A DNA stretch of 64,000 bases from Candidatus Woesearchaeota archaeon. GTDB taxonomy: Archaea; Nanobdellota; Nanobdellia; Woesearchaeales; GW2011-AR9. Location: contig JABHDY010000003.1 of the NCBI GenBank assembly GCA_018676855.1, forward strand, positions 212,136 to 276,135. The letters run 5' to 3'. Positions 1 through 64,000 of this stretch are shown piece after piece; the first letter of the stretch is position 1, and the number at the start of each line of letters is the position of its first letter. Below the pieces are notes generated by a model, which saw nothing but the letters and a program-made list of their open reading frames with translations, ran no database searches and was not told where the DNA came from. Made by a program: the position numbers and the translations under genes.

Positions 1-848
1 ACTATAAAACTACTAACCCACACAAAAATACCACTTCCAAACAAAACTGTAAGGTACGCAAACAAAAAACTTGGAACAAAAGGAATTCCTATCTTAATCA
101 TAATATGTTTTAATTTATTTTTTTTAAAAAGTTCATGCAATGTAATAATATCCTTCTTTTCAAGTGTTCGACGTAATCGTACTTTCTCGCCACTAACAAT
201 AACATCTTTTGCAAGCCAATCACCCTCAGTAACTTCTTTCACAGATATTTTTTGTACAAACAAGTTTTCTTCAACAACCGTAACGAAAACAAATATGTAA
301 AAAATAAATAATGGAAACAATATAATTATCCATAGTGAAGGGAGAATAAATAATAAACTTAATAGTACAACAGTAACGCCGAGAAGAATATAATGTACAA
401 TTTTTTGTTTTTTCAATTTATCAACAAATTTCGTACTAAAAACGTGCCAATTTCGTAATGCCATAATACACATCCATACTAAACCGTACAACGCACCAAC
501 GAAAAGTAATGATATAAAGAACCACAATAATGTAAAACTAGTATTGTCAAAAGGATACGTTATTCCTATAACTGCACCCATACCCATTAATAATTTACTA
601 TCACCACCACCCCATTGATGTGTGTAATATAATAAGTATGCAATGCCAAAACATACAATAAATCCGAGGATTCCGCTTAACAAAATGTTCCATCCACCAG
701 AAAATGAAAATAGTACTCGCACACCAAGTGCAGCAAAGATTAAACCATAATCAAGCCAATCTGGTACTTCTCGCGTTTTTATATCAGTAAATGATGCTAT
801 AGATAGTACAAGAAGAGTAATGCCACTTATAACAAATTCGAAGAGCAT
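1..848 (-). CDS. Prepilin peptidase, A24 family (partial, 3' end beyond the window)
   Basis: Read by hand on the minus strand: an open frame from ATG at 848 runs off the left edge with no stop, so it is absent from the ORF track. The product is a polytopic membrane protein starting MLFEFVISG. It carries both aspartates of A24 aspartic peptidases: the first in the FTDIKTREVPDWL segment near residue 22, the second in a GGGDSKLLMGMGA segment in the middle. These enzymes cleave class III signal peptides of archaellins and pilins at the membrane. A C-terminal soluble stretch (TEGDWLAKDVI) is like those in archaeal homologues. No pilin gene is visible in the window. The family is clear; the exact substrate is not. 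Confidence 0.85.
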   Translation of the reverse strand, partial: MLFEFVISGITLLVLSIASFTDIKTREVPDWLDYGLIFAALGVRVLFSFSGGWNILLSGILGFIVCFGIAYLLYYTHQWGGGDSKLLMGMGAVIGITYPFDNTSFTLLWFFISLLFVGALYGLVWMCIMALRNWHVFSTKFVDKLKKQKIVHYILLGVTVVLLSLLFILPSLWIIILFPLFIFYIFVFVTVVEENLFVQKISVKEVTEGDWLAKDVIVSGEKVRLRRTLEKKDIITLHELFKKNKLKHIMIKIGIPFVPSFLFAYLTVLFGSGIFVWVSSFI

Positions 849-920
849 ACACTAAGGAAACGAAGAAACTTTTATAAACGTATTTGCGTTCATAACTATA
901 AAAAAGACGTGGTGATTCAC

Positions 921-1454
921 ATGACTGATAATGAATATGAAATTCTTCCTCATAAATTGTTAGAGGATTTAAAATATGACGTTGAAGCGTTAAAAAAGAA
1001 ACTGACACAGCCAGATGCAAAGTCAAACGAACTAATTTTAGAAATTGAAAGTCTTAAGGATTCAGTTCATGAACTGACAGACATTTTCAAAAAAGCATTA
1101 GGAGAGATAAAAGATGAAGATGATACGGGTAAAACTATGCTTTTTTTGAGAAAAAAAGTTGACGTTATTGCTAGTCAGAACGAAACAATTGCTCGCGGTA
1201 TGATTGCTATCTCTGAAAAGGTTGAAGATTGGATGAGTAAACAGGGAACAGGATCAATGAAACCGCCAACATATCAACCTGGACCGCGACCGCAACATGT
1301 CATGGGCCCATCACCATCATTTTCAGGACCAGGAAGAACTGCACCACGTCCATCAATGCCATCATCATTAGATGATAGTGGAAAAGATAATCATGAATTA
1401 TCGTTTCCGCCACCGCCACCTAATCCAATTAAAAAAAAGGGATTGTTTTCCTAA
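921..1454 (+). CDS. Coiled-coil protein with proline-rich C-terminal tail, function unknown
   Basis: The product is 177 aa. I chose ATG 921 over the track's GTG 909 because a GGTGA ribosome binding site (911-915) sits 5 nt before it. Residues about 5-110 are charged and heptad-like, probably a coiled coil. Residues about 115-160 are rich in Pro, Ser and Gly, and the protein ends in five prolines followed by PIKKKGLFS. There is no signal peptide or membrane segment, so it is probably cytoplasmic. It lies 9 nt upstream of another coiled-coil protein with a similar PPPP tail, so the two are probably co-transcribed. I do not recognise a named family. Confidence 0.7.
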   Translation: MTDNEYEILPHKLLEDLKYDVEALKKKLTQPDAKSNELILEIESLKDSVHELTDIFKKALGEIKDEDDTGKTMLFLRKKVDVIASQNETIARGMIAISEKVEDWMSKQGTGSMKPPTYQPGPRPQHVMGPSPSFSGPGRTAPRPSMPSSLDDSGKDNHELSFPPPPPNPIKKKGLFS

Positions 1455-1463
1455 AATAAATAA

Positions 1464-2291
1464 ATGAACAGACACAAAACGCGTGAGCTGCTTGTTAAAG
1501 TAGCGAGAGAGTATAAGCAAGAAAAACAATCGTTTTCTAAAGCTGGACTTAAAAAGAAGTTAAAGGAAATAAAAGACCTTTCGTCACAAAAAAAAGTTCC
1601 AAAATTAACGTTACGTAAGGAAATTGTACATCTTGAAAATCAGTTACAAGGAATTTTTGATCTTGAACGTTCTCTTCTTGTACAAAAAAAACGTGAATCT
1701 CGTAAAGTTTCTGCGCTAAAGAGAAAAATTAAACATCTTCAACAGAACTTAGCTGTTGCAGGTGATGTCAATGTTCAACAGAAGGTTAACAAATTAACGT
1801 TTTTGTTAGGTGAATGTCTTGCAACAAAAAATACAACTGACGATGTTACGCTTAAAAAACATAATGTACGAAGAGGAAGAGTGAAACCGACCGCAAATAT
1901 TCCTATAACACAAACGAGTCACGTACTACAAGAAGACACAATTGCAAAATTTCATTTATTTCAAAAGCGTGTAGAATTATTAAAACATGAGTTAGAAATA
2001 ACTAAACAGCTTGAAACAAAAGATCCAACAAAAGTTAAAGTGATAGAACAAAGTATTGTAACGTTTGAACAAGCAATTCAGAAGTATGTTACTGCACACC
2101 CTGAACTTGAAGGCATTTCTAGTGATCAAAAAAAACATGACATTGTACAATCACCACTTTCAGTTTCAGAAACTAAACATACGGTGCTTTTCAATAAGGA
2201 TATTCCAACTGCGGTCATTGAACATAGAAAGATGGATATTGAACTTGAGAAGGAGTTGCCTTTACCACCACCACCAAAGATGTCACGATAG
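1464..2291 (+). CDS. Long coiled-coil protein with PPPP tail, function unknown
   Basis: The product is 275 aa, almost entirely Lys/Glu/Gln/Leu-rich, with strong heptad character at about residues 20-110 and 155-205. A more variable linker follows and the protein ends LPLPPPPKMSR. It has no signal peptide, membrane segment or cysteine cluster. It follows the preceding gene by 9 nt on the same strand, and the shared 'coiled coil plus terminal polyproline' plan suggests the two proteins interact or share a partner that binds proline-rich tails (inference). I cannot name a family. The start has no obvious ribosome binding site. Confidence 0.7.
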   Translation: MNRHKTRELLVKVAREYKQEKQSFSKAGLKKKLKEIKDLSSQKKVPKLTLRKEIVHLENQLQGIFDLERSLLVQKKRESRKVSALKRKIKHLQQNLAVAGDVNVQQKVNKLTFLLGECLATKNTTDDVTLKKHNVRRGRVKPTANIPITQTSHVLQEDTIAKFHLFQKRVELLKHELEITKQLETKDPTKVKVIEQSIVTFEQAIQKYVTAHPELEGISSDQKKHDIVQSPLSVSETKHTVLFNKDIPTAVIEHRKMDIELEKELPLPPPPKMSR

Positions 2292-2312
2292 TATATAATT
2301 CTATAAGAAAAA

Positions 2313-2489
2313 TTAAACGTCTTTTCCCATAACTGTTCGCCTACTATTTTCCTTTGCACGTGTTGCTGCGTCAAGAATAAGTTGTTTAACTTTATGATCT
2401 AACGTTTCTATAAAGTCGGCAGATAGGTTCTCTACACCTAAACCAGAATCTTTAAGAATTTCTTTAATTTGTGTTCGTACGGTAAGCAT
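2313..2489 (-). CDS. Mini histone-fold-like DNA-binding protein (58 aa)
   Basis: This ORF is below the cutoff of the supplied track. I read it by hand from ATG 2489 to TAA 2313. The 58-aa product has an amphipathic helix (RTQIKEILKDSG), a central helix (SADFIETLDHKVKQLILDAATRAKENS) and a final RRTVMGKDV. The pattern of a long central helix followed by 'RA..N.R.TV...D' is that of archaeal histones and the DUF1931 histone-like family, where the Arg-Thr/Val-Asp segment closes the fold. It is slightly shorter than a canonical archaeal histone (about 65-70 aa) and stops right after the conserved Asp. It probably binds DNA as a dimer. It is encoded opposite the coiled-coil genes. Confidence 0.6.
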   Translation of the reverse strand: MLTVRTQIKEILKDSGLGVENLSADFIETLDHKVKQLILDAATRAKENSRRTVMGKDV

Positions 2490-2539
2490 ATGAATATTAT
2501 TTTGTTTGATATTTTTAAAGATTGTGTTTTAAAATAAAA

Positions 2540-2761
2540 TTATTTGAGTTTTGCTTCTTCTTTCGCAATTTCTATTTCAACTTTATCAAGAATTGTTTCT
2601 ATTTTTGCTTTATTCAAAGCTTTTACTAATTGGACATCATTTTCTTTTGATAACTTTATTGATACATCCATAGCATCAAGTATAAACTTCTTTCTTGTTC
2701 TAAACGATTCAGCAACCAATGCTAATTTAAATTCGGGGGTTTCTTTTCTATCAAAATCCAT
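2540..2761 (-). CDS. Small charged helical protein, function unknown
   Basis: The product is 73 aa, starting MDFDRKETPEFKLA. It is predicted all-helical, rich in Lys, Glu and Ala, with no Cys and no signal peptide. An AGGTGAT ribosome binding site lies about 10 nt before ATG 2761 on the minus strand. It is followed on the same strand by the mini histone-like gene with a 50-nt gap. The antisense 128-aa ORF (2544-2930) spans a tRNA gene and is a shadow. I do not recognise a family; this frame is favoured by its ribosome binding site and plausible protein composition. Confidence 0.5.
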   Translation of the reverse strand: MDFDRKETPEFKLALVAESFRTRKKFILDAMDVSIKLSKENDVQLVKALNKAKIETILDKVEIEIAKEEAKLK

Positions 2762-2827
2762 TTTCTTGTATCACCTATCTATTGAGAAATCAATTTATTA
2801 TATAATAATTGCGGAATTGCAGAAATC

Positions 2828-2837
2828 TTTATATAAA
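2828..2837 (+). promoter_or_regulatory. TATA box of the tRNA pair
   Basis: TTTATATAAA is centred about 29 nt before the first base of the CAT tRNA, the usual distance for an archaeal TATA box driving a tRNA transcript. The second tRNA starts 12 nt after the first ends, so both are probably made from this promoter. Confidence 0.6.
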
Positions 2838-2861
2838 GAACACCATCATTCTTGTGTGGAA

Positions 2862-2987
2862 GGCGGTGTAGCTAAGCCTGGTTATAGCGCTACGCTCATA
2901 TGCTTGAGCAATGAGAGCTTTGCTCGATGATTAACTTGATATAACTGAGGTACGTAGAGGCCGGGGGCTCAAATCCCCCCACCGCCA
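2862..2987 (+). tRNA. tRNA(CAT), elongator Met or Ile2, with a 51-nt intron
   Basis: The acceptor arms GGCGGTG and CACCGCC pair perfectly, with A as discriminator. The D arm is GCTA/TAGC, the anticodon stem CTACG/CGTAG and the T arm GGGGG/CCCCC (loop CTCAAAT). The anticodon loop CTCATA is interrupted after position 37 by an intron at 2901-2951. Splice sites form a strict bulge-helix-bulge: CTCA (2895-2898) pairs with TGAG (2946-2949), flanked by 3-nt bulges TA^T and GT^A. The intron contains its own hairpin (TTGAGCAA with TTGCTCGA). The spliced tRNA is 75 nt. The CAT anticodon means Met or lysidine/agmatidine-type Ile; the acceptor sequence does not look like an archaeal initiator. Confidence 0.9.
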
Positions 2988-2999
2988 TCTTCCATTAAT

Positions 3000-3097
3000 G
3001 CCAGCGTCGCATAATTCGGTATTGCGCGGGTCTTGAACGAAAGACCAAAGCAAACCCGTGGCTTCGGCCATTCCCGGTTCAAATCCGGGCGCTGGCG
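3000..3097 (+). tRNA. tRNA-Ser(TGA) with a minimal ~15-nt intron
   Basis: Acceptor GCCAGCG pairs with CGCTGGC, and the discriminator is G as in serine tRNAs. The anticodon stem is CGGGT/ACCCG and the T arm CCCGG-TTCAAAT-CCGGG. A long variable arm (GGC TTCG GCC) marks it as class II. The loop reads CTTGAA, giving anticodon TGA. The extra 15 nt (about 3038-3052) lie after position 37; removing them leaves an 83-nt tRNA. The central splice helix is relaxed, with three of four pairs (CTTG against AAAG), so the exact boundaries are less certain than in the neighbouring tRNA. Confidence 0.88.
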
Positions 3098-3154
3098 CAT
3101 TTTATTCTAGAAAAAAAGAAATGGAAAAAAATAAATTAAAAAAAGTCTAAAAAA

Positions 3155-3601
3155 CTATTCAACAGTTATCGTTCCTTTTATTCCGTATCCAACTGTCCAG
3201 AAATCAAACGTTCCTGCTGTTGTAAAAACATGTTCATACGTTTCACCCAATGAAAGCTTTCCAGAATGTTCAGTTAACCGTGTATATTTATTTTGGATAA
3301 CTAAAACGATGTCTTTATAATTATCTATTTCGGACGGATTATTATTTGTAAAGGAAACTGAACTTCCTGCACGTACTGTAAGACTATCAGGTTCTAATCC
3401 TCGAGCACCAAGAATTGAAATGTCTCCACTTGATACAACAACATTCGTTTCATCTTGAGGTTGATCAACTACTTGAACTGGTTCTGATTCTGCAACTACT
3501 GGTACAGGTACTGGTTCAGGGACATCTTCAACTGGCGTAGAACAACCAGCAACAACTAATACTACTAAACATAACATTAACACAACTATATAATTTCTCA
3601 T
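3155..3601 (-). CDS. Lipoprotein with a cupredoxin-like domain lacking copper ligands
   Basis: The product is 148 aa. An N-terminal hydrophobic segment ends in a lipobox (VVAGC, Cys about residue 20), followed by a Pro/Val/Glu-rich linker and a C-terminal beta domain of about 90 aa. The pattern 'LEPDSLTVRAGSSVSFTNNNP ... FTTAGTFDF ... GIKGTITVE' is that of plastocyanin/cupredoxin folds. In copper-binding members the last strand region carries C..H..M; here it reads FWTVGYGIKG with no Cys, His or Met, so it probably does not bind copper. GGAGGT precedes the ATG by about 8 nt. It is likely anchored on the outer face of the membrane. Confidence 0.75.
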   Translation of the reverse strand: MRNYIVVLMLCLVVLVVAGCSTPVEDVPEPVPVPVVAESEPVQVVDQPQDETNVVVSSGDISILGARGLEPDSLTVRAGSSVSFTNNNPSEIDNYKDIVLVIQNKYTRLTEHSGKLSLGETYEHVFTTAGTFDFWTVGYGIKGTITVE

Positions 3602-3629
3602 TTTTTACTACCTCCAGGTATTATTTTCT

Positions 3630-3926
3630 TTATTCTGAATCGTCTTTTCCTTCTTTAACTTTCTTTACTGTATCTTTAAACGCAGAAATTTGCTTTGCTG
3701 TAAGGTTCTTATACATCAAATATGCTTGACGGATATTTCGTAAGAATCGAGACTGTTCATATAATCTCTTACTAATATTTAGAAATTCATATTTTTTAGC
3801 TGTTATTTCTTCAGAAAAAATTTGCTTCATATGACATTTTGTACAAATAGTATACTCACGTGGGTGAACAATGACCCATTCATCTTTGCATATGTTACAC
3901 TTCTTTTTAAACTTTAATCTCGCCAT
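3630..3926 (-). CDS. Small zinc-ribbon protein
   Basis: The product is 98 aa from ATG 3926; the track starts at TTG 3929. The N-terminal half carries two knuckles, CNIC (residues about 10-13) and CTKC (about 28-31), which would bind one zinc ion. The remainder is basic and helical (SKRLYEQSRFLRNIRQAY). The family is common and uncharacterised in DPANN archaea. A palindromic TTTATAAA centred 28 nt upstream fits a leaderless transcript. It is divergently arranged with exonuclease III. Nucleic-acid binding is an inference from the ribbon and the basic tail. Confidence 0.65.
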   Translation of the reverse strand: MARLKFKKKCNICKDEWVIVHPREYTICTKCHMKQIFSEEITAKKYEFLNISKRLYEQSRFLRNIRQAYLMYKNLTAKQISAFKDTVKKVKEGKDDSE

Positions 3927-3950
3927 CAATATGATATATTTGAATAAGAC

Positions 3951-3968
3951 TTTATAAAACTTTATATA
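3951..3968. promoter_or_regulatory. Divergent TATA elements between zinc-ribbon and exonuclease III genes
   Basis: TTTATAAA (3951-3958) is centred about 28 nt from ATG 3926 on the minus strand. TTTATATA (3961-3968) is centred about 26 nt from ATG 3991 on the plus strand. Both distances predict leaderless or near-leaderless mRNAs. Confidence 0.5.
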
Positions 3969-3990
3969 TTATAGGGGAATAACTAAATGT

Positions 3991-4746
3991 ATGAAAATTC
4001 TCTCTTGGAACGTAAACGGTATAAGAGCAGCTTTAAAAAAAGATTTTCTTACATTTGTTGAGAAAGAAAATCCTGACATTTTATGTATTCAAGAAACGAA
4101 AGCGCACTTGAATCAGGTAGACAAAATACTTGATGAGTATCCACACCATTATTGGAACGAAGCGCAAAAGAAAGGCTATGCTGGAACAGCAATCTTTAGT
4201 AAACATCAACCATTATCAACAATAAATGGTATTGGAAAAGAAGAACATGATAAGGAAGGAAGAGTCATAACGTTAGAATTTGAGAAGTATTTTGTAGTCA
4301 CTGTATATGTTCCAAATTCTGGGAGGGGCTTACCACGATTAGACTACAGAAAAGATTGGGACAAAGACTTTTTACATTACCTTACATTATTGGAAAAGAA
4401 AAAGCCGGTCATTGTCTGTGGAGATTTTAATGTTGCCCATACAGACATAGATTTAGCAAATCCAAAAAGTAATTATAACAAAACTGCAGGATATACAAAA
4501 ATAGAAATTGATGGATTTCAACAATTTATTGACCACGGTTTCATTGATACATTTCGAGAATTTAATACTAAACCAGAACAGTATAGTTATTGGACCTACA
4601 TGTTTAATGCACGGAAAAGAAATGTTGGATGGCGAATTGATTATTTTTTAATCTCAAAAAAACTACGGCCAAAATTGAAGAAAGCGTTTATTCTTCCTAG
4701 TGTAATGGGTTCTGACCATTGTCCTGTTGGGATTGAGATTGTGTAA
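3991..4746 (+). CDS. xth: Exodeoxyribonuclease III / AP endonuclease
   Basis: The 251-aa product spans the full EEP-fold domain typical of ExoIII/APE1. Visible motifs are NVNGIR at the N terminus, IQETK (catalytic Glu) near residue 36, GDFNVAH (Asp/Asn) near 146, WRIDYFL near 214 and SDHCPVG (Asp/His) near 241. The enzyme nicks DNA 5' to abasic sites in base-excision repair and has 3' exonuclease or phosphatase activity. ATG 3991 is preceded by a TATA box at the leaderless distance. Its 3' end overlaps the convergent DUF483 gene by 50 nt. Confidence 0.93.
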   Translation: MKILSWNVNGIRAALKKDFLTFVEKENPDILCIQETKAHLNQVDKILDEYPHHYWNEAQKKGYAGTAIFSKHQPLSTINGIGKEEHDKEGRVITLEFEKYFVVTVYVPNSGRGLPRLDYRKDWDKDFLHYLTLLEKKKPVIVCGDFNVAHTDIDLANPKSNYNKTAGYTKIEIDGFQQFIDHGFIDTFREFNTKPEQYSYWTYMFNARKRNVGWRIDYFLISKKLRPKLKKAFILPSVMGSDHCPVGIEIV

Positions 4747-5332
4747 CGCGTATTTCTTCTAATAATTCTTCTGCTCTCTGTACATCTTCTTTCGTAAGAA
4801 CAGCAAGATACGTTTTTGCTAATTCAATACTTTTTTCGCACTCAGAACTACACGGAAAGTGTGATATTAATACTGCGTCTTTATCCCTTTTTGTAATATT
4901 AGTAAAATGGTTTGTGGGAACATGTTCAGGATTAGAATTATGTTCATTAAACTGAGTGCTGAAAAATTTGACGCAACATTCTGGATACCCTAACAATAAT
5001 CCTAAATCCGTATGATTATTTATCAGTTCATAATATGCTGCTAACCACGCTTTTTCTTCATCTCGTGAAATGTACACAAAATACATTCCCTGACGAGCAT
5101 CTTGTTCTGGAACTCGAAACCCTTTGTTTGAATATCCTGTATCGTCTGCAAGAACAATCTTAAACTTTGACCGAATACAGAAAAGATTCTTTTTTTTACA
5201 ATATTGTTCAACTTTTAACAATTCTTGTTCATAAAATCCCTGGCGAACAACATCTTTGACATTTTTTTGTATTAAAAGTATTTCTTGTGCCTTTGTTTTT
5301 GAACCAAAAATGGATATAAGTGTAGTGATCAC
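4697..5332 (-). CDS. DUF483 protein
   Basis: The product is 211 aa, starting at GTG 5332 with a TATA box (TTATATAAT) about 25 nt upstream, which supports a leaderless GTG start. The core matches the archaeal DUF483 pattern: LGYPECCVKFF near residue 115 and HFPCSSECEKSIELAKTYL near 160, giving conserved Cys pairs that could bind a metal. No function is established for the family as far as I know. The last 50 nt overlap the 3' end of exonuclease III in convergent orientation, which both proteins' conserved ends support. Confidence 0.75.
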   Translation of the reverse strand: MITTLISIFGSKTKAQEILLIQKNVKDVVRQGFYEQELLKVEQYCKKKNLFCIRSKFKIVLADDTGYSNKGFRVPEQDARQGMYFVYISRDEEKAWLAAYYELINNHTDLGLLLGYPECCVKFFSTQFNEHNSNPEHVPTNHFTNITKRDKDAVLISHFPCSSECEKSIELAKTYLAVLTKEDVQRAEELLEEIRVTQSQSQQDNGQNPLH

Positions 5333-5467
5333 GATATTTCTTAAGATAATGAGTTATATAATAATTATGGTTTATAAATATCATAAAAACAAGCACAAAC
5401 CAAAAATAGTCACTCTTGAGTAAAAAATAAGAGAAATGTTTATATATTCCATTAAAAAAAATATCAT

Positions 5468-6658
5468 ATGGTTTTGAAAAACACAATCGCATCACTTATT
5501 TTTGCTGGTTCTCTTGCGCTTGCAGGTTCAACCGTTGCTCAGTCACAGAAACCAATTTCTTTTTCACCACAATCTTGTAAATCTACTTTAGAAACTCTTG
5601 TAAAATCTGGAATCACGGCAGGATTGCAGCACGATTCTCTCCTAACTGTAGGAGTTATACCACAGAAAGCACATATTGTTTCTCATATAACTGGAGGAAA
5701 TGATGTTGTAACAACTTGTGCAGATCAAAAACCAAAATATGCAACTATCGATAATGCTGTTGAAATGTATGTAGTTGTTGAAGCGTTACAATTTGGAAAA
5801 AAAGTGTATTTTACGGATGCACCATGTATAAACGTAAAAGGAAAAAGAAAAAGAGACATTGTTAAACCATGGCCATCAGAAGAAAAACCAGAAGTAAAAT
5901 GGTTTAAGGTTGAAGCATTAGAAAATGAGTATAGATATGTTTCAAAAAGGAATCCAATAACATACAAAGAAACGCAATGGCAGAACGGATGGAAAACCAG
6001 TGCTGACGTCCATCCAACATCGTTTGAAGATAAGTTTCCAATTGAACCAACAGGATTTGGCGTAATGAGATATAAAGTTGTAGTAGATATTAATGAAACG
6101 GAACTAGAAAGTCCAGGAAGTGAATCTATTAAACACGGAGCTATAAGTACAAAAGTTCATCAAGTTTCGTTCCGTCCAAATACGGGGTCGTGGGTAGATT
6201 ACCTTTTTGAGTTATTTAATACACCATACATATGGGGAAGTAACACTTCACAAATAGACGGCTTAATAGGATCTGACTGTGCAGACTTTGCAACGTACGG
6301 ATGGCGAAGAGCAGGGCACAAGAACCCATACACGTGGTCATATGGACTGCGAAAAAAACAACACACAGAAAGAATTGTGAAAATATCTTTTGATGTTGAT
6401 GATCAAGAAAGATTATTAGATTCTCAGAAAAAACTTATTCCATATGGAACGGATGAAAAAACTGTTACGGAAGGAGACATTATTTTTTTCCCACGACATA
6501 TTGCTGTTCTTTACAAAGACAATGGTAATGGTTATTTAGATTGTTCTGATCTTGTTCTTCACACATTATTTCATGAACCGACAATTGTTCCTCTTTGTGA
6601 AGCGTTTGGTATGCCTGACGAAGTTCTTCGGTGGAAAGAACTACTGCGCAGTAAGTAA
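5468..6658 (+). CDS. Secreted NlpC/P60-like cysteine peptidase or amidase
   Basis: The product is 396 aa. A signal peptide (residues 1-25, ending GSTVAQ) is followed by a beta-rich N-terminal domain of about 200 aa. A C-terminal domain shows NlpC/P60 hallmarks: YIWGS then GSDCADFATYGWRRAG (putative nucleophile Cys near 270) and GDIIFFPRHIAVLY (catalytic His near 345). Such enzymes cut peptide-linked cell-wall polymers in bacteria; an archaeon without murein would need another substrate, perhaps S-layer or host and neighbour wall material (inference). A TATA box lies about 25 nt before ATG 5468. The nearby 934-codon gene has a comparable Cys/His pair. Confidence 0.7.
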   Translation: MVLKNTIASLIFAGSLALAGSTVAQSQKPISFSPQSCKSTLETLVKSGITAGLQHDSLLTVGVIPQKAHIVSHITGGNDVVTTCADQKPKYATIDNAVEMYVVVEALQFGKKVYFTDAPCINVKGKRKRDIVKPWPSEEKPEVKWFKVEALENEYRYVSKRNPITYKETQWQNGWKTSADVHPTSFEDKFPIEPTGFGVMRYKVVVDINETELESPGSESIKHGAISTKVHQVSFRPNTGSWVDYLFELFNTPYIWGSNTSQIDGLIGSDCADFATYGWRRAGHKNPYTWSYGLRKKQHTERIVKISFDVDDQERLLDSQKKLIPYGTDEKTVTEGDIIFFPRHIAVLYKDNGNGYLDCSDLVLHTLFHEPTIVPLCEAFGMPDEVLRWKELLRSK

Positions 6659-6721
6659 TTCTGGAAAGATTTATAAATCAAAGTGCATTCACTCTTAAAA
6701 TCACATAAGGTTTTGATACGA

Positions 6722-7285
6722 ATGTCACAAAATATACGAAAAGTTATTTCAACAATTGGTCTTGCTGGTGTTCTTGCACTATCATCTGGGTATGATGTAC
6801 CTACAACATGTTTAACCAAAACAAAACTTCACCATTCTACACCACAACCTGATACAACATCTTCTGAGAGTACTGACCATGTAAAAAAAAGTAAGAAAAA
6901 AGATGAAAAAACTATTGAGGATTATCTTAATGTTCCAGAAAGTGTCCGTGAATTTAGAAAAAGATTAGACCATTCTCCGAATGCAGATGATTATGTTCTT
7001 GTCGAACTTGCACCAAGGATGGGGATATATATTCTAACACAAAAAGACGGATCAGACATTAAACATTTTGCAAAAACGTATTTACAATTCAATGACAAGA
7101 AATGCGATACCCTCATCCATAAACCGAAACTAGGATATGACGATTATATCACGTTTGCGTTTAATACGGTACATACACAAGTTCTTTATGGAAGAATAAA
7201 ATCATTAGCAGAAAGGATGGATCATGAGGGAGATAAAGTATTAACGCCGCTTAACATGATCAGTCCGTTACAAAAAAGAAAATAA
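6722..7285 (+). CDS. Putative secreted protein, function unknown
   Basis: The product is 187 aa from ATG 6722. The track's GTG 6683 lies only about 10 nt after a TTTATAAA box (6670-6677), too close to be transcribed. The N terminus has a hydrophobic segment (VISTIGLAGVLALSSG) that could be a signal peptide, then a Ser/Thr/Lys-rich linker and a folded region of about 110 aa with no motif I recognise. It follows the NlpC/P60-like gene on the same strand and ends 15 nt from the convergent 934-codon gene. Confidence 0.55.
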   Translation: MSQNIRKVISTIGLAGVLALSSGYDVPTTCLTKTKLHHSTPQPDTTSSESTDHVKKSKKKDEKTIEDYLNVPESVREFRKRLDHSPNADDYVLVELAPRMGIYILTQKDGSDIKHFAKTYLQFNDKKCDTLIHKPKLGYDDYITFAFNTVHTQVLYGRIKSLAERMDHEGDKVLTPLNMISPLQKRK

Positions 7286-7300
7286 AGTAAAGGTAATTAC

Positions 7301-10102
7301 TTATTTTGCTACTGCCACAACATCATTAGGTTTTCTAAATTTCCATCTAAATATTGAAACTAGTTCTTTCTTGTCCTTAAAACCAATCCGTTCAGATTTA
7401 AGTTGTTCAATACTTTTTAATCCTCCATGTTCGGACGAAGTTTGATAAATATGAGCGTCTATAGCAGGCATTGAACCGGCAAATTGTCGAATATATTTCG
7501 TTCCGCTTCCAGGTGGAATCTCAAGAACTTCTTTCACACCAATTGCATGACCATTATACAACAAAACATCGCCTGGTTGGATATCATCATACTCATCAAC
7601 AGAGAGAATATCAATTTGATCATCCCACACGCCACCTTTTCCACGTTCAATTCGTTTTGTCGCTAATTCATATGAACGTGTATTAAGATCATGCATCCAA
7701 TCTTCTACAAATATTTGTGGTTGTTCTGTATAATCACTTAAACATTTTGGCTTTGAACCGTAACATATGTCTTGACCTGTTTCTAATGCATGTTGATATG
7801 CCATCGCAAACTGTACGTCAATACATTGCTGATCGCCATTGATGAAATCTAACTGGAGCCTGTCAGTGTTTGAAATAAAAATGTCTGGGATATCAAGTTC
7901 TTCTCCACTAACAGTCTGGCCTGCACGTAATCGTAACACTTCATCTGTCCATTGAAAAATGTCAGTATTTTTTATAACTGGAAATCCCTCGACTCGTTCT
8001 TGATAACTTACAAACGAGTCACCATCTTCTGAACTTACAATTTGGCCCCATATACCAGACTTATGCTCACCAATATTCCCCACAAGACGATGATTAATAT
8101 CATCAAGATCATTCTGTTTAAATTCAAGATCGTCACGTTTTGGCTTGAATTCAGAATATTCTGGCATTTGTTCTAGAGACTTAATTTGTTCATCTACTTT
8201 TTTTATCTGTGATTCGAACTGTTCTACATCTCTAAAAGTGGATTTCTTTTCGGCATCTGTCCCATGCTGTTCTGCCCGACGCCATAATTGTAAAGCTTTT
8301 TCAAGTTCACCTTGCAAGTTATTAAGATCTTTCTCTAATGGTTCAAGTTTCCTTATGATTCTTCGTATTGCTGGCTTACTTTTAAGTTCTTCTTTATAGT
8401 CGTCTAAAAACACCATTACAGAAGCTCGTTCTTGTAACAATCCTTCTCTCTCTTCTGAAGTAAGTTCAAGATGATATTCGCCATCTACATTTAAGTCGTA
8501 TATTTTTGTTTCGCCTAAATCAGCTTTGTAATTGAAACGCATATCTGACGAAACTAATTCTTCAGAAGCAAATGTGTCAGCAGGGGAAATCAAGACATCT
8601 TCACCATCTGCTCGAAAAAGATATTTACCATTTGTTACAACACCTTCTCCAGACATTGTTACTTCAAGTGCAAGGGGCCGTCGTTGCGGCGACATTTTAA
8701 CGGCATCTATTGTTCCTCCTTTAGGTTCAAATTCTAACTGACTTTTTCTCTCTCGTGTTATCCATCCTTCATAGGAAAGTGTAAATTCTGGAAAAATTGG
8801 ATTTCCATCTTCCGCATTTGACGAGAAACCATCTCCACCTAACCAAATATGTTCATCTCCATAAATAAAATAATTACCATCTGGAATCATTCCAGGAATA
8901 ACAGAAATATATTCTTTTTCCCTCTGCTCTTTATAACGTAAATGAACGCCTTCACTACTGATAATGGTTGGCACATACGATTCTGTTATGGTACGTAATT
9001 TTGTTGATTCTGTTGTAATTTGTGGAACAATCTGTTTCAGTTCTTCTGTTATTTCTGCAATTCTTTCTGTTGTACCACTCTGTTTTGTTAATTTTCGTAA
9101 TTCTGTTTCAAGTTCTTTTTGACGTGATTTGAGTTCAGACACAATACTAAACTGATCTTTCCATTCCTGTTCAAACTCATCTGCTTGAGGAATCTTTGCC
9201 AATGCTTCTTGTTCATTAAAATCAATCTCGTCCAATTCAGCACTTTCAGCATATAATAATTGTACTGTTTTCCCTTTCTTTGTCTTATGTGTAAATCCTT
9301 TTACCGTTACTTCAGAACCACTTCCAACAAGAACTGGACGACCTTTTTCAAATGTTAACCTTCCTTTATGCAACATATCTCCATCAGGAAGAGACACAGA
9401 ATTTCCATAAATCATAATATCAGTATCAAAATCTACGCCAACAACATTTGCTTTAACAAGTTTTATTGTGTTAGTATCTTTTACAAATTCAAACGACGTA
9501 TCTTCATCAAAATGAAGACCGCCAAAACTTTCCATAATTCCCTTCATTTTTCCATTACCAAGAATAAACTTCCCATTTTGAATCATTTGACCAGCAAATT
9601 CTCCATCATCAAGCGTGAATTTTCCTTGAGAAAAACCAAGTGTACCAGAGAATGGCCATTCTCTTTTATCCCTATCAATGATAACAATATTTCCATCACC
9701 ATCAATTTGTAAACTTTCTTCAGTATTAGAAAAATCATAAATATTTACTTCTTCACCGCCGGCACCAACAAGAGTTCCAATAGAATTGTAGTTAAAAACT
9801 GAAGATGGCGCTGTAGAATCTATAGAGATTGTTATCCCTAAAGAATACATGAATCGTTCAAATGCGTCAGGAGCAGACATGATATTGAGAGAATTTGAAA
9901 AGTAATCGTATGCAATTTCATAATTTCCTCCAGAAAAATCTTGCATGTCTGAAACATAAGATGCTTGATTTTCTGGAGTAAAAAGAATAAAATCTTCTGG
10001 AGGAACAATTGGAACATGATTTTGTGCAATAACTAAAGATGTACTTAATACAATGATTACAAGTACCAAAACCATATTTATTTTTGTCAGTTTCATTTTC
10101 AT
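7301..10102 (-). CDS. Large secreted protein with beta-repeat and coiled-coil regions and an NlpC/CHAP-like C terminus
   Basis: The product is 933 aa. A signal peptide occupies residues 1-27. Residues about 90-290 look like short repeated beta strands (GKFTLDDGEFAG, NGKFILGNGKMKG), suggesting a beta-helix-like fold. Two coiled-coil stretches follow (about 310-370 and 565-670). The C-terminal 175 aa contain QQCIDVQFAMAYQHA (Cys about 760) and IQPGDVLLYNGHAIGV (His about 852), the Cys/His spacing and 'PGDV...GH' signature of NlpC/P60 or CHAP-type hydrolases. It is 2 nt downstream of the pilin-like membrane-anchored protein gene, so probably in one operon. Confidence 0.7.
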   Translation of the reverse strand: MKMKLTKINMVLVLVIIVLSTSLVIAQNHVPIVPPEDFILFTPENQASYVSDMQDFSGGNYEIAYDYFSNSLNIMSAPDAFERFMYSLGITISIDSTAPSSVFNYNSIGTLVGAGGEEVNIYDFSNTEESLQIDGDGNIVIIDRDKREWPFSGTLGFSQGKFTLDDGEFAGQMIQNGKFILGNGKMKGIMESFGGLHFDEDTSFEFVKDTNTIKLVKANVVGVDFDTDIMIYGNSVSLPDGDMLHKGRLTFEKGRPVLVGSGSEVTVKGFTHKTKKGKTVQLLYAESAELDEIDFNEQEALAKIPQADEFEQEWKDQFSIVSELKSRQKELETELRKLTKQSGTTERIAEITEELKQIVPQITTESTKLRTITESYVPTIISSEGVHLRYKEQREKEYISVIPGMIPDGNYFIYGDEHIWLGGDGFSSNAEDGNPIFPEFTLSYEGWITRERKSQLEFEPKGGTIDAVKMSPQRRPLALEVTMSGEGVVTNGKYLFRADGEDVLISPADTFASEELVSSDMRFNYKADLGETKIYDLNVDGEYHLELTSEEREGLLQERASVMVFLDDYKEELKSKPAIRRIIRKLEPLEKDLNNLQGELEKALQLWRRAEQHGTDAEKKSTFRDVEQFESQIKKVDEQIKSLEQMPEYSEFKPKRDDLEFKQNDLDDINHRLVGNIGEHKSGIWGQIVSSEDGDSFVSYQERVEGFPVIKNTDIFQWTDEVLRLRAGQTVSGEELDIPDIFISNTDRLQLDFINGDQQCIDVQFAMAYQHALETGQDICYGSKPKCLSDYTEQPQIFVEDWMHDLNTRSYELATKRIERGKGGVWDDQIDILSVDEYDDIQPGDVLLYNGHAIGVKEVLEIPPGSGTKYIRQFAGSMPAIDAHIYQTSSEHGGLKSIEQLKSERIGFKDKKELVSIFRWKFRKPNDVVAVAK

Positions 10103-10104
10103 GT

Positions 10105-11154
10105 TTATGATATTGTTAATAATAACAATTCTGAATCTGTATTACCATTTTTATCTTCCGCTTCAATTTCAACAAAATGTGATCCCTGTTGATCTTCTGA
10201 AGGAATAAATTGAATTAATCCTTTGTCATCAATATCGAACAAATCTGTATCATCATAGAATATAACATCATCTTTGTTTGTTTCTATTTGGTATTCAAAG
10301 AACACACCTGACAAAATATCAAAACTAACGATGTCTTCCATTTCTAGTTCTTCTTCATCAATCCGTGGAATTGATTCAAGAACAAATTCAAACGTAAAGT
10401 TCCTGTTTCTAATTTCTTTATTATTTTTGTCCCATAACGTGAACCATAAGATATCGTTTTCAAATGGACCTGTGTCATAAATAGGAAAAACTGTAATAAT
10501 AACATCTTCCTCGGAAGCCCATTCATCAATACATGTCAAACAGATATATCCATCTGTTTCTTGATGTTTCTCAACTATTTTATGTGCAACATCAAAAAAT
10601 TTGCGCATATTAACATCAAGAATATGAACAAAATCGTTTAGTTCTAATACAGTTATACCCTTTTGTATTGTAAGTGGATACTGTAGTTCAACAAGTATCT
10701 GATTACCAAAATTAACATTAACATCTATCGAACTTGCAATTATTTCATAACCTTCATCTTCATAAATAGAAAAGTCTTGAACACATTCAGGAAGTCTTTC
10801 TTTAATATAATTTTCTAATTCATGTTCCGCATTTTCTTCTGAGATAACCATTGAAGTTTCATCGGCATAATAATAGGGAAGAGTATCATCAAAGAATAAT
10901 ATTGAATAATCTAAGGGTGATTCCCAATATCCTCCCTGATGACCCGTCCGAATAACTCCTAGTTCTGTTACCTGTTCAAAACACGACTGGACAAAATTTT
11001 GGACTGAAGAACTGTAAGGGATACTGACAAGATCTTTATTAATAAAAACTGATTTTGTTGTATCTTGTCCTTTTTGAAAAAATATTAGACCAACAATTAA
11101 CAATAATACTATACCAACTATAATAAACACCGTTACTTGTCCCTTTTTTTTCAT
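10105..11154 (-). CDS. Membrane-anchored extracytoplasmic protein of the MKKKGQVTVFIIVG family
   Basis: The product is 349 aa. I start at ATG 11154 because it begins with MKKKGQVTVFIIVGIVLLL, a hallmark N terminus of a DPANN secreted-protein family; the 84-residue extension in the track is Ser/Cys-rich and antisense to the AglB N terminus, so it is spurious. One N-terminal membrane segment (about 5-25) anchors a large outer domain. Near the C terminus the sequence resembles Ig/cadherin-like strands (FVLESIPRID, EAEDKNGNTDSELLLL). It shares an operon with the large secreted protein downstream. Function is unknown. Confidence 0.7.
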   Translation of the reverse strand: MKKKGQVTVFIIVGIVLLLIVGLIFFQKGQDTTKSVFINKDLVSIPYSSSVQNFVQSCFEQVTELGVIRTGHQGGYWESPLDYSILFFDDTLPYYYADETSMVISEENAEHELENYIKERLPECVQDFSIYEDEGYEIIASSIDVNVNFGNQILVELQYPLTIQKGITVLELNDFVHILDVNMRKFFDVAHKIVEKHQETDGYICLTCIDEWASEEDVIITVFPIYDTGPFENDILWFTLWDKNNKEIRNRNFTFEFVLESIPRIDEEELEMEDIVSFDILSGVFFEYQIETNKDDVIFYDDTDLFDIDDKGLIQFIPSEDQQGSHFVEIEAEDKNGNTDSELLLLTIS

Positions 11155-11263
11155 ACTTCTATTTAAAAGAATAGGGAGGTATAAAAATGTTGCTGATAAA
11201 TGTGCTTTGTTCTGGAACATAATAAACTTTATAAACGACCCACCATTTTGAAGCCCAGAGGGC

Positions 11264-14200
11264 GTGCAAGTGGAAGAAGACAAACAAGAACGTAAAAAAG
11301 AAGAACAGGACAGTAATGATGACATTCTAGAAGGATTTTCAACCGAACCAACAACTGAAGAACAGAAACCTACTGAAGAACCTAAAGAAGAACATTCTGA
11401 AGACACTCATGATTCTGAAGAAGAAAAAGAAAAAGAACCTGTTGAAGAACAACCGGAAGAAGAGCAACAAGATCAACCAGAAAAGAAAGACGTTCCTCAA
11501 GAAGTTGAAGAAAAAAAAGAAAAAGTTGTTGAAATTGACGAACCACACCATACAAAAAAAGAACGTGACGACATTTTTAGTGAAGAAGAAACCGAAAAGG
11601 ACGTTTCATTTAGTTTCGCTGATGTCAAACATAAAACAACATCATTCTTTAAAAATTTAAAATCAAAAGAAAAGTCAAAAAATAAATCAACAGAATCTCA
11701 CACAAAAAAGAAAGATGATTTTGCAATAGATACAAAAAAAGTTGTTGCATGGACACAAAAAAACAAGAAATGGTTAATTCCACTTGCGCTTATCCTTCTG
11801 ACCATATTCATTTCATCATATTTTAGAATGGCTCCAGCATATCTTCCGATTACAGATGATTGGGCAGAAAGTCAGGTTCACTCTTTTTATAGAAATCAAA
11901 TAACACAAAGTGTTAATCAACAATATCCAAACCTACCACAACAAAATAGGGATGCGTTGATTGAAAAAGAATTTCAATCATTATTGCAGAATAATAAAGA
12001 TCAAATAAAAGTGGATAAAGAACAAATGTCTGCACAATTTAAATCGCGATTACAAGACGAAAATGGTGACACATATTTACTCGCAATAGACCCATATTAC
12101 TGGTTTGCTGAAGCACGGAATTATGTAGAATATGGAGAGTTGGGAGATAGTTATAATGAGGAAGGAGAACGGATATTTAGTTTACGAAATGGAAGAGAAG
12201 GACGAGGAACAACAAACATTCCGTTTCATACAGTGTTTGGTGCATGGGTATACAAAATAACGAGCATTTTCAATAGAGACGTTTCACTAATGAGAGTTAT
12301 GTTTTTCATACCCGTTATTATTATTGGCTTATCGCTTATTCCCGCATTTCTTTTAGGAAGAAAAGTTGGTGGAAATGTAGGAGGATTTTTTGCCTCAACA
12401 ATTATAGCTATAAATGCTGCACTTTTAGGTAGAACGCCAGCAGGTTTTTCTGATACTGATGCATATAACATATTATTTCCATTATTCATTGTATGGCTAT
12501 TCTTTGAAGCTTTTGACGCAAAAACGATAAAGAAAAAGATTATGTTTGGTAGTCTTGCAGGTTTTATCAGTGGTTTGTATGCAGTAACATGGTTAGGATA
12601 CTGGTACATAGTTATGTTTATCGTTGCAACCATCATCGCATTTTTGACATATAACATTCTAAAAAACATACAAAATAAAGAAAAAAAACCATTATTCAAA
12701 AAAAATGTTAAAGATACAGTCATCGTTGGAGGAATTTATTTTATTACTTCAGCAATATTTGTTTCAATTTTTGCAGGATTCTCAAAGTTTAAGATACTAT
12801 TTACGGCACCGTTCAAAGCAACGGCAATAAAAGAAGTTGCAGTTGCAAAAATATGGCCAAATGTTCTTACAACAGTTGCAGAATTTAACGAAACGGATTT
12901 AAGTGGAATTATTGCGCAAATGGGTGGAAAATTATTATTTTGGATCGGACTCATAGGAATTGTTATATTATTGTTTAACACAAAAAAAGAAAAAATGAAA
13001 AATGTGTGGTACTTAATTGGATCGGGCGTATATTACGTTATCATACTTTCACTTAAAAGTTCGCTTAATAATCCGATAACGTTTATTATTCTAATAAGCA
13101 TTCCCGTACTTGTTGGCATTATGAAAGTGTTATACTTCAAAGAGAATAATACAAACATAAAGTATGCATTACTTCTTATCATTTGGATCGCGGGAACTGC
13201 ATATGGTTTCACAAAGGGAATGAGATTTTCAATCCTAATGGTCCCTGCATTTGCTATTGCATTTGGTATCACGATAGGAGTTTCATATAAAGCTGCAAGC
13301 GAATGGCTTTCAAAAGCTATCCATATTGATAAAACAATTTCAAAAGTTATTCTTATTATTGTGTTCTGTTTACTTTTAATAACACCATTAAACGATGCAA
13401 AAAATACGTCATTTAACGAAATACCAACAATGAACGACGCATGGTATGATAGCCTAACTAAAATTAAAGATAGTACACAAGAAGCAATTATAACGTCATG
13501 GTGGGACTTTGGTCATTGGTTCTATTCAATAAGTGGTCAACATGTTACGTTTGATGGTGCTGATCAGGGAGAAAGAATACATTGGGTTGGAAAGACGTTG
13601 CTTACGGATGATGAACAAGTTTCCGTGGGTTTATTACGTATGCTTAATTGTGGACAACAAAAACCTGTGCACGTTCTTGAAGAGTTCCTTAACGGAGATG
13701 CTGTTCGTGCAGTTGATATCATGAATGATATGATGGTTGTTAATGATAAGACAAAAGCTGTTAAAATTCTACAAGATGAGGGCCTTACTACTGCACAAAT
13801 TGCTGATATTATCGCAATAACATACTGTGATGATCTTCTTGACCAATTTTACATTACGTCAGAAGATATGGTTGGGAAAGGTGGTGTATGGGGCCATTTT
13901 GGTAGTTGGGATTTTGAAAAAGCTGCAATGTATCAAGCAGTAAAGCGTGACGAACAAAATGGAAAACAAACACTTATGGACAAGTTTGGTTTAACAAGCA
14001 GTGAAGCAGACCAGCAGTATTATGAAATAACTACCACAGGTGCAGACCAATGGGTTGCACCATGGCCAAGTTACCAGGGCCAGTTTGGATGCGACAATCT
14101 GGGAAACAAACTTGAATGCATTGTTGGTGTTGGTGGCGGAAATGCCCTTATAGAAATTGATAAAGGAACGCATGAAGCATTTATCCAAGGAAGTAACGGA

Positions 14201-14836
14201 CAAAAAATTTATCCAGACAGTATAGTGTATGCAACTGAAAATGATGGTATTGTTGAAAAAAAGTTTACTGGCGAATTAATGGGCTTATCCATCGTCCTTA
14301 TTGATGATAGTACAATCCTGTTAACTCATCCATTACAAGCAAACAGTATGTTTACAAAGTTATACTTTTTTGATGGTCACGGCTTAGAATGTTTTAGTAA
14401 GTTTGACGATCGTCAACAATTAACAGGTGCAAGAATAGCAACATGGAAAGTAGATTTTGACTGTCAGCAAAAAAATAATATTTTTGAACAGAAAGAAGTT
14501 GTAGAAGTAGTAGAACCAACAGTTCTAAACGATATTGAAGAAGTTCACGCAGCACACATATTAATTTCAACTGAAGGACGAAGTGAAGAGAAAGCACTTG
14601 TAGTAATCACAGAAATACGGAAATTGGTTGATGCAACTAACTTCCAAGAATTGGCAAAAGAAACGTCTGAAGATCCTGGAAGTGCAGTTAACGGTGGAGA
14701 TTTAGGGTGGTTTGGAAGAAACCGTATGGTCCCCGAATTTGAAACGACAGCATTTTCACTTAACCCAGGAGAGATTTCTGACCCAATACAAACAAAGTTT
14801 GGGTACCATTTAATTTACGTTATTGAAAATCGGTAA
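11264..14836 (+). CDS. aglB: AglB/STT3 oligosaccharyltransferase fused to a C-terminal parvulin domain
   Basis: The product is 1190 aa from GTG 11264 (GTG 11270 possible); TTTATAAA is centred 32 nt upstream. Residues 1-160 form a highly acidic Glu/Lys-rich cytoplasmic tail. Membrane segments start near 168. Catalytic and metal motifs of STT3 are visible: DPYYW near 275, SDTDAYN near 395 and the WWDFGHW signature near 745. Residues about 1092-1190 are a complete PpiC/parvulin-like domain (AAHILISTEGRSEEKA, GDLGWFGRNRMVPEFE, FGYHLIYVIENR). The enzyme transfers lipid-linked glycan to Asn in N-X-S/T on the outer face; the added domain would isomerise X-Pro bonds. The next 6 kb are glycosyltransferases. 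Confidence 0.95.
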   Translation: MQVEEDKQERKKEEQDSNDDILEGFSTEPTTEEQKPTEEPKEEHSEDTHDSEEEKEKEPVEEQPEEEQQDQPEKKDVPQEVEEKKEKVVEIDEPHHTKKERDDIFSEEETEKDVSFSFADVKHKTTSFFKNLKSKEKSKNKSTESHTKKKDDFAIDTKKVVAWTQKNKKWLIPLALILLTIFISSYFRMAPAYLPITDDWAESQVHSFYRNQITQSVNQQYPNLPQQNRDALIEKEFQSLLQNNKDQIKVDKEQMSAQFKSRLQDENGDTYLLAIDPYYWFAEARNYVEYGELGDSYNEEGERIFSLRNGREGRGTTNIPFHTVFGAWVYKITSIFNRDVSLMRVMFFIPVIIIGLSLIPAFLLGRKVGGNVGGFFASTIIAINAALLGRTPAGFSDTDAYNILFPLFIVWLFFEAFDAKTIKKKIMFGSLAGFISGLYAVTWLGYWYIVMFIVATIIAFLTYNILKNIQNKEKKPLFKKNVKDTVIVGGIYFITSAIFVSIFAGFSKFKILFTAPFKATAIKEVAVAKIWPNVLTTVAEFNETDLSGIIAQMGGKLLFWIGLIGIVILLFNTKKEKMKNVWYLIGSGVYYVIILSLKSSLNNPITFIILISIPVLVGIMKVLYFKENNTNIKYALLLIIWIAGTAYGFTKGMRFSILMVPAFAIAFGITIGVSYKAASEWLSKAIHIDKTISKVILIIVFCLLLITPLNDAKNTSFNEIPTMNDAWYDSLTKIKDSTQEAIITSWWDFGHWFYSISGQHVTFDGADQGERIHWVGKTLLTDDEQVSVGLLRMLNCGQQKPVHVLEEFLNGDAVRAVDIMNDMMVVNDKTKAVKILQDEGLTTAQIADIIAITYCDDLLDQFYITSEDMVGKGGVWGHFGSWDFEKAAMYQAVKRDEQNGKQTLMDKFGLTSSEADQQYYEITTTGADQWVAPWPSYQGQFGCDNLGNKLECIVGVGGGNALIEIDKGTHEAFIQGSNGQKIYPDSIVYATENDGIVEKKFTGELMGLSIVLIDDSTILLTHPLQANSMFTKLYFFDGHGLECFSKFDDRQQLTGARIATWKVDFDCQQKNNIFEQKEVVEVVEPTVLNDIEEVHAAHILISTEGRSEEKALVVITEIRKLVDATNFQELAKETSEDPGSAVNGGDLGWFGRNRMVPEFETTAFSLNPGEISDPIQTKFGYHLIYVIENR

Positions 14837-14907
14837 GTTAGAACTTAGTGTCAATGTATAATAAAATTTATAAACCACTTACCGTTTTGAAAAACGGAGC
14901 GTGAACA

Positions 14908-15972
14908 ATGTTTAAAGATATACAAAAAGAAGAAGTAATGATGCACGACGACATTCTTGAGCACACCTCACAAGATGATACAAGAACATTAATACGAGAT
15001 AAAAAAGTACAAATGTGGGGAAAAGAAAATGAACTTTCTGTCGAAGCTGAATATCCCAAAACCATTATGTTTGAAGTAACAAACGCATGCAATTTAGCAT
15101 GTAAGATGTGTTATCATAAGGACATGAAACGGAAAGTAGGTTTCATGACGGAAGAGTTGTATAGAAAAGTTATTACTGAAGCAAAGGAATTAGGAATAGA
15201 AAACGTTGCGTTATATACAACTGGTGAAGCGTTCATCCATCCAAAGATTTTTGAGTTTATTACCATTGCAAAAGAAGCTGGCATGAAGTATGTGTACATA
15301 ACAACAAACGGTCAACTATTAAATGAAGATAAAATCATGAAGTTACTTAATTCTGGATTGGATTCAATAAAATTTTCTATTGACTCAGGAGCGAAAGAAA
15401 GTTACGAATTTATTCGTGTAAATGCGAAGTGGGACACGTTAGTTAAAAACATGCAACTATTACGAAAATTGCGTGATGAACGAAAAGCGAAGTTGGGAAT
15501 ATTTGCATCGTTTGTTATCATGAAAGAAAATTATGATGACCTTTTAAATTATAATAACGTATTTGGTAAGTTGGTTGATCAAACATTGTTTAACATTGTA
15601 TCAAATCAGGGAAGTCAAGTTGACGACAGTTCACTCCCGCCAGAAATTGATTCTAAATTAGAAGATATAAGACTTCCAAAAGAAAAATGGAAGCCATGCA
15701 ACCTTCTCTGGAATAGGTTCATTGTTAATTATGATGGAACGTTAACTGTATGTTGTGTAGATTTCGAAGCTAAATTAACGTATGGAGATTTGAATACAAG
15801 TACACTTAAAGAATGTTGGAACAACGATAAACTGAAAAGTTTACGAAAGATTCATTTAGAAAAGAATTTTGGTATGTTACCCATGTGCCACGATTGTGAT
15901 AGAATAAAAATGGACACAGAATTACGAAAATCTCTTCTTTCTGAAGTGTTACGGTTGAATAATTTATCGTAG
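14908..15972 (+). CDS. Radical SAM protein with SPASM-like C terminus
   Basis: The product is 354 aa. The radical-SAM cluster motif CNLACKMC (CxxxCxxC) is near residue 62 and is followed by YTTGEAFIHP and ITTNGQL, typical barrel elements. The C-terminal third holds clustered cysteines (CNLLW, TVCCVDF, MCHDCDR) arranged as in SPASM/twitch domains that bind auxiliary Fe-S clusters. The substrate is unknown; position after AglB and before glycosyltransferases suggests modification of a glycan or lipid carrier (inference). A TTTATAAA box is about 37 nt upstream. Confidence 0.85.
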   Translation: MFKDIQKEEVMMHDDILEHTSQDDTRTLIRDKKVQMWGKENELSVEAEYPKTIMFEVTNACNLACKMCYHKDMKRKVGFMTEELYRKVITEAKELGIENVALYTTGEAFIHPKIFEFITIAKEAGMKYVYITTNGQLLNEDKIMKLLNSGLDSIKFSIDSGAKESYEFIRVNAKWDTLVKNMQLLRKLRDERKAKLGIFASFVIMKENYDDLLNYNNVFGKLVDQTLFNIVSNQGSQVDDSSLPPEIDSKLEDIRLPKEKWKPCNLLWNRFIVNYDGTLTVCCVDFEAKLTYGDLNTSTLKECWNNDKLKSLRKIHLEKNFGMLPMCHDCDRIKMDTELRKSLLSEVLRLNNLS

Positions 15973-16031
15973 ACTTCTATTTATGTATTCTTGCATAACT
16001 CTTATAAATCATTTTCTATGATATTCTTGAT

Positions 16032-16685
16032 ATGAACACTGCAGTTGTCATTCCGGCATATAATGAAGAAAAAACGTTACGAGACGTCATCCATGCTGTT
16101 AAAAAATATGTTCAGAACATTATTGTTGTGGATGATGGAAGTCATGATACAACAGAATCAATTGCACAGGAAGAAGATGTTACGTTCCTTAAACATGCTG
16201 TCAATCTAGGAAAGGGTGCCGCGCTTAAAACTGGTTGTGATTATGCTGTAACACAAAACATTCACAAGATTATTGTTTTGGACGCCGATGGTCAGCATGA
16301 CCCTGAAAAAATTCCAGAATTTATTGAAAAGTTGAAACATGTTGACCTTGTGTTTGGTCATCGAACTCTTGGAACTGCAATGCCGTTTGTGTTACGGTTC
16401 GGAAATGCGTTCATAAACAAAACAACAAAAATATTATATGGAATTAATATTAAGGATACACAGTGTGGATATCGTGGATTTACAACAGATACCTACAAAA
16501 AAATTCGATGGAATGCATCTGACTATAGTATGGAATCGGAAATGATTGCGCTTGCAGGAAGACATAAAGTGTCATATGCACAGATACCAATACAAACAAT
16601 ATATGCAGACAAATATAAAGGAACAACAGTTCTTGACGGCGTTAGTATTGTCATGAAAATGTTCTTATGGAGGTTTTTCAAATGA
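16032..16685 (+). CDS. GT2 family glycosyltransferase (dolichyl-phosphate-sugar synthase-like)
   Basis: The product is 217 aa, a single GT-A domain with VVIPAYNEEKTLRDVI at the N terminus, VDDGSHDTT and LDADGQHDPE (the DxD-type metal site) near residue 83. The pattern matches DPM1/DPG-type enzymes that charge polyprenyl phosphate with a sugar in the cytoplasm. A CTTATAAATC box centred 26 nt before ATG 16032 predicts a leaderless mRNA. Its stop overlaps the DUF2304 start (ATGA), a pairing typical of archaeal glycosylation clusters. Confidence 0.9.
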   Translation: MNTAVVIPAYNEEKTLRDVIHAVKKYVQNIIVVDDGSHDTTESIAQEEDVTFLKHAVNLGKGAALKTGCDYAVTQNIHKIIVLDADGQHDPEKIPEFIEKLKHVDLVFGHRTLGTAMPFVLRFGNAFINKTTKILYGINIKDTQCGYRGFTTDTYKKIRWNASDYSMESEMIALAGRHKVSYAQIPIQTIYADKYKGTTVLDGVSIVMKMFLWRFFK

Positions 16686-17047
16686 ATACAACACTTTGGA
16701 TACAATTACTAGGAATAATTTTTGGAATTGCTATGATGTACTTTACATTCGTAAAATATAAACGGAAGGAACTTACCTCTGGAGAATATATTGTATGGAC
16801 ACTTGGTTGGATAATCCTTGCCATTACTGCAATATCTCCTAGTATTCTTGATCCGATTATCGACCCTCTTAATTTCTATAGGAGGCTTGATTTTTTTGTC
16901 GTTGTTGGATTTTTTGTCCTTCTCGCACTTGGATTTTATAATTATAGTAAAACCAAGAAACTTGAACACAAACTTAAAACATTTGTACGAAAACAAGCGT
17001 TACAGAATACCGAGCATACTAAACGCGAGCATGACCATACGAAATGA
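16682..17047 (+). CDS. DUF2304 membrane protein
   Basis: The product is 121 aa from ATG 16682, which follows a GGAGGT ribosome binding site at 16669-16674 and overlaps the GT2 stop as ATGA; the track start at 16667 lies before the ribosome binding site. There are three predicted membrane helices, with a charged tail (KTKKLEHKLKTFVRKQ). DUF2304 proteins usually sit next to GT2 enzymes and may anchor them or act in lipid-linked sugar handling. It overlaps the next GT4 gene by 4 nt (ATGA), so the three are one operon. Confidence 0.85.
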   Translation: MNTTLWIQLLGIIFGIAMMYFTFVKYKRKELTSGEYIVWTLGWIILAITAISPSILDPIIDPLNFYRRLDFFVVVGFFVLLALGFYNYSKTKKLEHKLKTFVRKQALQNTEHTKREHDHTK

Positions 17048-18195
17048 AAGATACAATGAAAATTCTTTTTATCTGTGAGAATTATATCCCACATTATGGT
17101 GGTGCAGAAGTAGTGTTTAAAAACCTTGCAGAAGGATATGTTAAACAAAAAGAAAGAGTTTCATTATTAACGCACCAACTAAGAGGCACAAAAAAGAATG
17201 AAGTTTTGAATGGCGTACAGGTTCATAGAGTTCCATCATTATATTCTCGCTACATTTTTTCATTCGCTGCAATTCCTAAAGCGATCAAGATGGCACGGCA
17301 TGCAGACATTATCCAAACAACAACATTTAATGGTGCTGTACCTGCATGGATCGCTGCTAAACTAACAGGAAAGAAAGTTGTTCTTACAGTTCATGAAGTA
17401 TGGATTGGAAAATGGAATAAAGTAACCGGATTTTCGTGGTTAAAATCGTTCGTTCATGAATGTTTAGAACGATTAATCTATGCTTTACCATTTGACAAAT
17501 ATGTGTGCGTATCAAATGCAACACGTCATGATTTGTACAAAGCTGGTATAAAAAAGAATAAAGCTGTAACAATTCATAACGGTCTTGATTACACGTTTTG
17601 GAATTCAAAGAACTTTAATCTCAAAAATGCAGAAAACATACGAAATAAGTTGAACATTGACAACAAGTTTGTATATTTTTCATGGGGACGGCCAGGACCG
17701 TCAAAGGGATTTGAAATTGCATTGAAAGCAGTCCCACATATCAAAGAAAAATTGCCAGATTCAATATTCTTGTTGATGTTAGGATCAATTGACAAGTATA
17801 AAGATAAATATCATGAACTGCAAGAATTGGTCAGAAAACTGAAAATAGACGATTATGTAAAAATAATTCCATCGGTGCCCTATGAAAAATTAGGAGATTA
17901 TATGAACGCAGCTGACTGTATTGTTGTTCCCTCATTAGCAGAAGGGTTTGGATATACAACAACAGAATCTATTGCAATGAACAAACCGGTTATCGTAAGT
18001 GATGCAGGTTCCATCCCAGAAGTTGTTTCTGGAAAACATCTTATGTTTAAGAGTAAGAACTATAGAGAACTAGCTGAAAAAGTCATAGAGGGAGCACAGG
18101 GCAAATATAATGAAACGCCAGTAAAGAAGTTCGAATGGGCACCAAGCATTGAACAGTACTTGAAGTTGTATAGAGATTTGATTCAAAACAATTGA
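17044..18195 (+). CDS. GT4 family glycosyltransferase
   Basis: The product is 383 aa, a GT-B fold. The N-terminal acceptor half has HYGGAEVVFKNLA and the C-terminal donor half has FSWGRPGPSKGFEIAL and SLAEGFGYTTTESIAMNKPVI, the E-x7-E signature of retaining GT4 enzymes. It probably adds a sugar from a nucleotide donor to the lipid-linked or surface glycan. It overlaps the DUF2304 gene by ATGA; M5 (MKILFICENY) is an alternative start. Confidence 0.9.
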   Translation: MKDTMKILFICENYIPHYGGAEVVFKNLAEGYVKQKERVSLLTHQLRGTKKNEVLNGVQVHRVPSLYSRYIFSFAAIPKAIKMARHADIIQTTTFNGAVPAWIAAKLTGKKVVLTVHEVWIGKWNKVTGFSWLKSFVHECLERLIYALPFDKYVCVSNATRHDLYKAGIKKNKAVTIHNGLDYTFWNSKNFNLKNAENIRNKLNIDNKFVYFSWGRPGPSKGFEIALKAVPHIKEKLPDSIFLLMLGSIDKYKDKYHELQELVRKLKIDDYVKIIPSVPYEKLGDYMNAADCIVVPSLAEGFGYTTTESIAMNKPVIVSDAGSIPEVVSGKHLMFKSKNYRELAEKVIEGAQGKYNETPVKKFEWAPSIEQYLKLYRDLIQNN

Positions 18196-18242
18196 ACCCT
18201 TCTCCATAACCATTATAAAGCCATTTTTATCACAAATTAAGT

Positions 18243-19499
18243 ATGAACGTTCTTTTTGTTTCAGAATATTTTCCACCAAAAATAATGGGTGGTGGTGAGA
18301 TTAACCTTACCCTTCTTGCAAAAGCTCTCGTGAAACGGGGAGTAGACGTATCTGTAGTAACATCGTACCATAAAGGTCTTCAGAGATATGAGACTGTTGA
18401 TGGAATACGTGTGTACAGAACCCTTACAACGGGCGATTCTCCAAGTGGTATTCGGAGTAATGTAACGCGAAGCACAACATTTCCTCGGTCTGTTGTTAAA
18501 GAAGTACAACGTATAGTTACAAAAAAGAATTTTGATTGTATACATTTCATTGGAACAAGTTGTATCGCAGCACCAAAGTTGAAACATCTAAATATTCCTC
18601 TTTTTGTAACTGTTGAAAGTTATCCAACGTTATGTCCTAAAGGAGATAGAATATATCATGGTAAGAAAGAGTGTACAGTACGATGTTCACCAGCAAAGTT
18701 TGTTTCGTGTCAGAATGATTCAGCAGAATTTGGTAAGATGAAGAACAAATGGTATTTCAAATATAATCCTTTTTTCTTATGGTATGTCTATAGATATTAT
18801 ACAAGACTAAACAAATCATTACGTTACTGTAATATCATTTCGATAAGTAAATACATCCAGGGAGTTTTGCAACAACATAGAATACAAAGTACAGTTATTC
18901 CGAATGCCCTTGCGATAGAAGATTTTACAGTAAAGAAAGATAATATAATAAAAAAAGAAAATAATGATAAGAATGTTGAAGTGGCATACCTTGGCGCATT
19001 AATTAAATCGAAGGGCCCACATGTTCTTATAAAATCGTTACAAGGACTTAACTGTCATTGTACATTATATGGAGATGGTGTTCTTAAAAAGGACATTCAA
19101 CGAATGATTACGACAAAAAATATCAATGCAACAATTCATGAACCAGTTTCATATACAGAAATTCCACAAGTATATGCACAATCTGACATCATTGTCTTTC
19201 CTTCAGTATGGCCAGAACCTTTCGGAAGAATTTCTATCGAATCAATGGCAGCAGGTAAACCGGTTATTGGATCAGCAATAGGTGGAATAAAAGAAACTAT
19301 TGAACAAGGTGCAGGCATACTTGTTATTCCGGGAGATGTAAGAGAATTACATGCTGTACTTCAGACCCTTATTGATAAACCAGAATTACGTGACATGATG
19401 GGCAGAGTAGGAAAGAAAAAAGTAATGAAGTATAGTGAGGATATAGTTATACAAAAACTCATTAGTATGTATAAAATTCAAATTATAAATAAACAATGA
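18243..19499 (+). CDS. GT4 family glycosyltransferase
   Basis: The product is 418 aa. GT-B hallmarks include an N-terminal PPKIMGGGEINLTLLAKALV and a C-terminal FPSVWPEPFGRISIESMAAGKPVIGS with the E-x7-E pair. An insert with several cysteines (CPKGDRIYHGKKECTVRCSPAKFVSC, residues about 130-155) may bind a metal, as seen in some GT4 enzymes. An ATTATAAAG box 27 nt upstream gives it its own leaderless promoter. It overlaps the next gene by ATGA. Confidence 0.9.
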   Translation: MNVLFVSEYFPPKIMGGGEINLTLLAKALVKRGVDVSVVTSYHKGLQRYETVDGIRVYRTLTTGDSPSGIRSNVTRSTTFPRSVVKEVQRIVTKKNFDCIHFIGTSCIAAPKLKHLNIPLFVTVESYPTLCPKGDRIYHGKKECTVRCSPAKFVSCQNDSAEFGKMKNKWYFKYNPFFLWYVYRYYTRLNKSLRYCNIISISKYIQGVLQQHRIQSTVIPNALAIEDFTVKKDNIIKKENNDKNVEVAYLGALIKSKGPHVLIKSLQGLNCHCTLYGDGVLKKDIQRMITTKNINATIHEPVSYTEIPQVYAQSDIIVFPSVWPEPFGRISIESMAAGKPVIGSAIGGIKETIEQGAGILVIPGDVRELHAVLQTLIDKPELRDMMGRVGKKKVMKYSEDIVIQKLISMYKIQIINKQ

Positions 19500-20740
19500 A
19501 AGTCGCTATAATTGCAACATTCCTAGGACAAAAGACGTCAGGAGCAGAAATTAGTAGTTTTCTTCTCGCAACAAGTTTTAACACTAGTAAAGAGAACGAT
19601 TCAGCGTTTGTCATAACAACTAAAGTAACACACAAAATGCCGTTCCGATGTTATTCTGTTCCCTCATTAAAACGTGTTCCAAATTCTGTTCTTCTTATAG
19701 GCCACAGAATTATTGATACGCAAATGGAAAAAAGAATATATTCAATTTTTGTAAAGGAAAAGCCCGACATTGTTCACATACAGGATTCGTCAATGATGAT
19801 TGCTGCGATACGTGCAGCACGAAGATTACGTATTCCAACAGTCTTTACTGTCCGCGATTACCGTTTCTCATGCAACCTATCAATTCCATTAGAACAGGGA
19901 ATCATTCCGTTCCACTATTCAAAGAAAACGTACAAGAAATGGCTTTACCAATCATTTGTGCAAGGATATAATAAAGGGTGGATAAGCACTTATACACTTC
20001 CATGGTTCTATACACAAAATAATAGGTTACTTCAATATTTTAAAAATATTGATTATTATGTTACCGTTTCAGATTTTGTAAAGAATAAAGTTATTGAATC
20101 AGGAATTGAGGAAGACAAAGTAAAGACTATCAAAGTACAAAAAGAAGAATGGGAACCGATTAGTCTTAAACAAGCACCAAAGACCATCCAGATATTTACT
20201 GCTGGCGGACTGAAGAAAACGAAGGGGTTTGATTATTTGATACGTTCGTTCAGGCACGTTGTCGACATATATCCACACGCACAATTACGTATTGCGGGCG
20301 ACGGTTCTTCACGAGAAGCGTTAGGGAAATTAACACAACAATTACATCTGAAACATAATGTAACGTTCTTAGGCAATATAAATCATGATACAATGAAAAA
20401 TGAGTATGCCCAATCAAGTTTTGTTATATCTCCATCATTATGGCCAGAACCATTAACAAGAATTATCTTTGAGTCTTTTACAATGAAAAAAACTATCGTT
20501 GCAACGAATGTTGGCGGTAGTGCAGAATTGGTTATTAATGGAAAGACGGGCCTTACTGTTGAAGCGAGAGACATTAATGGAATGGCAAACGCAATTATAA
20601 AACTCATAAAAGAACCAAACACAAGAAATAAACTTGCATCTAGTGGCCATACCCTTATTACTAAAGTATCGAATGCGTCTGCCGTATTTCAACATCATAG
20701 AAATGTATATGAGAAATTAGTAAATATAGAGAAAAGATAA
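19496..20740 (+). CDS. GT4 family glycosyltransferase
   Basis: The product is 414 aa, closely similar in plan to the preceding GT4: N-terminal FLGQKTSGAEISSFLLA, central FTVRDYRFSCNLS, and C-terminal SPSLWPEPLTRIIFESFTMKKTIVATN with E-x7-E spacing. ATGA overlap with the upstream gene indicates translational coupling. The two may be diverged duplicates acting on successive sugars (inference). Confidence 0.9.
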   Translation: MKVAIIATFLGQKTSGAEISSFLLATSFNTSKENDSAFVITTKVTHKMPFRCYSVPSLKRVPNSVLLIGHRIIDTQMEKRIYSIFVKEKPDIVHIQDSSMMIAAIRAARRLRIPTVFTVRDYRFSCNLSIPLEQGIIPFHYSKKTYKKWLYQSFVQGYNKGWISTYTLPWFYTQNNRLLQYFKNIDYYVTVSDFVKNKVIESGIEEDKVKTIKVQKEEWEPISLKQAPKTIQIFTAGGLKKTKGFDYLIRSFRHVVDIYPHAQLRIAGDGSSREALGKLTQQLHLKHNVTFLGNINHDTMKNEYAQSSFVISPSLWPEPLTRIIFESFTMKKTIVATNVGGSAELVINGKTGLTVEARDINGMANAIIKLIKEPNTRNKLASSGHTLITKVSNASAVFQHHRNVYEKLVNIEKR

Positions 20741-20765
20741 ATAGGAAAAAATAAAGGAATAAAAG

Positions 20766-21911
20766 TTAATTGATTTTCACCATGTTCAAACACGTTTCAC
20801 AGATCGGCATAAGGTTATGGTTTAACAAGTTCATTCTAAACTCTTTATACTCTATACTGTTCCATATCTCCTTAAAACTTTTTTCTTTAAGATTACCAAA
20901 CGATTTACGTAACTGTCCACAATGAATAACATTTCCGTACGGGTCTATCCGTGCTCGATTAATGAACCTACACATGTATCGTCCATTTCTTCGAAGTGTT
21001 CGAGCATGACACTCTTCAACTTTTGTAAGTAAATATTCTGGATAAAAGAAAACGTTAACTCCATTATTGTTTCCATACTCTTGAACTTCTTCAAGAGATT
21101 TCTTTAATTCATCTAAAGAATATTCTCGTTTATATTCATCAATTATCATTAAAGGAAAAACGTCGTCTTTATCTTCATCAGACACTTTAAGTAATGATTG
21201 AGTTTGTGCAATTTCATCTTTAATGTAATATCGTTCAATTTCAAACCAAACAGATTTAATATTATTTTCCTTCGCAATCTTTACAATATCTTTCATATAG
21301 GGAAGATTTTCTTTCATAACAACAGACACAATATTGGTAAGAATACCTCTTTCATGTAACATCTTAAAAGAGTTTATTGTTTGTTGAAACGCAACGGGAG
21401 AACCACGTATTTCGTTATGCATCTCTTGATTACCGTCTAATGACATACCAACACTTACAAGACCTTTCATGGCACTCAGAGTATCAATATTCATCTTGTT
21501 AATTAGGGTACCGTTCGTTGCAAGATCATATTTCATGTCAAGAGAATCAAATAGGTGCATAGTGTCCAATATGTTCCCATGCATCATCGGTTCACCACCA
21601 ATAATATTAACTTTTTTGAATGTATTCTTTGTAAATATCTCTTTAATTTCGTCCATTGTAAGTTCTGGAACATCCTTCTTAACCTGAGCTAAACGATTAA
21701 AGAAACACATTTTACATTTCAGATTACATCGTGCAGTTGGTTCAAAAATAACCATCTCTGGAAATGGTGCATCGCCAGACTTTAATGTCTGTGTATATAT
21801 CTCTTTAAGACGTTTTAATTCTCTATTGTAATAGACTTTTCGTGCAATGGTATAAACCGGTTTAATTTTGGTTACTGCCACTCTTGTTTTATGTAATACT
21901 TTATTTAACAT
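20766..21911 (-). CDS. Radical SAM protein with SPASM domain
   Basis: The product is 381 aa. The radical-SAM motif CNLKCKMC follows FEPTAR near residue 60, with NIIGGEPMMH and DLATNGTLI after it. The C-terminal SPASM segment contains CRFINRARIDPYGNVIHC and ends in CETCLNMVKIN. It overlaps the upstream oxidoreductase gene by 11 nt, so the pair is probably co-translated and may act on the same sugar or peptide. Substrate unknown. Confidence 0.87.
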   Translation of the reverse strand: MLNKVLHKTRVAVTKIKPVYTIARKVYYNRELKRLKEIYTQTLKSGDAPFPEMVIFEPTARCNLKCKMCFFNRLAQVKKDVPELTMDEIKEIFTKNTFKKVNIIGGEPMMHGNILDTMHLFDSLDMKYDLATNGTLINKMNIDTLSAMKGLVSVGMSLDGNQEMHNEIRGSPVAFQQTINSFKMLHERGILTNIVSVVMKENLPYMKDIVKIAKENNIKSVWFEIERYYIKDEIAQTQSLLKVSDEDKDDVFPLMIIDEYKREYSLDELKKSLEEVQEYGNNNGVNVFFYPEYLLTKVEECHARTLRRNGRYMCRFINRARIDPYGNVIHCGQLRKSFGNLKEKSFKEIWNSIEYKEFRMNLLNHNLMPICETCLNMVKIN

Positions 21912-22908
21912 TTTGATATAATTTTCTACACAGTTTTAATGTGTCTAATCCCTCTGATCCAGGAATGAAAACTTTTCCCCCATTTTGTATTGTTGAAACG
22001 AAATTTGTTATTTGGTCAGCAATATGACCTTTTTTTAACGGAATAAAAGACATTAACTTTGAATACATTTTTGATTTAAGTGCGTTAGTAAAAGAATACT
22101 CACCAAAATGAAATTCTACAAATTTATTATTTTGTATAACGATTGAACCTTTCGTTCCATGAACTTCAATGACGTTAGGAAGGTTTCGACATGTTGCCGT
22201 TGTAGCTTCTATTACTCCTAACGCATTATTGTTAAATTTTATTGTACCAACGAACGTATCTTCTATCGGCAGATCATATTTGAACGTCTCCTTAAATGAT
22301 GAAACATCTTTGTACGGGCCACCTAGCCATCGTAATAAGTCTAGAAAATGAATTCCTTGGTTAATTAAGACTCCACCACCAGACTTTTGTGGATCTGTTA
22401 CCCAGGAAGTTGAGTTGTAATAATTCTTACTTCTATTCCATTTCATAGAAACGCGAAGAAGAACTAATTTTCCTAGTTTTCCACTATCAATCAACTTTTT
22501 TGTTTTCTGGACAGCTTTCCCAAACCTCATTTGTGAAATAACACTAACGATAACATTATTTTTTTCTGCTTCTTCTAATAACTCTTGCGCTTTTATTTCA
22601 TCAATATCGAGAGGTTTCTCAATAAGAAGATGTTTACCTGCCCTGACAACTTGTAATCCAATATCCGCATGAGCATATGGTGGTGTAAGAACAATGATAG
22701 CGTCAATGTCTGGGTTTAGTACCATCTCGTCAACTGTCCGATACGCTTTAATTCCTAACTTTTGTGATTCTTTGTGAAGTTTATCTTCAGACCGTGAGCA
22801 TAAAGCAACCAATTCTGCTCCTTTCATGGTAGTTATAGCTTTATAATGAGTTTTAAAAATAGAACCAATGCCTACTACTCCCAACATAATCTTCTTATTT
22901 GAACCCAT
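21901..22908 (-). CDS. Gfo/Idh/MocA family oxidoreductase
   Basis: The product is 335 aa. The N-terminal Rossmann fold has GVVGIGSIFKTHYKAI and the family signature IEKPLDID (EKP) near residue 96, followed by the C-terminal alpha/beta domain (GGGVLINQGIHFLDLLRWLGG). Such enzymes oxidise or reduce nucleotide or free sugars with NAD(P). It sits upstream of a radical SAM gene and opposite a GT-C gene, consistent with surface-sugar synthesis. The His in NQGIHFLDL is the usual catalytic or substrate-contact residue. Confidence 0.88.
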   Translation of the reverse strand: MGSNKKIMLGVVGIGSIFKTHYKAITTMKGAELVALCSRSEDKLHKESQKLGIKAYRTVDEMVLNPDIDAIIVLTPPYAHADIGLQVVRAGKHLLIEKPLDIDEIKAQELLEEAEKNNVIVSVISQMRFGKAVQKTKKLIDSGKLGKLVLLRVSMKWNRSKNYYNSTSWVTDPQKSGGGVLINQGIHFLDLLRWLGGPYKDVSSFKETFKYDLPIEDTFVGTIKFNNNALGVIEATTATCRNLPNVIEVHGTKGSIVIQNNKFVEFHFGEYSFTNALKSKMYSKLMSFIPLKKGHIADQITNFVSTIQNGGKVFIPGSEGLDTLKLCRKLYQNVK

Positions 22909-23067
22909 TTTTGTTATTAATCACGAGGCGATTATTTAAAGATTTCTGACTTTAGTTCTATATAAATGTGCTTAAATGAATATGTTGTACTAAAAATAAC
23001 TTTGATATATCTGAGATAATCTTATCATACACAAATTATATAAAGAAAAAATAACAAATTTTTGAAT

Positions 23068-24651
23068 ATGAAAAGAACTAATGTCATTATTGTTTTGATG
23101 GTACTTGTTTTTTTATCTTTATCATGGTACTTTTCATGGTTCATAATGGACGATGCTTATTTTACTTACAGATACTCAGAAAATCTTATTGACAGTTTTG
23201 GTTTGAATTGGAACACAGATGGAAAACCAGTAGAAGCCTATACAACTTTTGGATGGGCAATAATAAATACTATCCCAATAAAATTCAATATTCCTCCAGA
23301 AATATTTTCACAAATTATTTCTATAATTTCTGCTTTAGGCATAGCCACAACTCTATTGTTTTTGTTCGAACGAAAACAAAAAATTTATATTTTTCCCGCC
23401 CTTGGAATTTTGTTATTAAATCCTGCTTTTGTCGTTATAACAATTCAAGGCATGGAAACAACGTTTACTGCGTTATTTGTTTTAATATCCGCCGTTTCTT
23501 TATATAAAAGTAGATTAAAATTGTCATTAATTTCATCAACAGTATCAATGCTACTTCGACCAGACACATTAATATTTTTCTTGTTTATGTACGGGTTCTA
23601 CATAAGAAAAAATAAGATAAAAGAATTATTATATAATGGATTTTTTCTTACAATATTACCCCTATCAATATGGTTTATATGGAGAGTTTCATATTACGGT
23701 TATATTCTTCCAAACGCTTTTTATGTGAAATCAGCTACAAGTATAATGTACTATTTTCAATCAATGGTAACATTGAGTTCTTTCATAGCTTTTTTACTTC
23801 CAATAATAATTTTTACATTACCATTTCTATTTTATGTTGATAAATCTATTATGAAGAGAACGATGCCATTAGTACTTGGCACTGTTTTTTTCTTAATATT
23901 ACATTTATTTATAAGACCCGTACAGGGATACTTCTGGCGTTTTCAAACACCTGTTCTTGGAGTAATATTGGCAATATTGATCATCATAATTTCGGAGTCT
24001 TCATTTAGTTTTAATGTAAATATGAATTGGAAAAAGTATTTACTTTTAACTTTGATATTTATAATAACTATATCACCATTAAACCTAATTGATGATGCCA
24101 TTCATCAGACTGATACGAAAAGTCAACATGATAGAGCAGAAATGGGTAAAGTTTTGGGAAATTATAAAGGATACTCAATGTTTATTTCTGAATCTGGTGC
24201 AGTGCCATATTATTCTAAATGGAAATCTGCTGATAGTTGGGGATTAACAAACGAAGACATTGCTCATAATGGTTTGGATTATGATTTTCTTGAAGAATTT
24301 AATCCAGATATGATTATGTATCTACACAGAACAAAATATAGACCCCAGAAATATTATGGGACCCCAGATGATTTTCCGTTCGAATATCTACAAAAGAAAG
24401 GATTTGTTTTAGTTGCAGTTACTATTAAAGATCCCTATAAAGAACATCATTATTTTGTCAATAAGAAATTGGCAAACAACAATCAACTAATTTGTGATAT
24501 GCAAAATATTAAAAGTATTAATTACAATTTGGAAAGACATTACGAAATTGAAAGAAAATTTGGGATTAAAGAGGTAATATGTAATAAAGGGGAAAGTTCA
24601 AACGACACAATTGAAAGTAATTCAAATATCTTTGAGATTCCGTTCCATTAA
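23068..24651 (+). CDS. GT-C membrane glycosyltransferase, AftB-like arrangement
   Basis: The product is 527 aa from ATG 23068; the track's TTG is 6 nt earlier. ATTATATAAAG lies about 28 nt upstream. The protein has about ten membrane helices. The first outer loop carries DDAYFTYRYSENL and WNTDGKPVEAYTTFGW, the DD-x-Y and 'VE.YT' signature of bacterial GT-C enzymes related to AftB that take sugars from polyprenyl-phosphate donors. A C-terminal outer domain of about 190 aa follows. With the DPPR-synthase-like UbiA protein 4 kb downstream, a pentose donor is conceivable (inference). Confidence 0.75.
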   Translation: MKRTNVIIVLMVLVFLSLSWYFSWFIMDDAYFTYRYSENLIDSFGLNWNTDGKPVEAYTTFGWAIINTIPIKFNIPPEIFSQIISIISALGIATTLLFLFERKQKIYIFPALGILLLNPAFVVITIQGMETTFTALFVLISAVSLYKSRLKLSLISSTVSMLLRPDTLIFFLFMYGFYIRKNKIKELLYNGFFLTILPLSIWFIWRVSYYGYILPNAFYVKSATSIMYYFQSMVTLSSFIAFLLPIIIFTLPFLFYVDKSIMKRTMPLVLGTVFFLILHLFIRPVQGYFWRFQTPVLGVILAILIIIISESSFSFNVNMNWKKYLLLTLIFIITISPLNLIDDAIHQTDTKSQHDRAEMGKVLGNYKGYSMFISESGAVPYYSKWKSADSWGLTNEDIAHNGLDYDFLEEFNPDMIMYLHRTKYRPQKYYGTPDDFPFEYLQKKGFVLVAVTIKDPYKEHHYFVNKKLANNNQLICDMQNIKSINYNLERHYEIERKFGIKEVICNKGESSNDTIESNSNIFEIPFH

Positions 24652-24761
24652 TACTCTAAAATGATTATCTTAACTTCTTCTTTTCGATAAACAACATAAA
24701 TAATTCCGCAGAAGTGGTAAAAACTGTAAAGTTTATAAAAGAATAAGCTTAAAAGTTCTTT

Positions 24762-25451
24762 ATGATTGGTAAAAAAGATATTGTAGTTCTTGCAAGAAGT
24801 TTAATAGATCAAAATCCCAATACTCTTAGACGTCCTGAAAGTTATTTACAACATATTGAAATGACATATGATATAGCAGAACAAATCGTGAAGAATGTTT
24901 TAGGACACTACCCAGTCATAGGTCTTCATCCAAGAGAGGTTGCAGGAGCGGCAGGATTGCACGATATTGGAAGACCAATGCAAGGAGATCAGACATTCCA
25001 TGAATTACGTGGAGCCCAGTATATTGAAGACCACGGTGTTGAAAAAGGAGTTGCGCCGTCTGAAAGACAAGTATCTGTTATTGCACAGATGGTACGACCA
25101 CATGCATTTGTGTATGAATTTTGGCAAGATCAAGCATGTAGAGAAAAAAGAAAAGAGTTTGAACCATTTGATTCGGTCCTTCTTCTTCCACGAACATGGC
25201 AAGAATCTATTGTTGCATATGCTGATTTATCAATTGGAAAAGGAGATAAAGATGGACAGAGAATTAGTGTTCAAGAAAGAATGAGAGTACTAATAGACTC
25301 TTATACAAGAAATCCAGAGCGTGCAGATCCAGCTGTCGCAAGATCCGTTATAAAATCTGAAGAAAGAATATTCAGATTAGCTAAACGAGTAGAAGCATTA
25401 GAACAAGGAAGATTAAGTGACAGACAAATTGATAGATACGGATTCTTATAA
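24762..25451 (+). CDS. HD-domain phosphohydrolase-like protein
   Basis: The product is 229 aa. HD-superfamily metal residues are visible: H in YLQHIEMTYDIA (about 29), the HD pair in GLHDIGRP (about 67), HE in FHELRGAQYIEDHG, and a distal Asp in VAYADLSIG (about 155). Members hydrolyse phosphate esters of nucleotides; the substrate here is unknown. TTTATAAA centred 26.5 nt before ATG predicts a leaderless mRNA. The gene ends 2 nt from the convergent radical SAM gene. Confidence 0.8.
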   Translation: MIGKKDIVVLARSLIDQNPNTLRRPESYLQHIEMTYDIAEQIVKNVLGHYPVIGLHPREVAGAAGLHDIGRPMQGDQTFHELRGAQYIEDHGVEKGVAPSERQVSVIAQMVRPHAFVYEFWQDQACREKRKEFEPFDSVLLLPRTWQESIVAYADLSIGKGDKDGQRISVQERMRVLIDSYTRNPERADPAVARSVIKSEERIFRLAKRVEALEQGRLSDRQIDRYGFL

Positions 25452-25453
25452 CC

Positions 25454-26869
25454 CTACTCATCAGGTAACATATTAAACCTAACAAGGCCCCATGCACCAA
25501 TACAATATTTCTTAAATGTACTCCAAGACCGTAAATCTTTTGCTTTCTTAAAAACGAACCGTGGCCGAAGATAAAATGACCTATACGCTTTCTTAATCCA
25601 CTCTTCTGCATCAGGAATTAAGTATGGCATCCTACCAACTTCTTTTCCTAACGTAAAATTCCTCCAATAATCAGCATCTATAAGACCATTCTCAACACTA
25701 AGAGTATGAAGTGGTGTTTTAGGGTACGGAGTCGCAATAGTAAACATAACAAAGTCTGGATTGATTTTCTTCGCAAGGTCAATCGTTCCCTGCATTGTAA
25801 GGGGCGTTTCTGTTGCGTAGCCAATAATAAAATAAGCAAACGATTCCATTCCAATTTTCCGTGTTAATGCAAATACTTCTTGAACTTTCTCAAGTGTAAT
25901 TCTTTTATTCATCAATTTTAATATTCGTGGATCGCCAGATTCTACGCCGTACCGTAATCTTATACAACCCGCTTTTTTCATTAACCGTAACATTTCTTCA
26001 TCAACAAGATTAACACGGGTAGGAGACTCCCACTTAACTTTCAATCCACGTTTAAGAATTTCGTTACATATTCCCACTACATGTTCACGCCGTACAGTAA
26101 TAGTATCATCATAAAACATGATTTCTTTAACACCATATTTCTCAACAAGCATTTCCATTTCGTCAACAACGCTTTGAGGATTACGTGTTCTAAATCGCCT
26201 ATCAGAAGGTTGTTTAAAACAGAAACCGCACTGGTAGGGACATCCACGAGTAGAAATCATTGTTGATACGGGATGAAGACCAATAACAGAAGAATATTTT
26301 TTCATGGGTAACAAATGAAACGCTGGAAATGGAAGGGAATCGACATCTTTTACTATTCTTGCTTGATTAACAACAATTTCTTCACCATTTTTGTATCCGA
26401 GACCTTTAATATTAGAATAGTCAGTATTATTTTCAAGTGCATCAACCAATTCTGCCATTGTATATTCACCCTCACCAACAATACAAAAATCAACAAATTC
26501 TGACTGTAACGATTCTTTTGGATACACAGAAATGTGTGACCCACCCAAAACAACAGTTAAACCTAATTCTTTACATATTTGTGCTGCTTCTAAAGCTCCA
26601 TGAAAAGTTGGCGTCATGCACGTTATTGCGACAATGTCTGCGTGTTCTTTTTGTATTGCATCTCTAAAATCAGACGCGGTATAATTAGAACCCTGGGCAT
26701 CAACAATGGAAACGTTAACACCTTTCGTTTCAAGAACTGCAGCGACGTATGCAATTCCTAACGGTGGAAGAACGCCCTGTACCCTATTCAAACTTTCAGG
26801 AAGACGAGTATTAATATTACCTTTGTCATGGTACCGTACAAGAACAACTTTTTTTGATCTACCAACCAT
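25454..26869 (-). CDS. B12-binding-type radical SAM protein
   Basis: The product is 471 aa. An N-terminal cobalamin-binding-like Rossmann domain (PPLGIAYVAAVLE, VVLGGSHISVYP, CIVGEGEYTMAELVDALE; residues about 35-160) precedes a radical-SAM core with STRGCPYQCGFC (CxxxCxxC near 210). The B12 DxHxxG motif is not obvious, as in many members of this class, so cobalamin binding is uncertain. Family roles include methylation and ring rearrangement of lipids and sugars. A TATA box (TTTTTATAGG) lies 27 nt upstream. Confidence 0.85.
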   Translation of the reverse strand: MVGRSKKVVLVRYHDKGNINTRLPESLNRVQGVLPPLGIAYVAAVLETKGVNVSIVDAQGSNYTASDFRDAIQKEHADIVAITCMTPTFHGALEAAQICKELGLTVVLGGSHISVYPKESLQSEFVDFCIVGEGEYTMAELVDALENNTDYSNIKGLGYKNGEEIVVNQARIVKDVDSLPFPAFHLLPMKKYSSVIGLHPVSTMISTRGCPYQCGFCFKQPSDRRFRTRNPQSVVDEMEMLVEKYGVKEIMFYDDTITVRREHVVGICNEILKRGLKVKWESPTRVNLVDEEMLRLMKKAGCIRLRYGVESGDPRILKLMNKRITLEKVQEVFALTRKIGMESFAYFIIGYATETPLTMQGTIDLAKKINPDFVMFTIATPYPKTPLHTLSVENGLIDADYWRNFTLGKEVGRMPYLIPDAEEWIKKAYRSFYLRPRFVFKKAKDLRSWSTFKKYCIGAWGLVRFNMLPDE

Positions 26870-27046
26870 TATAGAGCTTTTCGTTATAGTCCTATAAAAA
26901 CTTTATCGTTTTCTGATACTATTTACAAGATAATTAAGTTTACTTAAGCAAAAATGAACCTAAATAGACATATAAATCATAAGATTTAAAAGCTATTTTT
27001 GACGTTAATGAAAGATAAATAAGGAAAGATAGATAGCATAATAATA

Positions 27047-28639
27047 ATGAAATTAGATATCTACCATTATATTGACGATTGGGCCAATAACCCATTATGT
27101 ATGCAAAAGAGTTTTAATGAATTGTTTACAATAGATGGATTTCCGTTAGAATTTTTTTACAATAGAAGTTTTCGTAAATATCTTATTCCATCTCAAATTA
27201 ATCCATACAAGTTTCTTGATAAAGGGAAAAGAATAGATTTTATATCTACAACTAAATTTGCGTTATTTTCAAAAGTTCTTGCACAATACTTACGTAGTAA
27301 AGAATTGCGTAAGATAAAGCACATTAAGAATGTTAAAAAGGAAAAGAGTAAGGAATCAAACAAAAAGAAGGTATTATTTCTAACATTTCCTCATCACGTT
27401 TCTGATGATAACAAAATATTTAGAATTGAAGGAATTGTACAAAAAACTGAAAAAGATCCGACACTTCAAAAATTTGTTTTATTTGTTGATCCCCTATCAA
27501 GAAACGAGTATAAACGTGTTTTAGAAAAAAACGTTCTCTATTCATACTATGATGATAATGTTAATACAAAAGCAAAGAATATATCGCAAAAATTATCAGC
27601 ACAATGGAAACGGATAAGTGAAAAAACAAAACACGATTTTTTAACAAGTGGAGATACATCATATTGGCCTTTTTACAAGCACACGTTTAATTTATACCTC
27701 TCACAAGATTTTTTGTATGTTGTCGCGTTATATTATGAAATGTATACAAAAGTTCTTATTGATGAAAATATTAAAGCCGTTGTTCTTACTGGATCAAGTT
27801 CTATTGTTGAACGTTGTTTATTAGCGGCTGCAGAAAAAATGAACATCCCAACAATTGTTATTGCGCACGGACTTGGAAAGAAATCAAAAAATAAAAACCT
27901 TATGAAATCAACAAAGATTGCTGTATTTAGTGATGCTGAAAAGGAGGGGTACATAAAAAATGGTAATAAAAATGATATTCGTGTTGTTGGTCCCGTTGTA
28001 TACGATGATATTGCTCAATATATCTCTGAAAAGAAAAGTACATGTAAACGTGTTTTAATTGCAATTGATTCTAAAGTTGATGGAGGATCTGCAACAAAAG
28101 AAAATTATTTTCCAAGAATTGAACGTATTCTTAGAGAAATAAAGAAAATGTCGAACGTTCAAATTGATTTAAAGTTACATCCAAAGAATACGTTGTATGA
28201 AACGTACAATAAACTTATAGAGAATAATGGATTTACCAATGTACGAGTTTTTAAACCAAATATTTCAAGGAACGATTTTTATCAGCTAATAAAAGAATGT
28301 GATATCTTTATGCACTTTGGATCAAATGCTGCATTAGAAGCAATGATAATTGGGAGGCCAGTTATAACTATTGATTTATTATACAAAGGGAGGGAACATT
28401 GGATTAAAAACAATGATGTCACAGTAGAGGTTGCGTACACAGGAGATATTAAAGAAGCTATTGAAAAAGCTATTCAGGAACAAGATATCCTTAAACAAAG
28501 AATGAAAGAAACTGTCATTGAACATTGTGGTGTTGTTGATGGAAATGCACAGGAACGTGTCGTTAATCTCATTCATGAAGTTATAGGAGAAAAGGAAAAA
28601 AGAAAAGAAGAAACAAAACAAGAAGAGGTACTAGTATAA
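27047..28639 (+). CDS. Capsule polysaccharide synthase-like GT-B protein
   Basis: The product is 530 aa with an uncharacterised N-terminal 110 aa ending in a Lys-rich linker, then a GT-B-like region. Visible elements are TGSSSIVERCLLAAAEKMNIPTIVIAHGLG, a KLHPKN motif near 387, and FGSNAALEAMIIGRPVITID near 430. These are the pattern of CDP-glycerol glycerophosphotransferase/Kps-type capsule proteins. Its stop shares one base with the UbiA start (TAATG), so the two are coupled. Donor and acceptor are unknown. Confidence 0.65.
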   Translation: MKLDIYHYIDDWANNPLCMQKSFNELFTIDGFPLEFFYNRSFRKYLIPSQINPYKFLDKGKRIDFISTTKFALFSKVLAQYLRSKELRKIKHIKNVKKEKSKESNKKKVLFLTFPHHVSDDNKIFRIEGIVQKTEKDPTLQKFVLFVDPLSRNEYKRVLEKNVLYSYYDDNVNTKAKNISQKLSAQWKRISEKTKHDFLTSGDTSYWPFYKHTFNLYLSQDFLYVVALYYEMYTKVLIDENIKAVVLTGSSSIVERCLLAAAEKMNIPTIVIAHGLGKKSKNKNLMKSTKIAVFSDAEKEGYIKNGNKNDIRVVGPVVYDDIAQYISEKKSTCKRVLIAIDSKVDGGSATKENYFPRIERILREIKKMSNVQIDLKLHPKNTLYETYNKLIENNGFTNVRVFKPNISRNDFYQLIKECDIFMHFGSNAALEAMIIGRPVITIDLLYKGREHWIKNNDVTVEVAYTGDIKEAIEKAIQEQDILKQRMKETVIEHCGVVDGNAQERVVNLIHEVIGEKEKRKEETKQEEVLV

Positions 28640-29493
28640 TGGTACTAAAAGAGTATATCAGCCTTATGCGAGTGCGCCAATGGTACAAAAATCTGCTTGT
28701 TTTTCTTGCCCTCATCTTTGTTGGAAGTGCAGCACAACCAGGATGGTTCTACCTCACATGTCTAGGATTCATTTCTCTTTCATGTATGTCGTCAGTTGGG
28801 TACATAATAAACGACATTGTTGATCTAAATGCTGATAGGGCTCATCCAGAGAAGAGGTCAAGACCTCTCGCATCTGGAAAGATAAAGAAAGGTGGAGCAA
28901 TAATTCTCATGTTGATACTTTTTACTATATCATTATATTTGGCACAATATTTAGGAATAAACTTTTTATATGCAGTGATATCATTATTTGTTTTGACACA
29001 GTTCTACTCATTTTTTTTCAAAAGGATAGTTTTTGCAGACATTCTCGTTATTGCCATTTTGTTTGTCATTAGAGCAGTTTCTGGTGTATACATAATTAAT
29101 GTTGAGATTAGTATGTGGCTAATTCTTTGTCCGTTTTTCTTATCATTATTTTTGTCAACTGGAAAGAGACGGTCTAACCTTGTTCTCTTAAAAGAAAAAG
29201 CGGCAGAAACGAAAAAAGTTTTACAATATTATACTGTCGAACTTACAGATAGCCTTATCCTTATCTCTACAACGTTATTTATCATTTCATATACATTATA
29301 TTGTTTTTTGAGTGACCATAACCATTTAATATATACTTTACCATTTGCATTGTATGTAATATTCAGATACTTTTATTTAATAAAATCGGGATCGATTATT
29401 GCTCGACATCCAGAAAAGATTAGAAAAGACATACCAATAGTGTTAGGTATATTATTATGGATCATTTCTGTCATCGTCATATTATACATTTAA
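28639..29493 (+). CDS. UbiA-family prenyltransferase, decaprenyl-phosphate phosphoribosyltransferase-like
   Basis: The product is 284 aa with about eight membrane helices. Motif I reads NDIVDLNADRAHPEKRSRPLASG (NDxxDxxxDxxHP) and motif II YSFFFKRIVFADILVI. The N terminus (LMRVRQWYKNLLVFLALIF) is that of the DPPR synthase subgroup, which transfers 5-phosphoribose from PRPP to polyprenyl phosphate. Other UbiA members make quinones or archaeal ether lipids, but those lack this RQW-KN start. Context among glycosyltransferases supports sugar-donor synthesis. Confidence 0.8.
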   Translation: MVLKEYISLMRVRQWYKNLLVFLALIFVGSAAQPGWFYLTCLGFISLSCMSSVGYIINDIVDLNADRAHPEKRSRPLASGKIKKGGAIILMLILFTISLYLAQYLGINFLYAVISLFVLTQFYSFFFKRIVFADILVIAILFVIRAVSGVYIINVEISMWLILCPFFLSLFLSTGKRRSNLVLLKEKAAETKKVLQYYTVELTDSLILISTTLFIISYTLYCFLSDHNHLIYTLPFALYVIFRYFYLIKSGSIIARHPEKIRKDIPIVLGILLWIISVIVILYI

Positions 29494-29532
29494 ACAAAAG
29501 TTTATAAAAACTATAAATTCAAATTAAAAAAA

Positions 29533-31074
29533 ATGACATTAATTATACTTGGCATAGACGCGTTACATCATCAACTTATTAAGAAATGTAAAGATGAAAT
29601 GCCTACGTTGTATACACATCTTCAAAAAGATACACAAGGAATTCTACGAACAACAATCCCATACTTCACCGGACCGACGTGGACATCGTTCCAAACAGGT
29701 AAAAAAATTGGAAATCACGGAATTGCAAATTTTTTCAAATATGATGACAAACTTCAAATTGATGTAGTGTCAAGTAAGGATATAAAAGAAAAAACGTTCT
29801 ATGAACTTGCAGATTCTCAGGGTAAAAAGTGTTTCATTATGAACCTTCCATTTTCATATCCTGCAAAAATTGATGGAGATATTGTCTTCTCGTGGTTGCA
29901 CCTTTACAAGAATATTGAAGACTTGTTTCATCCAACATCATTACAAGAAACGTATCCTTCATTACAAAAGTACGTTTGTCGAGCAGATCGATCACGAAGT
30001 GTTATAAGATACTTAAATTCTGCTCTTGACGTTGCTAAATCGCAGAATAATGTTGTGAAAGACGTATTGAAACGAAAAGAACATGATGTATATTTTTTCC
30101 TTCTTAACGCAGCAGACATGGTACAGCATAAAGCGTTTGACGATTTAATGCATGATAAAAATAATAAAAAAACAAAAATAAGTAGAAAGATATTACAAGA
30201 ATTAGATTCAGTTGTTGAATGGATTGATAAGAACAAAGATGATAACACAACTGTTTTGATTGCAAGTGATCACGGGTTTCAAGTATATGATGGAAAGTTT
30301 TTTTGTAACAGCTGGTTAAAGAAGAACGGATATTTAACAACGTCGATCAAAGAGGGAGAAGGAACGTCACTACAAGACGTCATAATTCGTGGGCAGAAAA
30401 AAAAGAAACGGAACATTGACATTTCAAAGTTTATTATCTTTGTAAAGAAACGTCCAAAACTGTTTCGGTCCCTTGAACCATTTTACGATTTTTGTATAAA
30501 AATATTACCATTTAATGTAGTAAAACAACCAAAGATAAATTTTGATAAAACACAAGCTTTCTGCAGGTCACTTTTTGAAGGAACAATTCTTCTTAACAAA
30601 AATCTTTCTGATACTGAAAAAGAAAAGTTAAAGAAAGAACTTATTGAAAAACTTAACGAGATAAAAGACATTGAAGCTCATGATTGTGAAGAGTTCTTTA
30701 AAGGAAAATACAGCAAAAAGTTAGGAGACATTATTGTCACGTCAACAAAGTATGAAATTGATACCACTATTGGTGATACAGAATTTATGCACATTAAACG
30801 AGAAATGCATTCGCTTGACGGAATATTTATGGCATATGGTAAGGATATTAAAAAGGAGTATACTACACAAGGAGCAAACATTGTTGACGTTGCACCAACA
30901 ATTCTTCATAAGTTAGGTGTTCCCATTCCAAAAGATATGGATGGGAAAGTGTTACAAAATATTTTTGTTGATAGTTCAGAGTTACAAAAAAAAGAAATAG
31001 TCTTTGAAACAGAGAATAACACTGAAAAGGAAAAGGATCTTCTTAAATCAAGTATTAAGAACTTACGATTGTGA
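29533..31074 (+). CDS. Alkaline-phosphatase-superfamily phosphodiesterase
   Basis: The product is 513 aa, soluble, without signal peptide. Metal and nucleophile sites of the type I phosphodiesterase/nucleotide pyrophosphatase group are visible: GIDALHH at the N terminus, GPTWTSFQTG (Thr nucleophile, about 48-57), ASDHGFQ near 242, and MHSLDG with VDVAPTILHKLGVPIP near the C terminus. It could hydrolyse a sugar-phosphate, nucleotide-sugar or glycan phosphoester. A paralogue lies at 35.5 kb. It has its own TTTATAAA box 28 nt upstream and overlaps the convergent PHP gene by 12 nt. Confidence 0.82.
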   Translation: MTLIILGIDALHHQLIKKCKDEMPTLYTHLQKDTQGILRTTIPYFTGPTWTSFQTGKKIGNHGIANFFKYDDKLQIDVVSSKDIKEKTFYELADSQGKKCFIMNLPFSYPAKIDGDIVFSWLHLYKNIEDLFHPTSLQETYPSLQKYVCRADRSRSVIRYLNSALDVAKSQNNVVKDVLKRKEHDVYFFLLNAADMVQHKAFDDLMHDKNNKKTKISRKILQELDSVVEWIDKNKDDNTTVLIASDHGFQVYDGKFFCNSWLKKNGYLTTSIKEGEGTSLQDVIIRGQKKKKRNIDISKFIIFVKKRPKLFRSLEPFYDFCIKILPFNVVKQPKINFDKTQAFCRSLFEGTILLNKNLSDTEKEKLKKELIEKLNEIKDIEAHDCEEFFKGKYSKKLGDIIVTSTKYEIDTTIGDTEFMHIKREMHSLDGIFMAYGKDIKKEYTTQGANIVDVAPTILHKLGVPIPKDMDGKVLQNIFVDSSELQKKEIVFETENNTEKEKDLLKSSIKNLRL

Positions 31075-31932
31075 TGTACTTCTAATCTTCTCAAGAACAC
31101 TGTATGGAATATCAAGTTCTCCCAATACGACAGGTTTCCGTTTAGGACCATGAAAGTCAGACCCGCCAGACTGAAGAAGACCATGTTGTTCTGCATAGTC
31201 TCTAAACTGTGTGTTACGTTTTGTAGAATCATCTTCAGGGATACGATTAATCTTTGTATAAGAATAGGACGTTTCAAGACCCTGACCACCACGAGAGACA
31301 AAGTAATCCAGTAGTTCAAACACGCGCGTTTCATCATATATGCCTGGATGTGCAAGTATTGCAACACCACCCGCGTTTTTAATGAGAGTAATAGCCTCTC
31401 CTATTGTCGGATAAAATGCTCGTGCAACAAAGCCAGGCTTATCATTACCAAGATACTGATCAAAAACACTTTTCATGTCAGGAAATTTGTCAGGATACTT
31501 TTCCATTAGAATTGCGGCAACATGTGGCCTGCCAAACGAATAGTTTGTTATCTTCACAACTTCATCAAACGTTATATCAAACCCAAGTTCTTGCAACTTT
31601 TCAATCATTTGTCTTTTTTGGTTAATACGTTCATCGTGAACCTTTTCAGAAAATGCAATGAGGTTTTTATTAGTATAATCCACAAATAAACCTACTACAT
31701 GAATTTCGGTAAAACCTTTATCTTTATCACTGCAACTAATTTCTATTCCGGGAACAATTTCTATACCTTTTCCCTGAGCATACTCAACAGCTTCTTTACA
31801 ACCAGAAATAGTATCATGGTCAGTTATTGCAACTGCTTTTAATCCACTTGCTATTGCTTGATCAACAAAATCTTCAGGGGACAATTCTCCATCAGATTTG
31901 TTTGTATGTGCATGTAAATCTACTTTATCCAT
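31063..31932 (-). CDS. PHP-domain phosphoesterase (TrpH/YciV/RNase AM-like)
   Basis: The product is 289 aa. PHP metal motifs appear in order: DLHAHTNKSDG (residues 5-15), ITDHDT (about 36-41), EIHV, AHPG (about 197) and GGSDFHG near the C terminus. Length and motif order match the YciV/TrpH group, which removes 3' phosphate from nucleoside 3',5'-bisphosphates and digests short RNA 5'-3'. If sulfotransferases in this cluster use PAPS, its by-product PAP would be a natural substrate (inference). Confidence 0.88.
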   Translation of the reverse strand: MDKVDLHAHTNKSDGELSPEDFVDQAIASGLKAVAITDHDTISGCKEAVEYAQGKGIEIVPGIEISCSDKDKGFTEIHVVGLFVDYTNKNLIAFSEKVHDERINQKRQMIEKLQELGFDITFDEVVKITNYSFGRPHVAAILMEKYPDKFPDMKSVFDQYLGNDKPGFVARAFYPTIGEAITLIKNAGGVAILAHPGIYDETRVFELLDYFVSRGGQGLETSYSYTKINRIPEDDSTKRNTQFRDYAEQHGLLQSGGSDFHGPKRKPVVLGELDIPYSVLEKIRSTSQS

Positions 31933-31942
31933 TTTCTTTAGT

Positions 31943-32536
31943 TTATTCGTTCAATAACAATATAAGTGTATCTTTTAATGTTGTAAACAATTCAGATTTA
32001 ATCATTGTCTTTTCTACTACATCCATCTTCACAAACTTTTCATTCGTTTCAGTGTCAGTATGAACTTCTTTCCTTCCAAAAGATGAGTCAACAGTATACG
32101 GTTGACCTATATTATTTCTAAAAGGAAAAATCTTAATATGTAAATGTTCTTTCTTTTCGTTCCATGTTGTCCATTTACCGTACGATGCTATGGAAATTGA
32201 CGATTCTCGTGTCGGAGAAGGATCTGTAAACTCAGAATCTTGATCTTTCATAACCTGAAACAGTGCATTACTTACTTTTGCAAATAGAAGACCGTAGTTC
32301 TTTGCAAGTTCTGAATTAGTATTAACTTCTGTAAAATTTGTATAATGATGATGTGGCATAAGTTGTATTGTACAATCGTTTTCTGGATCACCACCAGTTT
32401 TAGGCGAAAGAGTTGCTAACCACATATTATCAGTTTCTGAACCCACTTTACAAATAACAACTGCCCCATATGAAGAGGATTCTCCTACATCTAACGATGT
32501 TTCTTGACAAAGGTTACACTTCTCATCATGTTCCAT
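31943..32536 (-). CDS. HIT-like protein with N-terminal Cys pair
   Basis: The product is 197 aa. It starts with CNLC (residues 7-10) and carries HLHIKIFP at 131-138, resembling the HIT/GalT catalytic strand His-x-His but with Lys in place of the third His. An upstream strand 'MWLATLSP ... CTIQLMPHHHYTNFTE' matches the HIT fold pattern. The divergently transcribed neighbour is a clear paralogue. A TTAATAAA box is centred 28 nt upstream. Nucleotide hydrolase or transferase activity is plausible, unproven. Confidence 0.65.
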   Translation of the reverse strand: MEHDEKCNLCQETSLDVGESSSYGAVVICKVGSETDNMWLATLSPKTGGDPENDCTIQLMPHHHYTNFTEVNTNSELAKNYGLLFAKVSNALFQVMKDQDSEFTDPSPTRESSISIASYGKWTTWNEKKEHLHIKIFPFRNNIGQPYTVDSSFGRKEVHTDTETNEKFVKMDVVEKTMIKSELFTTLKDTLILLLNE

Positions 32537-32560
32537 ATTATTCTATTCAAAAACTGCCCA

Positions 32561-32607
32561 TTAATAAATGTTATTAATAAAAGATTTATTTCATAATATT
32601 TATAAAC
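32561..32607. promoter_or_regulatory. Divergent promoter of the HIT-like pair
   Basis: TTAATAAA (32561-32568) is centred 28 nt before the minus-strand start at 32536. TTTATAAA (32600-32607) is centred 27.5 nt before the plus-strand start at 32631. Both predict leaderless transcripts from a 94-nt shared spacer. Confidence 0.5.
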
Positions 32608-32630
32608 AGACTTGGTAAATTTTAAGCACT

Positions 32631-33287
32631 ATGTCCAGTTCACAATTAGAAAGGTTGTTACAAGGTCCAATAATACGTAAAGCAGAGTGCGGATTTTGCG
32701 ATTTTGGTCAGAAAAATATTGGAGATGAAGATGCAAGGGGAGCTATCATCATTCATCAAACGGGAAAAAATCCAGAAGTTGATTGGTATGCAACCTTACA
32801 AGATACGGTAACGTCGGATCCAGAAACAGGATTTAGAATACTTCTTCTTCCTACGGGGCATGTACGAACTTTTGCTCAAATTGGAATGAGCAACAAAATG
32901 GTTGCTAAATATGGGGCGTCAATGGCAACCCTCAGCATTGCGATACAGAAGGTCCGTGCAGCAGAAGCTGAAAAACATGAAATGAAATACGTACCAATGG
33001 AACGAATTGATGGTAAATGCTATGCAAACGGAAACTCACAAGCGCATGTGCACATTAAGTTTGATGAACCTTCTAAAGGATTGGCACAACCTTTTCCGGC
33101 CGATACGGGCCCATGGACAAATAAAGATATGTTTTACCTTCGAAAAAATGGTTCTACAGAACTTACCCCTTATGTTGTCGCAGAACCTATTGAAAAACAA
33201 AGACATTCACCTGAAAGAATGCAATTTCTTGCAGAACAATTAATTGAACAATGTGCAAGAACGTACATATTCTTAGAACGACTATAA
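32631..33287 (+). CDS. HIT-like protein with N-terminal Cys pair (paralogue)
   Basis: The product is 218 aa. CGFC lies at residues 20-23 and HVHIKFDE at 139-146, again with His-x-His-x-Lys. The central 'DWYATLQDTVTSDPETGFRILLLPTGHVRTF' aligns with the equivalent region of the divergent gene, so the two arose by duplication. Sequences otherwise differ greatly, suggesting separate substrates or a heterodimer (inference). The last six bases overlap the convergent nucleotidyltransferase-like gene. Confidence 0.65.
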   Translation: MSSSQLERLLQGPIIRKAECGFCDFGQKNIGDEDARGAIIIHQTGKNPEVDWYATLQDTVTSDPETGFRILLLPTGHVRTFAQIGMSNKMVAKYGASMATLSIAIQKVRAAEAEKHEMKYVPMERIDGKCYANGNSQAHVHIKFDEPSKGLAQPFPADTGPWTNKDMFYLRKNGSTELTPYVVAEPIEKQRHSPERMQFLAEQLIEQCARTYIFLERL

Positions 33288-34361
33288 AAGTACTTTAATA
33301 TATTCTTTCTCTCTTCTATCATCCATGTAGGCATCAAAGTATCCAACAACAATCCTATAATAAACACTACCATCCTTACAATCAACTCGTTCTAGAACAC
33401 CACACGTTTGAATCTTCTCACCAGGATATGCCATCATGCAATAATCGCGTGAATAAAAAGCAACTTTTGTAATATCACCTGGAACAGAACCACTAACAAC
33501 ACTAACATCTTTAATATCGTAACATCCTGGTCGTACAACAGAACTAAAATTGTCTGTAACAGTACCTTCAACAGTTACATTTCCTAATGATGTATATGTT
33601 TCCTCACCCCATTGAAACCACGTTTCTTCTTCCTTTTCTGCAGCAAAGATAACAAATAATCGTTCGTTAAAGAATCCTTCAGATTTCTTCCTGTTCATAA
33701 GGTAATAAAAGTCATCTTCAGAAAATGTATTGTACCTATTTCGTCGTTTATGAAATGAAATCCATTCGTCTTTAGTTTTCCATCGTAACAATTCGTGCTG
33801 TGCAGTTTCCAAATATTTCATTAATTTCCAGAAATTTTCCTTTCCGTACACAACAATGTTAATATCTGATATAGTTGGATTGTAATGGCCCATAAGTGTT
33901 GAATATGTTATTCCTAAATCTTTAACACGTAACCCACTTTGAAGAAGGAACGTAGCAAATTTATGCACAAGTTTAAGATAATCGTCAAGTGATCCTTCAG
34001 GCATACTAATCAATTCTGAGAAACCTTTTCGCGGATAATAAATTCGTTCAATATTATCTATTGGAACGGAAAAGAAAAGTCTATCATCAGTATGAACGGG
34101 ACTGTTTAAAACATATTGTGGATACTTAATCTTGAAATTGGTAAGATATTGTCTAAGTTTTTCTTTATCTGACCACATGTTAAGCCTATTCATTTTCTTT
34201 CCAGAAATGAACCTATATTGTAAGCCATCAGATTCAACTTTATCAGTAGGAATATATTTAGGTTTTACTAAGATAGAATTAAACGGATGTTCATTTCCAT
34301 ATACTTGACATTGTAACCCATCTTTGGTTGTTATGATGGATGATTCATAAAAATGTACCAT
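33282..34361 (-). CDS. Nucleotidyltransferase-like protein (tandem copy 2)
   Basis: The product is 359 aa from ATG 34361; the track's 62-residue extension overlaps the upstream gene and is rejected. It begins MVHFYESSIITT, like its paralogue. The central GITYSTLMGHYNPTISDINIVVYGKEN (about 150-175) resembles the nucleotidyltransferase hG[GS]..D-x-[DE] motif, but the usual Asp pair reads D-I-N, so one metal ligand appears lost. The C-terminal third (VRPGCYDIKD, CGVLERVDCKDGSVYYRIVVGYFDAY) is conserved between copies. Function unknown. Confidence 0.65.
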   Translation of the reverse strand: MVHFYESSIITTKDGLQCQVYGNEHPFNSILVKPKYIPTDKVESDGLQYRFISGKKMNRLNMWSDKEKLRQYLTNFKIKYPQYVLNSPVHTDDRLFFSVPIDNIERIYYPRKGFSELISMPEGSLDDYLKLVHKFATFLLQSGLRVKDLGITYSTLMGHYNPTISDINIVVYGKENFWKLMKYLETAQHELLRWKTKDEWISFHKRRNRYNTFSEDDFYYLMNRKKSEGFFNERLFVIFAAEKEEETWFQWGEETYTSLGNVTVEGTVTDNFSSVVRPGCYDIKDVSVVSGSVPGDITKVAFYSRDYCMMAYPGEKIQTCGVLERVDCKDGSVYYRIVVGYFDAYMDDRREKEYIKVLL

Positions 34362-34362
34362 T

Positions 34363-35433
34363 TTAGTCAACAAGTACCTTAAGGTACTCCTCCTTTCCTC
34401 TATCAGTTGTATACGTATCAAAATATCCAATAACAATTTGATAATATGGTTCTCCTTCTTGTGGTGTAACTTTTTCAAGAAGACCGCACGCTTCAACTTG
34501 TTCTCCCTCCCGAGCTTGAAGAACAAACGGTCGTGACCATGTGACAATACGTTTCACAGGAATGTTCTCATGACCTTCAATAACTTCAGATTTTTGTAAG
34601 TCATAATATCCTGGCCGTACAATAGAATTGTATACATTTCCTACAGTTCCACGAAGTTTGACCGTGCCAAGAGGTTCATGATTATCATTCCAGTTATACC
34701 ATAATTCGTCAGGTTCCTCAACACAAAATATGGAGAAAACATTGCCGTCAAAAAGCCCATCATCTTTTTTCTTCACCATATTGTACACATATTCTTTTTC
34801 ACTATATTGTGTGGATATGACTCTGTCACGATAATATTTTGCCCAATCTTCTTCAGATTTCCATTTAAGTAATGGATGTTCAGCAGTTTCAAGAAAATTA
34901 AGAACTTTCCATCCATTATCCTTCCCAAATACTAATATGTCAATGTCAGACTTACCATAAGTATAATTTCCAAGAAGCGTTGAATGTGTAATTCCAATAT
35001 CGTCAATACGTATACCGCTCTTAAGCATAAGTTCAATAAAACCTTGCGTTGCTTTTAGATAGGGGTCTACATTATCAACGGGAACTTTCATTAATTCTTT
35101 AACTCCTTCACGCGTATCGTACGTTTTTTTAATTTTATCTTTTGGAACTACTAAAAACCAGTTCTTATGAAGAGGACATTCATAGAAGTAATACGCAAAG
35201 GTACTTTTTAACCGTGCAAGGTTCTCTTCAACAATTTCTTTTTTATTAAAAAGGTTAAACCGAGTCATACATTTACCAAAAAGAAAACGTTTTTTTAACC
35301 CAGTAAAATCCAGAACAGATTCTGGAATATATTTTGGTTTAACAATAACAAACCCTTCAGGGTGAGAGTTTGCGTATACTTTACACTGAATACCGTCAAT
35401 GGTATCGATCAAAACAGATTCATAAAAATGCAT
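34363..35433 (-). CDS. Nucleotidyltransferase-like protein (tandem copy 1)
   Basis: The product is 356 aa. A GGTGA site lies 7 nt before ATG 35433. GITHSTLLGNYTYGKSDIDILVFGKDN (about 150-176) has the complete SDIDI metal pair of the pol-beta-type nucleotidyltransferase superfamily. The C-terminal region (RPGYYDLQKSEVIEG, ACGLLEKVTPQEGEPYYQIVIGYFDTY) recurs in the downstream paralogue, which starts 1 nt after this gene's stop. The pair looks like a duplication in which this copy kept the active site. Substrate unknown. Confidence 0.7.
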   Translation of the reverse strand: MHFYESVLIDTIDGIQCKVYANSHPEGFVIVKPKYIPESVLDFTGLKKRFLFGKCMTRFNLFNKKEIVEENLARLKSTFAYYFYECPLHKNWFLVVPKDKIKKTYDTREGVKELMKVPVDNVDPYLKATQGFIELMLKSGIRIDDIGITHSTLLGNYTYGKSDIDILVFGKDNGWKVLNFLETAEHPLLKWKSEEDWAKYYRDRVISTQYSEKEYVYNMVKKKDDGLFDGNVFSIFCVEEPDELWYNWNDNHEPLGTVKLRGTVGNVYNSIVRPGYYDLQKSEVIEGHENIPVKRIVTWSRPFVLQAREGEQVEACGLLEKVTPQEGEPYYQIVIGYFDTYTTDRGKEEYLKVLVD

Positions 35434-35497
35434 TGGAGTTCACCTTTTCATTTGATTGTAATTTTATCATTATTGTATATATTTTATTATTTTTTTA

Positions 35498-36883
35498 TTA
35501 TTGTAATATAATTGGTTTAACGGTTATTGTATCAGGAATTGGTACGTCAAGTAATTGTAATACTGTTGGTGCTACTTGCCGAATATCAATGTCTGCAATA
35601 CGTTCTTGTTTTTGTACAGTATCTCCCGCAATGATAAATATGCCCTGACGTGCATGACCAGCACTATCAGCTCCAACAGCCGTTTGCCACGAATATAATC
35701 CCTCCTGACCTAAATCAGGATTTGATGCCCATCGTAAATCGTCAAAATAGACAGTAATGTCAGGACATTCAGGATGGTCAGGGTTATTGTACACTTCTTT
35801 TGTATAGACTTTTGTGTCAAGAAGATTGCCCGTATCGTCAGGAATAGATTTCAATTCTTCTACTAATTTTTCTTGAAATTGTTGATACTCTTCATCGAGA
35901 ACATTTTTATTCAAGAAGATTCGTGCATTGTACGCACCAGCACCAAACGCTTTACTCTTAGACAAGTCAACATATTCAAATTTGAACCTTACTTTTCCCT
36001 CTTTAATTGTATTCTTTGCATCATCAGTAAGGACAAGATATCCTTTGTCAATAAGCCAATTATTAATGTTAATTTTCCCTTTTTGTCCAACCATTCCATG
36101 ATCAGATACAACTATAGTAGTTGTTCCTTCAGGAAGTAGTGTGATTAATTCTGCTAACTTGGTATCAAGATATTTATAATAATTCTTTAACGCATCTTTG
36201 TATAGTGAATCTTTGATAAATTTTCGATGACCTTCATCAAAATGGTGCCATAACATATGTTGTAACCTATCAGTTCCAATCATAACAGAATGAAAAAAGT
36301 CCCATTCGTTATTAATAAGAAAATCTTTCAATAATGTTAATTGCATGTCTGTCATTGTATACACACGTTTAATTAATTCACCGGTGTCAAGCGCTTTATG
36401 TCTTCCTAATCCAACAGCAACATCAAAAAACATGTCAGGATGGTCAAACTGTTTGATTTTATCTGTAATATCTTGAGAAGATGTACTTTTGCTATCAGGG
36501 CCAAGAGCAAGGAAACCAGAGACCATAACTCCGTTGATTGGCGTAACAGGATATGTTAACGGATTGTACAAGACAATACTTTTCTTTCCATGCTGAGTAA
36601 GAATGTCCCAAACTCTATCACATTGAATTGTGTTTGAGTTTACAATTTGTGTTTGACCATCTTTATCTTTATAGGTAAAACTAAAAACTCCCAATTCACT
36701 TGTATCTCTTCCAGACATCATAGAATTCCATGCAGTAATGGTTGATGGTGGAATGGTACTATTTAATTTTGCAGATATGCCTGTAGTAATAAGTCGTTTA
36801 ATTGTTGGCAAATCATCTAACCATTCATCAAATAATAAACGTGGTGCAGCACCATCAATTCCAAACACAAACACTTTTGACAT
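35498..36883 (-). CDS. Alkaline-phosphatase-superfamily phosphodiesterase (paralogue)
   Basis: The product is 461 aa, soluble. Motifs are FGIDGAAPRLL (first metal Asp), PPSTITAWNSMMSGRD (Thr nucleophile near 47), VSDHGMVGQKG near 260, and SAGHARQGIFIIAG with VAPTVLQLLDVPIP at the C terminus. It is closer than the 29.5-kb copy to phosphoglycerate-mutase-like and nucleotide-pyrophosphatase-like members. The gene upstream on the same strand encodes a small protein with a tail resembling those at the ends of this enzyme family. Confidence 0.85.
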   Translation of the reverse strand: MSKVFVFGIDGAAPRLLFDEWLDDLPTIKRLITTGISAKLNSTIPPSTITAWNSMMSGRDTSELGVFSFTYKDKDGQTQIVNSNTIQCDRVWDILTQHGKKSIVLYNPLTYPVTPINGVMVSGFLALGPDSKSTSSQDITDKIKQFDHPDMFFDVAVGLGRHKALDTGELIKRVYTMTDMQLTLLKDFLINNEWDFFHSVMIGTDRLQHMLWHHFDEGHRKFIKDSLYKDALKNYYKYLDTKLAELITLLPEGTTTIVVSDHGMVGQKGKININNWLIDKGYLVLTDDAKNTIKEGKVRFKFEYVDLSKSKAFGAGAYNARIFLNKNVLDEEYQQFQEKLVEELKSIPDDTGNLLDTKVYTKEVYNNPDHPECPDITVYFDDLRWASNPDLGQEGLYSWQTAVGADSAGHARQGIFIIAGDTVQKQERIADIDIRQVAPTVLQLLDVPIPDTITVKPIILQ

Positions 36884-36911
36884 TTTTAATTATATAATTA
36901 TAATACAAGAT

Positions 36912-37169
36912 TTAATCGAGATATCCTAAACTTTCTAACCGTTTAAGTCGTTCTTGTACTTGCTCTTGCGAGGGAGCTGGATCTTCTTCAGGAACTTTGC
37001 TTTCAGGTTGATCTTGTTCTTCAACATTTGAAAGAACTTCTTGAAGAACGTATGAAACATAACTTGATGCATCAAAATCCGTATTTTCTATCCTCTTTTC
37101 AATTATCTGTGCTATCTCGTGCGGTATCTTGACCGTAAGTGTATTTTCTTTAACAATATCGTCTGACAT
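36912..37169 (-). CDS. Small RHH-like protein with 'LKRLESLGYLD' tail
   Basis: The product is 85 aa from ATG 37169, chosen because GGAGG lies about 10 nt upstream (inside the longer track ORF, whose ATG precedes that site). The N-terminal half (LTVKIPHEIAQIIEKRIENTDFDASSYVSYVLQEVL) has the strand-helix-helix pattern of ribbon-helix-helix regulators. An acidic Pro/Glu/Gln linker follows, then ERLKRLESLGYLD. That ending resembles C-terminal tails of sulfatase and phosphodiesterase proteins. It is 28 nt upstream of such a gene on the same strand. Confidence 0.6.
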   Translation of the reverse strand: MSDDIVKENTLTVKIPHEIAQIIEKRIENTDFDASSYVSYVLQEVLSNVEEQDQPESKVPEEDPAPSQEQVQERLKRLESLGYLD

Positions 37170-37330
37170 CTTCTGTTCCTCCATATACTCTTCAAAATCC
37201 CATAACCTTTTATTAAGTTAATGAATTAATGGTCATGAGACACGTACAATTAGCTCTAAATTGGGTCTCTCTTTCAGAACATTTAAAAAAGGGAAAAGAA
37301 CATGAAGAACGTGAAAAATGGTGAAAACAG

Positions 37331-38755
37331 ATGATAGAAATTAATTCATTTCTTGTTATGAACAATTTTTCCATTAAAGATACAATGCGTATCATTGGAA
37401 ATAATGGGTTAGGAATAGCATTCGTGACAAATAATGAAGGAACATTATTGGGAACTGTTACTGATGGCGATATACGAAAAGCGTTAGGAAACGGTACAAG
37501 TATCAGTACTGATGTTGAACAAATTATGAATACAAATCCGATAACCGTTCAAGAAGAATTTACGTCACACGATTTGAAGAATAACGTTCATCAAAGAATT
37601 AAAGGATTCTCACGATATTATACATTAAAAGTTCCAGTCGTAGATAATAACAAAAAAGTTGTCAATATTGTTATGTATAACCTTCACGATAATACGTACG
37701 AACTTTTGAAAGAATTTAACTCGCATCAAACAAAAGATGTTAAGAAAGTTCTTGTTGTTGGCGGAGCAGGATATATCGGTTCAACGCTATGTCATCAACT
37801 TATTGAGAAGGGATACGATGTTCGTGTGCTTGATAAAATGACGTTTGGCCATGGTTCCATTTCAGAATTACAAAAATTGCCTAACTTTGAATTACTTGAA
37901 GGAGATTTACGTAACATTACAACTATAACGTCTGCTTTAGAAAATATTGATGCAGTTATTCTGTTAGCAGGAATTGTTGGCGATCCAGCAAGTTCAAAAA
38001 TTCCAAAAGAAACTATTGAAACAAATTATTTTGCAACACTTGCATTAGCGAACGCATGTAAATATTATCAAATTAACAGGTTTGTATTTGCGTCAACATG
38101 TAGTGTCTATGGATCAAGTTCAGGTATTGTAACGGAAGAAGATGCATTGAACCCATTATCGTTATATGCTCGGTCAAAGATTGATTCTGAACAAAGTATT
38201 CTTAATCTTAAAGATACAAACTTTGCACCAACTATGTTACGAATGGCAACAGTGTACGGTCTTTCACGACGAATGAGGTTCGACCTTGTTGTTAACATTT
38301 TTGCGTTAAAAGCGGCAACGGGCGATACAATTTCAATTTTTGGTGGCGATCAATGGCGACCATTTGTTCACGTGGAAGATGCAGCATCAGCATACATTAA
38401 ATGTTTAGAAGCGCCATTAAAAGATATTGCAGGTGAAACGTTTAACATTGGAGCAGAAAATTATACAATTAATCAATTGGGAGAATTTGCGAAAGAATTA
38501 TTTCCTGAAGCAACAATAGAAAAAACTGATAAGCAAGTTATTAAGGGAGCGTTAGACTCACGAGATTATAAAGTATCGTTTGCAAAAGCAAAACGTATTA
38601 TTAAGTTTGAACCACAACGTACCGTTAAGAAAGCGATGTTAGACATAAAAAACGCTATCGAACAAGGATCTCTTGACAATTTTAACGATAAAGCGTATTA
38701 TAATGTTGAAATGGCAGAGAAAAAAAGTGTGCCAGATAATTCAAAGGAGATATAA
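37331..38755 (+). CDS. CBS-pair domain fused to an NAD-dependent sugar epimerase/dehydratase (SDR)
   Basis: The product is 474 aa. Residues 1-125 are a CBS pair (GIAFVTNNEGTLLGTVTDGDIRKAL, PVVDNNKKVVNIV). Residues about 135-450 are an extended SDR with VVGGAGYIGSTL (NAD binding), a Ser/Tyr/Lys active site (STCSVYG, LYARSK) and FVHVEDAASAYIKCL. The SDR part probably epimerises or dehydrates a nucleotide sugar. The CBS pair likely senses adenosine nucleotides. A GGTGA site ends 6 nt before ATG 37331. The CBS pair resembles those usually attached to sugar nucleotidyltransferases in nonulosonate clusters. Confidence 0.85.
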   Translation: MIEINSFLVMNNFSIKDTMRIIGNNGLGIAFVTNNEGTLLGTVTDGDIRKALGNGTSISTDVEQIMNTNPITVQEEFTSHDLKNNVHQRIKGFSRYYTLKVPVVDNNKKVVNIVMYNLHDNTYELLKEFNSHQTKDVKKVLVVGGAGYIGSTLCHQLIEKGYDVRVLDKMTFGHGSISELQKLPNFELLEGDLRNITTITSALENIDAVILLAGIVGDPASSKIPKETIETNYFATLALANACKYYQINRFVFASTCSVYGSSSGIVTEEDALNPLSLYARSKIDSEQSILNLKDTNFAPTMLRMATVYGLSRRMRFDLVVNIFALKAATGDTISIFGGDQWRPFVHVEDAASAYIKCLEAPLKDIAGETFNIGAENYTINQLGEFAKELFPEATIEKTDKQVIKGALDSRDYKVSFAKAKRIIKFEPQRTVKKAMLDIKNAIEQGSLDNFNDKAYYNVEMAEKKSVPDNSKEI

Positions 38756-38757
38756 CA

Positions 38758-39273
38758 ATGATAATTTGGATAACTGGCATGTCAGCATCGGGAAAAACTG
38801 CAATAGCAAACGAATTATACCCATTACTTAAAAACAAACATAAACATACAATTCTTCTTGACGGCGACGTTTTTAGGGATATGCATAAAAATGATGTTGA
38901 CCATTCAATGGAAGGACGAAAAAAAAACGGTGACAGAATTTGTCAGATGTGTAAGTTCTTAGACAAACAAGAAATTAACGTTATTTGTGCGTCCCTTGCT
39001 CCGTTTCACGAGATTAGAGAATGGAACAAAGCTAATTATAATAAATATTTTGAAGTTTTTTTAGATGTACCACTTAACGTTCTTGTACAACGAGATCCTA
39101 AAGGATTGTACAAAATGGCACTTAATGGAGAAATGAAAAATATGGTTGGAATAGATTTACCATTTCCACCACCACGAAATCCAGATTTAGTAATTAATAA
39201 TATTGGTGATAGGACGCCAAAATCTATTGCAGAAGAAATATTTTCTACTGTCGAACCTAATTTAGAAAACTAA
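38758..39273 (+). CDS. cysC: Adenylylsulfate kinase-like protein
   Basis: The product is 171 aa. It has the P-loop GMSASGKT, LDGDVFRDMH (family DGDxxR), GRKKNGDRI and the highly typical RDPKGLYKMALNGEMKNMVGID.PF.PP segment of APS kinases. APS kinase makes PAPS, the sulfate donor. Relatives in capsule clusters can instead phosphorylate other nucleotide-linked substrates, such as CDP-phosphoramidate in Campylobacter. Two sulfotransferase-like genes nearby favour PAPS, but no ATP sulfurylase is in the window. GGAGAT precedes the ATG by 6 nt. Its last 4 nt overlap the convergent gene. Confidence 0.8.
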   Translation: MIIWITGMSASGKTAIANELYPLLKNKHKHTILLDGDVFRDMHKNDVDHSMEGRKKNGDRICQMCKFLDKQEINVICASLAPFHEIREWNKANYNKYFEVFLDVPLNVLVQRDPKGLYKMALNGEMKNMVGIDLPFPPPRNPDLVINNIGDRTPKSIAEEIFSTVEPNLEN

Positions 39274-40283
39274 CCATAAATATGTTTAATTCTTTTCTCA
39301 TACTCTTCTACAAGATCTTCCATGATTGAAATACATTCTGGAGATGCTTTTGACCGAATGTCTTGTTCTTTCTTCTCTCTATCTTCAGGTTTGATAATTC
39401 GTGGGATTCTCCCCTTTGTCAATGCTTTGCGTAATGATCCTGTTCTTGTTCGTCCAATAAAATTTTCCATTTTAACAACGTCTGGTTCAGGATTCGTTGC
39501 AAATGTATCAAATCCAATAAATAACACTTGTTTCTTCTGTTCATCTGAAAGACTCTCATAACCTTCCCACATTCTTTGTAATCGTACAGCACACATTTTA
39601 ATAACCTTATCAGTTGGAGATTTACATGCCAGGTATTCTTCTTCCCAGCCGTAACAGTACCATGGAACAAGTTTTTTTCCGTGAAGAATGTTTAATGAAA
39701 ATATTCGTGGATCGTCGGCTTCTCTTTTTCCATATCCTCTTCGACAGTTGCCAAAAATTGAATCGATTGGATGCCGTAACATTTCTATGATACGTAAACT
39801 TTTACCGAACGCGTCAAAGTAAATACTATTAATGCCAAGTATGTCATGTGTTTGAACTTGAAATATTGGTTTTTCTTTTAGAATTTTTTCAACAACAACG
39901 TCTCCCTCAGGAGCAAATAATCGTTTGAGGTATTTGAAAGGTTTTATTTGGTTAAACACACCAGAGTTGTCACTTTTTCTAAAATTGATACTTCGAGATA
40001 TCATTGATTCGTACAACTTTGTTTCCATTTCTAAACGAAGGCAGGCAACTGCTGCATCTCGTGTAATTTTTTTTAGTTTGTATAACCGTGGTATTCTATC
40101 AAAATTAGTTTCTATCCGGTGTAGTTCAACATTTTCAAGACTTGTTAAAATGGGACTTAACATCGTTTTTCCAGTCCGCGTAATACCATCTATTAACACA
40201 ACGGGTTGTGTGTAAAAATTCTGTCTGTAGAGTTTTACTCGTTTTGTATCTGGTTCTTTTGATGTTGTTTTCGATATTGTCAT
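39270..40283 (-). CDS. Sulfotransferase-like P-loop protein
   Basis: The product is 337 aa. The N-terminal VLIDGITRTGKTMLSPIL is a P-loop corresponding to the 5'-phosphosulfate-binding loop, and RIIEMLRHPIDSIFG near residue 185 matches the R-xP-x-D of the 3'-phosphate-binding motif. The C terminus (EQDIRSKASPECISIMEDLVEEYEKRI) is shared with the paralogue at 53 kb. It may sulfate the glycan with PAPS. A GxxxxGKT loop also fits a kinase, so the class is likely, not certain. It is the last gene of the minus-strand operon. Confidence 0.65.
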   Translation of the reverse strand: MTISKTTSKEPDTKRVKLYRQNFYTQPVVLIDGITRTGKTMLSPILTSLENVELHRIETNFDRIPRLYKLKKITRDAAVACLRLEMETKLYESMISRSINFRKSDNSGVFNQIKPFKYLKRLFAPEGDVVVEKILKEKPIFQVQTHDILGINSIYFDAFGKSLRIIEMLRHPIDSIFGNCRRGYGKREADDPRIFSLNILHGKKLVPWYCYGWEEEYLACKSPTDKVIKMCAVRLQRMWEGYESLSDEQKKQVLFIGFDTFATNPEPDVVKMENFIGRTRTGSLRKALTKGRIPRIIKPEDREKKEQDIRSKASPECISIMEDLVEEYEKRIKHIYG

Positions 40284-40319
40284 GTTATTTATTTATTAGT
40301 TTATTAGTTTATTTATTTA
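40284..40319. repeat. AT-rich low-complexity repeat (TTTATT units)
   Basis: Successive TTTATT/TTTATTAG units fill the short spacer between the PseI stop and the sulfotransferase start and run into the last codons of PseI. It may be a slippage-prone tract; no ribosome binding site is visible in it. Confidence 0.4.
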
Positions 40320-41361
40320 CCAATTCCCAATTCAGTGGCGTTCCTTTCGTTACGTCTTGTGTAAACGTTTTACCAAGAATTTCTGGAAGATGTTGAGGAT
40401 GTAATCCCTGGCCAGGCCGAATGGACCGAACATTTTCTTCTGTAATAATTTCTCCCTCAGAAACGTCCTTAACAATGAATAATGAACGTAAGAAAATTCG
40501 TTCTGTTTGCATTTTGTCTGTTAATTTGTACGTTCTTTCACCTAACGCTTTCTCTACGTCACGAACAGCATTGACCATAGTTTTAAATTCAGTATAATCT
40601 AACGAAAATGCAGAGTCTGGACTTTCCATTTCTTTATTGAGGATGAAATGTTTCTCAACAACCTTCGCGCCAAGAGGAATGGATGCAATGGGAACAGTTG
40701 TACCCAAAGAATGATCGGAGACTCCAAGTATAACATCGAACAGTTCTGCTAAATGTTCCATTGACCGTAAATGAACATCTTCAAGAGGTGTCGGATATGC
40801 AGACACACATTTTAAAAGAATGATTTGATCATTACCAACCCTCTTGCATGCGTTAAGTGCTTTTTCAATATCGTCTAATGTTGCTGCACCCGTTGCAATA
40901 ATCATCGGTTTTCCTTTTGATGCCATATATTCAATCAATGGAATGTCGGTTATCTCTAACGATGCAAGTTTGTACGCAGGAACATTCATTTTTTCTAAAA
41001 AGTCAACTGCAGTTTTATCAAACGGTGATGAGAAACAAATTAATCCTATACTTTCTGCATACTCCTTAAGTTTAGGTTGCCAGTCCCATGGTGTGTACGC
41101 TTTCTGAAACAAACTGTACAATGTTTCTCCATCCCATAACGTCCCATGTTTAATTTTAAAATACCCTTTATCAGAATTCATAGTAAGGGTATCTGCTGTG
41201 TACGTCTGAAATTTAATAGCGTCTGCTCCCGCGTCCTTTGCTGCTTTAATTGTCCTCATTGCAAGGTCATAGTCTTGGTTATGATTAGCAGATAATTCAG
41301 CAATGATAAATGCTGGCTGTCCTTCACCAATTTCACGTCTTGCAATGGTAACTTTTTTCAT
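40309..41361 (-). CDS. pseI: Pseudaminic acid synthase-type NeuB enzyme
   Basis: The product is 350 aa, full length. The TIM barrel begins FIIAELSANHNQDYDLAMRTIKAAKDAGADAIKFQTYTADT, characteristic of PseI rather than NeuB or LegI. The C-terminal 60 aa are a SAF/antifreeze-like domain (RSLFIVKDVSEGEIITEENVRSIRPGQGLHP). The enzyme condenses PEP with a 6-deoxy-diacetamido-hexose to make a nine-carbon sugar. It lies 4 nt after the GAPDH-like gene and is the central marker for the nonulosonate pathway here. Confidence 0.92.
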   Translation of the reverse strand: MKKVTIARREIGEGQPAFIIAELSANHNQDYDLAMRTIKAAKDAGADAIKFQTYTADTLTMNSDKGYFKIKHGTLWDGETLYSLFQKAYTPWDWQPKLKEYAESIGLICFSSPFDKTAVDFLEKMNVPAYKLASLEITDIPLIEYMASKGKPMIIATGAATLDDIEKALNACKRVGNDQIILLKCVSAYPTPLEDVHLRSMEHLAELFDVILGVSDHSLGTTVPIASIPLGAKVVEKHFILNKEMESPDSAFSLDYTEFKTMVNAVRDVEKALGERTYKLTDKMQTERIFLRSLFIVKDVSEGEIITEENVRSIRPGQGLHPQHLPEILGKTFTQDVTKGTPLNWELVNK

Positions 41362-41365
41362 GTTC

Positions 41366-42430
41366 TTATTTTCCTCTCGAGATACGCTCTGCCGCCATAT
41401 GGTTTACCAAATCATAGAACCTGTTCGTCGAAGCCTCGTTATCAAAGTATCCAGGAAGATGAACATCATTTCCTCGAACTTGAATAGTATCTTCAGTAAA
41501 AACTGTTGAACTTGGTGTACAAAGATACCTATTTGAATCTCCAACATCAACTTCTTCAATCCCATATAATCCTTGAAGCTGTCCACCATGCACTGCATTT
41601 CTTAATGCTCCAATAAACGCATTACGATCAACTGGGTCTTTCAAGCCGAATCGGAACTTTATAGCCGAGACATTTGTCATTGGGCAAACAACATAATCAA
41701 CAAGAAATCTATCTGGAGCAAGGAAAGATAACAAGTTTGGTGCTACCACTTCAAGTGTACACTCTTTTCTATACAGAACCTGATTTTTTGGATCTTGTAA
41801 TTTATATTCAGGCATGTTATGAGCAACACTAACATCTGCATCCTCAACACCAAATGTATCATTCATCCATTTGGCTAATGGAACAAACGCGTTTACAGTA
41901 CAAGAACCATACGACGTCACCAAATCTGTATCAAGATTAAAGTCTTTATGATTAAATCCAAATACTAATGTTTTATCTGCCTGAGGAGCAGTTGCAGAGA
42001 TAACTAAGTGTTTAGTTCTTCCTGTAAGAAATTTGTGTCGTGCTTCATCTGAATATTCAGCATGTCCACCTGAACATTCAAACACCATGTCTGGCTGACC
42101 AATCCATGGAATTTCATCAAGAGATTTTGCACCAGTTCTTGTAAATAAGATTTGTCTGTTACTTGTTCCATGAGGTGTTGAGATGAGAAGTCTGTCCCCT
42201 TCAACTTTAAATTTGTATTGAAAGAAATTAACAGCAGGATCTTTTTTAATCATTCTTGCCGCATCATCAATAGTGAGAACCGGATCATTAATATATTGTA
42301 TATCAAAAAATGCACTGTCTCGACGGTCAAGCCAATGTTTCAACATGTGTAATCCAAATCGTCCAAAGCCATTCATACCTGCTACTAATTTTCCTTCTAA
42401 TCCCGTTGTTGGGTTTTCTGTATCTGTCAT
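41366..42430 (-). CDS. GAPDH-like phosphorylating dehydrogenase homologue
   Basis: The product is 354 aa. The Rossmann start is MNGFGRFGLHMLKHW, and the catalytic-Cys loop SYGSCTVNAFVPLAKWM matches GAPDH SCTTNC..P with the second Cys replaced by Ala. An AHNMPEYKLQD segment may hold the partner His. This is the bacterial-type fold, not the archaeal type II GAPDH. GGAGGAGAT precedes the ATG. Being inside the nonulosonate operon suggests it oxidises a phosphorylated sugar or aldehyde for that pathway rather than serving glycolysis (inference). Confidence 0.75.
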   Translation of the reverse strand: MTDTENPTTGLEGKLVAGMNGFGRFGLHMLKHWLDRRDSAFFDIQYINDPVLTIDDAARMIKKDPAVNFFQYKFKVEGDRLLISTPHGTSNRQILFTRTGAKSLDEIPWIGQPDMVFECSGGHAEYSDEARHKFLTGRTKHLVISATAPQADKTLVFGFNHKDFNLDTDLVTSYGSCTVNAFVPLAKWMNDTFGVEDADVSVAHNMPEYKLQDPKNQVLYRKECTLEVVAPNLLSFLAPDRFLVDYVVCPMTNVSAIKFRFGLKDPVDRNAFIGALRNAVHGGQLQGLYGIEEVDVGDSNRYLCTPSSTVFTEDTIQVRGNDVHLPGYFDNEASTNRFYDLVNHMAAERISRGK

Positions 42431-42451
42431 AATATCTCCTCCAGGGTATAA

Positions 42452-45004
42452 TTATTGATGTACATTACCGATAGGTTCAGTTTCTATCTGTAACGTTTCG
42501 TGTACTTTATCTTCAAGTTTGTTAAGTTCGTCAAACGTATCCGCGACGATAATAATATGATTAATTCTACTTGCACAGTTTCTATAATCTTTCACTTCAT
42601 CACCTATTTTCATTGAATGAAAGATATTTCTCACACCAGGCATATTTTCTATTTCTTCTAACCCTTTTATATTTCTAATGATTCCCGGTTCTGGAAAAAC
42701 TGATGTTGTCTTTGACCATTTCATCCATCTGGAAACTAAATCTCTAGGGTCCATTTCTTTCCCAGCAGCTATGTCTATTGTTGCTTTAACGATATCTATA
42801 CCTAATGAATACGGTTTACGATATTGAGAGTCAAAACCGCCAGATGTTCGTGCAGTTACTTCAATAATTCGCGGTTTCCCGTCAACAATGATTAAGTCTC
42901 CTTTAAACGCACCATTGTCAACACCTAACGCAGTTGCTGCTTTTTCCATTAATGTGTACATGTCTGCCTGCATTTTCTCAGGTAACAATGATGGTGTTAA
43001 TGAACCTACTTGTACAGAATATTCTTGCACGGGACGAAATTGTCTGTCTGAAACGCCTGCAGGAAACAGTTTTCCTTTATACATAACAGTATCAACACTA
43101 TATTCGTCACCTTCAAAGAATTGTTCAATAATTGCTTCTTTCCTCATGAAACAAAATTTCATTGCATCGTCAAACGCAGCAACAATTTCTTGATCAGTTG
43201 TTCCGTCCCGTAAAACTTTCACGCCACGACTTGCAGAATTGTCTAACGGTTTAATGATGCACGGATATCCAACTTTCTGTACAGCGTTTAATGCTTCCTC
43301 AACAGTTTTTGCGGATCCAAACTTAACATAATCAACATTCTTTTCGTTAAGAACAGTTCTCATCTTAACTTTATCATTACAATTTAATGCAGCTTCAGGA
43401 TCAATTCCTGGTAAGCCAGCAGCATGAGCAGCCATTGCAACGGTATATTCAACATCGCACCCTTGTGTATAGACAGCAACAATCTTATTTTCAGCTTTCA
43501 ATCGTTTCGCTAACTCAACATGCGCACCAATATCTTTTGTGCTAATAGCAAATGCTTCGTCCGCTAATTTTGCAGCCTCAGATTCTATGTTCATGTCTGT
43601 TATATATACATAATATCCTAATTCTTTTGCTTTTTCGACAGCAACTTTTTGTAAAACTCCTGCCCCAACAATTAAAATTCCTTTTTGTTCCATTATAATC
43701 TCCTCTTTATTATTTTTAGTATGAATATCATTATCTGGATGTTGTATAAAGTACTGTTCTATTTCTTTATAGGAACGTACAATACCATCTACAACGTGAG
43801 AATGAAGCAAATCTTTATCATTATTAATATTATGAAAGTCTAATAGGATGGTTGAAAACCCAGCATTTTTTGCTCCAAATAAATCAATATCAATATCGTG
43901 ACTTATGTACACACAATCGTGTGGAAAAACTCCTAATTGTGCAGCACAATCAAGATATGGTTGTTTGTTTGGTTTTGGTGTTTCATACGCACAAACAATG
44001 ACATCAAAATACGTGTTAATTCCTACATTCTTTATTCTATCAAGTTGAATATCATGTTTTCCGTTCGTTACTATCCCTAATTTATATTTTCCATGTACTG
44101 ATTGAAGATATTCTAGAACGCCAGGTAACAATTTCTCATCAACTTTCTGTGTAAGAAAATTGTCAACTATTGATTTAACATAACTTTGATCTTGGTTTAA
44201 CTTTGTCAGGACATCATTAACATGAAATTTGTATTTTGAACCTTTATCAGTATAGACTTGCCAGAAAAATTTTCCAAAGTTAGTTAATCCTAACTCTTCC
44301 TCAGCAAAAATGATTGTTTTTTCCCACCGTTTATGAATCCAGGATTCTTCATCAACTAACGCATCATCAAAATCAAATATGATAGCTTTAATGCATTGTA
44401 TGTCATCTTTTATATTTCTTATTTCTTTTACAATTTCACTTTTTTCCTGAGAATAATATTCTTCTCGCAGTACAGAATGAAGTATCGAATCATGAAATTT
44501 GTTCTTCTTGTACACATGATTACGTAATACACCTTCCTTCACAAATCCTACTTTTTCAAGAACCGCAAGATGTTTATCTCTAAAACAATGTGTTTCAGAA
44601 ACAAGTCTATTATGATGTAATCGTTCAAATCCATACTGAAGTAACATGCGTAGTACATCTTCAAATAGTGTAAGATACTCTTCTGACCCCTCAATTATTT
44701 CTGTATCAAGTAAAAATGATAATTCTGCCCGTGCAGAGATAGAGTCAATATTGGTAAAACCACAATATCCAATAAACTTACCATCCACATTTACAATTGA
44801 AAATAGTATTTCTTTGTTTGAGTTTGAAATTCGTTTCCAATACTCCTCCTGATTGTGTGAGGTTAACGGCTTAGACTGTCGTAAAACTGCAATCTGTTCG
44901 TTACGCCATTTCTTAATCAGTTCCATATCAGAATACTCTAACGAAGAAAGGTAACATGATGATGATGAGATTATCTTTTCTCTCATGGTGTTATTATCTC
45001 TCAT
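42452..45004 (-). CDS. GNAT acetyltransferase - HAD phosphatase - ATP-grasp triple fusion
   Basis: The product is 850 aa from ATG 45004, 5 nt after GGAGGT and overlapping the FkbM stop as ATGA. Residues about 15-185 are a RimJ/PseH-like GNAT domain (LVSETHCFRDKHLAVLEKVGF). About 205-420 is a HAD-IA phosphatase like N-acylneuraminate-9-phosphatase (FDFDDALVDE, GIVTNG, YISHDIDIDLFGAKNAGF; the usual Thr after DxD is Ala). About 438-850 is an ATP-grasp ligase (IIKPLDNSASRGVKVLRDG, RIIEVTARTSGG). An internal GAGGAG plus ATG at 43693 starts exactly at the ATP-grasp domain. Together they could acetylate, dephosphorylate and ligate a group to the sugar. Confidence 0.88.
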   Translation of the reverse strand: MRDNNTMREKIISSSSCYLSSLEYSDMELIKKWRNEQIAVLRQSKPLTSHNQEEYWKRISNSNKEILFSIVNVDGKFIGYCGFTNIDSISARAELSFLLDTEIIEGSEEYLTLFEDVLRMLLQYGFERLHHNRLVSETHCFRDKHLAVLEKVGFVKEGVLRNHVYKKNKFHDSILHSVLREEYYSQEKSEIVKEIRNIKDDIQCIKAIIFDFDDALVDEESWIHKRWEKTIIFAEEELGLTNFGKFFWQVYTDKGSKYKFHVNDVLTKLNQDQSYVKSIVDNFLTQKVDEKLLPGVLEYLQSVHGKYKLGIVTNGKHDIQLDRIKNVGINTYFDVIVCAYETPKPNKQPYLDCAAQLGVFPHDCVYISHDIDIDLFGAKNAGFSTILLDFHNINNDKDLLHSHVVDGIVRSYKEIEQYFIQHPDNDIHTKNNKEEIIMEQKGILIVGAGVLQKVAVEKAKELGYYVYITDMNIESEAAKLADEAFAISTKDIGAHVELAKRLKAENKIVAVYTQGCDVEYTVAMAAHAAGLPGIDPEAALNCNDKVKMRTVLNEKNVDYVKFGSAKTVEEALNAVQKVGYPCIIKPLDNSASRGVKVLRDGTTDQEIVAAFDDAMKFCFMRKEAIIEQFFEGDEYSVDTVMYKGKLFPAGVSDRQFRPVQEYSVQVGSLTPSLLPEKMQADMYTLMEKAATALGVDNGAFKGDLIIVDGKPRIIEVTARTSGGFDSQYRKPYSLGIDIVKATIDIAAGKEMDPRDLVSRWMKWSKTTSVFPEPGIIRNIKGLEEIENMPGVRNIFHSMKIGDEVKDYRNCASRINHIIIVADTFDELNKLEDKVHETLQIETEPIGNVHQ

Positions 45005-45792
45005 TGTATACCTCCAACTTTCTTTGCCCATGTCGTTAGATGTTGAGGGAACCCCGTCTTTGTTACATATCCCATTGATAACAAAAGACGTTCAACTCCA
45101 ATAAATGTTATAGCACCATCAACCTTATGATAAGAAGCAATTGCAACATGAACATTGCTATCTGAAAGGTTACGTGAACATCCTTTAAGTGCTTCAATCT
45201 CTGCACCTTCAATATCCATTTTAATAAAATTAACATGTTGAATTTTTAATTCTTTCAACCGACTATCAAGTTTGATAACGGACGTTAGAGGAAGGTGTGG
45301 TTCTTCTTCTGGATCAAGAATAAATGATGATTCGCCACCCTGCATCTTGAATCGTAATTGTGTATTGGTACTCCATAATCCCTCAGAAAAAACATCTACG
45401 TTTGTAATACAATTCAGTGCAATAAGGTCAAGCAATTCTTCACGACCATTTGTATCTGGTTCAAACGCTAACACTTGGCCAGTATCACCAACAAACTTTG
45501 ATGCTATCAATGAAAACACACCGCCAGATGCACCAGCATCAATAACAACATCATTTTTTTGTGGCCGATGATATTTCAAGTAACCCTTAAGAACCGTTGC
45601 AAGACTTCCACACGGATTTTTTCTAAATTTGAGAGTAAAGTTTGGAAATGTAACATAGTACATATTCTCTTTAAAAGAAATGGTGTACACATTTTTTCCA
45701 AAAATATTCTGATACACACATCGTACTTTATGTTTAAAAACTGAGTCTGGAACAAGTTGTCCGTACAATTTAGCAAGCCTGAATTTTGTCAT
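45001..45792 (-). CDS. FkbM-family methyltransferase
   Basis: The product is 263 aa. SAM-binding motif VVIDAGASGGVFSLIASKFVG and LAFEPDTNGREEL, then the FkbM signature HVNFIKMDIEGAEIEALKG near residue 195. Family members O-methylate sugars and polyketides. ATGA overlaps at both ends lock it translationally between the cytidylyltransferase fusion and the triple fusion, so it probably methylates the same nonulosonate or glycan. Confidence 0.88.
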   Translation of the reverse strand: MTKFRLAKLYGQLVPDSVFKHKVRCVYQNIFGKNVYTISFKENMYYVTFPNFTLKFRKNPCGSLATVLKGYLKYHRPQKNDVVIDAGASGGVFSLIASKFVGDTGQVLAFEPDTNGREELLDLIALNCITNVDVFSEGLWSTNTQLRFKMQGGESSFILDPEEEPHLPLTSVIKLDSRLKELKIQHVNFIKMDIEGAEIEALKGCSRNLSDSNVHVAIASYHKVDGAITFIGVERLLLSMGYVTKTGFPQHLTTWAKKVGGIQ

Positions 45793-47888
45793 GTTAACCT
45801 CTTAAAACCAGAATGGCACACAGGACCTTTGAGATATTTATCAGGATTACCTTCACTGATAGCCTTTGAAATAAAACTAAATGTATCATCAACTGCACGA
45901 AGATATTGAGTTATATGGTCTTCTTTATGCGCATAGGATGCGAAGTACGCAGTCGTTGCCAAGAATCCTTTTTCCAACATTAATTGTGTAAACAATGTTT
46001 TAAGAACAAGAGGATTATCATACTCAAACGAAAAACTGCTTAATGGATAAATTCCTGAAACTTTAATTTTTATACCATACTTCTCTGCTAACATTGCCCA
46101 CCCTTCCTGTACTTGTTTTCCATTTTGTTTAAGATGAGACGCAACATTATTTTCTTCTAATTTCTTGATTGTAGCAAGTGCTGCAGTAAACCCTATCCGT
46201 TCTGTCCAAAATGAACTGCTAATGAATGACCCTTGTGCAGCTTCCATAACGTTCCTTGTTCCAATGATAGCAGCGATTGGATACCCATTTCCCATGGCCT
46301 TTGCAAACACTGCAACGTCAGGATTGATTCCCAAATTTAAATGTGCACCACCTAACGCTAACCTAAACCCAGAAGACACTTCATCAAATACTAACACAAT
46401 ACTTTGTTCTTTGGTAACTGCACGAATTTTTTCCAAAAATCCGGGCGCAGGATAACGGCCACGTAACGGCTCCATAACAACTGCAGCAATATTTCCTTGA
46501 TGTTTCTGAACTAATTGTAAAAATTCGTCAATATCATTATAATGAAACGGAACGGCTGTTCCCTGTAATGCACGAGGAACTCCCCTGGGTTCTAATCCTG
46601 GAAGAAGATGCCCATCTAATGCAGCATCGTCCGCTAAATTTGTTGCAATGTACCAATCATGCCATCCATGATATCCGCAGAAAAGTATAAGGTCCTTGCC
46701 CGTTTTTGCACGTGCTATCCGTACCGCAACGGCAACCGCTTCGCCACCCGTTCGTGCAAACCGTACATTGTCTGCCCAAGGGTGAAGTTGTACCATCTTT
46801 TCTGCAAGTTCAACTTCTTCTGGACAGTTTAATGTCGTCTTTGTAGAATTGGTAATTGCGTTTGTAACGGCAGTATCAATATCATTATCTGCATATCCTA
46901 AAATTGACGTACCAATGCCCATGTAACACAAATCTAAATATTCATTATCATCTAAATCCCAAACGGAACATCCCTTTGCTTTCTTGTAATATGCTGGCCA
47001 CAAGTCCGGCAAATGTAATTCTGGTCTCTTTGATAATAATTGTGTTCCGCCAGGAATGAGCCGTTTTGCTTTTTCATAGAGTTGTTGTGATTTTCCAAGA
47101 GGAATTTTTAGTGAAGGTACTTTTTCTTGCACAACCGTATCTTCCTGTAACGATTTAGCATAGCCTTCATTCATTGATAAGTGTGCATTAATTTTTAGTA
47201 AGTCAGGATTATCTTTTACTACACGTACAATATCATGTAATCGTGAATCTTGTGAAGTAATCTTTTTCAACAGTTCATTCAGAAGTTCTACATCTTCTTT
47301 CTCATCAACGGTTAATCGAATATGTGATACGTCTTCATGATGTTGAAGATTAGTATGTTTGAAAAGTTCTTTATTTTTCCATATATAGGGTGTTACATGT
47401 TCCCTCTCTGATGGTAGGGTTGCTTCATGCCATGCCTTTTCTAACGCAGAAAAAGTAAACATGTCAAAGTCCATCCCATCAGGAAATGATGGTGGATGTG
47501 CATTCGACCCATAATCAGCACTATCCCGTATAAACAATTCAATTGTTTTATCAATAATCTCAGGATCAATTAAAGGACAATCGCCCGTAATCCGTACAAT
47601 GATATCCGCATTAAAACGTTTTGCACACTGATAATACCTATCAAGAACGTCATTTTCATTTCCAACAAAGTAATTGAATCCTTTCTTTTTTACTTCTTCA
47701 ATAAGAGAAAGGTTATTCAGATGATCGCTCGTAGCAAGAACAACATCGTCAACACGTTGCGCTTTCCTGACACGTTCAAGAACATGATGTACTAACGGTT
47801 TGCCTGCAAGTAAACTTAACATTTTTCCAGGAAATCGTGTGGAACCCATCCGAGCTTGAATAATTGCAATTACTTTTTGTTTTGCCAT
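45789..47888 (-). CDS. CMP-sugar cytidylyltransferase fused to class III aminotransferase (GSA aminomutase-like)
   Basis: The product is 699 aa. Residues 1-235 are an SpsF/PseF-type cytidylyltransferase (IIQARMGSTRFPGKML, VRITGDCPLIDPEII). After a short linker, about 275-690 is a PLP aminotransferase of the glutamate-1-semialdehyde aminomutase class (IPGGTQLLSKRPELH, GYHGWHDWY, VFDEVSSGFRLA, VAVFAKAMGNGYP with the Schiff-base Lys). The first half should activate the acid sugar with CTP; the second probably aminates or isomerises a precursor. It overlaps FkbM by ATGA. Confidence 0.9.
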   Translation of the reverse strand: MAKQKVIAIIQARMGSTRFPGKMLSLLAGKPLVHHVLERVRKAQRVDDVVLATSDHLNNLSLIEEVKKKGFNYFVGNENDVLDRYYQCAKRFNADIIVRITGDCPLIDPEIIDKTIELFIRDSADYGSNAHPPSFPDGMDFDMFTFSALEKAWHEATLPSEREHVTPYIWKNKELFKHTNLQHHEDVSHIRLTVDEKEDVELLNELLKKITSQDSRLHDIVRVVKDNPDLLKINAHLSMNEGYAKSLQEDTVVQEKVPSLKIPLGKSQQLYEKAKRLIPGGTQLLSKRPELHLPDLWPAYYKKAKGCSVWDLDDNEYLDLCYMGIGTSILGYADNDIDTAVTNAITNSTKTTLNCPEEVELAEKMVQLHPWADNVRFARTGGEAVAVAVRIARAKTGKDLILFCGYHGWHDWYIATNLADDAALDGHLLPGLEPRGVPRALQGTAVPFHYNDIDEFLQLVQKHQGNIAAVVMEPLRGRYPAPGFLEKIRAVTKEQSIVLVFDEVSSGFRLALGGAHLNLGINPDVAVFAKAMGNGYPIAAIIGTRNVMEAAQGSFISSSFWTERIGFTAALATIKKLEENNVASHLKQNGKQVQEGWAMLAEKYGIKIKVSGIYPLSSFSFEYDNPLVLKTLFTQLMLEKGFLATTAYFASYAHKEDHITQYLRAVDDTFSFISKAISEGNPDKYLKGPVCHSGFKRLT

Positions 47889-47916
47889 TTTATGTATTTT
47901 AATTTATTTTAAATTA

Positions 47917-50034
47917 TTATTTCTGTGGCCAATGTATTGGCAAGATAACTTTTTCATTATCTTCTTTCATTCCCTCTAAAATGCCATAGATGTTTTGTAT
48001 TCTTTCACTGTACTGTAAAGAACCCACATTTTCTTGAATATTTGCAAGACCATCAATTCCAAGAATAACTTTATCAATATGTTTGTTCAACATCGCAAAA
48101 TTAATACAGAATGACGATAAAGGAATGTTCGTTTCCTTTGCCAAGTTTTGAAGTTGTCGAACTTTATCCTTAACATGTACAAACTCACCAGTTAATTCGT
48201 CAGGGTTCTTAAACAATAATCCCTGTAAGAATACTGATCGAACATAAATCTCAATACCACGTTCTTTAAGTTTTGGTAACAAGTACGAAAACCGTTGATC
48301 AAAAATGCTAAATGGAAGTTGGATAATGTCAACATTAATATTATGCTCAAGAATATACTCAGCTTCGTGCGGATGATATAATGACAATCCAATTTTTTGT
48401 ATTTTCCCTTCACGCTTCAGTTTCTGTAATTCATCCCACATCTCAGGATGTTCTAAAAACTTATTAAAATGATGAATAAGATACCCATACACGTGCGAAG
48501 AATTCAATCGTACTAACGATTCAGTAAAATGTCGTTCAATTTCTTCATTGTGAAACTTTGAAATGACTTGTAATCCAGATTGTGGATTATTCTTAATATA
48601 TTCACCAATGACACCCTCGCTATCTTGATACCCATACGCAGTATCTAATACCGTAATACCCGAATCAAGAGCATACTGTAAAATCTGAAACACTTCTTCT
48701 TTGGGAATTTTACCACGTACATTATTAATACCATAATCATACCCAAACTGTGCCGTCCCTAACGCAATATTTGACGTTGTTGGAATTGAAAACGATTGTT
48801 CTTTTTGATGCATGTTTGGTACATTTTTTCTATAATGCGTAATAACTTTTGTTACTGCAGTAATAACATCTTCCACATCATTATCATCCATCTTAGGAAA
48901 TAATGGAATGGTAATAAGACCATTATACACTTTTTCAGTAATGGGAAAATCTCCCGGTTTTAATCCATAATTATGTTGATAATATGAATGAAGATGTATT
49001 GGAATATAATGAACATTAACGCCAATATTTTCTGCTTTTAACGCTTTAATTATTTGGTTTCTGTCAACCGTTAATAGAGTTTCATCAACATGAATTGTAT
49101 ACAAATGCCATGCACTTTGAATGTCTGGATGAACAGTTTGTACAGTAATTTCTGGAAATTGTGAAAAAGCTTCATTATATCTAGTAACAATCACTTCCCT
49201 TCTTTTCTGAAACAGGGGCAATTTTTTCAGTTGTGCAATGCCAAGTGCAGCTTGAAATTCTGTCATGTTATACCGATGACCAAGACGTTGCATGTCATAC
49301 ATCCAGTCAGCTTTTTTTCCGTACCGTTCCATAGCTTCTTTGGTAATACCATGTGTCCGATGCATCACACACAATTTTGCCAGTTCTTCATTATCCGTTG
49401 TAATGATACCACCTTCGGCCGTTGTCATATTTTTAACGGGATGAAAACTAAATATTGACAAATCGCCAATAGACCCAATTTTTTGATCTTTATACTTTGC
49501 TGATAAAGCATGTGCTGCATCTTCAATAATTTTAATGTCATAATCCTGTGCAATTTTTTGTATCTCATCCATATTGCATGGATTACCACCATAATGTACA
49601 GGAATGATTGCTTTTGTTCTAGGCGTTATTTTTTTTCTGATTTGATCTGGATCAATATTGTACGTTTTCGGATCTATATCTACAAGAACGGGAGTTGCTC
49701 CACAATAGACAATACAATTTGCTGTTGCTAAAAATGTTAAGGGTGTTGTAATAACTTCGTCACCAGGACCAATGTCAAGTGCACCGACACAACAGTGAAG
49801 GGCAGCAGTTCCAGAATTTACTGCAACTGCATATTTTGCTCCAACAAACGCTGCAATATCTTTTTCAAACTGTGTACATTTAGGGCCGGTCGTAAGCCAA
49901 TTAGAATCTAATACTGATAAGACTTCCCGTCGTTCTTCCTCACCTATCCACTGTGTTGCGTAGGGTAAAAAGTTTTCTCTGACAGGTTTCCCACCATCAA
50001 TTGCAAGTTGTATTTTTTGAGTATCTGTAGTCAT
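47917..50034 (-). CDS. PseC-like DegT aminotransferase fused to an aldo/keto reductase
   Basis: The product is 705 aa from ATG 50034 (GGTGAT site upstream). Residues about 8-400 are a DegT/DnrJ/EryC1 sugar aminotransferase close to PseC (GGNPCNMDEI, FSFHPVKNMTTAEGG with the PLP Lys), which makes a 4-amino-4,6-dideoxy sugar. Residues about 425-690 are an aldo/keto reductase with the tetrad Asp/Tyr (VLDTAYGYQDSEGVIG), Lys (VISKFHNE) and His (YGYLIHHFN). The fused reductase may reduce a sugar intermediate of the same pathway. The gene starts 8 nt after the RmlC-like stop. Confidence 0.9.
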   Translation of the reverse strand: MTTDTQKIQLAIDGGKPVRENFLPYATQWIGEEERREVLSVLDSNWLTTGPKCTQFEKDIAAFVGAKYAVAVNSGTAALHCCVGALDIGPGDEVITTPLTFLATANCIVYCGATPVLVDIDPKTYNIDPDQIRKKITPRTKAIIPVHYGGNPCNMDEIQKIAQDYDIKIIEDAAHALSAKYKDQKIGSIGDLSIFSFHPVKNMTTAEGGIITTDNEELAKLCVMHRTHGITKEAMERYGKKADWMYDMQRLGHRYNMTEFQAALGIAQLKKLPLFQKRREVIVTRYNEAFSQFPEITVQTVHPDIQSAWHLYTIHVDETLLTVDRNQIIKALKAENIGVNVHYIPIHLHSYYQHNYGLKPGDFPITEKVYNGLITIPLFPKMDDNDVEDVITAVTKVITHYRKNVPNMHQKEQSFSIPTTSNIALGTAQFGYDYGINNVRGKIPKEEVFQILQYALDSGITVLDTAYGYQDSEGVIGEYIKNNPQSGLQVISKFHNEEIERHFTESLVRLNSSHVYGYLIHHFNKFLEHPEMWDELQKLKREGKIQKIGLSLYHPHEAEYILEHNINVDIIQLPFSIFDQRFSYLLPKLKERGIEIYVRSVFLQGLLFKNPDELTGEFVHVKDKVRQLQNLAKETNIPLSSFCINFAMLNKHIDKVILGIDGLANIQENVGSLQYSERIQNIYGILEGMKEDNEKVILPIHWPQK

Positions 50035-50042
50035 AATGTTAA

Positions 50043-50492
50043 TCACCTATTTTTTGTATTCCATATTTCTTTTCCAAAGAAATCCCATGCGAACCGAAAG
50101 TCGTCACCTTTTGACTCTTCCAGTGAACTTGATGAGAAAAAAATGATTGTTGTATTATCTTCAAGAGCTTTAAAACCGTTAGCATACCCAGCAGGAATTT
50201 TAAGAATTGACGGTTTTGCACTGTGTAAAATATATGTTGTGGGAAGGCCAGTAAGCTGTCTGTTGTCCATTTTTGAACAAATTATTTTTACACAGCCCTG
50301 TGGAACAAAAACGTACTTTGTTTCTTTTTCATGGCCATGAAATGCTCGAACAACATTATTTGCCACATTTTTTACTTGATAAAACCGTTTTATACCGCTC
50401 GATATAAAGTCAAAATCGTTCACAAAAGAAACACTTCCCCTATCATCGTACGCAATGCCACCTTCAAATAATTGTATCTCGTCATGCATCAT
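50043..50492 (-). CDS. RmlC-like cupin (sugar 3,5-epimerase or ketoisomerase family)
   Basis: The product is 149 aa. A cupin barrel with DDRGSVSFVNDFDF, VVRAFHGHEKETKYVFVPQGCVKI and LKIPAGYANGFKAL, the order of elements in dTDP-4-keto sugar 3,5-epimerases; the His of AFHGHEK corresponds to the catalytic base region. It is shorter than typical RmlC (about 180 aa) and may be a one-step epimerase or isomerase. It is the first gene of the eight-gene minus-strand operon. Confidence 0.75.
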   Translation of the reverse strand: MMHDEIQLFEGGIAYDDRGSVSFVNDFDFISSGIKRFYQVKNVANNVVRAFHGHEKETKYVFVPQGCVKIICSKMDNRQLTGLPTTYILHSAKPSILKIPAGYANGFKALEDNTTIIFFSSSSLEESKGDDFRFAWDFFGKEIWNTKNR

Positions 50493-50734
50493 TGTATTAT
50501 TTGGTTATGTGAATAAAAGCCATTAACCAACCTCATTTTTTAGTCTTAATTTTTATATGTTTTTGTACTTGTTATATACATTTTCTGGCCATTTGTCAGT
50601 ATATAAAGTTTCTGAAATAGAGGTAAAGATGAAAGACTTGAAACGGAGCATGAAAAAAAGAATGATTTATAAATTCATTACATTTAAAAAAGAAAAACAC
50701 TGAATCACATTAAAAATTAAAAAATGGTGAATAT

Positions 50735-51472
50735 ATGAGTCAATCAGAAGAATTCTGGAAAACGAGGTCTGAGAAATATAATAATCTTAACTGGGTCACT
50801 GACGATTCTTATTTGAACGCTATCATTGAAGCGGGCAATTTTACGAAAGACGATAAAATTCTTGATGTGGGAACGGGAACTGGCGTTATTGCGCATACAG
50901 TTGCTCCACTCGCGAAGGAAATTATTGGTGTTGACATCTCACAAGATATGTTACAGCACAGTAATTGGAAAGATAACAAATATTTTTTACGAAGAGATAT
51001 CAGAGACAGAATCTTTCATGAAGGCGTTTTTGATAAGGTAACGGCACGAATGGTCTTTCATCACATTATTGAAGATACACAAAAAGCAATGGACGAATGT
51101 TATCATGTTTTACGGCCAGGAGGTAAGATGATCCTTGCTGAAGGCGTTCCACCAACTAAAGAGTTAAAGGATGCGTACGAAGAAATTTTTAAATTGAAAG
51201 AGGAAAGGATAGTTTTCCTTGAAGAAGATCTTGTTCAAATGTTTGAAAAAGCAGGATTTAAAGATGTTAATGTTATTACTCACCTTCAAAAAGGGTTCAG
51301 TGTTACAAACTGGATCGAAAATGCTGGCGGTTTGTCTGATGATGTAAAGAAAAAAATTCTTGACCTTCATATTAACGGAACTGACGAATTTAAAAGAATT
51401 TATAACCTTCGTATTGTTGATAATGAATGTCTTATTGATACTAAAAGTTTAATTGTGGTAGGAACAAAATAA
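50735..51472 (+). CDS. Class I SAM-dependent methyltransferase
   Basis: The product is 245 aa. Motif I ILDVGTGTGVIAHTVAPLAKEIIGVDIS, then a UbiE/Methyltransf_11-like order (FDKVTARMVFHHIIEDTQKAMDECYHVLRPGGKMILAEG). A GGTGA site lies 7 nt before ATG and a TTTATAAA box about 65 nt upstream gives a 5' leader of about 39 nt. Substrate unknown; context suggests a sugar. It ends 1 nt from the convergent flippase gene. Confidence 0.85.
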   Translation: MSQSEEFWKTRSEKYNNLNWVTDDSYLNAIIEAGNFTKDDKILDVGTGTGVIAHTVAPLAKEIIGVDISQDMLQHSNWKDNKYFLRRDIRDRIFHEGVFDKVTARMVFHHIIEDTQKAMDECYHVLRPGGKMILAEGVPPTKELKDAYEEIFKLKEERIVFLEEDLVQMFEKAGFKDVNVITHLQKGFSVTNWIENAGGLSDDVKKKILDLHINGTDEFKRIYNLRIVDNECLIDTKSLIVVGTK

Positions 51473-51473
51473 A

Positions 51474-52967
51474 TCATTTCTTGACAAGTTTTATCAAATT
51501 ATTTATTTCTTGAATGTTAAACGCTTTTATAATAGAAAGAATTATGAGATATAATATACTACTGATACAAATTGATACAAGTGCACCGAGCCATCCTATA
51601 AGAATGGTTGACGAGAGTATAAGCAGTATAGCCGTAAAGACAAATCCTGCTCCCACAATTTTCATCCATATTTTCCATGGCGATGGCATTGCAATAAATT
51701 TTGTAACATAGTTAGTTGATAATATCAACATACATCCATAACTTATTGCAGTAGAAAGAGCTGCCCCAACAATGCCAAGTGCAGGAATTAACAGAATGTT
51801 AAGAATAATGTTAATAGCCGCAGCAAAAAGTACAATTTTCATAACAATTGCCGGTTTACCAATAGCAGTAATGATTGCATGATTATTTGCAGCAATAACA
51901 TATCCAAGAACGCCCACCAAAATAATTCTGAATGCAAGAATTCCTGAAAGATATTCAGGTCCGAACAAAGTTTCAATAAACAATGGTGCAAAAACAAATA
52001 TTGAAATGATTAATGGAAGTGTAATCATAAATGTATATTTGTACAATAACTGTACTCCTGCAAAAAGTCGTTTATGATCTTTACGTGCCCACAATTCAGA
52101 TACCATTGGTAAAAGAATTTTAGAATTTGCCTTTGCAAAGAAAAGGAATAGAAGTGCTGTTGGAAGAACAACGTTGTACACACCTACCTTCTCTAACGAC
52201 ACAAAATATGTTAAAATTAAAACGTCCAACCACGCAATAACTTTATTTCCGACACCGGTAAAGATAACGGGAGCCGAAAAAGTAAAAAGTTCTTTAATTG
52301 CAATTTTGAGATCTGTTATTTTAGCTTTCCAGATGTCTGTAAACTGAACAACTTTAATCATAAGTACAAGAAAAGCTGTCGTACTTCCAATAACGAATGC
52401 AATGGCTGCAGATAGAATTCCATATCCTAAACTGTACAGAATGAAAAAACTTACAATTGTCATTCCTAACCTAATCAGTTCTTCTGACCCGTACCATTTA
52501 ACTTTTTGAAATCCTTGCAATATACTATACGCAACATTACATAATAAAGAAACAAAAACGTAGATGGCAAAGAGTATAAGTAACGTTGCTGCTCGTGGAT
52601 CTTTGAAATAATTGTCTGCTAAATATGATGAAGATAGTATGAAGAAAACAATAAGGATTGTTGATGATATTAATTGAAACACAAATGATGCTACAATAAG
52701 CGTTTTTATCTTAGAATAATTCTTTTCAACTGCATAATGTGCAATAAATTTTACAAGGCCACTTCGTAACCCAAAATCTCTAAATAAGAGAAGAAACATC
52801 ATAAATGCTAGAACTGCGTAGAACAAACCAAAATCTGTTGGAGAAAGTTTTCGTGCAAGAACTACTCGTAAGATGTATGCCAGTAATGACGTAATGGCCA
52901 TAAGTATGGCAACAATTCCTACACCCTTGACAGCTTTTCGCGTATAATTCGTATGAGGAAGTTTCAT
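51474..52967 (-). CDS. Polysaccharide flippase, Wzx/RfbX (MATE-like) family
   Basis: The product is 497 aa with about 14 hydrophobic helices. It begins KGVGIVAILMAITSLLAYILRVVLARKLSPTDFGLFYAVLAF, the typical opening of polysaccharide_synt exporters, and has KAIVGVGNK-like and FGPEYLSGILAFRIILVG segments. It should flip lipid-linked oligosaccharide across the membrane for AglB or surface polymer assembly. Confidence 0.9.
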   Translation of the reverse strand: MKLPHTNYTRKAVKGVGIVAILMAITSLLAYILRVVLARKLSPTDFGLFYAVLAFMMFLLLFRDFGLRSGLVKFIAHYAVEKNYSKIKTLIVASFVFQLISSTILIVFFILSSSYLADNYFKDPRAATLLILFAIYVFVSLLCNVAYSILQGFQKVKWYGSEELIRLGMTIVSFFILYSLGYGILSAAIAFVIGSTTAFLVLMIKVVQFTDIWKAKITDLKIAIKELFTFSAPVIFTGVGNKVIAWLDVLILTYFVSLEKVGVYNVVLPTALLFLFFAKANSKILLPMVSELWARKDHKRLFAGVQLLYKYTFMITLPLIISIFVFAPLFIETLFGPEYLSGILAFRIILVGVLGYVIAANNHAIITAIGKPAIVMKIVLFAAAINIILNILLIPALGIVGAALSTAISYGCMLILSTNYVTKFIAMPSPWKIWMKIVGAGFVFTAILLILSSTILIGWLGALVSICISSILYLIILSIIKAFNIQEINNLIKLVKK

Positions 52968-53085
52968 TTATGAATATAAAAATGGAAGAAGTATGTTTTT
53001 AAATATGATGAGTTATGGTTCTAGTGATACCGTATTATACTCTTAATCCATAAACTATTTAAACCACTTTTTTTCTTAGTTTCAG

Positions 53086-54081
53086 ATGGACGAAAAGAAA
53101 GTGTTAAACTTGTACCGGCCAGATCATTTCGGTAATGAGATTATTCTTGCTGATGGTACAGCAAGAGCAGGAAAGTCTAAACTTCACCAATTATTGTCAG
53201 GATTTGAAGGGGTAGAATTACCTTCCCTAGAATTACTGCCTGAGAGATTATCATTCTTTTACTATCACAACCTTATTGATAAGAAAGCTGCAATTGCATT
53301 GTTAAAAACAGCATTACAATTCCGTTTGTTTTATAACATGCAAGCACGAAACGTCAATTTTAAACCTGGCGATTATTCGGGCGTCTTCGGAAACGCCAAT
53401 TGGATAAAATATATCAAACGTCTTTTCCTTAAAGATTCGTCCGTTGCCATGGAAAATCTGCACAAGGAAAGAGCAATACTTCAATTGATGGTACATGATA
53501 CTCTTGGATATCCAAACTTATTCTTTGATGCGTACGGTGATAAAGTATACTGGTTAGAAATGGTATGTCATCCAATAGATTTAATCAATTCTAAGTATAG
53601 AAAGAAACATGATTTAAGGGAAGACAGTTCTTCTTCATACACGTTAACATTGAAAGAGGGAGAGAATATTGTTCCTTGGTGGCACATTTATGATAAAGAT
53701 GGAGAGTATTTGAAGTTGTCACACATGGACAGAGTTATCTGGTCAACATACCACCGTCTGAAACATATCATGGAAGAATATAATAAATTGTCTGATTCAC
53801 AAAAGAAACAAATATTATGGATTCCGCTTGAAAAAATGATGATCGATCCTTGGACGTATATTGCAAAGATTGAAAAGTTGATAAAGCGTAAACCTGCAAA
53901 ATATATGAAAAAGAATCTTAAGAGATATAATTTTCCTGATACGATGGAACGTATTCTAGAAAGTAGGAAGAAAAAAGAAGAGTTGATCAGAAGTAAAGCA
54001 TCGCCAAAATATATTGCTCTTATGGAAAAAATGGTTACAGAGTACGAAACAACTGATTGGCACGCACTGAATCCATTATAA
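53086..54081 (+). CDS. Sulfotransferase-like P-loop protein (paralogue)
   Basis: The product is 331 aa. It is homologous along its length to the 39.3-kb protein: IILADGTARAGKSKLHQLL (P-loop), VYWLEMVCHPIDLINSKYR (counterpart of R-HPID, but Arg is Cys here), and a C terminus LIRSKASPKYIALMEKMVTEYE. Loss of that Arg may weaken PAPS binding or indicate a different donor. A TATTTAAA box centred 26.5 nt before ATG predicts a leaderless mRNA. Confidence 0.62.
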   Translation: MDEKKVLNLYRPDHFGNEIILADGTARAGKSKLHQLLSGFEGVELPSLELLPERLSFFYYHNLIDKKAAIALLKTALQFRLFYNMQARNVNFKPGDYSGVFGNANWIKYIKRLFLKDSSVAMENLHKERAILQLMVHDTLGYPNLFFDAYGDKVYWLEMVCHPIDLINSKYRKKHDLREDSSSSYTLTLKEGENIVPWWHIYDKDGEYLKLSHMDRVIWSTYHRLKHIMEEYNKLSDSQKKQILWIPLEKMMIDPWTYIAKIEKLIKRKPAKYMKKNLKRYNFPDTMERILESRKKKEELIRSKASPKYIALMEKMVTEYETTDWHALNPL

Positions 54082-54084
54082 GTC

Positions 54085-54210
54085 ATTTCTTGAATAACCT
54101 GATTATGTATACTAGCGCCCTGACCTCAGTCGAGGCACATGAGGTGAATCGCAGATAAAACTCATAATCGTGCCGTGCCCAAGTATACAAATCTTTTCTA
54201 TTCAAGAAAT
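54085..54210. repeat. Nested inverted repeats filling a convergent intergenic spacer
   Basis: Outer arms ATTTCTTGAATA (54085-54096) and TATTCAAGAAAT (54199-54210) are perfect 12-bp inverted repeats. Inner arms TGTATACT (54106-54113) and AGTATACA (54182-54189) are perfect 8-bp inverted repeats. The outer arms fill almost exactly the gap between the two stop codons. Confidence 0.8.
54106..54190 (+). ncRNA. Candidate structured RNA of unknown class
   Basis: Between the inner arms lies a markedly GC-rich core in an AT-rich region. It can form GGCAC+ATGAG (54134-54143) with CTCAT+GTGCC (54161-54174, 4-nt bulge), or alternatively ACCTCA (54123-54128) with TGAGGT (54140-54145). The two helices exclude each other. 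ATTATAAG at 54076-54083 would place a start near 54105. I could not match it to SRP, RNase P, C/D, H/ACA or known small ribozymes. Strand is a guess from the TATA-like element. Confidence 0.45.
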
Positions 54211-55566
54211 TTATTTCTTCATTGTATCTACTTGATATTTAAGATATTCTTTAACACTACGCGCTTCATACATATAATTAATTATCTCGTCAATCTCTTG
54301 ATCAATCTCTTGAATAAAACCTTCATTATGAGCAATCTCTTCCTGAACAGAAACATCTTCAATATAATGTTGAACATCAACAGGTGCGCCCTTTTCTAAC
54401 TTGTTTAATGGAAGGTCCATATCATCGATTTTACGGAAGGGAAAGAAATGTCTGGTTGTCCTTGGAGAAAAGATATTGCCCGTTAAACCACGTTCAACAA
54501 CTTCAGATTTTGAAATGTTCGTTTTATCAATTATTAAATGTCTGTGCATTAATCGTGTTCCTACCCGAATATTTTCATTATTATAATCAACGTACTGAAC
54601 GGGAACGGTTTTATATCCATGCATTAAAAAGAAAATGTATCGATGACTACCATCTAATACAATTCCAGTATTTTTATCAACAAGAAGTGGTGCTTTAACA
54701 AATCCATCTTTTAATAGAAGGTTGTTTAAATTGTTAAGATGGTTCGGAAATACTTTTTCTAACGGTTTAATTGTGTTTATAGAAACAATTTCGTACTTGC
54801 TAGATGTTGTTTCTAGTTGTTTAATTGGTTTATCTGTAAATAATTCATTTGCTTTGTGTAAATCGTTATGATCATCAATTTCAAACCATTTCATACCATG
54901 AACGGGACATACAAACAACGGTGTTGAACCGTTGATATGTTCTGCAATGACAAGATCGTAGTACACATTTGTGTTTCCTTTCTGTACTTCAATGTCTAAC
55001 CATTGAGAGAATTGTTTACCAAATTCTGCCGTTATCTTTAAAATTCCTACAGATTTATGATAATTGTCATTATATTCTGTGAGTGGCTCTCTGACAATTT
55101 GTATTTTTTGTACATGATGTCCGTCTCCCGTTGTTAACATACACCCTTCTTTAAATAAACTAAACCTGTCACCTGCCCAATACGAAAGGGTATGATTCGT
55201 ATTCATGATTCGTGTAAGAACGTTTTTGTCAAAGAACGAATCTCCTTCAATTAAGAGTGAACCTTGTTCTAAATGATCTCGTACTAACCATAACGAATAC
55301 ATGTTATTCGTTGTTGCATACTCTTTACTTTCAATATATGTGATGTTCATATTTTTGTATGATGTTCCAATGGTGTTTTGTATTACATTTGCAAGATGAC
55401 CAACAACAAGGACAACATCTTTGATACCTTCATCTGCTAAGTGATTAAGTGTATTGATAAGAATCGGTGTACCGTTAACTTCAACCAAACATTTTGGGAT
55501 AGTATCCGTAATTGGTTTTAACCTATTACCAAGTCCCGCAACTAAAAGTATTGCTTTCTGTATCAT
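54211..55566 (-). CDS. LicC-like nucleotidyltransferase fused to a SerK/ParB-like domain
   Basis: The product is 451 aa. Residues 1-240 are an NTP-transferase (LVAGLGNRLKPITDTIPKCLVEVNG, TNNMYSLWLV, EGDSFFDKN) most like phosphocholine/phosphoethanolamine cytidylyltransferases. Residues about 255-370 resemble the ParB/Srx fold of archaeal serine kinase SerK (VKAPLLVDKNTGIVLDGSHRYIFFLMHGYKTVPVQYVD; DGxHR core). The C-terminal 80 aa are charged and helical. The protein could phosphorylate an amino acid such as serine and attach CMP to a phospho-amino-alcohol. ATGA overlap with the PLP gene links them. Confidence 0.75.
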   Translation of the reverse strand: MIQKAILLVAGLGNRLKPITDTIPKCLVEVNGTPILINTLNHLADEGIKDVVLVVGHLANVIQNTIGTSYKNMNITYIESKEYATTNNMYSLWLVRDHLEQGSLLIEGDSFFDKNVLTRIMNTNHTLSYWAGDRFSLFKEGCMLTTGDGHHVQKIQIVREPLTEYNDNYHKSVGILKITAEFGKQFSQWLDIEVQKGNTNVYYDLVIAEHINGSTPLFVCPVHGMKWFEIDDHNDLHKANELFTDKPIKQLETTSSKYEIVSINTIKPLEKVFPNHLNNLNNLLLKDGFVKAPLLVDKNTGIVLDGSHRYIFFLMHGYKTVPVQYVDYNNENIRVGTRLMHRHLIIDKTNISKSEVVERGLTGNIFSPRTTRHFFPFRKIDDMDLPLNKLEKGAPVDVQHYIEDVSVQEEIAHNEGFIQEIDQEIDEIINYMYEARSVKEYLKYQVDTMKK

Positions 55567-56498
55567 TGTAATAACTCTTTTAATCTTTCATAATTCTCAT
55601 TATACGCAACCCTGTAATAAGTTCCGTCCAAGCCCGTTTTATTATCACACGACTTAACATTAAAATGCGTTATTGGTTTGGTTGATTGTACCATGACAAA
55701 ATTAGCTTTCGTTGGAAAGACTTTGAGGTATGGAATCTGTTTTAGTAAATCAACCATTTTACGTGTTCCTTGTATGATACGTATTCGTGATTGTTCATAC
55801 TCTTCTTTATGATCTAACAGGAGGTCAATAAGAGCTTCCGTCACAGAATTAATGTTCCAAATAGGAATCTTTTTGACAAAATCGTTTATCAGATCTTCAT
55901 CTTCAGATGCAATATATCCTAACCTAATACCACAAATCCCATAATTTTTTCCTAAGCTTTTGATAAGTATGACGTTTGTTCCTTTTGGTAGTTCTGGAAT
56001 AGTTTCCGCGACAAAATCTATAAAACTAATATCAATTGCAAATTTAACATGTGGAAATTCGTTCACTAATTGTTGAATGTCATCTCTGTAAAGTCCAGTA
56101 GGATTATTAGGATTACAGAAACAAACAGTATCTACTTCATGCTGTTGTATTGCTTGTCTTATTTCATCTGTTGTTGCATTGTATGGTATAGGAACATGGT
56201 TTGATATTTCCCATTCGTTAAAATTAGGAACAGTTACTAACGCTTTTGTTGAATAGTTTTGTAATAGAATTCTAATAGCTTCACAACTACCGTTAACAGT
56301 TAGAAGTGGTATGGTAACATTTTCTAATCGTTTTACTTTTTCAGAGATAACTTTTTGGTTAGATGGATAGTATCTTATTAGATGAAGTAAATCATTTTTT
56401 AATTGGTTCATAATTTCGTCTGTTGGAAAGTACGGATTAATCATAAAATAGAAATTGTCTGAACTATCTTTCATTCTTGTTACGAGTTGTTTTTGCAT
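55563..56498 (-). CDS. PLP-dependent aminotransferase/decarboxylase, HisC/CobD-like
   Basis: The product is 311 aa from ATG 56498. TATATA centred near 56533 puts the transcript start near 56507, downstream of the track's ATG 56513, and AGGTAAT precedes M6. Fold-type I features are FCNPNNPTG near 140, a FAIDISFIDF Asp, and the Schiff-base Lys in IKSLGKNYGICGIRLGY. It is shorter than HisC and close in length to CobD, which decarboxylates phosphothreonine. Coupling to a SerK-like/LicC-like fusion suggests decarboxylation of phosphoserine or phosphothreonine (inference). Confidence 0.75.
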   Translation of the reverse strand: MQKQLVTRMKDSSDNFYFMINPYFPTDEIMNQLKNDLLHLIRYYPSNQKVISEKVKRLENVTIPLLTVNGSCEAIRILLQNYSTKALVTVPNFNEWEISNHVPIPYNATTDEIRQAIQQHEVDTVCFCNPNNPTGLYRDDIQQLVNEFPHVKFAIDISFIDFVAETIPELPKGTNVILIKSLGKNYGICGIRLGYIASEDEDLINDFVKKIPIWNINSVTEALIDLLLDHKEEYEQSRIRIIQGTRKMVDLLKQIPYLKVFPTKANFVMVQSTKPITHFNVKSCDNKTGLDGTYYRVAYNENYERLKELLQ

Positions 56499-56613
56499 AA
56501 GATTACCTACCATTGAATCATAATTGTTCGTATATAAAGGTTATTGACTTTGGTTCTATAGAAATATATATAAATCGATTAATCTTACTTAACTCATAAA
56601 TGAGGTGTTTATT

Positions 56614-57444
56614 ATGAAAAAAGTAATTATTTGTGGAGTTTTACTTGTTGCAGTTCTGTTTGTTATAGGTTGTGGAACAGGTAAGGCTATAGACTTTGGA
56701 GAAGATATGAAAGGACCATCTGAAGAAGATGTTATGGAAATGAAGAGTTATTTCCAATGTGGAAGTGTTTGTTCAGAGTTAGATAATAAAGAAATGTTTA
56801 TAGAATGTGTTGATGTTTGTGAAACTGAATTTGGTCATGATGATGAAATGGAAGGACCAAGAATGGAAGGACCAAGGGAAGAAGATACGTCAACAGATCC
56901 AAGTCAATTTTGTGATGAAAAAACACCATATTATGATGCTAAACTTAATGAATGTTACGGAGATCAAGAAACGTGCACAGATAGTGATGGTGGATTAATG
57001 AGAGAATTAAAAGGAGTTGTCAATGACGACCCAGCGTTAACTGATGAATGTGAAGGAACAACTGATGTAAGAGAATGGTACTGTGATGAGAATGGTTTGC
57101 CCCAAGATATGAGTCTTGCATGTGACAATGGTTGTGTAGATGGTGCGTGTTTAGTAGCAGCTCAATTAGAATGTAACTCTGTTTACCAAGATGAAGATCA
57201 ATTTTACATAGGAGAAACGTTATGGCAGTACAAAGGAGCAGATAACCGGTTTAAGACTGACGGAATGGTTAAGTTCAAAAATTGGAACACAGGAGAAACT
57301 TTAGATCAGAGATTTTGGAGTTATTCTGATTTCAGCAACTTTAGTATAGCTATTTCGCCAGGTGTTTTTCCTTTTGAGGCCTTTATGAACGCCTCACCAA
57401 CAGATGTAGATGATTGGGCGATCATGTATACAACTTGTAATTAA
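56614..57444 (+). CDS. Cys-rich lipoprotein with DSDGG module
   Basis: The product is 276 aa from ATG 56614, 7 nt after GAGGTG; the track start at GTG 56605 overlaps this site. The signal ends in lipobox VIGC. Two Met/Glu-rich GP repeats (EMEGPRMEGPREE) follow. The middle CTDSDGG...CEG...EWYCDENG...CDNGCVDGACL is a disulfide-type module frequent in secreted proteins of Woesearchaeota and Pacearchaeota. A C-terminal domain of about 85 aa (WQYKGADNRFKTDGMVKFKNW) is unfamiliar. TATATATAAA lies about 40 nt upstream. Confidence 0.72.
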   Translation: MKKVIICGVLLVAVLFVIGCGTGKAIDFGEDMKGPSEEDVMEMKSYFQCGSVCSELDNKEMFIECVDVCETEFGHDDEMEGPRMEGPREEDTSTDPSQFCDEKTPYYDAKLNECYGDQETCTDSDGGLMRELKGVVNDDPALTDECEGTTDVREWYCDENGLPQDMSLACDNGCVDGACLVAAQLECNSVYQDEDQFYIGETLWQYKGADNRFKTDGMVKFKNWNTGETLDQRFWSYSDFSNFSIAISPGVFPFEAFMNASPTDVDDWAIMYTTCN

Positions 57445-57470
57445 TTTCTTTCTTTTCTTTTTTTCTTTTC
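57445..57470 (+). terminator. Poly-T type archaeal terminator
   Basis: A 26-nt run of T with scattered C directly after the lipoprotein stop, with no stem-loop, as expected for archaeal oligo-T termination. Confidence 0.5.
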
Positions 57471-57506
57471 ATAATCTTTAAATAGCACACATTTCTCAAA
57501 ACCAGC

Positions 57507-58295
57507 ATGGTTGAGTCTATCAAAGAATTACGCGTCATATGTCAGAAGAAAGCACAATTGTATAACAAGAAAGGAGAAAAGAATACGTCCGAACCAATAC
57601 AAGAATACATTTATGATAGGTTTCTAAGAGCAGTGTCAATATACATTACAAAAATAGTATTATACACACCCTTAACAAGTAACCAAGTGTCAGTCATATC
57701 AATGATCGTTGGATTGTTTGCTGGTTTCTTATTCAGTTTTGCTCATCCATTGTACTGGATAGCAGGTTTTGTAGGATTACAATTCTTTCATTTCTTAGAT
57801 GCAGTTGATGGTGAAGTTGCACGGTACAGAAAAGTTGCCAGTCCAATTGGCAAATATTTTGATTTGTTAGCACATGGTATTGTCATTGCAGCGTTTTATA
57901 CGGGGATGACGTTTGGAATATTTAAAGCCACACAACACAAACTAGTTTTCATAATAGGATTCGTTTGTTTAGCATCATTTTTGTTAACGTCATTATCCGT
58001 TGCACTCAGAAAGTTTTTATTTTATCAATATGCAATTGTTGAAAAGAAATATGATTTAATGAATAAATCGTCTAAAACTACGAACGTTCATTCTTTAAAG
58101 TATTTTGTACGAAGATTGTTTGGCTTTGACGGTTTTGCGTTCATTGTCCTATTCGTTACAATACTTGACATGATACTTACAAACACAATAAGTTTCAGAT
58201 ACCTATTCTTAATAATATCTGCTATAGCAGGACCTTTACTATTTATCAAAAGTATGTGGGACACAAGTAAGATGAAAAAACTATTTCTTTCGTAA
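57507..58295 (+). CDS. CDP-alcohol phosphotransferase, variant with His in the last motif position
   Basis: The product is 262 aa with about six membrane helices. The motif reads DAVDGEVARYRKVASPIGKYFDLLAH, matching D..DG..AR........G...D...D except that the final Asp is His. The family transfers phospho-alcohols from CDP-alcohols to a lipid or sugar. The preceding SerK/LicC/CobD-like genes could supply the CDP-alcohol. TCTTTAAATA about 27 nt upstream predicts a leaderless mRNA. It overlaps the convergent methyltransferase gene by 15 nt. Confidence 0.82.
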   Translation: MVESIKELRVICQKKAQLYNKKGEKNTSEPIQEYIYDRFLRAVSIYITKIVLYTPLTSNQVSVISMIVGLFAGFLFSFAHPLYWIAGFVGLQFFHFLDAVDGEVARYRKVASPIGKYFDLLAHGIVIAAFYTGMTFGIFKATQHKLVFIIGFVCLASFLLTSLSVALRKFLFYQYAIVEKKYDLMNKSSKTTNVHSLKYFVRRLFGFDGFAFIVLFVTILDMILTNTISFRYLFLIISAIAGPLLFIKSMWDTSKMKKLFLS

Positions 58296-59042
58296 CAATC
58301 CCAGATAATAATATTTTGGTAAGAACACATCTAAAAAGCTAACAAGCCAATAGGGAAGTTTAAACTTAAGTAACATTGGCAGCCTCAACACATTTATCAA
58401 CTTTTTAGATTCAACAAGTGTAAAGTCTGGAAATATTGTTTTAATAATTCTATCGTCAAACGTTGGCAATTTACGTTTTTTCCGTACACTACCATACACT
58501 AACCTATTACAAAAATTGATAAATGGTGAATTATAAAAATCAAAAAATAGTACGTACCCGCCACGTTTAACCTTTGAAGAAATGTTCTGTGCAATTTGTA
58601 CAACATCATCATGCGGAATAGCATTAAACAAATAGTTGCATAACACAACATCAAAATGGTTATCTTTGAACGGCATGTCGTACACATCTCCCTGGACAAA
58701 CGTAATGCCAGGATTGTACTGCTTTGCAACGGTAATCGAATCCTGAATAAAGTCCATACCGTACACTTCTAAAGAAGATTTCTTTACATATGCTAAACAG
58801 TTAGTAAAAAAGCCGTGATGGCAGCCAACATCTAAAATGGCAGATTTTTGTAATTGAACCTTATGCTTATTTAACAATTGTATAAATTCCTGTGCTCTTC
58901 GATAATCCCACCATAAACCGTGATGATTACGTTGTGAGAATTTGTTTGATACTGTTTGATCAAAATTGTCAGCACCAGAATTGTATCCTGTAGGATCATG
59001 AATGTACCGTTCTTTTCTCTTCTGACGTACAGAAACCATCAT
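58281..59042 (-). CDS. Class I SAM-dependent methyltransferase
   Basis: The product is 253 aa. Motif I ILDVGCHHGFFTNCLAY, GMDFIQDSITVAK, and FDVVLCNYLFNAIPHDDVVQIAQNISSKVKRGGYVLFFD. The C terminus has a hydrophobic hairpin (LPYWLVSFLDVFLPKYYYLGLL) that may touch the membrane, suggesting a lipid-linked acceptor (inference). ATGA overlap with the upstream GT-C gene couples translation. Confidence 0.85.
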   Translation of the reverse strand: MMVSVRQKRKERYIHDPTGYNSGADNFDQTVSNKFSQRNHHGLWWDYRRAQEFIQLLNKHKVQLQKSAILDVGCHHGFFTNCLAYVKKSSLEVYGMDFIQDSITVAKQYNPGITFVQGDVYDMPFKDNHFDVVLCNYLFNAIPHDDVVQIAQNISSKVKRGGYVLFFDFYNSPFINFCNRLVYGSVRKKRKLPTFDDRIIKTIFPDFTLVESKKLINVLRLPMLLKFKLPYWLVSFLDVFLPKYYYLGLLRKK

Positions 59043-60967
59043 GCGACCCTAAACAAAATAAAACCGTCAAATTGTTGAACAAGGACAAACCTAAACGGTA
59101 ATGCTGCTGCATCATTAATCCTTTCTGTGATAAGTCCGCTAACCATTTCATTGGTCCACGAATCATCGTCCCTATACGAATCAGCCTTAACGGACTTAAT
59201 ATCGCCGTATGTAAATGCTAAGTACTCGTATTCATGATCTTTTAAGAATTTGTATACTATGTTAATATCCTTTTCTACAATGCCCTGCCTGAACTCACGT
59301 TCATCTTCACACCAGACACATGCGTCCATATTAACGCCAAGGACAAACCTGTTTGCTCTTTCACCGTACATGAAAACTTTACTGTTTAACGGTAAATTAT
59401 CTTTCATCCATACTAAACCTGAAACTTCGCTAGGAATTAACCGTCCGCCTGGTGGCCAGCCAGGATTAGTATTATGAAAATATTTTGCATGGCCAGACGT
59501 TGCAAAGATTCCGCCAACGAGTAAAAGTAAAACGACTATCCAAAGAACTTTTTGTTTCTTAAACAAGTTAGCTACTGTTAACATACCAAAGCCGACAAGG
59601 ATAGAGAACGGAATGGCAAGGAGCATCCACATTCTAAACGCGCCAAAACCTATTGGAAGGTTAAATGTCATTGAATTGACAAACAAAAAAGTAAACAGGA
59701 ACCATACAAGAACAACCATTAACCAATAATTTTTTGCTTTGAAAACTTTTTTATATTTTGCAAAGATAAATACAAGAACGATAACTAATAAAATTGAGAC
59801 AACAATTCCCCATCCAATCGGTTGGTTAATCATGTTCGTTTTCTGTGCCGTAAAAAAATCTGCAAACGTGTAAACACGGGTTGCACTTCCACCGTCAGGA
59901 CTAAACGTTCGCATGAACGCTGAACCAAACTGTGACAGAACAGAGGCGCTACCTGACGCTGCACCTTCAATAGCTGTTCCTGGCCGTGCCTGCATACGTA
60001 TCATATCTTTATACTTAAATGCCCACCAAAATAATGATAAAATTATTCCGTAGAGTGCAGATAATGCAATATGTTTCTGAAATTTTTTGGTATATATCCA
60101 TTTGACAATAAAATAAATTGCTGCCATAATGCCCAACTTAATTGCTTGGTACGGATGTGTTAAAAGTATTGCACCTGTCGCAATTCCTGTAATGTACGTC
60201 CATTTGGTATCTTTCGAAATCATTTCATAACAATAAATGAGTATAAAGAACAGTCCAGGGATAAGACTATGTGACCAGACAAAATGGCTCAGATAAGCAG
60301 GAATCATAGATAAAATGAACGTTGACGCTAATGCCACGTACGAACTTTTTGTTAACACCTTTACCATAAAGAAGAAAAATAAGAAGCCGAGAGCAATGAC
60401 AAGCGCGTTAAAGAATTTTATTGTCCATTGTGCATCGGGACTTGTTTGATGAAGGACACCCATCATCATTGAATATGCTGGCGGGTACGGGTCAAGATAA
60501 TTTACTTGCCTAAAATAATCAACATCTAACGTTTTTTCCGTTGCAACATATTTCATCTCTCGGACATATACCCACGGATCGTCATCTTCCATATACGAAT
60601 ATGCTAAACTTCCCGATGCGTACGTGTACAAGTTAAATGCGAAAAGTAATAAGAGTATAACGTATATTATTTGTTTCTTATTAATTTTTGACGGAAGTTT
60701 GAAATCTGAAATTATATTTTTTCTCCTTTTGATTACTGTGTAGAGGACTGTTATGATTGACAGTATAAGAAATACCCACCAATACAATGGAACATGTAAC
60801 GTGTTAAGAATAACGCCAACAACGGTAAATGTACACATTCCAATACCAACATGCATAATGTTCTTTTCAAAATTGTCTCTCGTATCTTTTATCTTTAATA
60901 TATGAGATACTGAATACCCAAAACCCCACATATACACAAAAAACAGAATAATTGTTACAATGTTCAT
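59039..60967 (-). CDS. GT-C type membrane protein (putative glycosyltransferase)
   Basis: The product is 642 aa from ATG 60967; the track start at 60979 would lie upstream of the expected transcription start given TTTATAAA at 60991-60998. About 12 membrane helices. The first large outer loop holds MEDDDPWVYVREMKYVATEK, an acidic metal-site-like motif as in STT3/PMT-type GT-C enzymes, followed by DPYPPAYSMMMGVLH. A C-terminal outer domain of about 130 aa contains GERANRFVLGVNMDACVWCEDE. It might be a second oligosaccharyltransferase-like enzyme or a polyprenyl-donor transferase; I cannot decide. Confidence 0.75.
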   Translation of the reverse strand: MNIVTIILFFVYMWGFGYSVSHILKIKDTRDNFEKNIMHVGIGMCTFTVVGVILNTLHVPLYWWVFLILSIITVLYTVIKRRKNIISDFKLPSKINKKQIIYVILLLLFAFNLYTYASGSLAYSYMEDDDPWVYVREMKYVATEKTLDVDYFRQVNYLDPYPPAYSMMMGVLHQTSPDAQWTIKFFNALVIALGFLFFFFMVKVLTKSSYVALASTFILSMIPAYLSHFVWSHSLIPGLFFILIYCYEMISKDTKWTYITGIATGAILLTHPYQAIKLGIMAAIYFIVKWIYTKKFQKHIALSALYGIILSLFWWAFKYKDMIRMQARPGTAIEGAASGSASVLSQFGSAFMRTFSPDGGSATRVYTFADFFTAQKTNMINQPIGWGIVVSILLVIVLVFIFAKYKKVFKAKNYWLMVVLVWFLFTFLFVNSMTFNLPIGFGAFRMWMLLAIPFSILVGFGMLTVANLFKKQKVLWIVVLLLLVGGIFATSGHAKYFHNTNPGWPPGGRLIPSEVSGLVWMKDNLPLNSKVFMYGERANRFVLGVNMDACVWCEDEREFRQGIVEKDINIVYKFLKDHEYEYLAFTYGDIKSVKADSYRDDDSWTNEMVSGLITERINDAAALPFRFVLVQQFDGFILFRVA

Positions 60968-60989
60968 TAGTGAGCCCATAATTACTAAA

Positions 60990-60999
60990 ATTTATAAAT
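60990..60999. promoter_or_regulatory. Single palindromic TATA box shared by two divergent genes
   Basis: ATTTATAAAT is a perfect palindrome centred at 60994.5. The plus-strand ATG (61021) is 26.5 nt away and the minus-strand ATG (60967) 27.5 nt away. No second TATA box is visible in the 53-nt spacer. Confidence 0.65.
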
Positions 61000-61020
61000 A
61001 TTGTGATTGCTGAGTCATGT

Positions 61021-61731
61021 ATGGACGATATAAATTATGACCATATTGAAAAGATGGAAGCCCATAATTGGTGGTATAAGGGAAAGAGAGACATATTTGA
61101 CAATATATTGTCTAAAAAGAAAAAGAAATTTACTTCTGCACTTGATATTGGCTGTGGTGTTGGTTCCCATTTAGGTGTTCTTAAGAAACATGCAGAAAAT
61201 GTTGAGGGTATTGACTTTTCTGCAAAGGCAGTATCGTACTGTAAAGCAAAAGGATGGAACACTGTTTCTAAAGGCGATGTCTGTAACCTTTCTCGAAATA
61301 CGAAATATGACGTGGTCTTATGCTCAGAATTGTTGGAACATGTTGATGATGTAAAGGCTGTTACAGAAATTTCGTCAGTGATGACAAAAGGTGGAGTGTT
61401 TATCTTTTCCGTTCCTGCCCATTCATATTTATGGAACGATAATGATATATTGAGTCATCATAAAAGAAGGTATGAAAAGAAACGGTTACGGAAGTTGTTA
61501 GAAAAAGATTTTACCATTCGCCGATTAAGTTACTGGAATTCTGTACTGTTCCTACCAACATGGCTATTTTATAAATTTAAACGAAAAGGTACGATGACTA
61601 ACAATCTTAATTTGGTACCAAAAGGGTTAAATGGATTATTGTACAAAATATTAAAGTTTGAGAATATGTTATTTCATAAAATTATGATGCCACAGGGAAT
61701 AACTCTTATTGGAGTGTGTACAAAAAAATGA
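61021..61731 (+). CDS. Class I SAM-dependent methyltransferase
   Basis: The product is 236 aa from ATG 61021 (leaderless distance from the shared TATA box; the track GTG 61003 is too close to it). Motif I ALDIGCGVGSHLGVLKKHAENVEGIDFS, then YDVVLCSELLEHVDDVKAVTEISSVMTKGGVFIFSVPAH. A hydrophobic C-terminal third (YWNSVLFLPTWLFYKF) is usual in glycan-cluster methyltransferases. It overlaps the next methyltransferase gene by ATGA. Confidence 0.87.
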   Translation: MDDINYDHIEKMEAHNWWYKGKRDIFDNILSKKKKKFTSALDIGCGVGSHLGVLKKHAENVEGIDFSAKAVSYCKAKGWNTVSKGDVCNLSRNTKYDVVLCSELLEHVDDVKAVTEISSVMTKGGVFIFSVPAHSYLWNDNDILSHHKRRYEKKRLRKLLEKDFTIRRLSYWNSVLFLPTWLFYKFKRKGTMTNNLNLVPKGLNGLLYKILKFENMLFHKIMMPQGITLIGVCTKK

Positions 61732-62342
61732 ACTTTACGCAGAACGTTATGAAACTGATAATAAGGAATATTAAAGGGAAGGCAGTATTAGATATTGGCA
61801 GTGCCGGCCAGGGAAATGTTAATTCCGATACGTGGATATTTGGCACATTACAAAAGTATGCGTCGTCACTTAAAGGCATTGATATTGAACCGTGTAATGA
61901 TCCTAATGTTACGGTTGGAAGTGCAGAAACATTTTCTTTCCGTGAAAAGTTTGACGTGATAACACTATTTGACGTTATTGAACATGTAGATAATGTTGGT
62001 ATTGCGTTAGAGAACATGAAAAAACATTTGAATGACGGTGGGAAGGTTATTATGACAACACCGAACATGACAAGTATTGGTCCATTTCTTGACGTGTTGT
62101 TATTGCGTGGAATTAAAAGTAATAAGACCCATACACTTGGGTATAACGCAAAGATGTTACATTATATGTTACGGAAACACGGATTTAAAGATATTAAGAT
62201 TAAATTTGATAAGTATCCACTTGCGGGAAACCATACTGGTGTAAAGAAACTATTTTCTGTTTTGAGATGTGTGTGTACATATCCTATAACTAGTATTTGG
62301 AAAGAATTTTCTCCCACATTATATGTAAGTGCTAAAGTATAA
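61728..62342 (+). CDS. Class I SAM-dependent methyltransferase (short)
   Basis: The product is 204 aa from ATG 61728, which overlaps the upstream stop (ATGA). Motif I AVLDIGSAGQGN is followed by FDVITLFDVIEHVDNVGIALENMKKHLNDGGKVIMTTPN, a Methyltransf_23-like pattern. It may work with its upstream neighbour on the same glycan. The last 11 nt overlap the convergent asparagine synthetase gene. Confidence 0.83.
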   Translation: MNFTQNVMKLIIRNIKGKAVLDIGSAGQGNVNSDTWIFGTLQKYASSLKGIDIEPCNDPNVTVGSAETFSFREKFDVITLFDVIEHVDNVGIALENMKKHLNDGGKVIMTTPNMTSIGPFLDVLLLRGIKSNKTHTLGYNAKMLHYMLRKHGFKDIKIKFDKYPLAGNHTGVKKLFSVLRCVCTYPITSIWKEFSPTLYVSAKV

Positions 62343-64000
62343 CGTTATCTTGTTCAATAAACTGTTTGTACCACATATGAAAATTTATCAATGTCCACAT
62401 TTGCCTACTGTAAAATAACGGCGACTTTTTGTAATTTTTTGTTATGGTCTGTATGTACTGTTTGTTAAAGTATGGATTTTTCATGAGTTCTTCTGTAAGA
62501 GGTTGCAGTTCTTTCAACCAATGATCGATAGGAACAAAGAACCGTTGTTTCTTTTGCGTGTGCCGTTTATGTGGCAACCTATTTTTCATAGTATTTCTAA
62601 GAATGTACTTATCTTTCATTCCCTGCAACTTTTGTTTTTCTGGCAGTTTAGATGCAAACTCAACAACACGGTGGTCCAGGAAGGGTACTCTTGCTTCAAT
62701 TCCGTGCGCCATGGTATTCTTATCAACTTTCATTAACAAATTTTCTGTTAGCAACTCTTTATTTTCAAACAATAATTGTTGGTTTAATGTATGGTTCTTA
62801 TATGTTTGATGAATACGTTTTCCCACAGGATTTGTTTGAACTTCTTTCAATAAATCGTTCTTTGTTGCTTTTTGTTTTTCTTTATCCGTAAAGATTGAAA
62901 TCATGCTTAAGAGAGCTTCCGTATCATTATTGGTTGAGATGAATTCTATCATTCGTTTCTTACCTTCCTCTCCAAGAGATTCCATATACGAAAAGAATGG
63001 TTTATAGTATTTGGACGGAATTCTTTGTAGAATTTTTCCTACTGACTTTCTTAATGAGAGAGGTATCTTTTGTATGTACTTCTTATGTAACATCATAAAT
63101 TTTTCTTGTTCATACCCTGCAAACTGTTCGTCCGCACCCTCTCCCGTTAACACAACTGTAACACTCTTTTTGGCTTCCTTAGATAATAAATATGTTGGGA
63201 TAGATGTCGGATCTCCCATAGGTTCATCTTGATGATACACAATTTGTGGTAAATGTTTAATAGAATTCATACCAATATGAAGTTCTGTATGGTCAGTATT
63301 GAAATGGTTCGCCATAATTTTTGCTCGTGACAGTTCAGATTCAGCATTTTCAAACCCAACAGAAAAAGTTTTGATATTATTTGAGAAATGTGTCATGAGT
63401 GAAACTATTGCTGACGAATCAACACCGCCCGATAAATAGACGCCTAACGGCACGTCAGACATTAATCTTTTTCCGACAGAATCTTTCAGTAACGGATAAA
63501 GTTGATTATTATGTTTTGGAACGGGATTCATCACAATGTTCCAATATTTTTTAATAGTAATTTTGTTATTTTTTAGGGTTAACGTATGTCCAGGTTGTAA
63601 TTTAAATATGTTTTTGAACATTGTTTCTGGTAATGGATTGGTATAGAACGAAAGGTAATTGTTAAGTGCTTTTACATTAACAGTTCTTTTTACTTCGTCA
63701 GATACTAAGATAGCTTTAATCTCTGACGCAAAATAAAAGTTATTTTTTATTTTTGTATAGTATAATGGTTTAATTCCCATCCTGTCTCGTGCAAGGAATA
63801 AAGATTTAGTTTTTGTATTGTAAATGGCAAACGCAAAACAACCGTTAAATTTTGTTACGCATTTCTCACCGTACTCTTCATACGCATGAACAATAACTTC
63901 CGTATCAGTTTTAGATTTGAAACGGTGACCTTTCCGTTGTAATTCCGTTTTTAACTCTTTATAATTATATATTTCACCGTTAAAAATGAGTTGTAATGAA
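62332..64000 (-). CDS. asnB: Asparagine synthetase, glutamine-hydrolysing (partial, N terminus beyond the window)
   Basis: The open frame continues past the track's internal Met at 63780 to the right edge, adding about 73 codons (FNGEIYNYKELK, TDTEVIVHAYEEYG, RDRMGIKPLYY), so the glutaminase domain is present except its N-terminal Cys. The synthetase domain has GVYLSGGVDSSAIV (PP-loop), EGADEQFAGYE and PFLDHRVVEFASKLP. It converts Asp to Asn using Gln; in glycan clusters AsnB homologues may amidate other carboxylates, such as uronic or nonulosonic acids (inference). Confidence 0.92.
   Translation of the reverse strand, partial: SLQLIFNGEIYNYKELKTELQRKGHRFKSKTDTEVIVHAYEEYGEKCVTKFNGCFAFAIYNTKTKSLFLARDRMGIKPLYYTKIKNNFYFASEIKAILVSDEVKRTVNVKALNNYLSFYTNPLPETMFKNIFKLQPGHTLTLKNNKITIKKYWNIVMNPVPKHNNQLYPLLKDSVGKRLMSDVPLGVYLSGGVDSSAIVSLMTHFSNNIKTFSVGFENAESELSRAKIMANHFNTDHTELHIGMNSIKHLPQIVYHQDEPMGDPTSIPTYLLSKEAKKSVTVVLTGEGADEQFAGYEQEKFMMLHKKYIQKIPLSLRKSVGKILQRIPSKYYKPFFSYMESLGEEGKKRMIEFISTNNDTEALLSMISIFTDKEKQKATKNDLLKEVQTNPVGKRIHQTYKNHTLNQQLLFENKELLTENLLMKVDKNTMAHGIEARVPFLDHRVVEFASKLPEKQKLQGMKDKYILRNTMKNRLPHKRHTQKKQRFFVPIDHWLKELQPLTEELMKNPYFNKQYIQTITKNYKKSPLFYSRQMWTLINFHMWYKQFIEQDNVIL

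Follow-up and report, generated by a model that had tools for sequence, protein, structure and literature searches.

A Woesearchaeota operon for a sialic-acid-like surface sugar appears to encode acetyltransferase (GNAT), HAD phosphatase and ATP-grasp ligase domains in one protein, which raises the questions of whether this protein is a true fusion, whether its parts act in succession on one substrate, and what the ligase contributes to the sugar. In the window, the stretch of 64,000 nucleotides analysed here, the minus strand holds a single stop-free frame of 850 codons that runs from the ATG at 45004 to the TAA stop at 42452, while the plus strand of 42452-45004 is closed by numerous stops. 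The longer open reading frame 42452-45031 on the minus strand also has 0 internal stops, but its ATG at 45031 lacks a Shine-Dalgarno sequence (+3.3 kcal/mol), whereas the ATG at 45004 has a strong one (-10.7 kcal/mol) and overlaps the stop codon of the FkbM gene as ATGA. Because of this overlap and the strong Shine-Dalgarno sequence, we assign the start to 45004. Pfam identifies Acetyltransf_4 at residues 19-174 (2e-16), HAD_2 at residues 208-387 (3e-22), ATP-grasp_4 at residues 579-724 (4e-14) and LAL_C2 at residues 770-843 (4e-16), with the HAD domain extending over about 205-388, ATP-grasp and LAL_C2 together over about 542-843, and the ligase part beginning at Met438. In an AlphaFold model the HAD and ATP-grasp domains are confident and the GNAT domain is poor, with weak linkers at 160-202 and 426-438. 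The domain search that the preliminary description had suggested therefore matched every expected family, and its view of three enzymes in one uninterrupted frame of a DPANN archaeon holds. The features of the locus are listed in Table 1.

Table 1. Coordinates of the fusion gene, its parts and the surrounding operon in the window.
Feature	Position	Strand	Evidence
GNAT-HAD-ATP-grasp fusion ORF, 850 aa, TAA stop	42452..45004	-	ORF, Pfam, Shine-Dalgarno
GNAT domain, aa 1-190, Acetyltransf_4	44435..45004	-	Pfam; weak PseH
HAD-IA phosphatase domain, aa 198-400; motif I FDFDDALVD at 44377-44351	43805..44413	-	Pfam, motifs
ATP-grasp ligase domain with LAL_C2, aa 438-850	42455..43693	-	Pfam, motifs, folds
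Putative internal ribosome-binding site AAAGAGGAG and ATG 43693, at the ATP-grasp boundary	43691..43710	-	Shine-Dalgarno; kept in sister species
RmlC/FdtA-like cupin, first operon gene	50043..50492	-	Pfam
PseC and aldo/keto reductase fusion, 709 aa	47917..50046	-	Pfam, TIGR03588
CTP_transf_3 and class-III aminotransferase fusion, 699 aa	45789..47888	-	Pfam
FkbM-type methyltransferase	45001..45792	-	Pfam
GAPDH homologue	41366..42430	-	Pfam
PseI	40309..41361	-	Pfam, TIGR03586
Last operon gene, without a Pfam match; resembles a sulfotransferase by inspection only	39270..40283	-	inspection

Both the window and its closest relative come from metagenome-assembled genomes (MAGs), so the joins could in principle be an assembly or frame artefact that unites separate genes. 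This explanation is extremely improbable: PCYB01 (G001), the second genome of the genus and a Woesearchaeota MAG of a separate species, has GNAT, HAD and ATP-grasp in the same order and in one frame, with the same joins and with domains 74-89% identical to those of the window, and both the coupled starts and the low ratios of nonsynonymous to synonymous change also argue against it. Between the two species pN and pS are 0.13 and 0.76 for GNAT, 0.17 and 0.67 for HAD, and 0.06 and 0.57 for ATP-grasp, and all three domain segments are under purifying selection. In contrast, the 42-residue linker between HAD and ATP-grasp is 21% identical and near neutral (pN 0.49, pS 0.57). The frame in G001 is longer, at 1338 aa, with a B12-binding and radical-SAM domain between GNAT and HAD (L005, about 10950-13300). 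The FkbM gene of that species is broken, with residues 1-83 and 226-262 left in different frames and residues 84-225 missing, and the B12-radical-SAM domain may have replaced it. The triple fusion is thus real and well supported; its architecture is new, and fusions of this kind were already known.

The fusion gene lies in an operon of eight minus-strand genes that overlap or are separated by short gaps, in the order RmlC-like, PseC-aldo/keto reductase (AKR), CTP transferase-class-III aminotransferase (CTPtr-AT3), FkbM, the fusion, GAPDH-like, PseI and a final gene. PseC- and PseI-like enzymes and a CMP-transferase-like enzyme confirm the preliminary assignment to a nonulosonate locus: the PseC part scores 452.5 bits against TIGR03588 (cut-off 423.5) and PseI scores 486 bits against TIGR03586 (cut-off 340.25). 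Compared with the standard PseBCHGIF pathway of Campylobacter and Helicobacter, the operon shares PseC, PseI and the CTP transferase, and its GNAT domain could fill the part of PseH. It differs in that genes are fused and in the addition of an AKR, a class-III aminotransferase, a HAD phosphatase, a GAPDH homologue and, as the preliminary description had recognized, an ATP-grasp step foreign to that pathway. Moreover, no PseB match above cut-off and no PseG match were found in either genome of the genus (93% and 83% complete), so that no complete pseudaminate pathway was recovered beside PseC and PseI, the identity of the sugar is uncertain, and plain pseudaminate is not established. By inspection, the TDE motif of dehydratases is missing from two short-chain dehydrogenases (SDRs) of the host, so that no 4,6-dehydratase was identified. 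In the GAPDH homologue both catalytic residues, Cys and His, are retained, but another residue apparently aligns with the Ps-site Arg, and the substrate of this enzyme may therefore differ from a standard aldose phosphate. Elsewhere in the window, an epimerase-type SDR is fused to a CBS domain (37331-38755), and tandem tRNA genes of 126 and 98 nt (2862-2987 and 3000-3098, Rfam) perhaps contain introns.

The GNAT domain scores 39.3 bits against PseH (TIGR03585), below the curated cut-off of 93.1. The HAD domain is a generic IA phosphatase, above the cut-off of TIGR01549, and keeps all catalytic motifs (DFDDAL, TNG, KPNKQ and HDIDID, providing DxD, T/S, K and the acidic motif IV). The ligase domain has an ATP-grasp fold with the conserved Lys and the KGD and EV-R motifs, and these motifs and its fold match those of ATP-grasp carboxylate-amine ligases, from which amide formation is predicted. 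Its nearest solved folds include 4dim and the L-amino-acid ligase BL00235 (3vot), with target TM-scores up to 0.86. It shares LAL_C2 with L-amino-acid ligases such as BL00235 and BacD (3vmm) but is only about 20% identical to them, occurs in a nonulosonate context joined to HAD and GNAT, and misses the cut-offs of the BacD and dapdiamide L-amino-acid ligase equivalogs (51-54 bits against 850 and 41-42 against 840).

Genome contigs were scanned with a ligase alignment of four rows, which recovered 31 loci. Clade 1 (47-89% identity; tree support 100/100, to be read with caution given long branches) comprises the window, G001, a Nanoarchaeota, a virus-like contig, Prochlorococcus AG-409-P01, Gastranaerophilales, a Prevotellaceae and one further bacterium. 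In each of the six cellular members without the fusion, the gene immediately upstream of ATP-grasp encodes HAD. Directly downstream is PdxA in 5/6 (identified by Pfam and NCBIfam at L019 only) and, in Prochlorococcus, a GAPDH homologue as in the genus of the window. Five of these six loci have PseI-like genes close by, and in Prochlorococcus such genes lie elsewhere in the genome. In the Prochlorococcus single-cell contig (L018) the HAD, ATP-grasp and GAPDH genes are 56-76% identical to the archaeal ones, which reflects either recent transfer or contamination. Tailed-virus contigs (L014/L022 and, from IMG/VR, L081-L084) carry the same ATP-grasp among terminase, portal and endolysin genes; of the four contigs from IMG/VR, three have PdxA adjacent or nearby, and L081 additionally has NeuB and GNAT. 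Clade 2 is more distant (27-31% identity), with a TPP enzyme or transketolase, an SDR and often NeuB and PseG-like genes as neighbors, and lies beside flagellins in several cases.

These comparisons bear on the proposal that the three enzymes act in sequence on one substrate. Across 371 genomes from the phylum, only this genus was found to have the triple fusion, and homologs outside the genus are always split at the joins (7/7 other clade-1 loci in the genome scan), whereas both species within it are fused. The adjacency of HAD and ATP-grasp in unfused relatives makes it plausible that these two act together. GNAT has no such tie to them; it is separated from the other two by the radical-SAM domain in the sister species and, in a genome of the same family (G004), is part of a 1271-aa GNAT-CTPtr-MocA-AT3 fusion. 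Other in-frame fusions of nonulosonate genes occur as well. The same operon has two more two-enzyme fusions (CTPtr-AT3 and PseC-AKR), and related genomes encode CTPtr-PseG-GNAT (931 aa), NeuB-CTPtr (592 aa), CTPtr-PseG (L043 and L045), CTPtr-AT3 and NeuB-Epimerase_2 proteins, with fusion sites in other genomes of the phylum at L091:6756-10568, L092:4166-6958, L093:6835-8610, and L090:1125-3434 and 6474-8666. These differ in combination from GNAT-HAD-ATP-grasp, and they make the triple fusion less surprising and argue against taking it as proof of consecutive steps. Two candidates were set aside, a 2999-aa frame in L023 because of masked sequence (N) and a 708-aa open frame in G258 because of an in-frame stop between CTPtr and AT3.

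The variety of these fusions would also fit an origin mainly as a by-product of tight, overlapping operon genes whose stops were lost in a small genome, with the domains sharing a pathway but neither acting consecutively nor channeling, and with ATP-grasp also made alone from its old start. Met438 is the only internal ATG of the fusion with a strong Shine-Dalgarno sequence (-7.2 kcal/mol), a strength reached by only 3.5% of 1696 internal ATGs and by 13% of 188 likely starts over about 456 kb of the main contig of the host genome. Both species retain the motif within the fusion at the same spacing, AAAGAGG-N8-ATG. In the unfused relative L019, the start of ATP-grasp overlaps the stop of HAD as ATGA, preceded by a comparable AAAGAGG motif. 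The ligase therefore probably keeps, or kept, its own start, and may also be made alone from Met438. The divergent, near-neutral linker with its low pLDDT also agrees with a by-product. In contrast, neither species has a separate start for HAD at its join, which places HAD obligatorily on one chain with GNAT or, in the sister species, the inserted domain; the domain order has also persisted over the divergence of the two species. In the remaining two fusions of the operon, no internal Shine-Dalgarno-ATG was found at the junctions to AT3 and AKR. On balance, we regard a by-product as possible but doubtful.

An ATP-grasp enzyme in a nonulosonate locus was already known. In the Shewanella oneidensis sfmABCDE operon, the ATP-grasp_4 protein SfmE accompanies a PseI-like enzyme and a methyltransferase; the flagellin carries a mono-N-acetyl Pse-like sugar with an O-methylated moiety of 236-264 Da, and migrates at lower mass in an sfmE mutant (PMC3765264). 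This was the only relevant paper among few matches in a literature search for ATP-grasp with pseudaminic or nonulosonic acid. The sfm genes are separate, with SfmE accompanied by a TPP enzyme and an SDR in place of the HAD and PdxA/GAPDH of clade 1. This arrangement is the synteny of clade 2, to which SfmE is likened by synteny only and whose identity to the window is about 30%; a cluster of TPP enzyme or transketolase, SDR, ATP-grasp and NeuB is absent from the window, which has HAD and GAPDH and falls in a separate clade. Substituents of Pse in Campylobacter include a hydroxyacyl group (di-O-methylglyceric acid) and N-acetylglutamine (PMC3068675).

From protein families, synteny and the Shewanella precedent we infer, with a confidence just short of even, that two functional blocks of a surface-sugar operon have been fused, specifically in this genus, into the one protein, and we likewise infer the substrates and the order of steps. 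In the first block, which would act with the product of the adjoining downstream dehydrogenase gene (a GAPDH homologue in this operon, PdxA in most relatives), HAD would remove phosphate from a phosphorylated precursor to give a small carboxylic acid, and the ATP-grasp ligase would activate this acid as an acyl phosphate and couple it to a free amine of a pseudaminic-like sugar or of a precursor of that sugar. The GNAT block would acetylate another amino group in a PseH-like role, and methylation of the product may follow, by FkbM in the window and by B12-radical-SAM in the sister species. Possibly the attached group is aminoacyl or similar, as first suggested, rather than plain acyl. Intact motifs, the 3vot and 4dim folds, the conserved neighborhood, purifying selection, SfmE and the Campylobacter substituents count for acyl attachment. 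The missing PseB and PseG matches and the GNAT score below the PseH cut-off count against it, as do the lack of an obvious common acid product of GAPDH and PdxA, the former seemingly without the Ps-site Arg, and a link between SfmE and clade 2 that is one of synteny only.

The usual products of PdxA reactions are amino-ketones or DHAP. The dehydrogenase product might thus supply an amine, such as amino-propanediol, with the ligase amidating the sugar-acid carboxylate or forming a free dipeptide-like compound; LAL_C2, the L-amino-acid-ligase fold and the class-III aminotransferase of the operon are consistent with this, the GAPDH variant fits it poorly, and we judge it improbable. Epd and PdxA are also enzymes of the pyridoxal phosphate pathway, and the PdxA or GAPDH(Epd)-like neighbor might simply supply this cofactor to the PLP-dependent aminotransferases, with no part in side-chain synthesis. 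That seems very unlikely, given that each locus holds only one step of the pathway and that virus contigs have ATP-grasp and PdxA with no aminotransferase seen. In favor of the cofactor role, C. jejuni pdxA is reported to affect flagellar motility (PMC3735588).

The proposed acyl attachment by HAD and ATP-grasp points to a side-chain step in the synthesis of a sialic-acid-like sugar for which no assigned enzyme was found. The widely shared and so far undescribed module of HAD, ATP-grasp, PdxA/GAPDH and PseI, present in part in tailed viruses, merits more attention than the fusion itself. More speculatively, and with rather more doubt than belief on our part, it may be a horizontally mobile cassette for a new N-acyl, possibly methylated hydroxyacyl, nonulosonate, common to DPANN archaea, bacteria and partly tailed viruses, and welded in this genus into one protein of several enzymes whose methylation enzyme has also been exchanged, FkbM giving way to an inserted B12-radical-SAM domain. 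HAD, ATP-grasp and dehydrogenase form a testable module whose synteny makes it recognizable across archaea, bacteria and viruses, and the fusions described here suggest that genes of surface-sugar operons have been fused repeatedly in Woesearchaeota.
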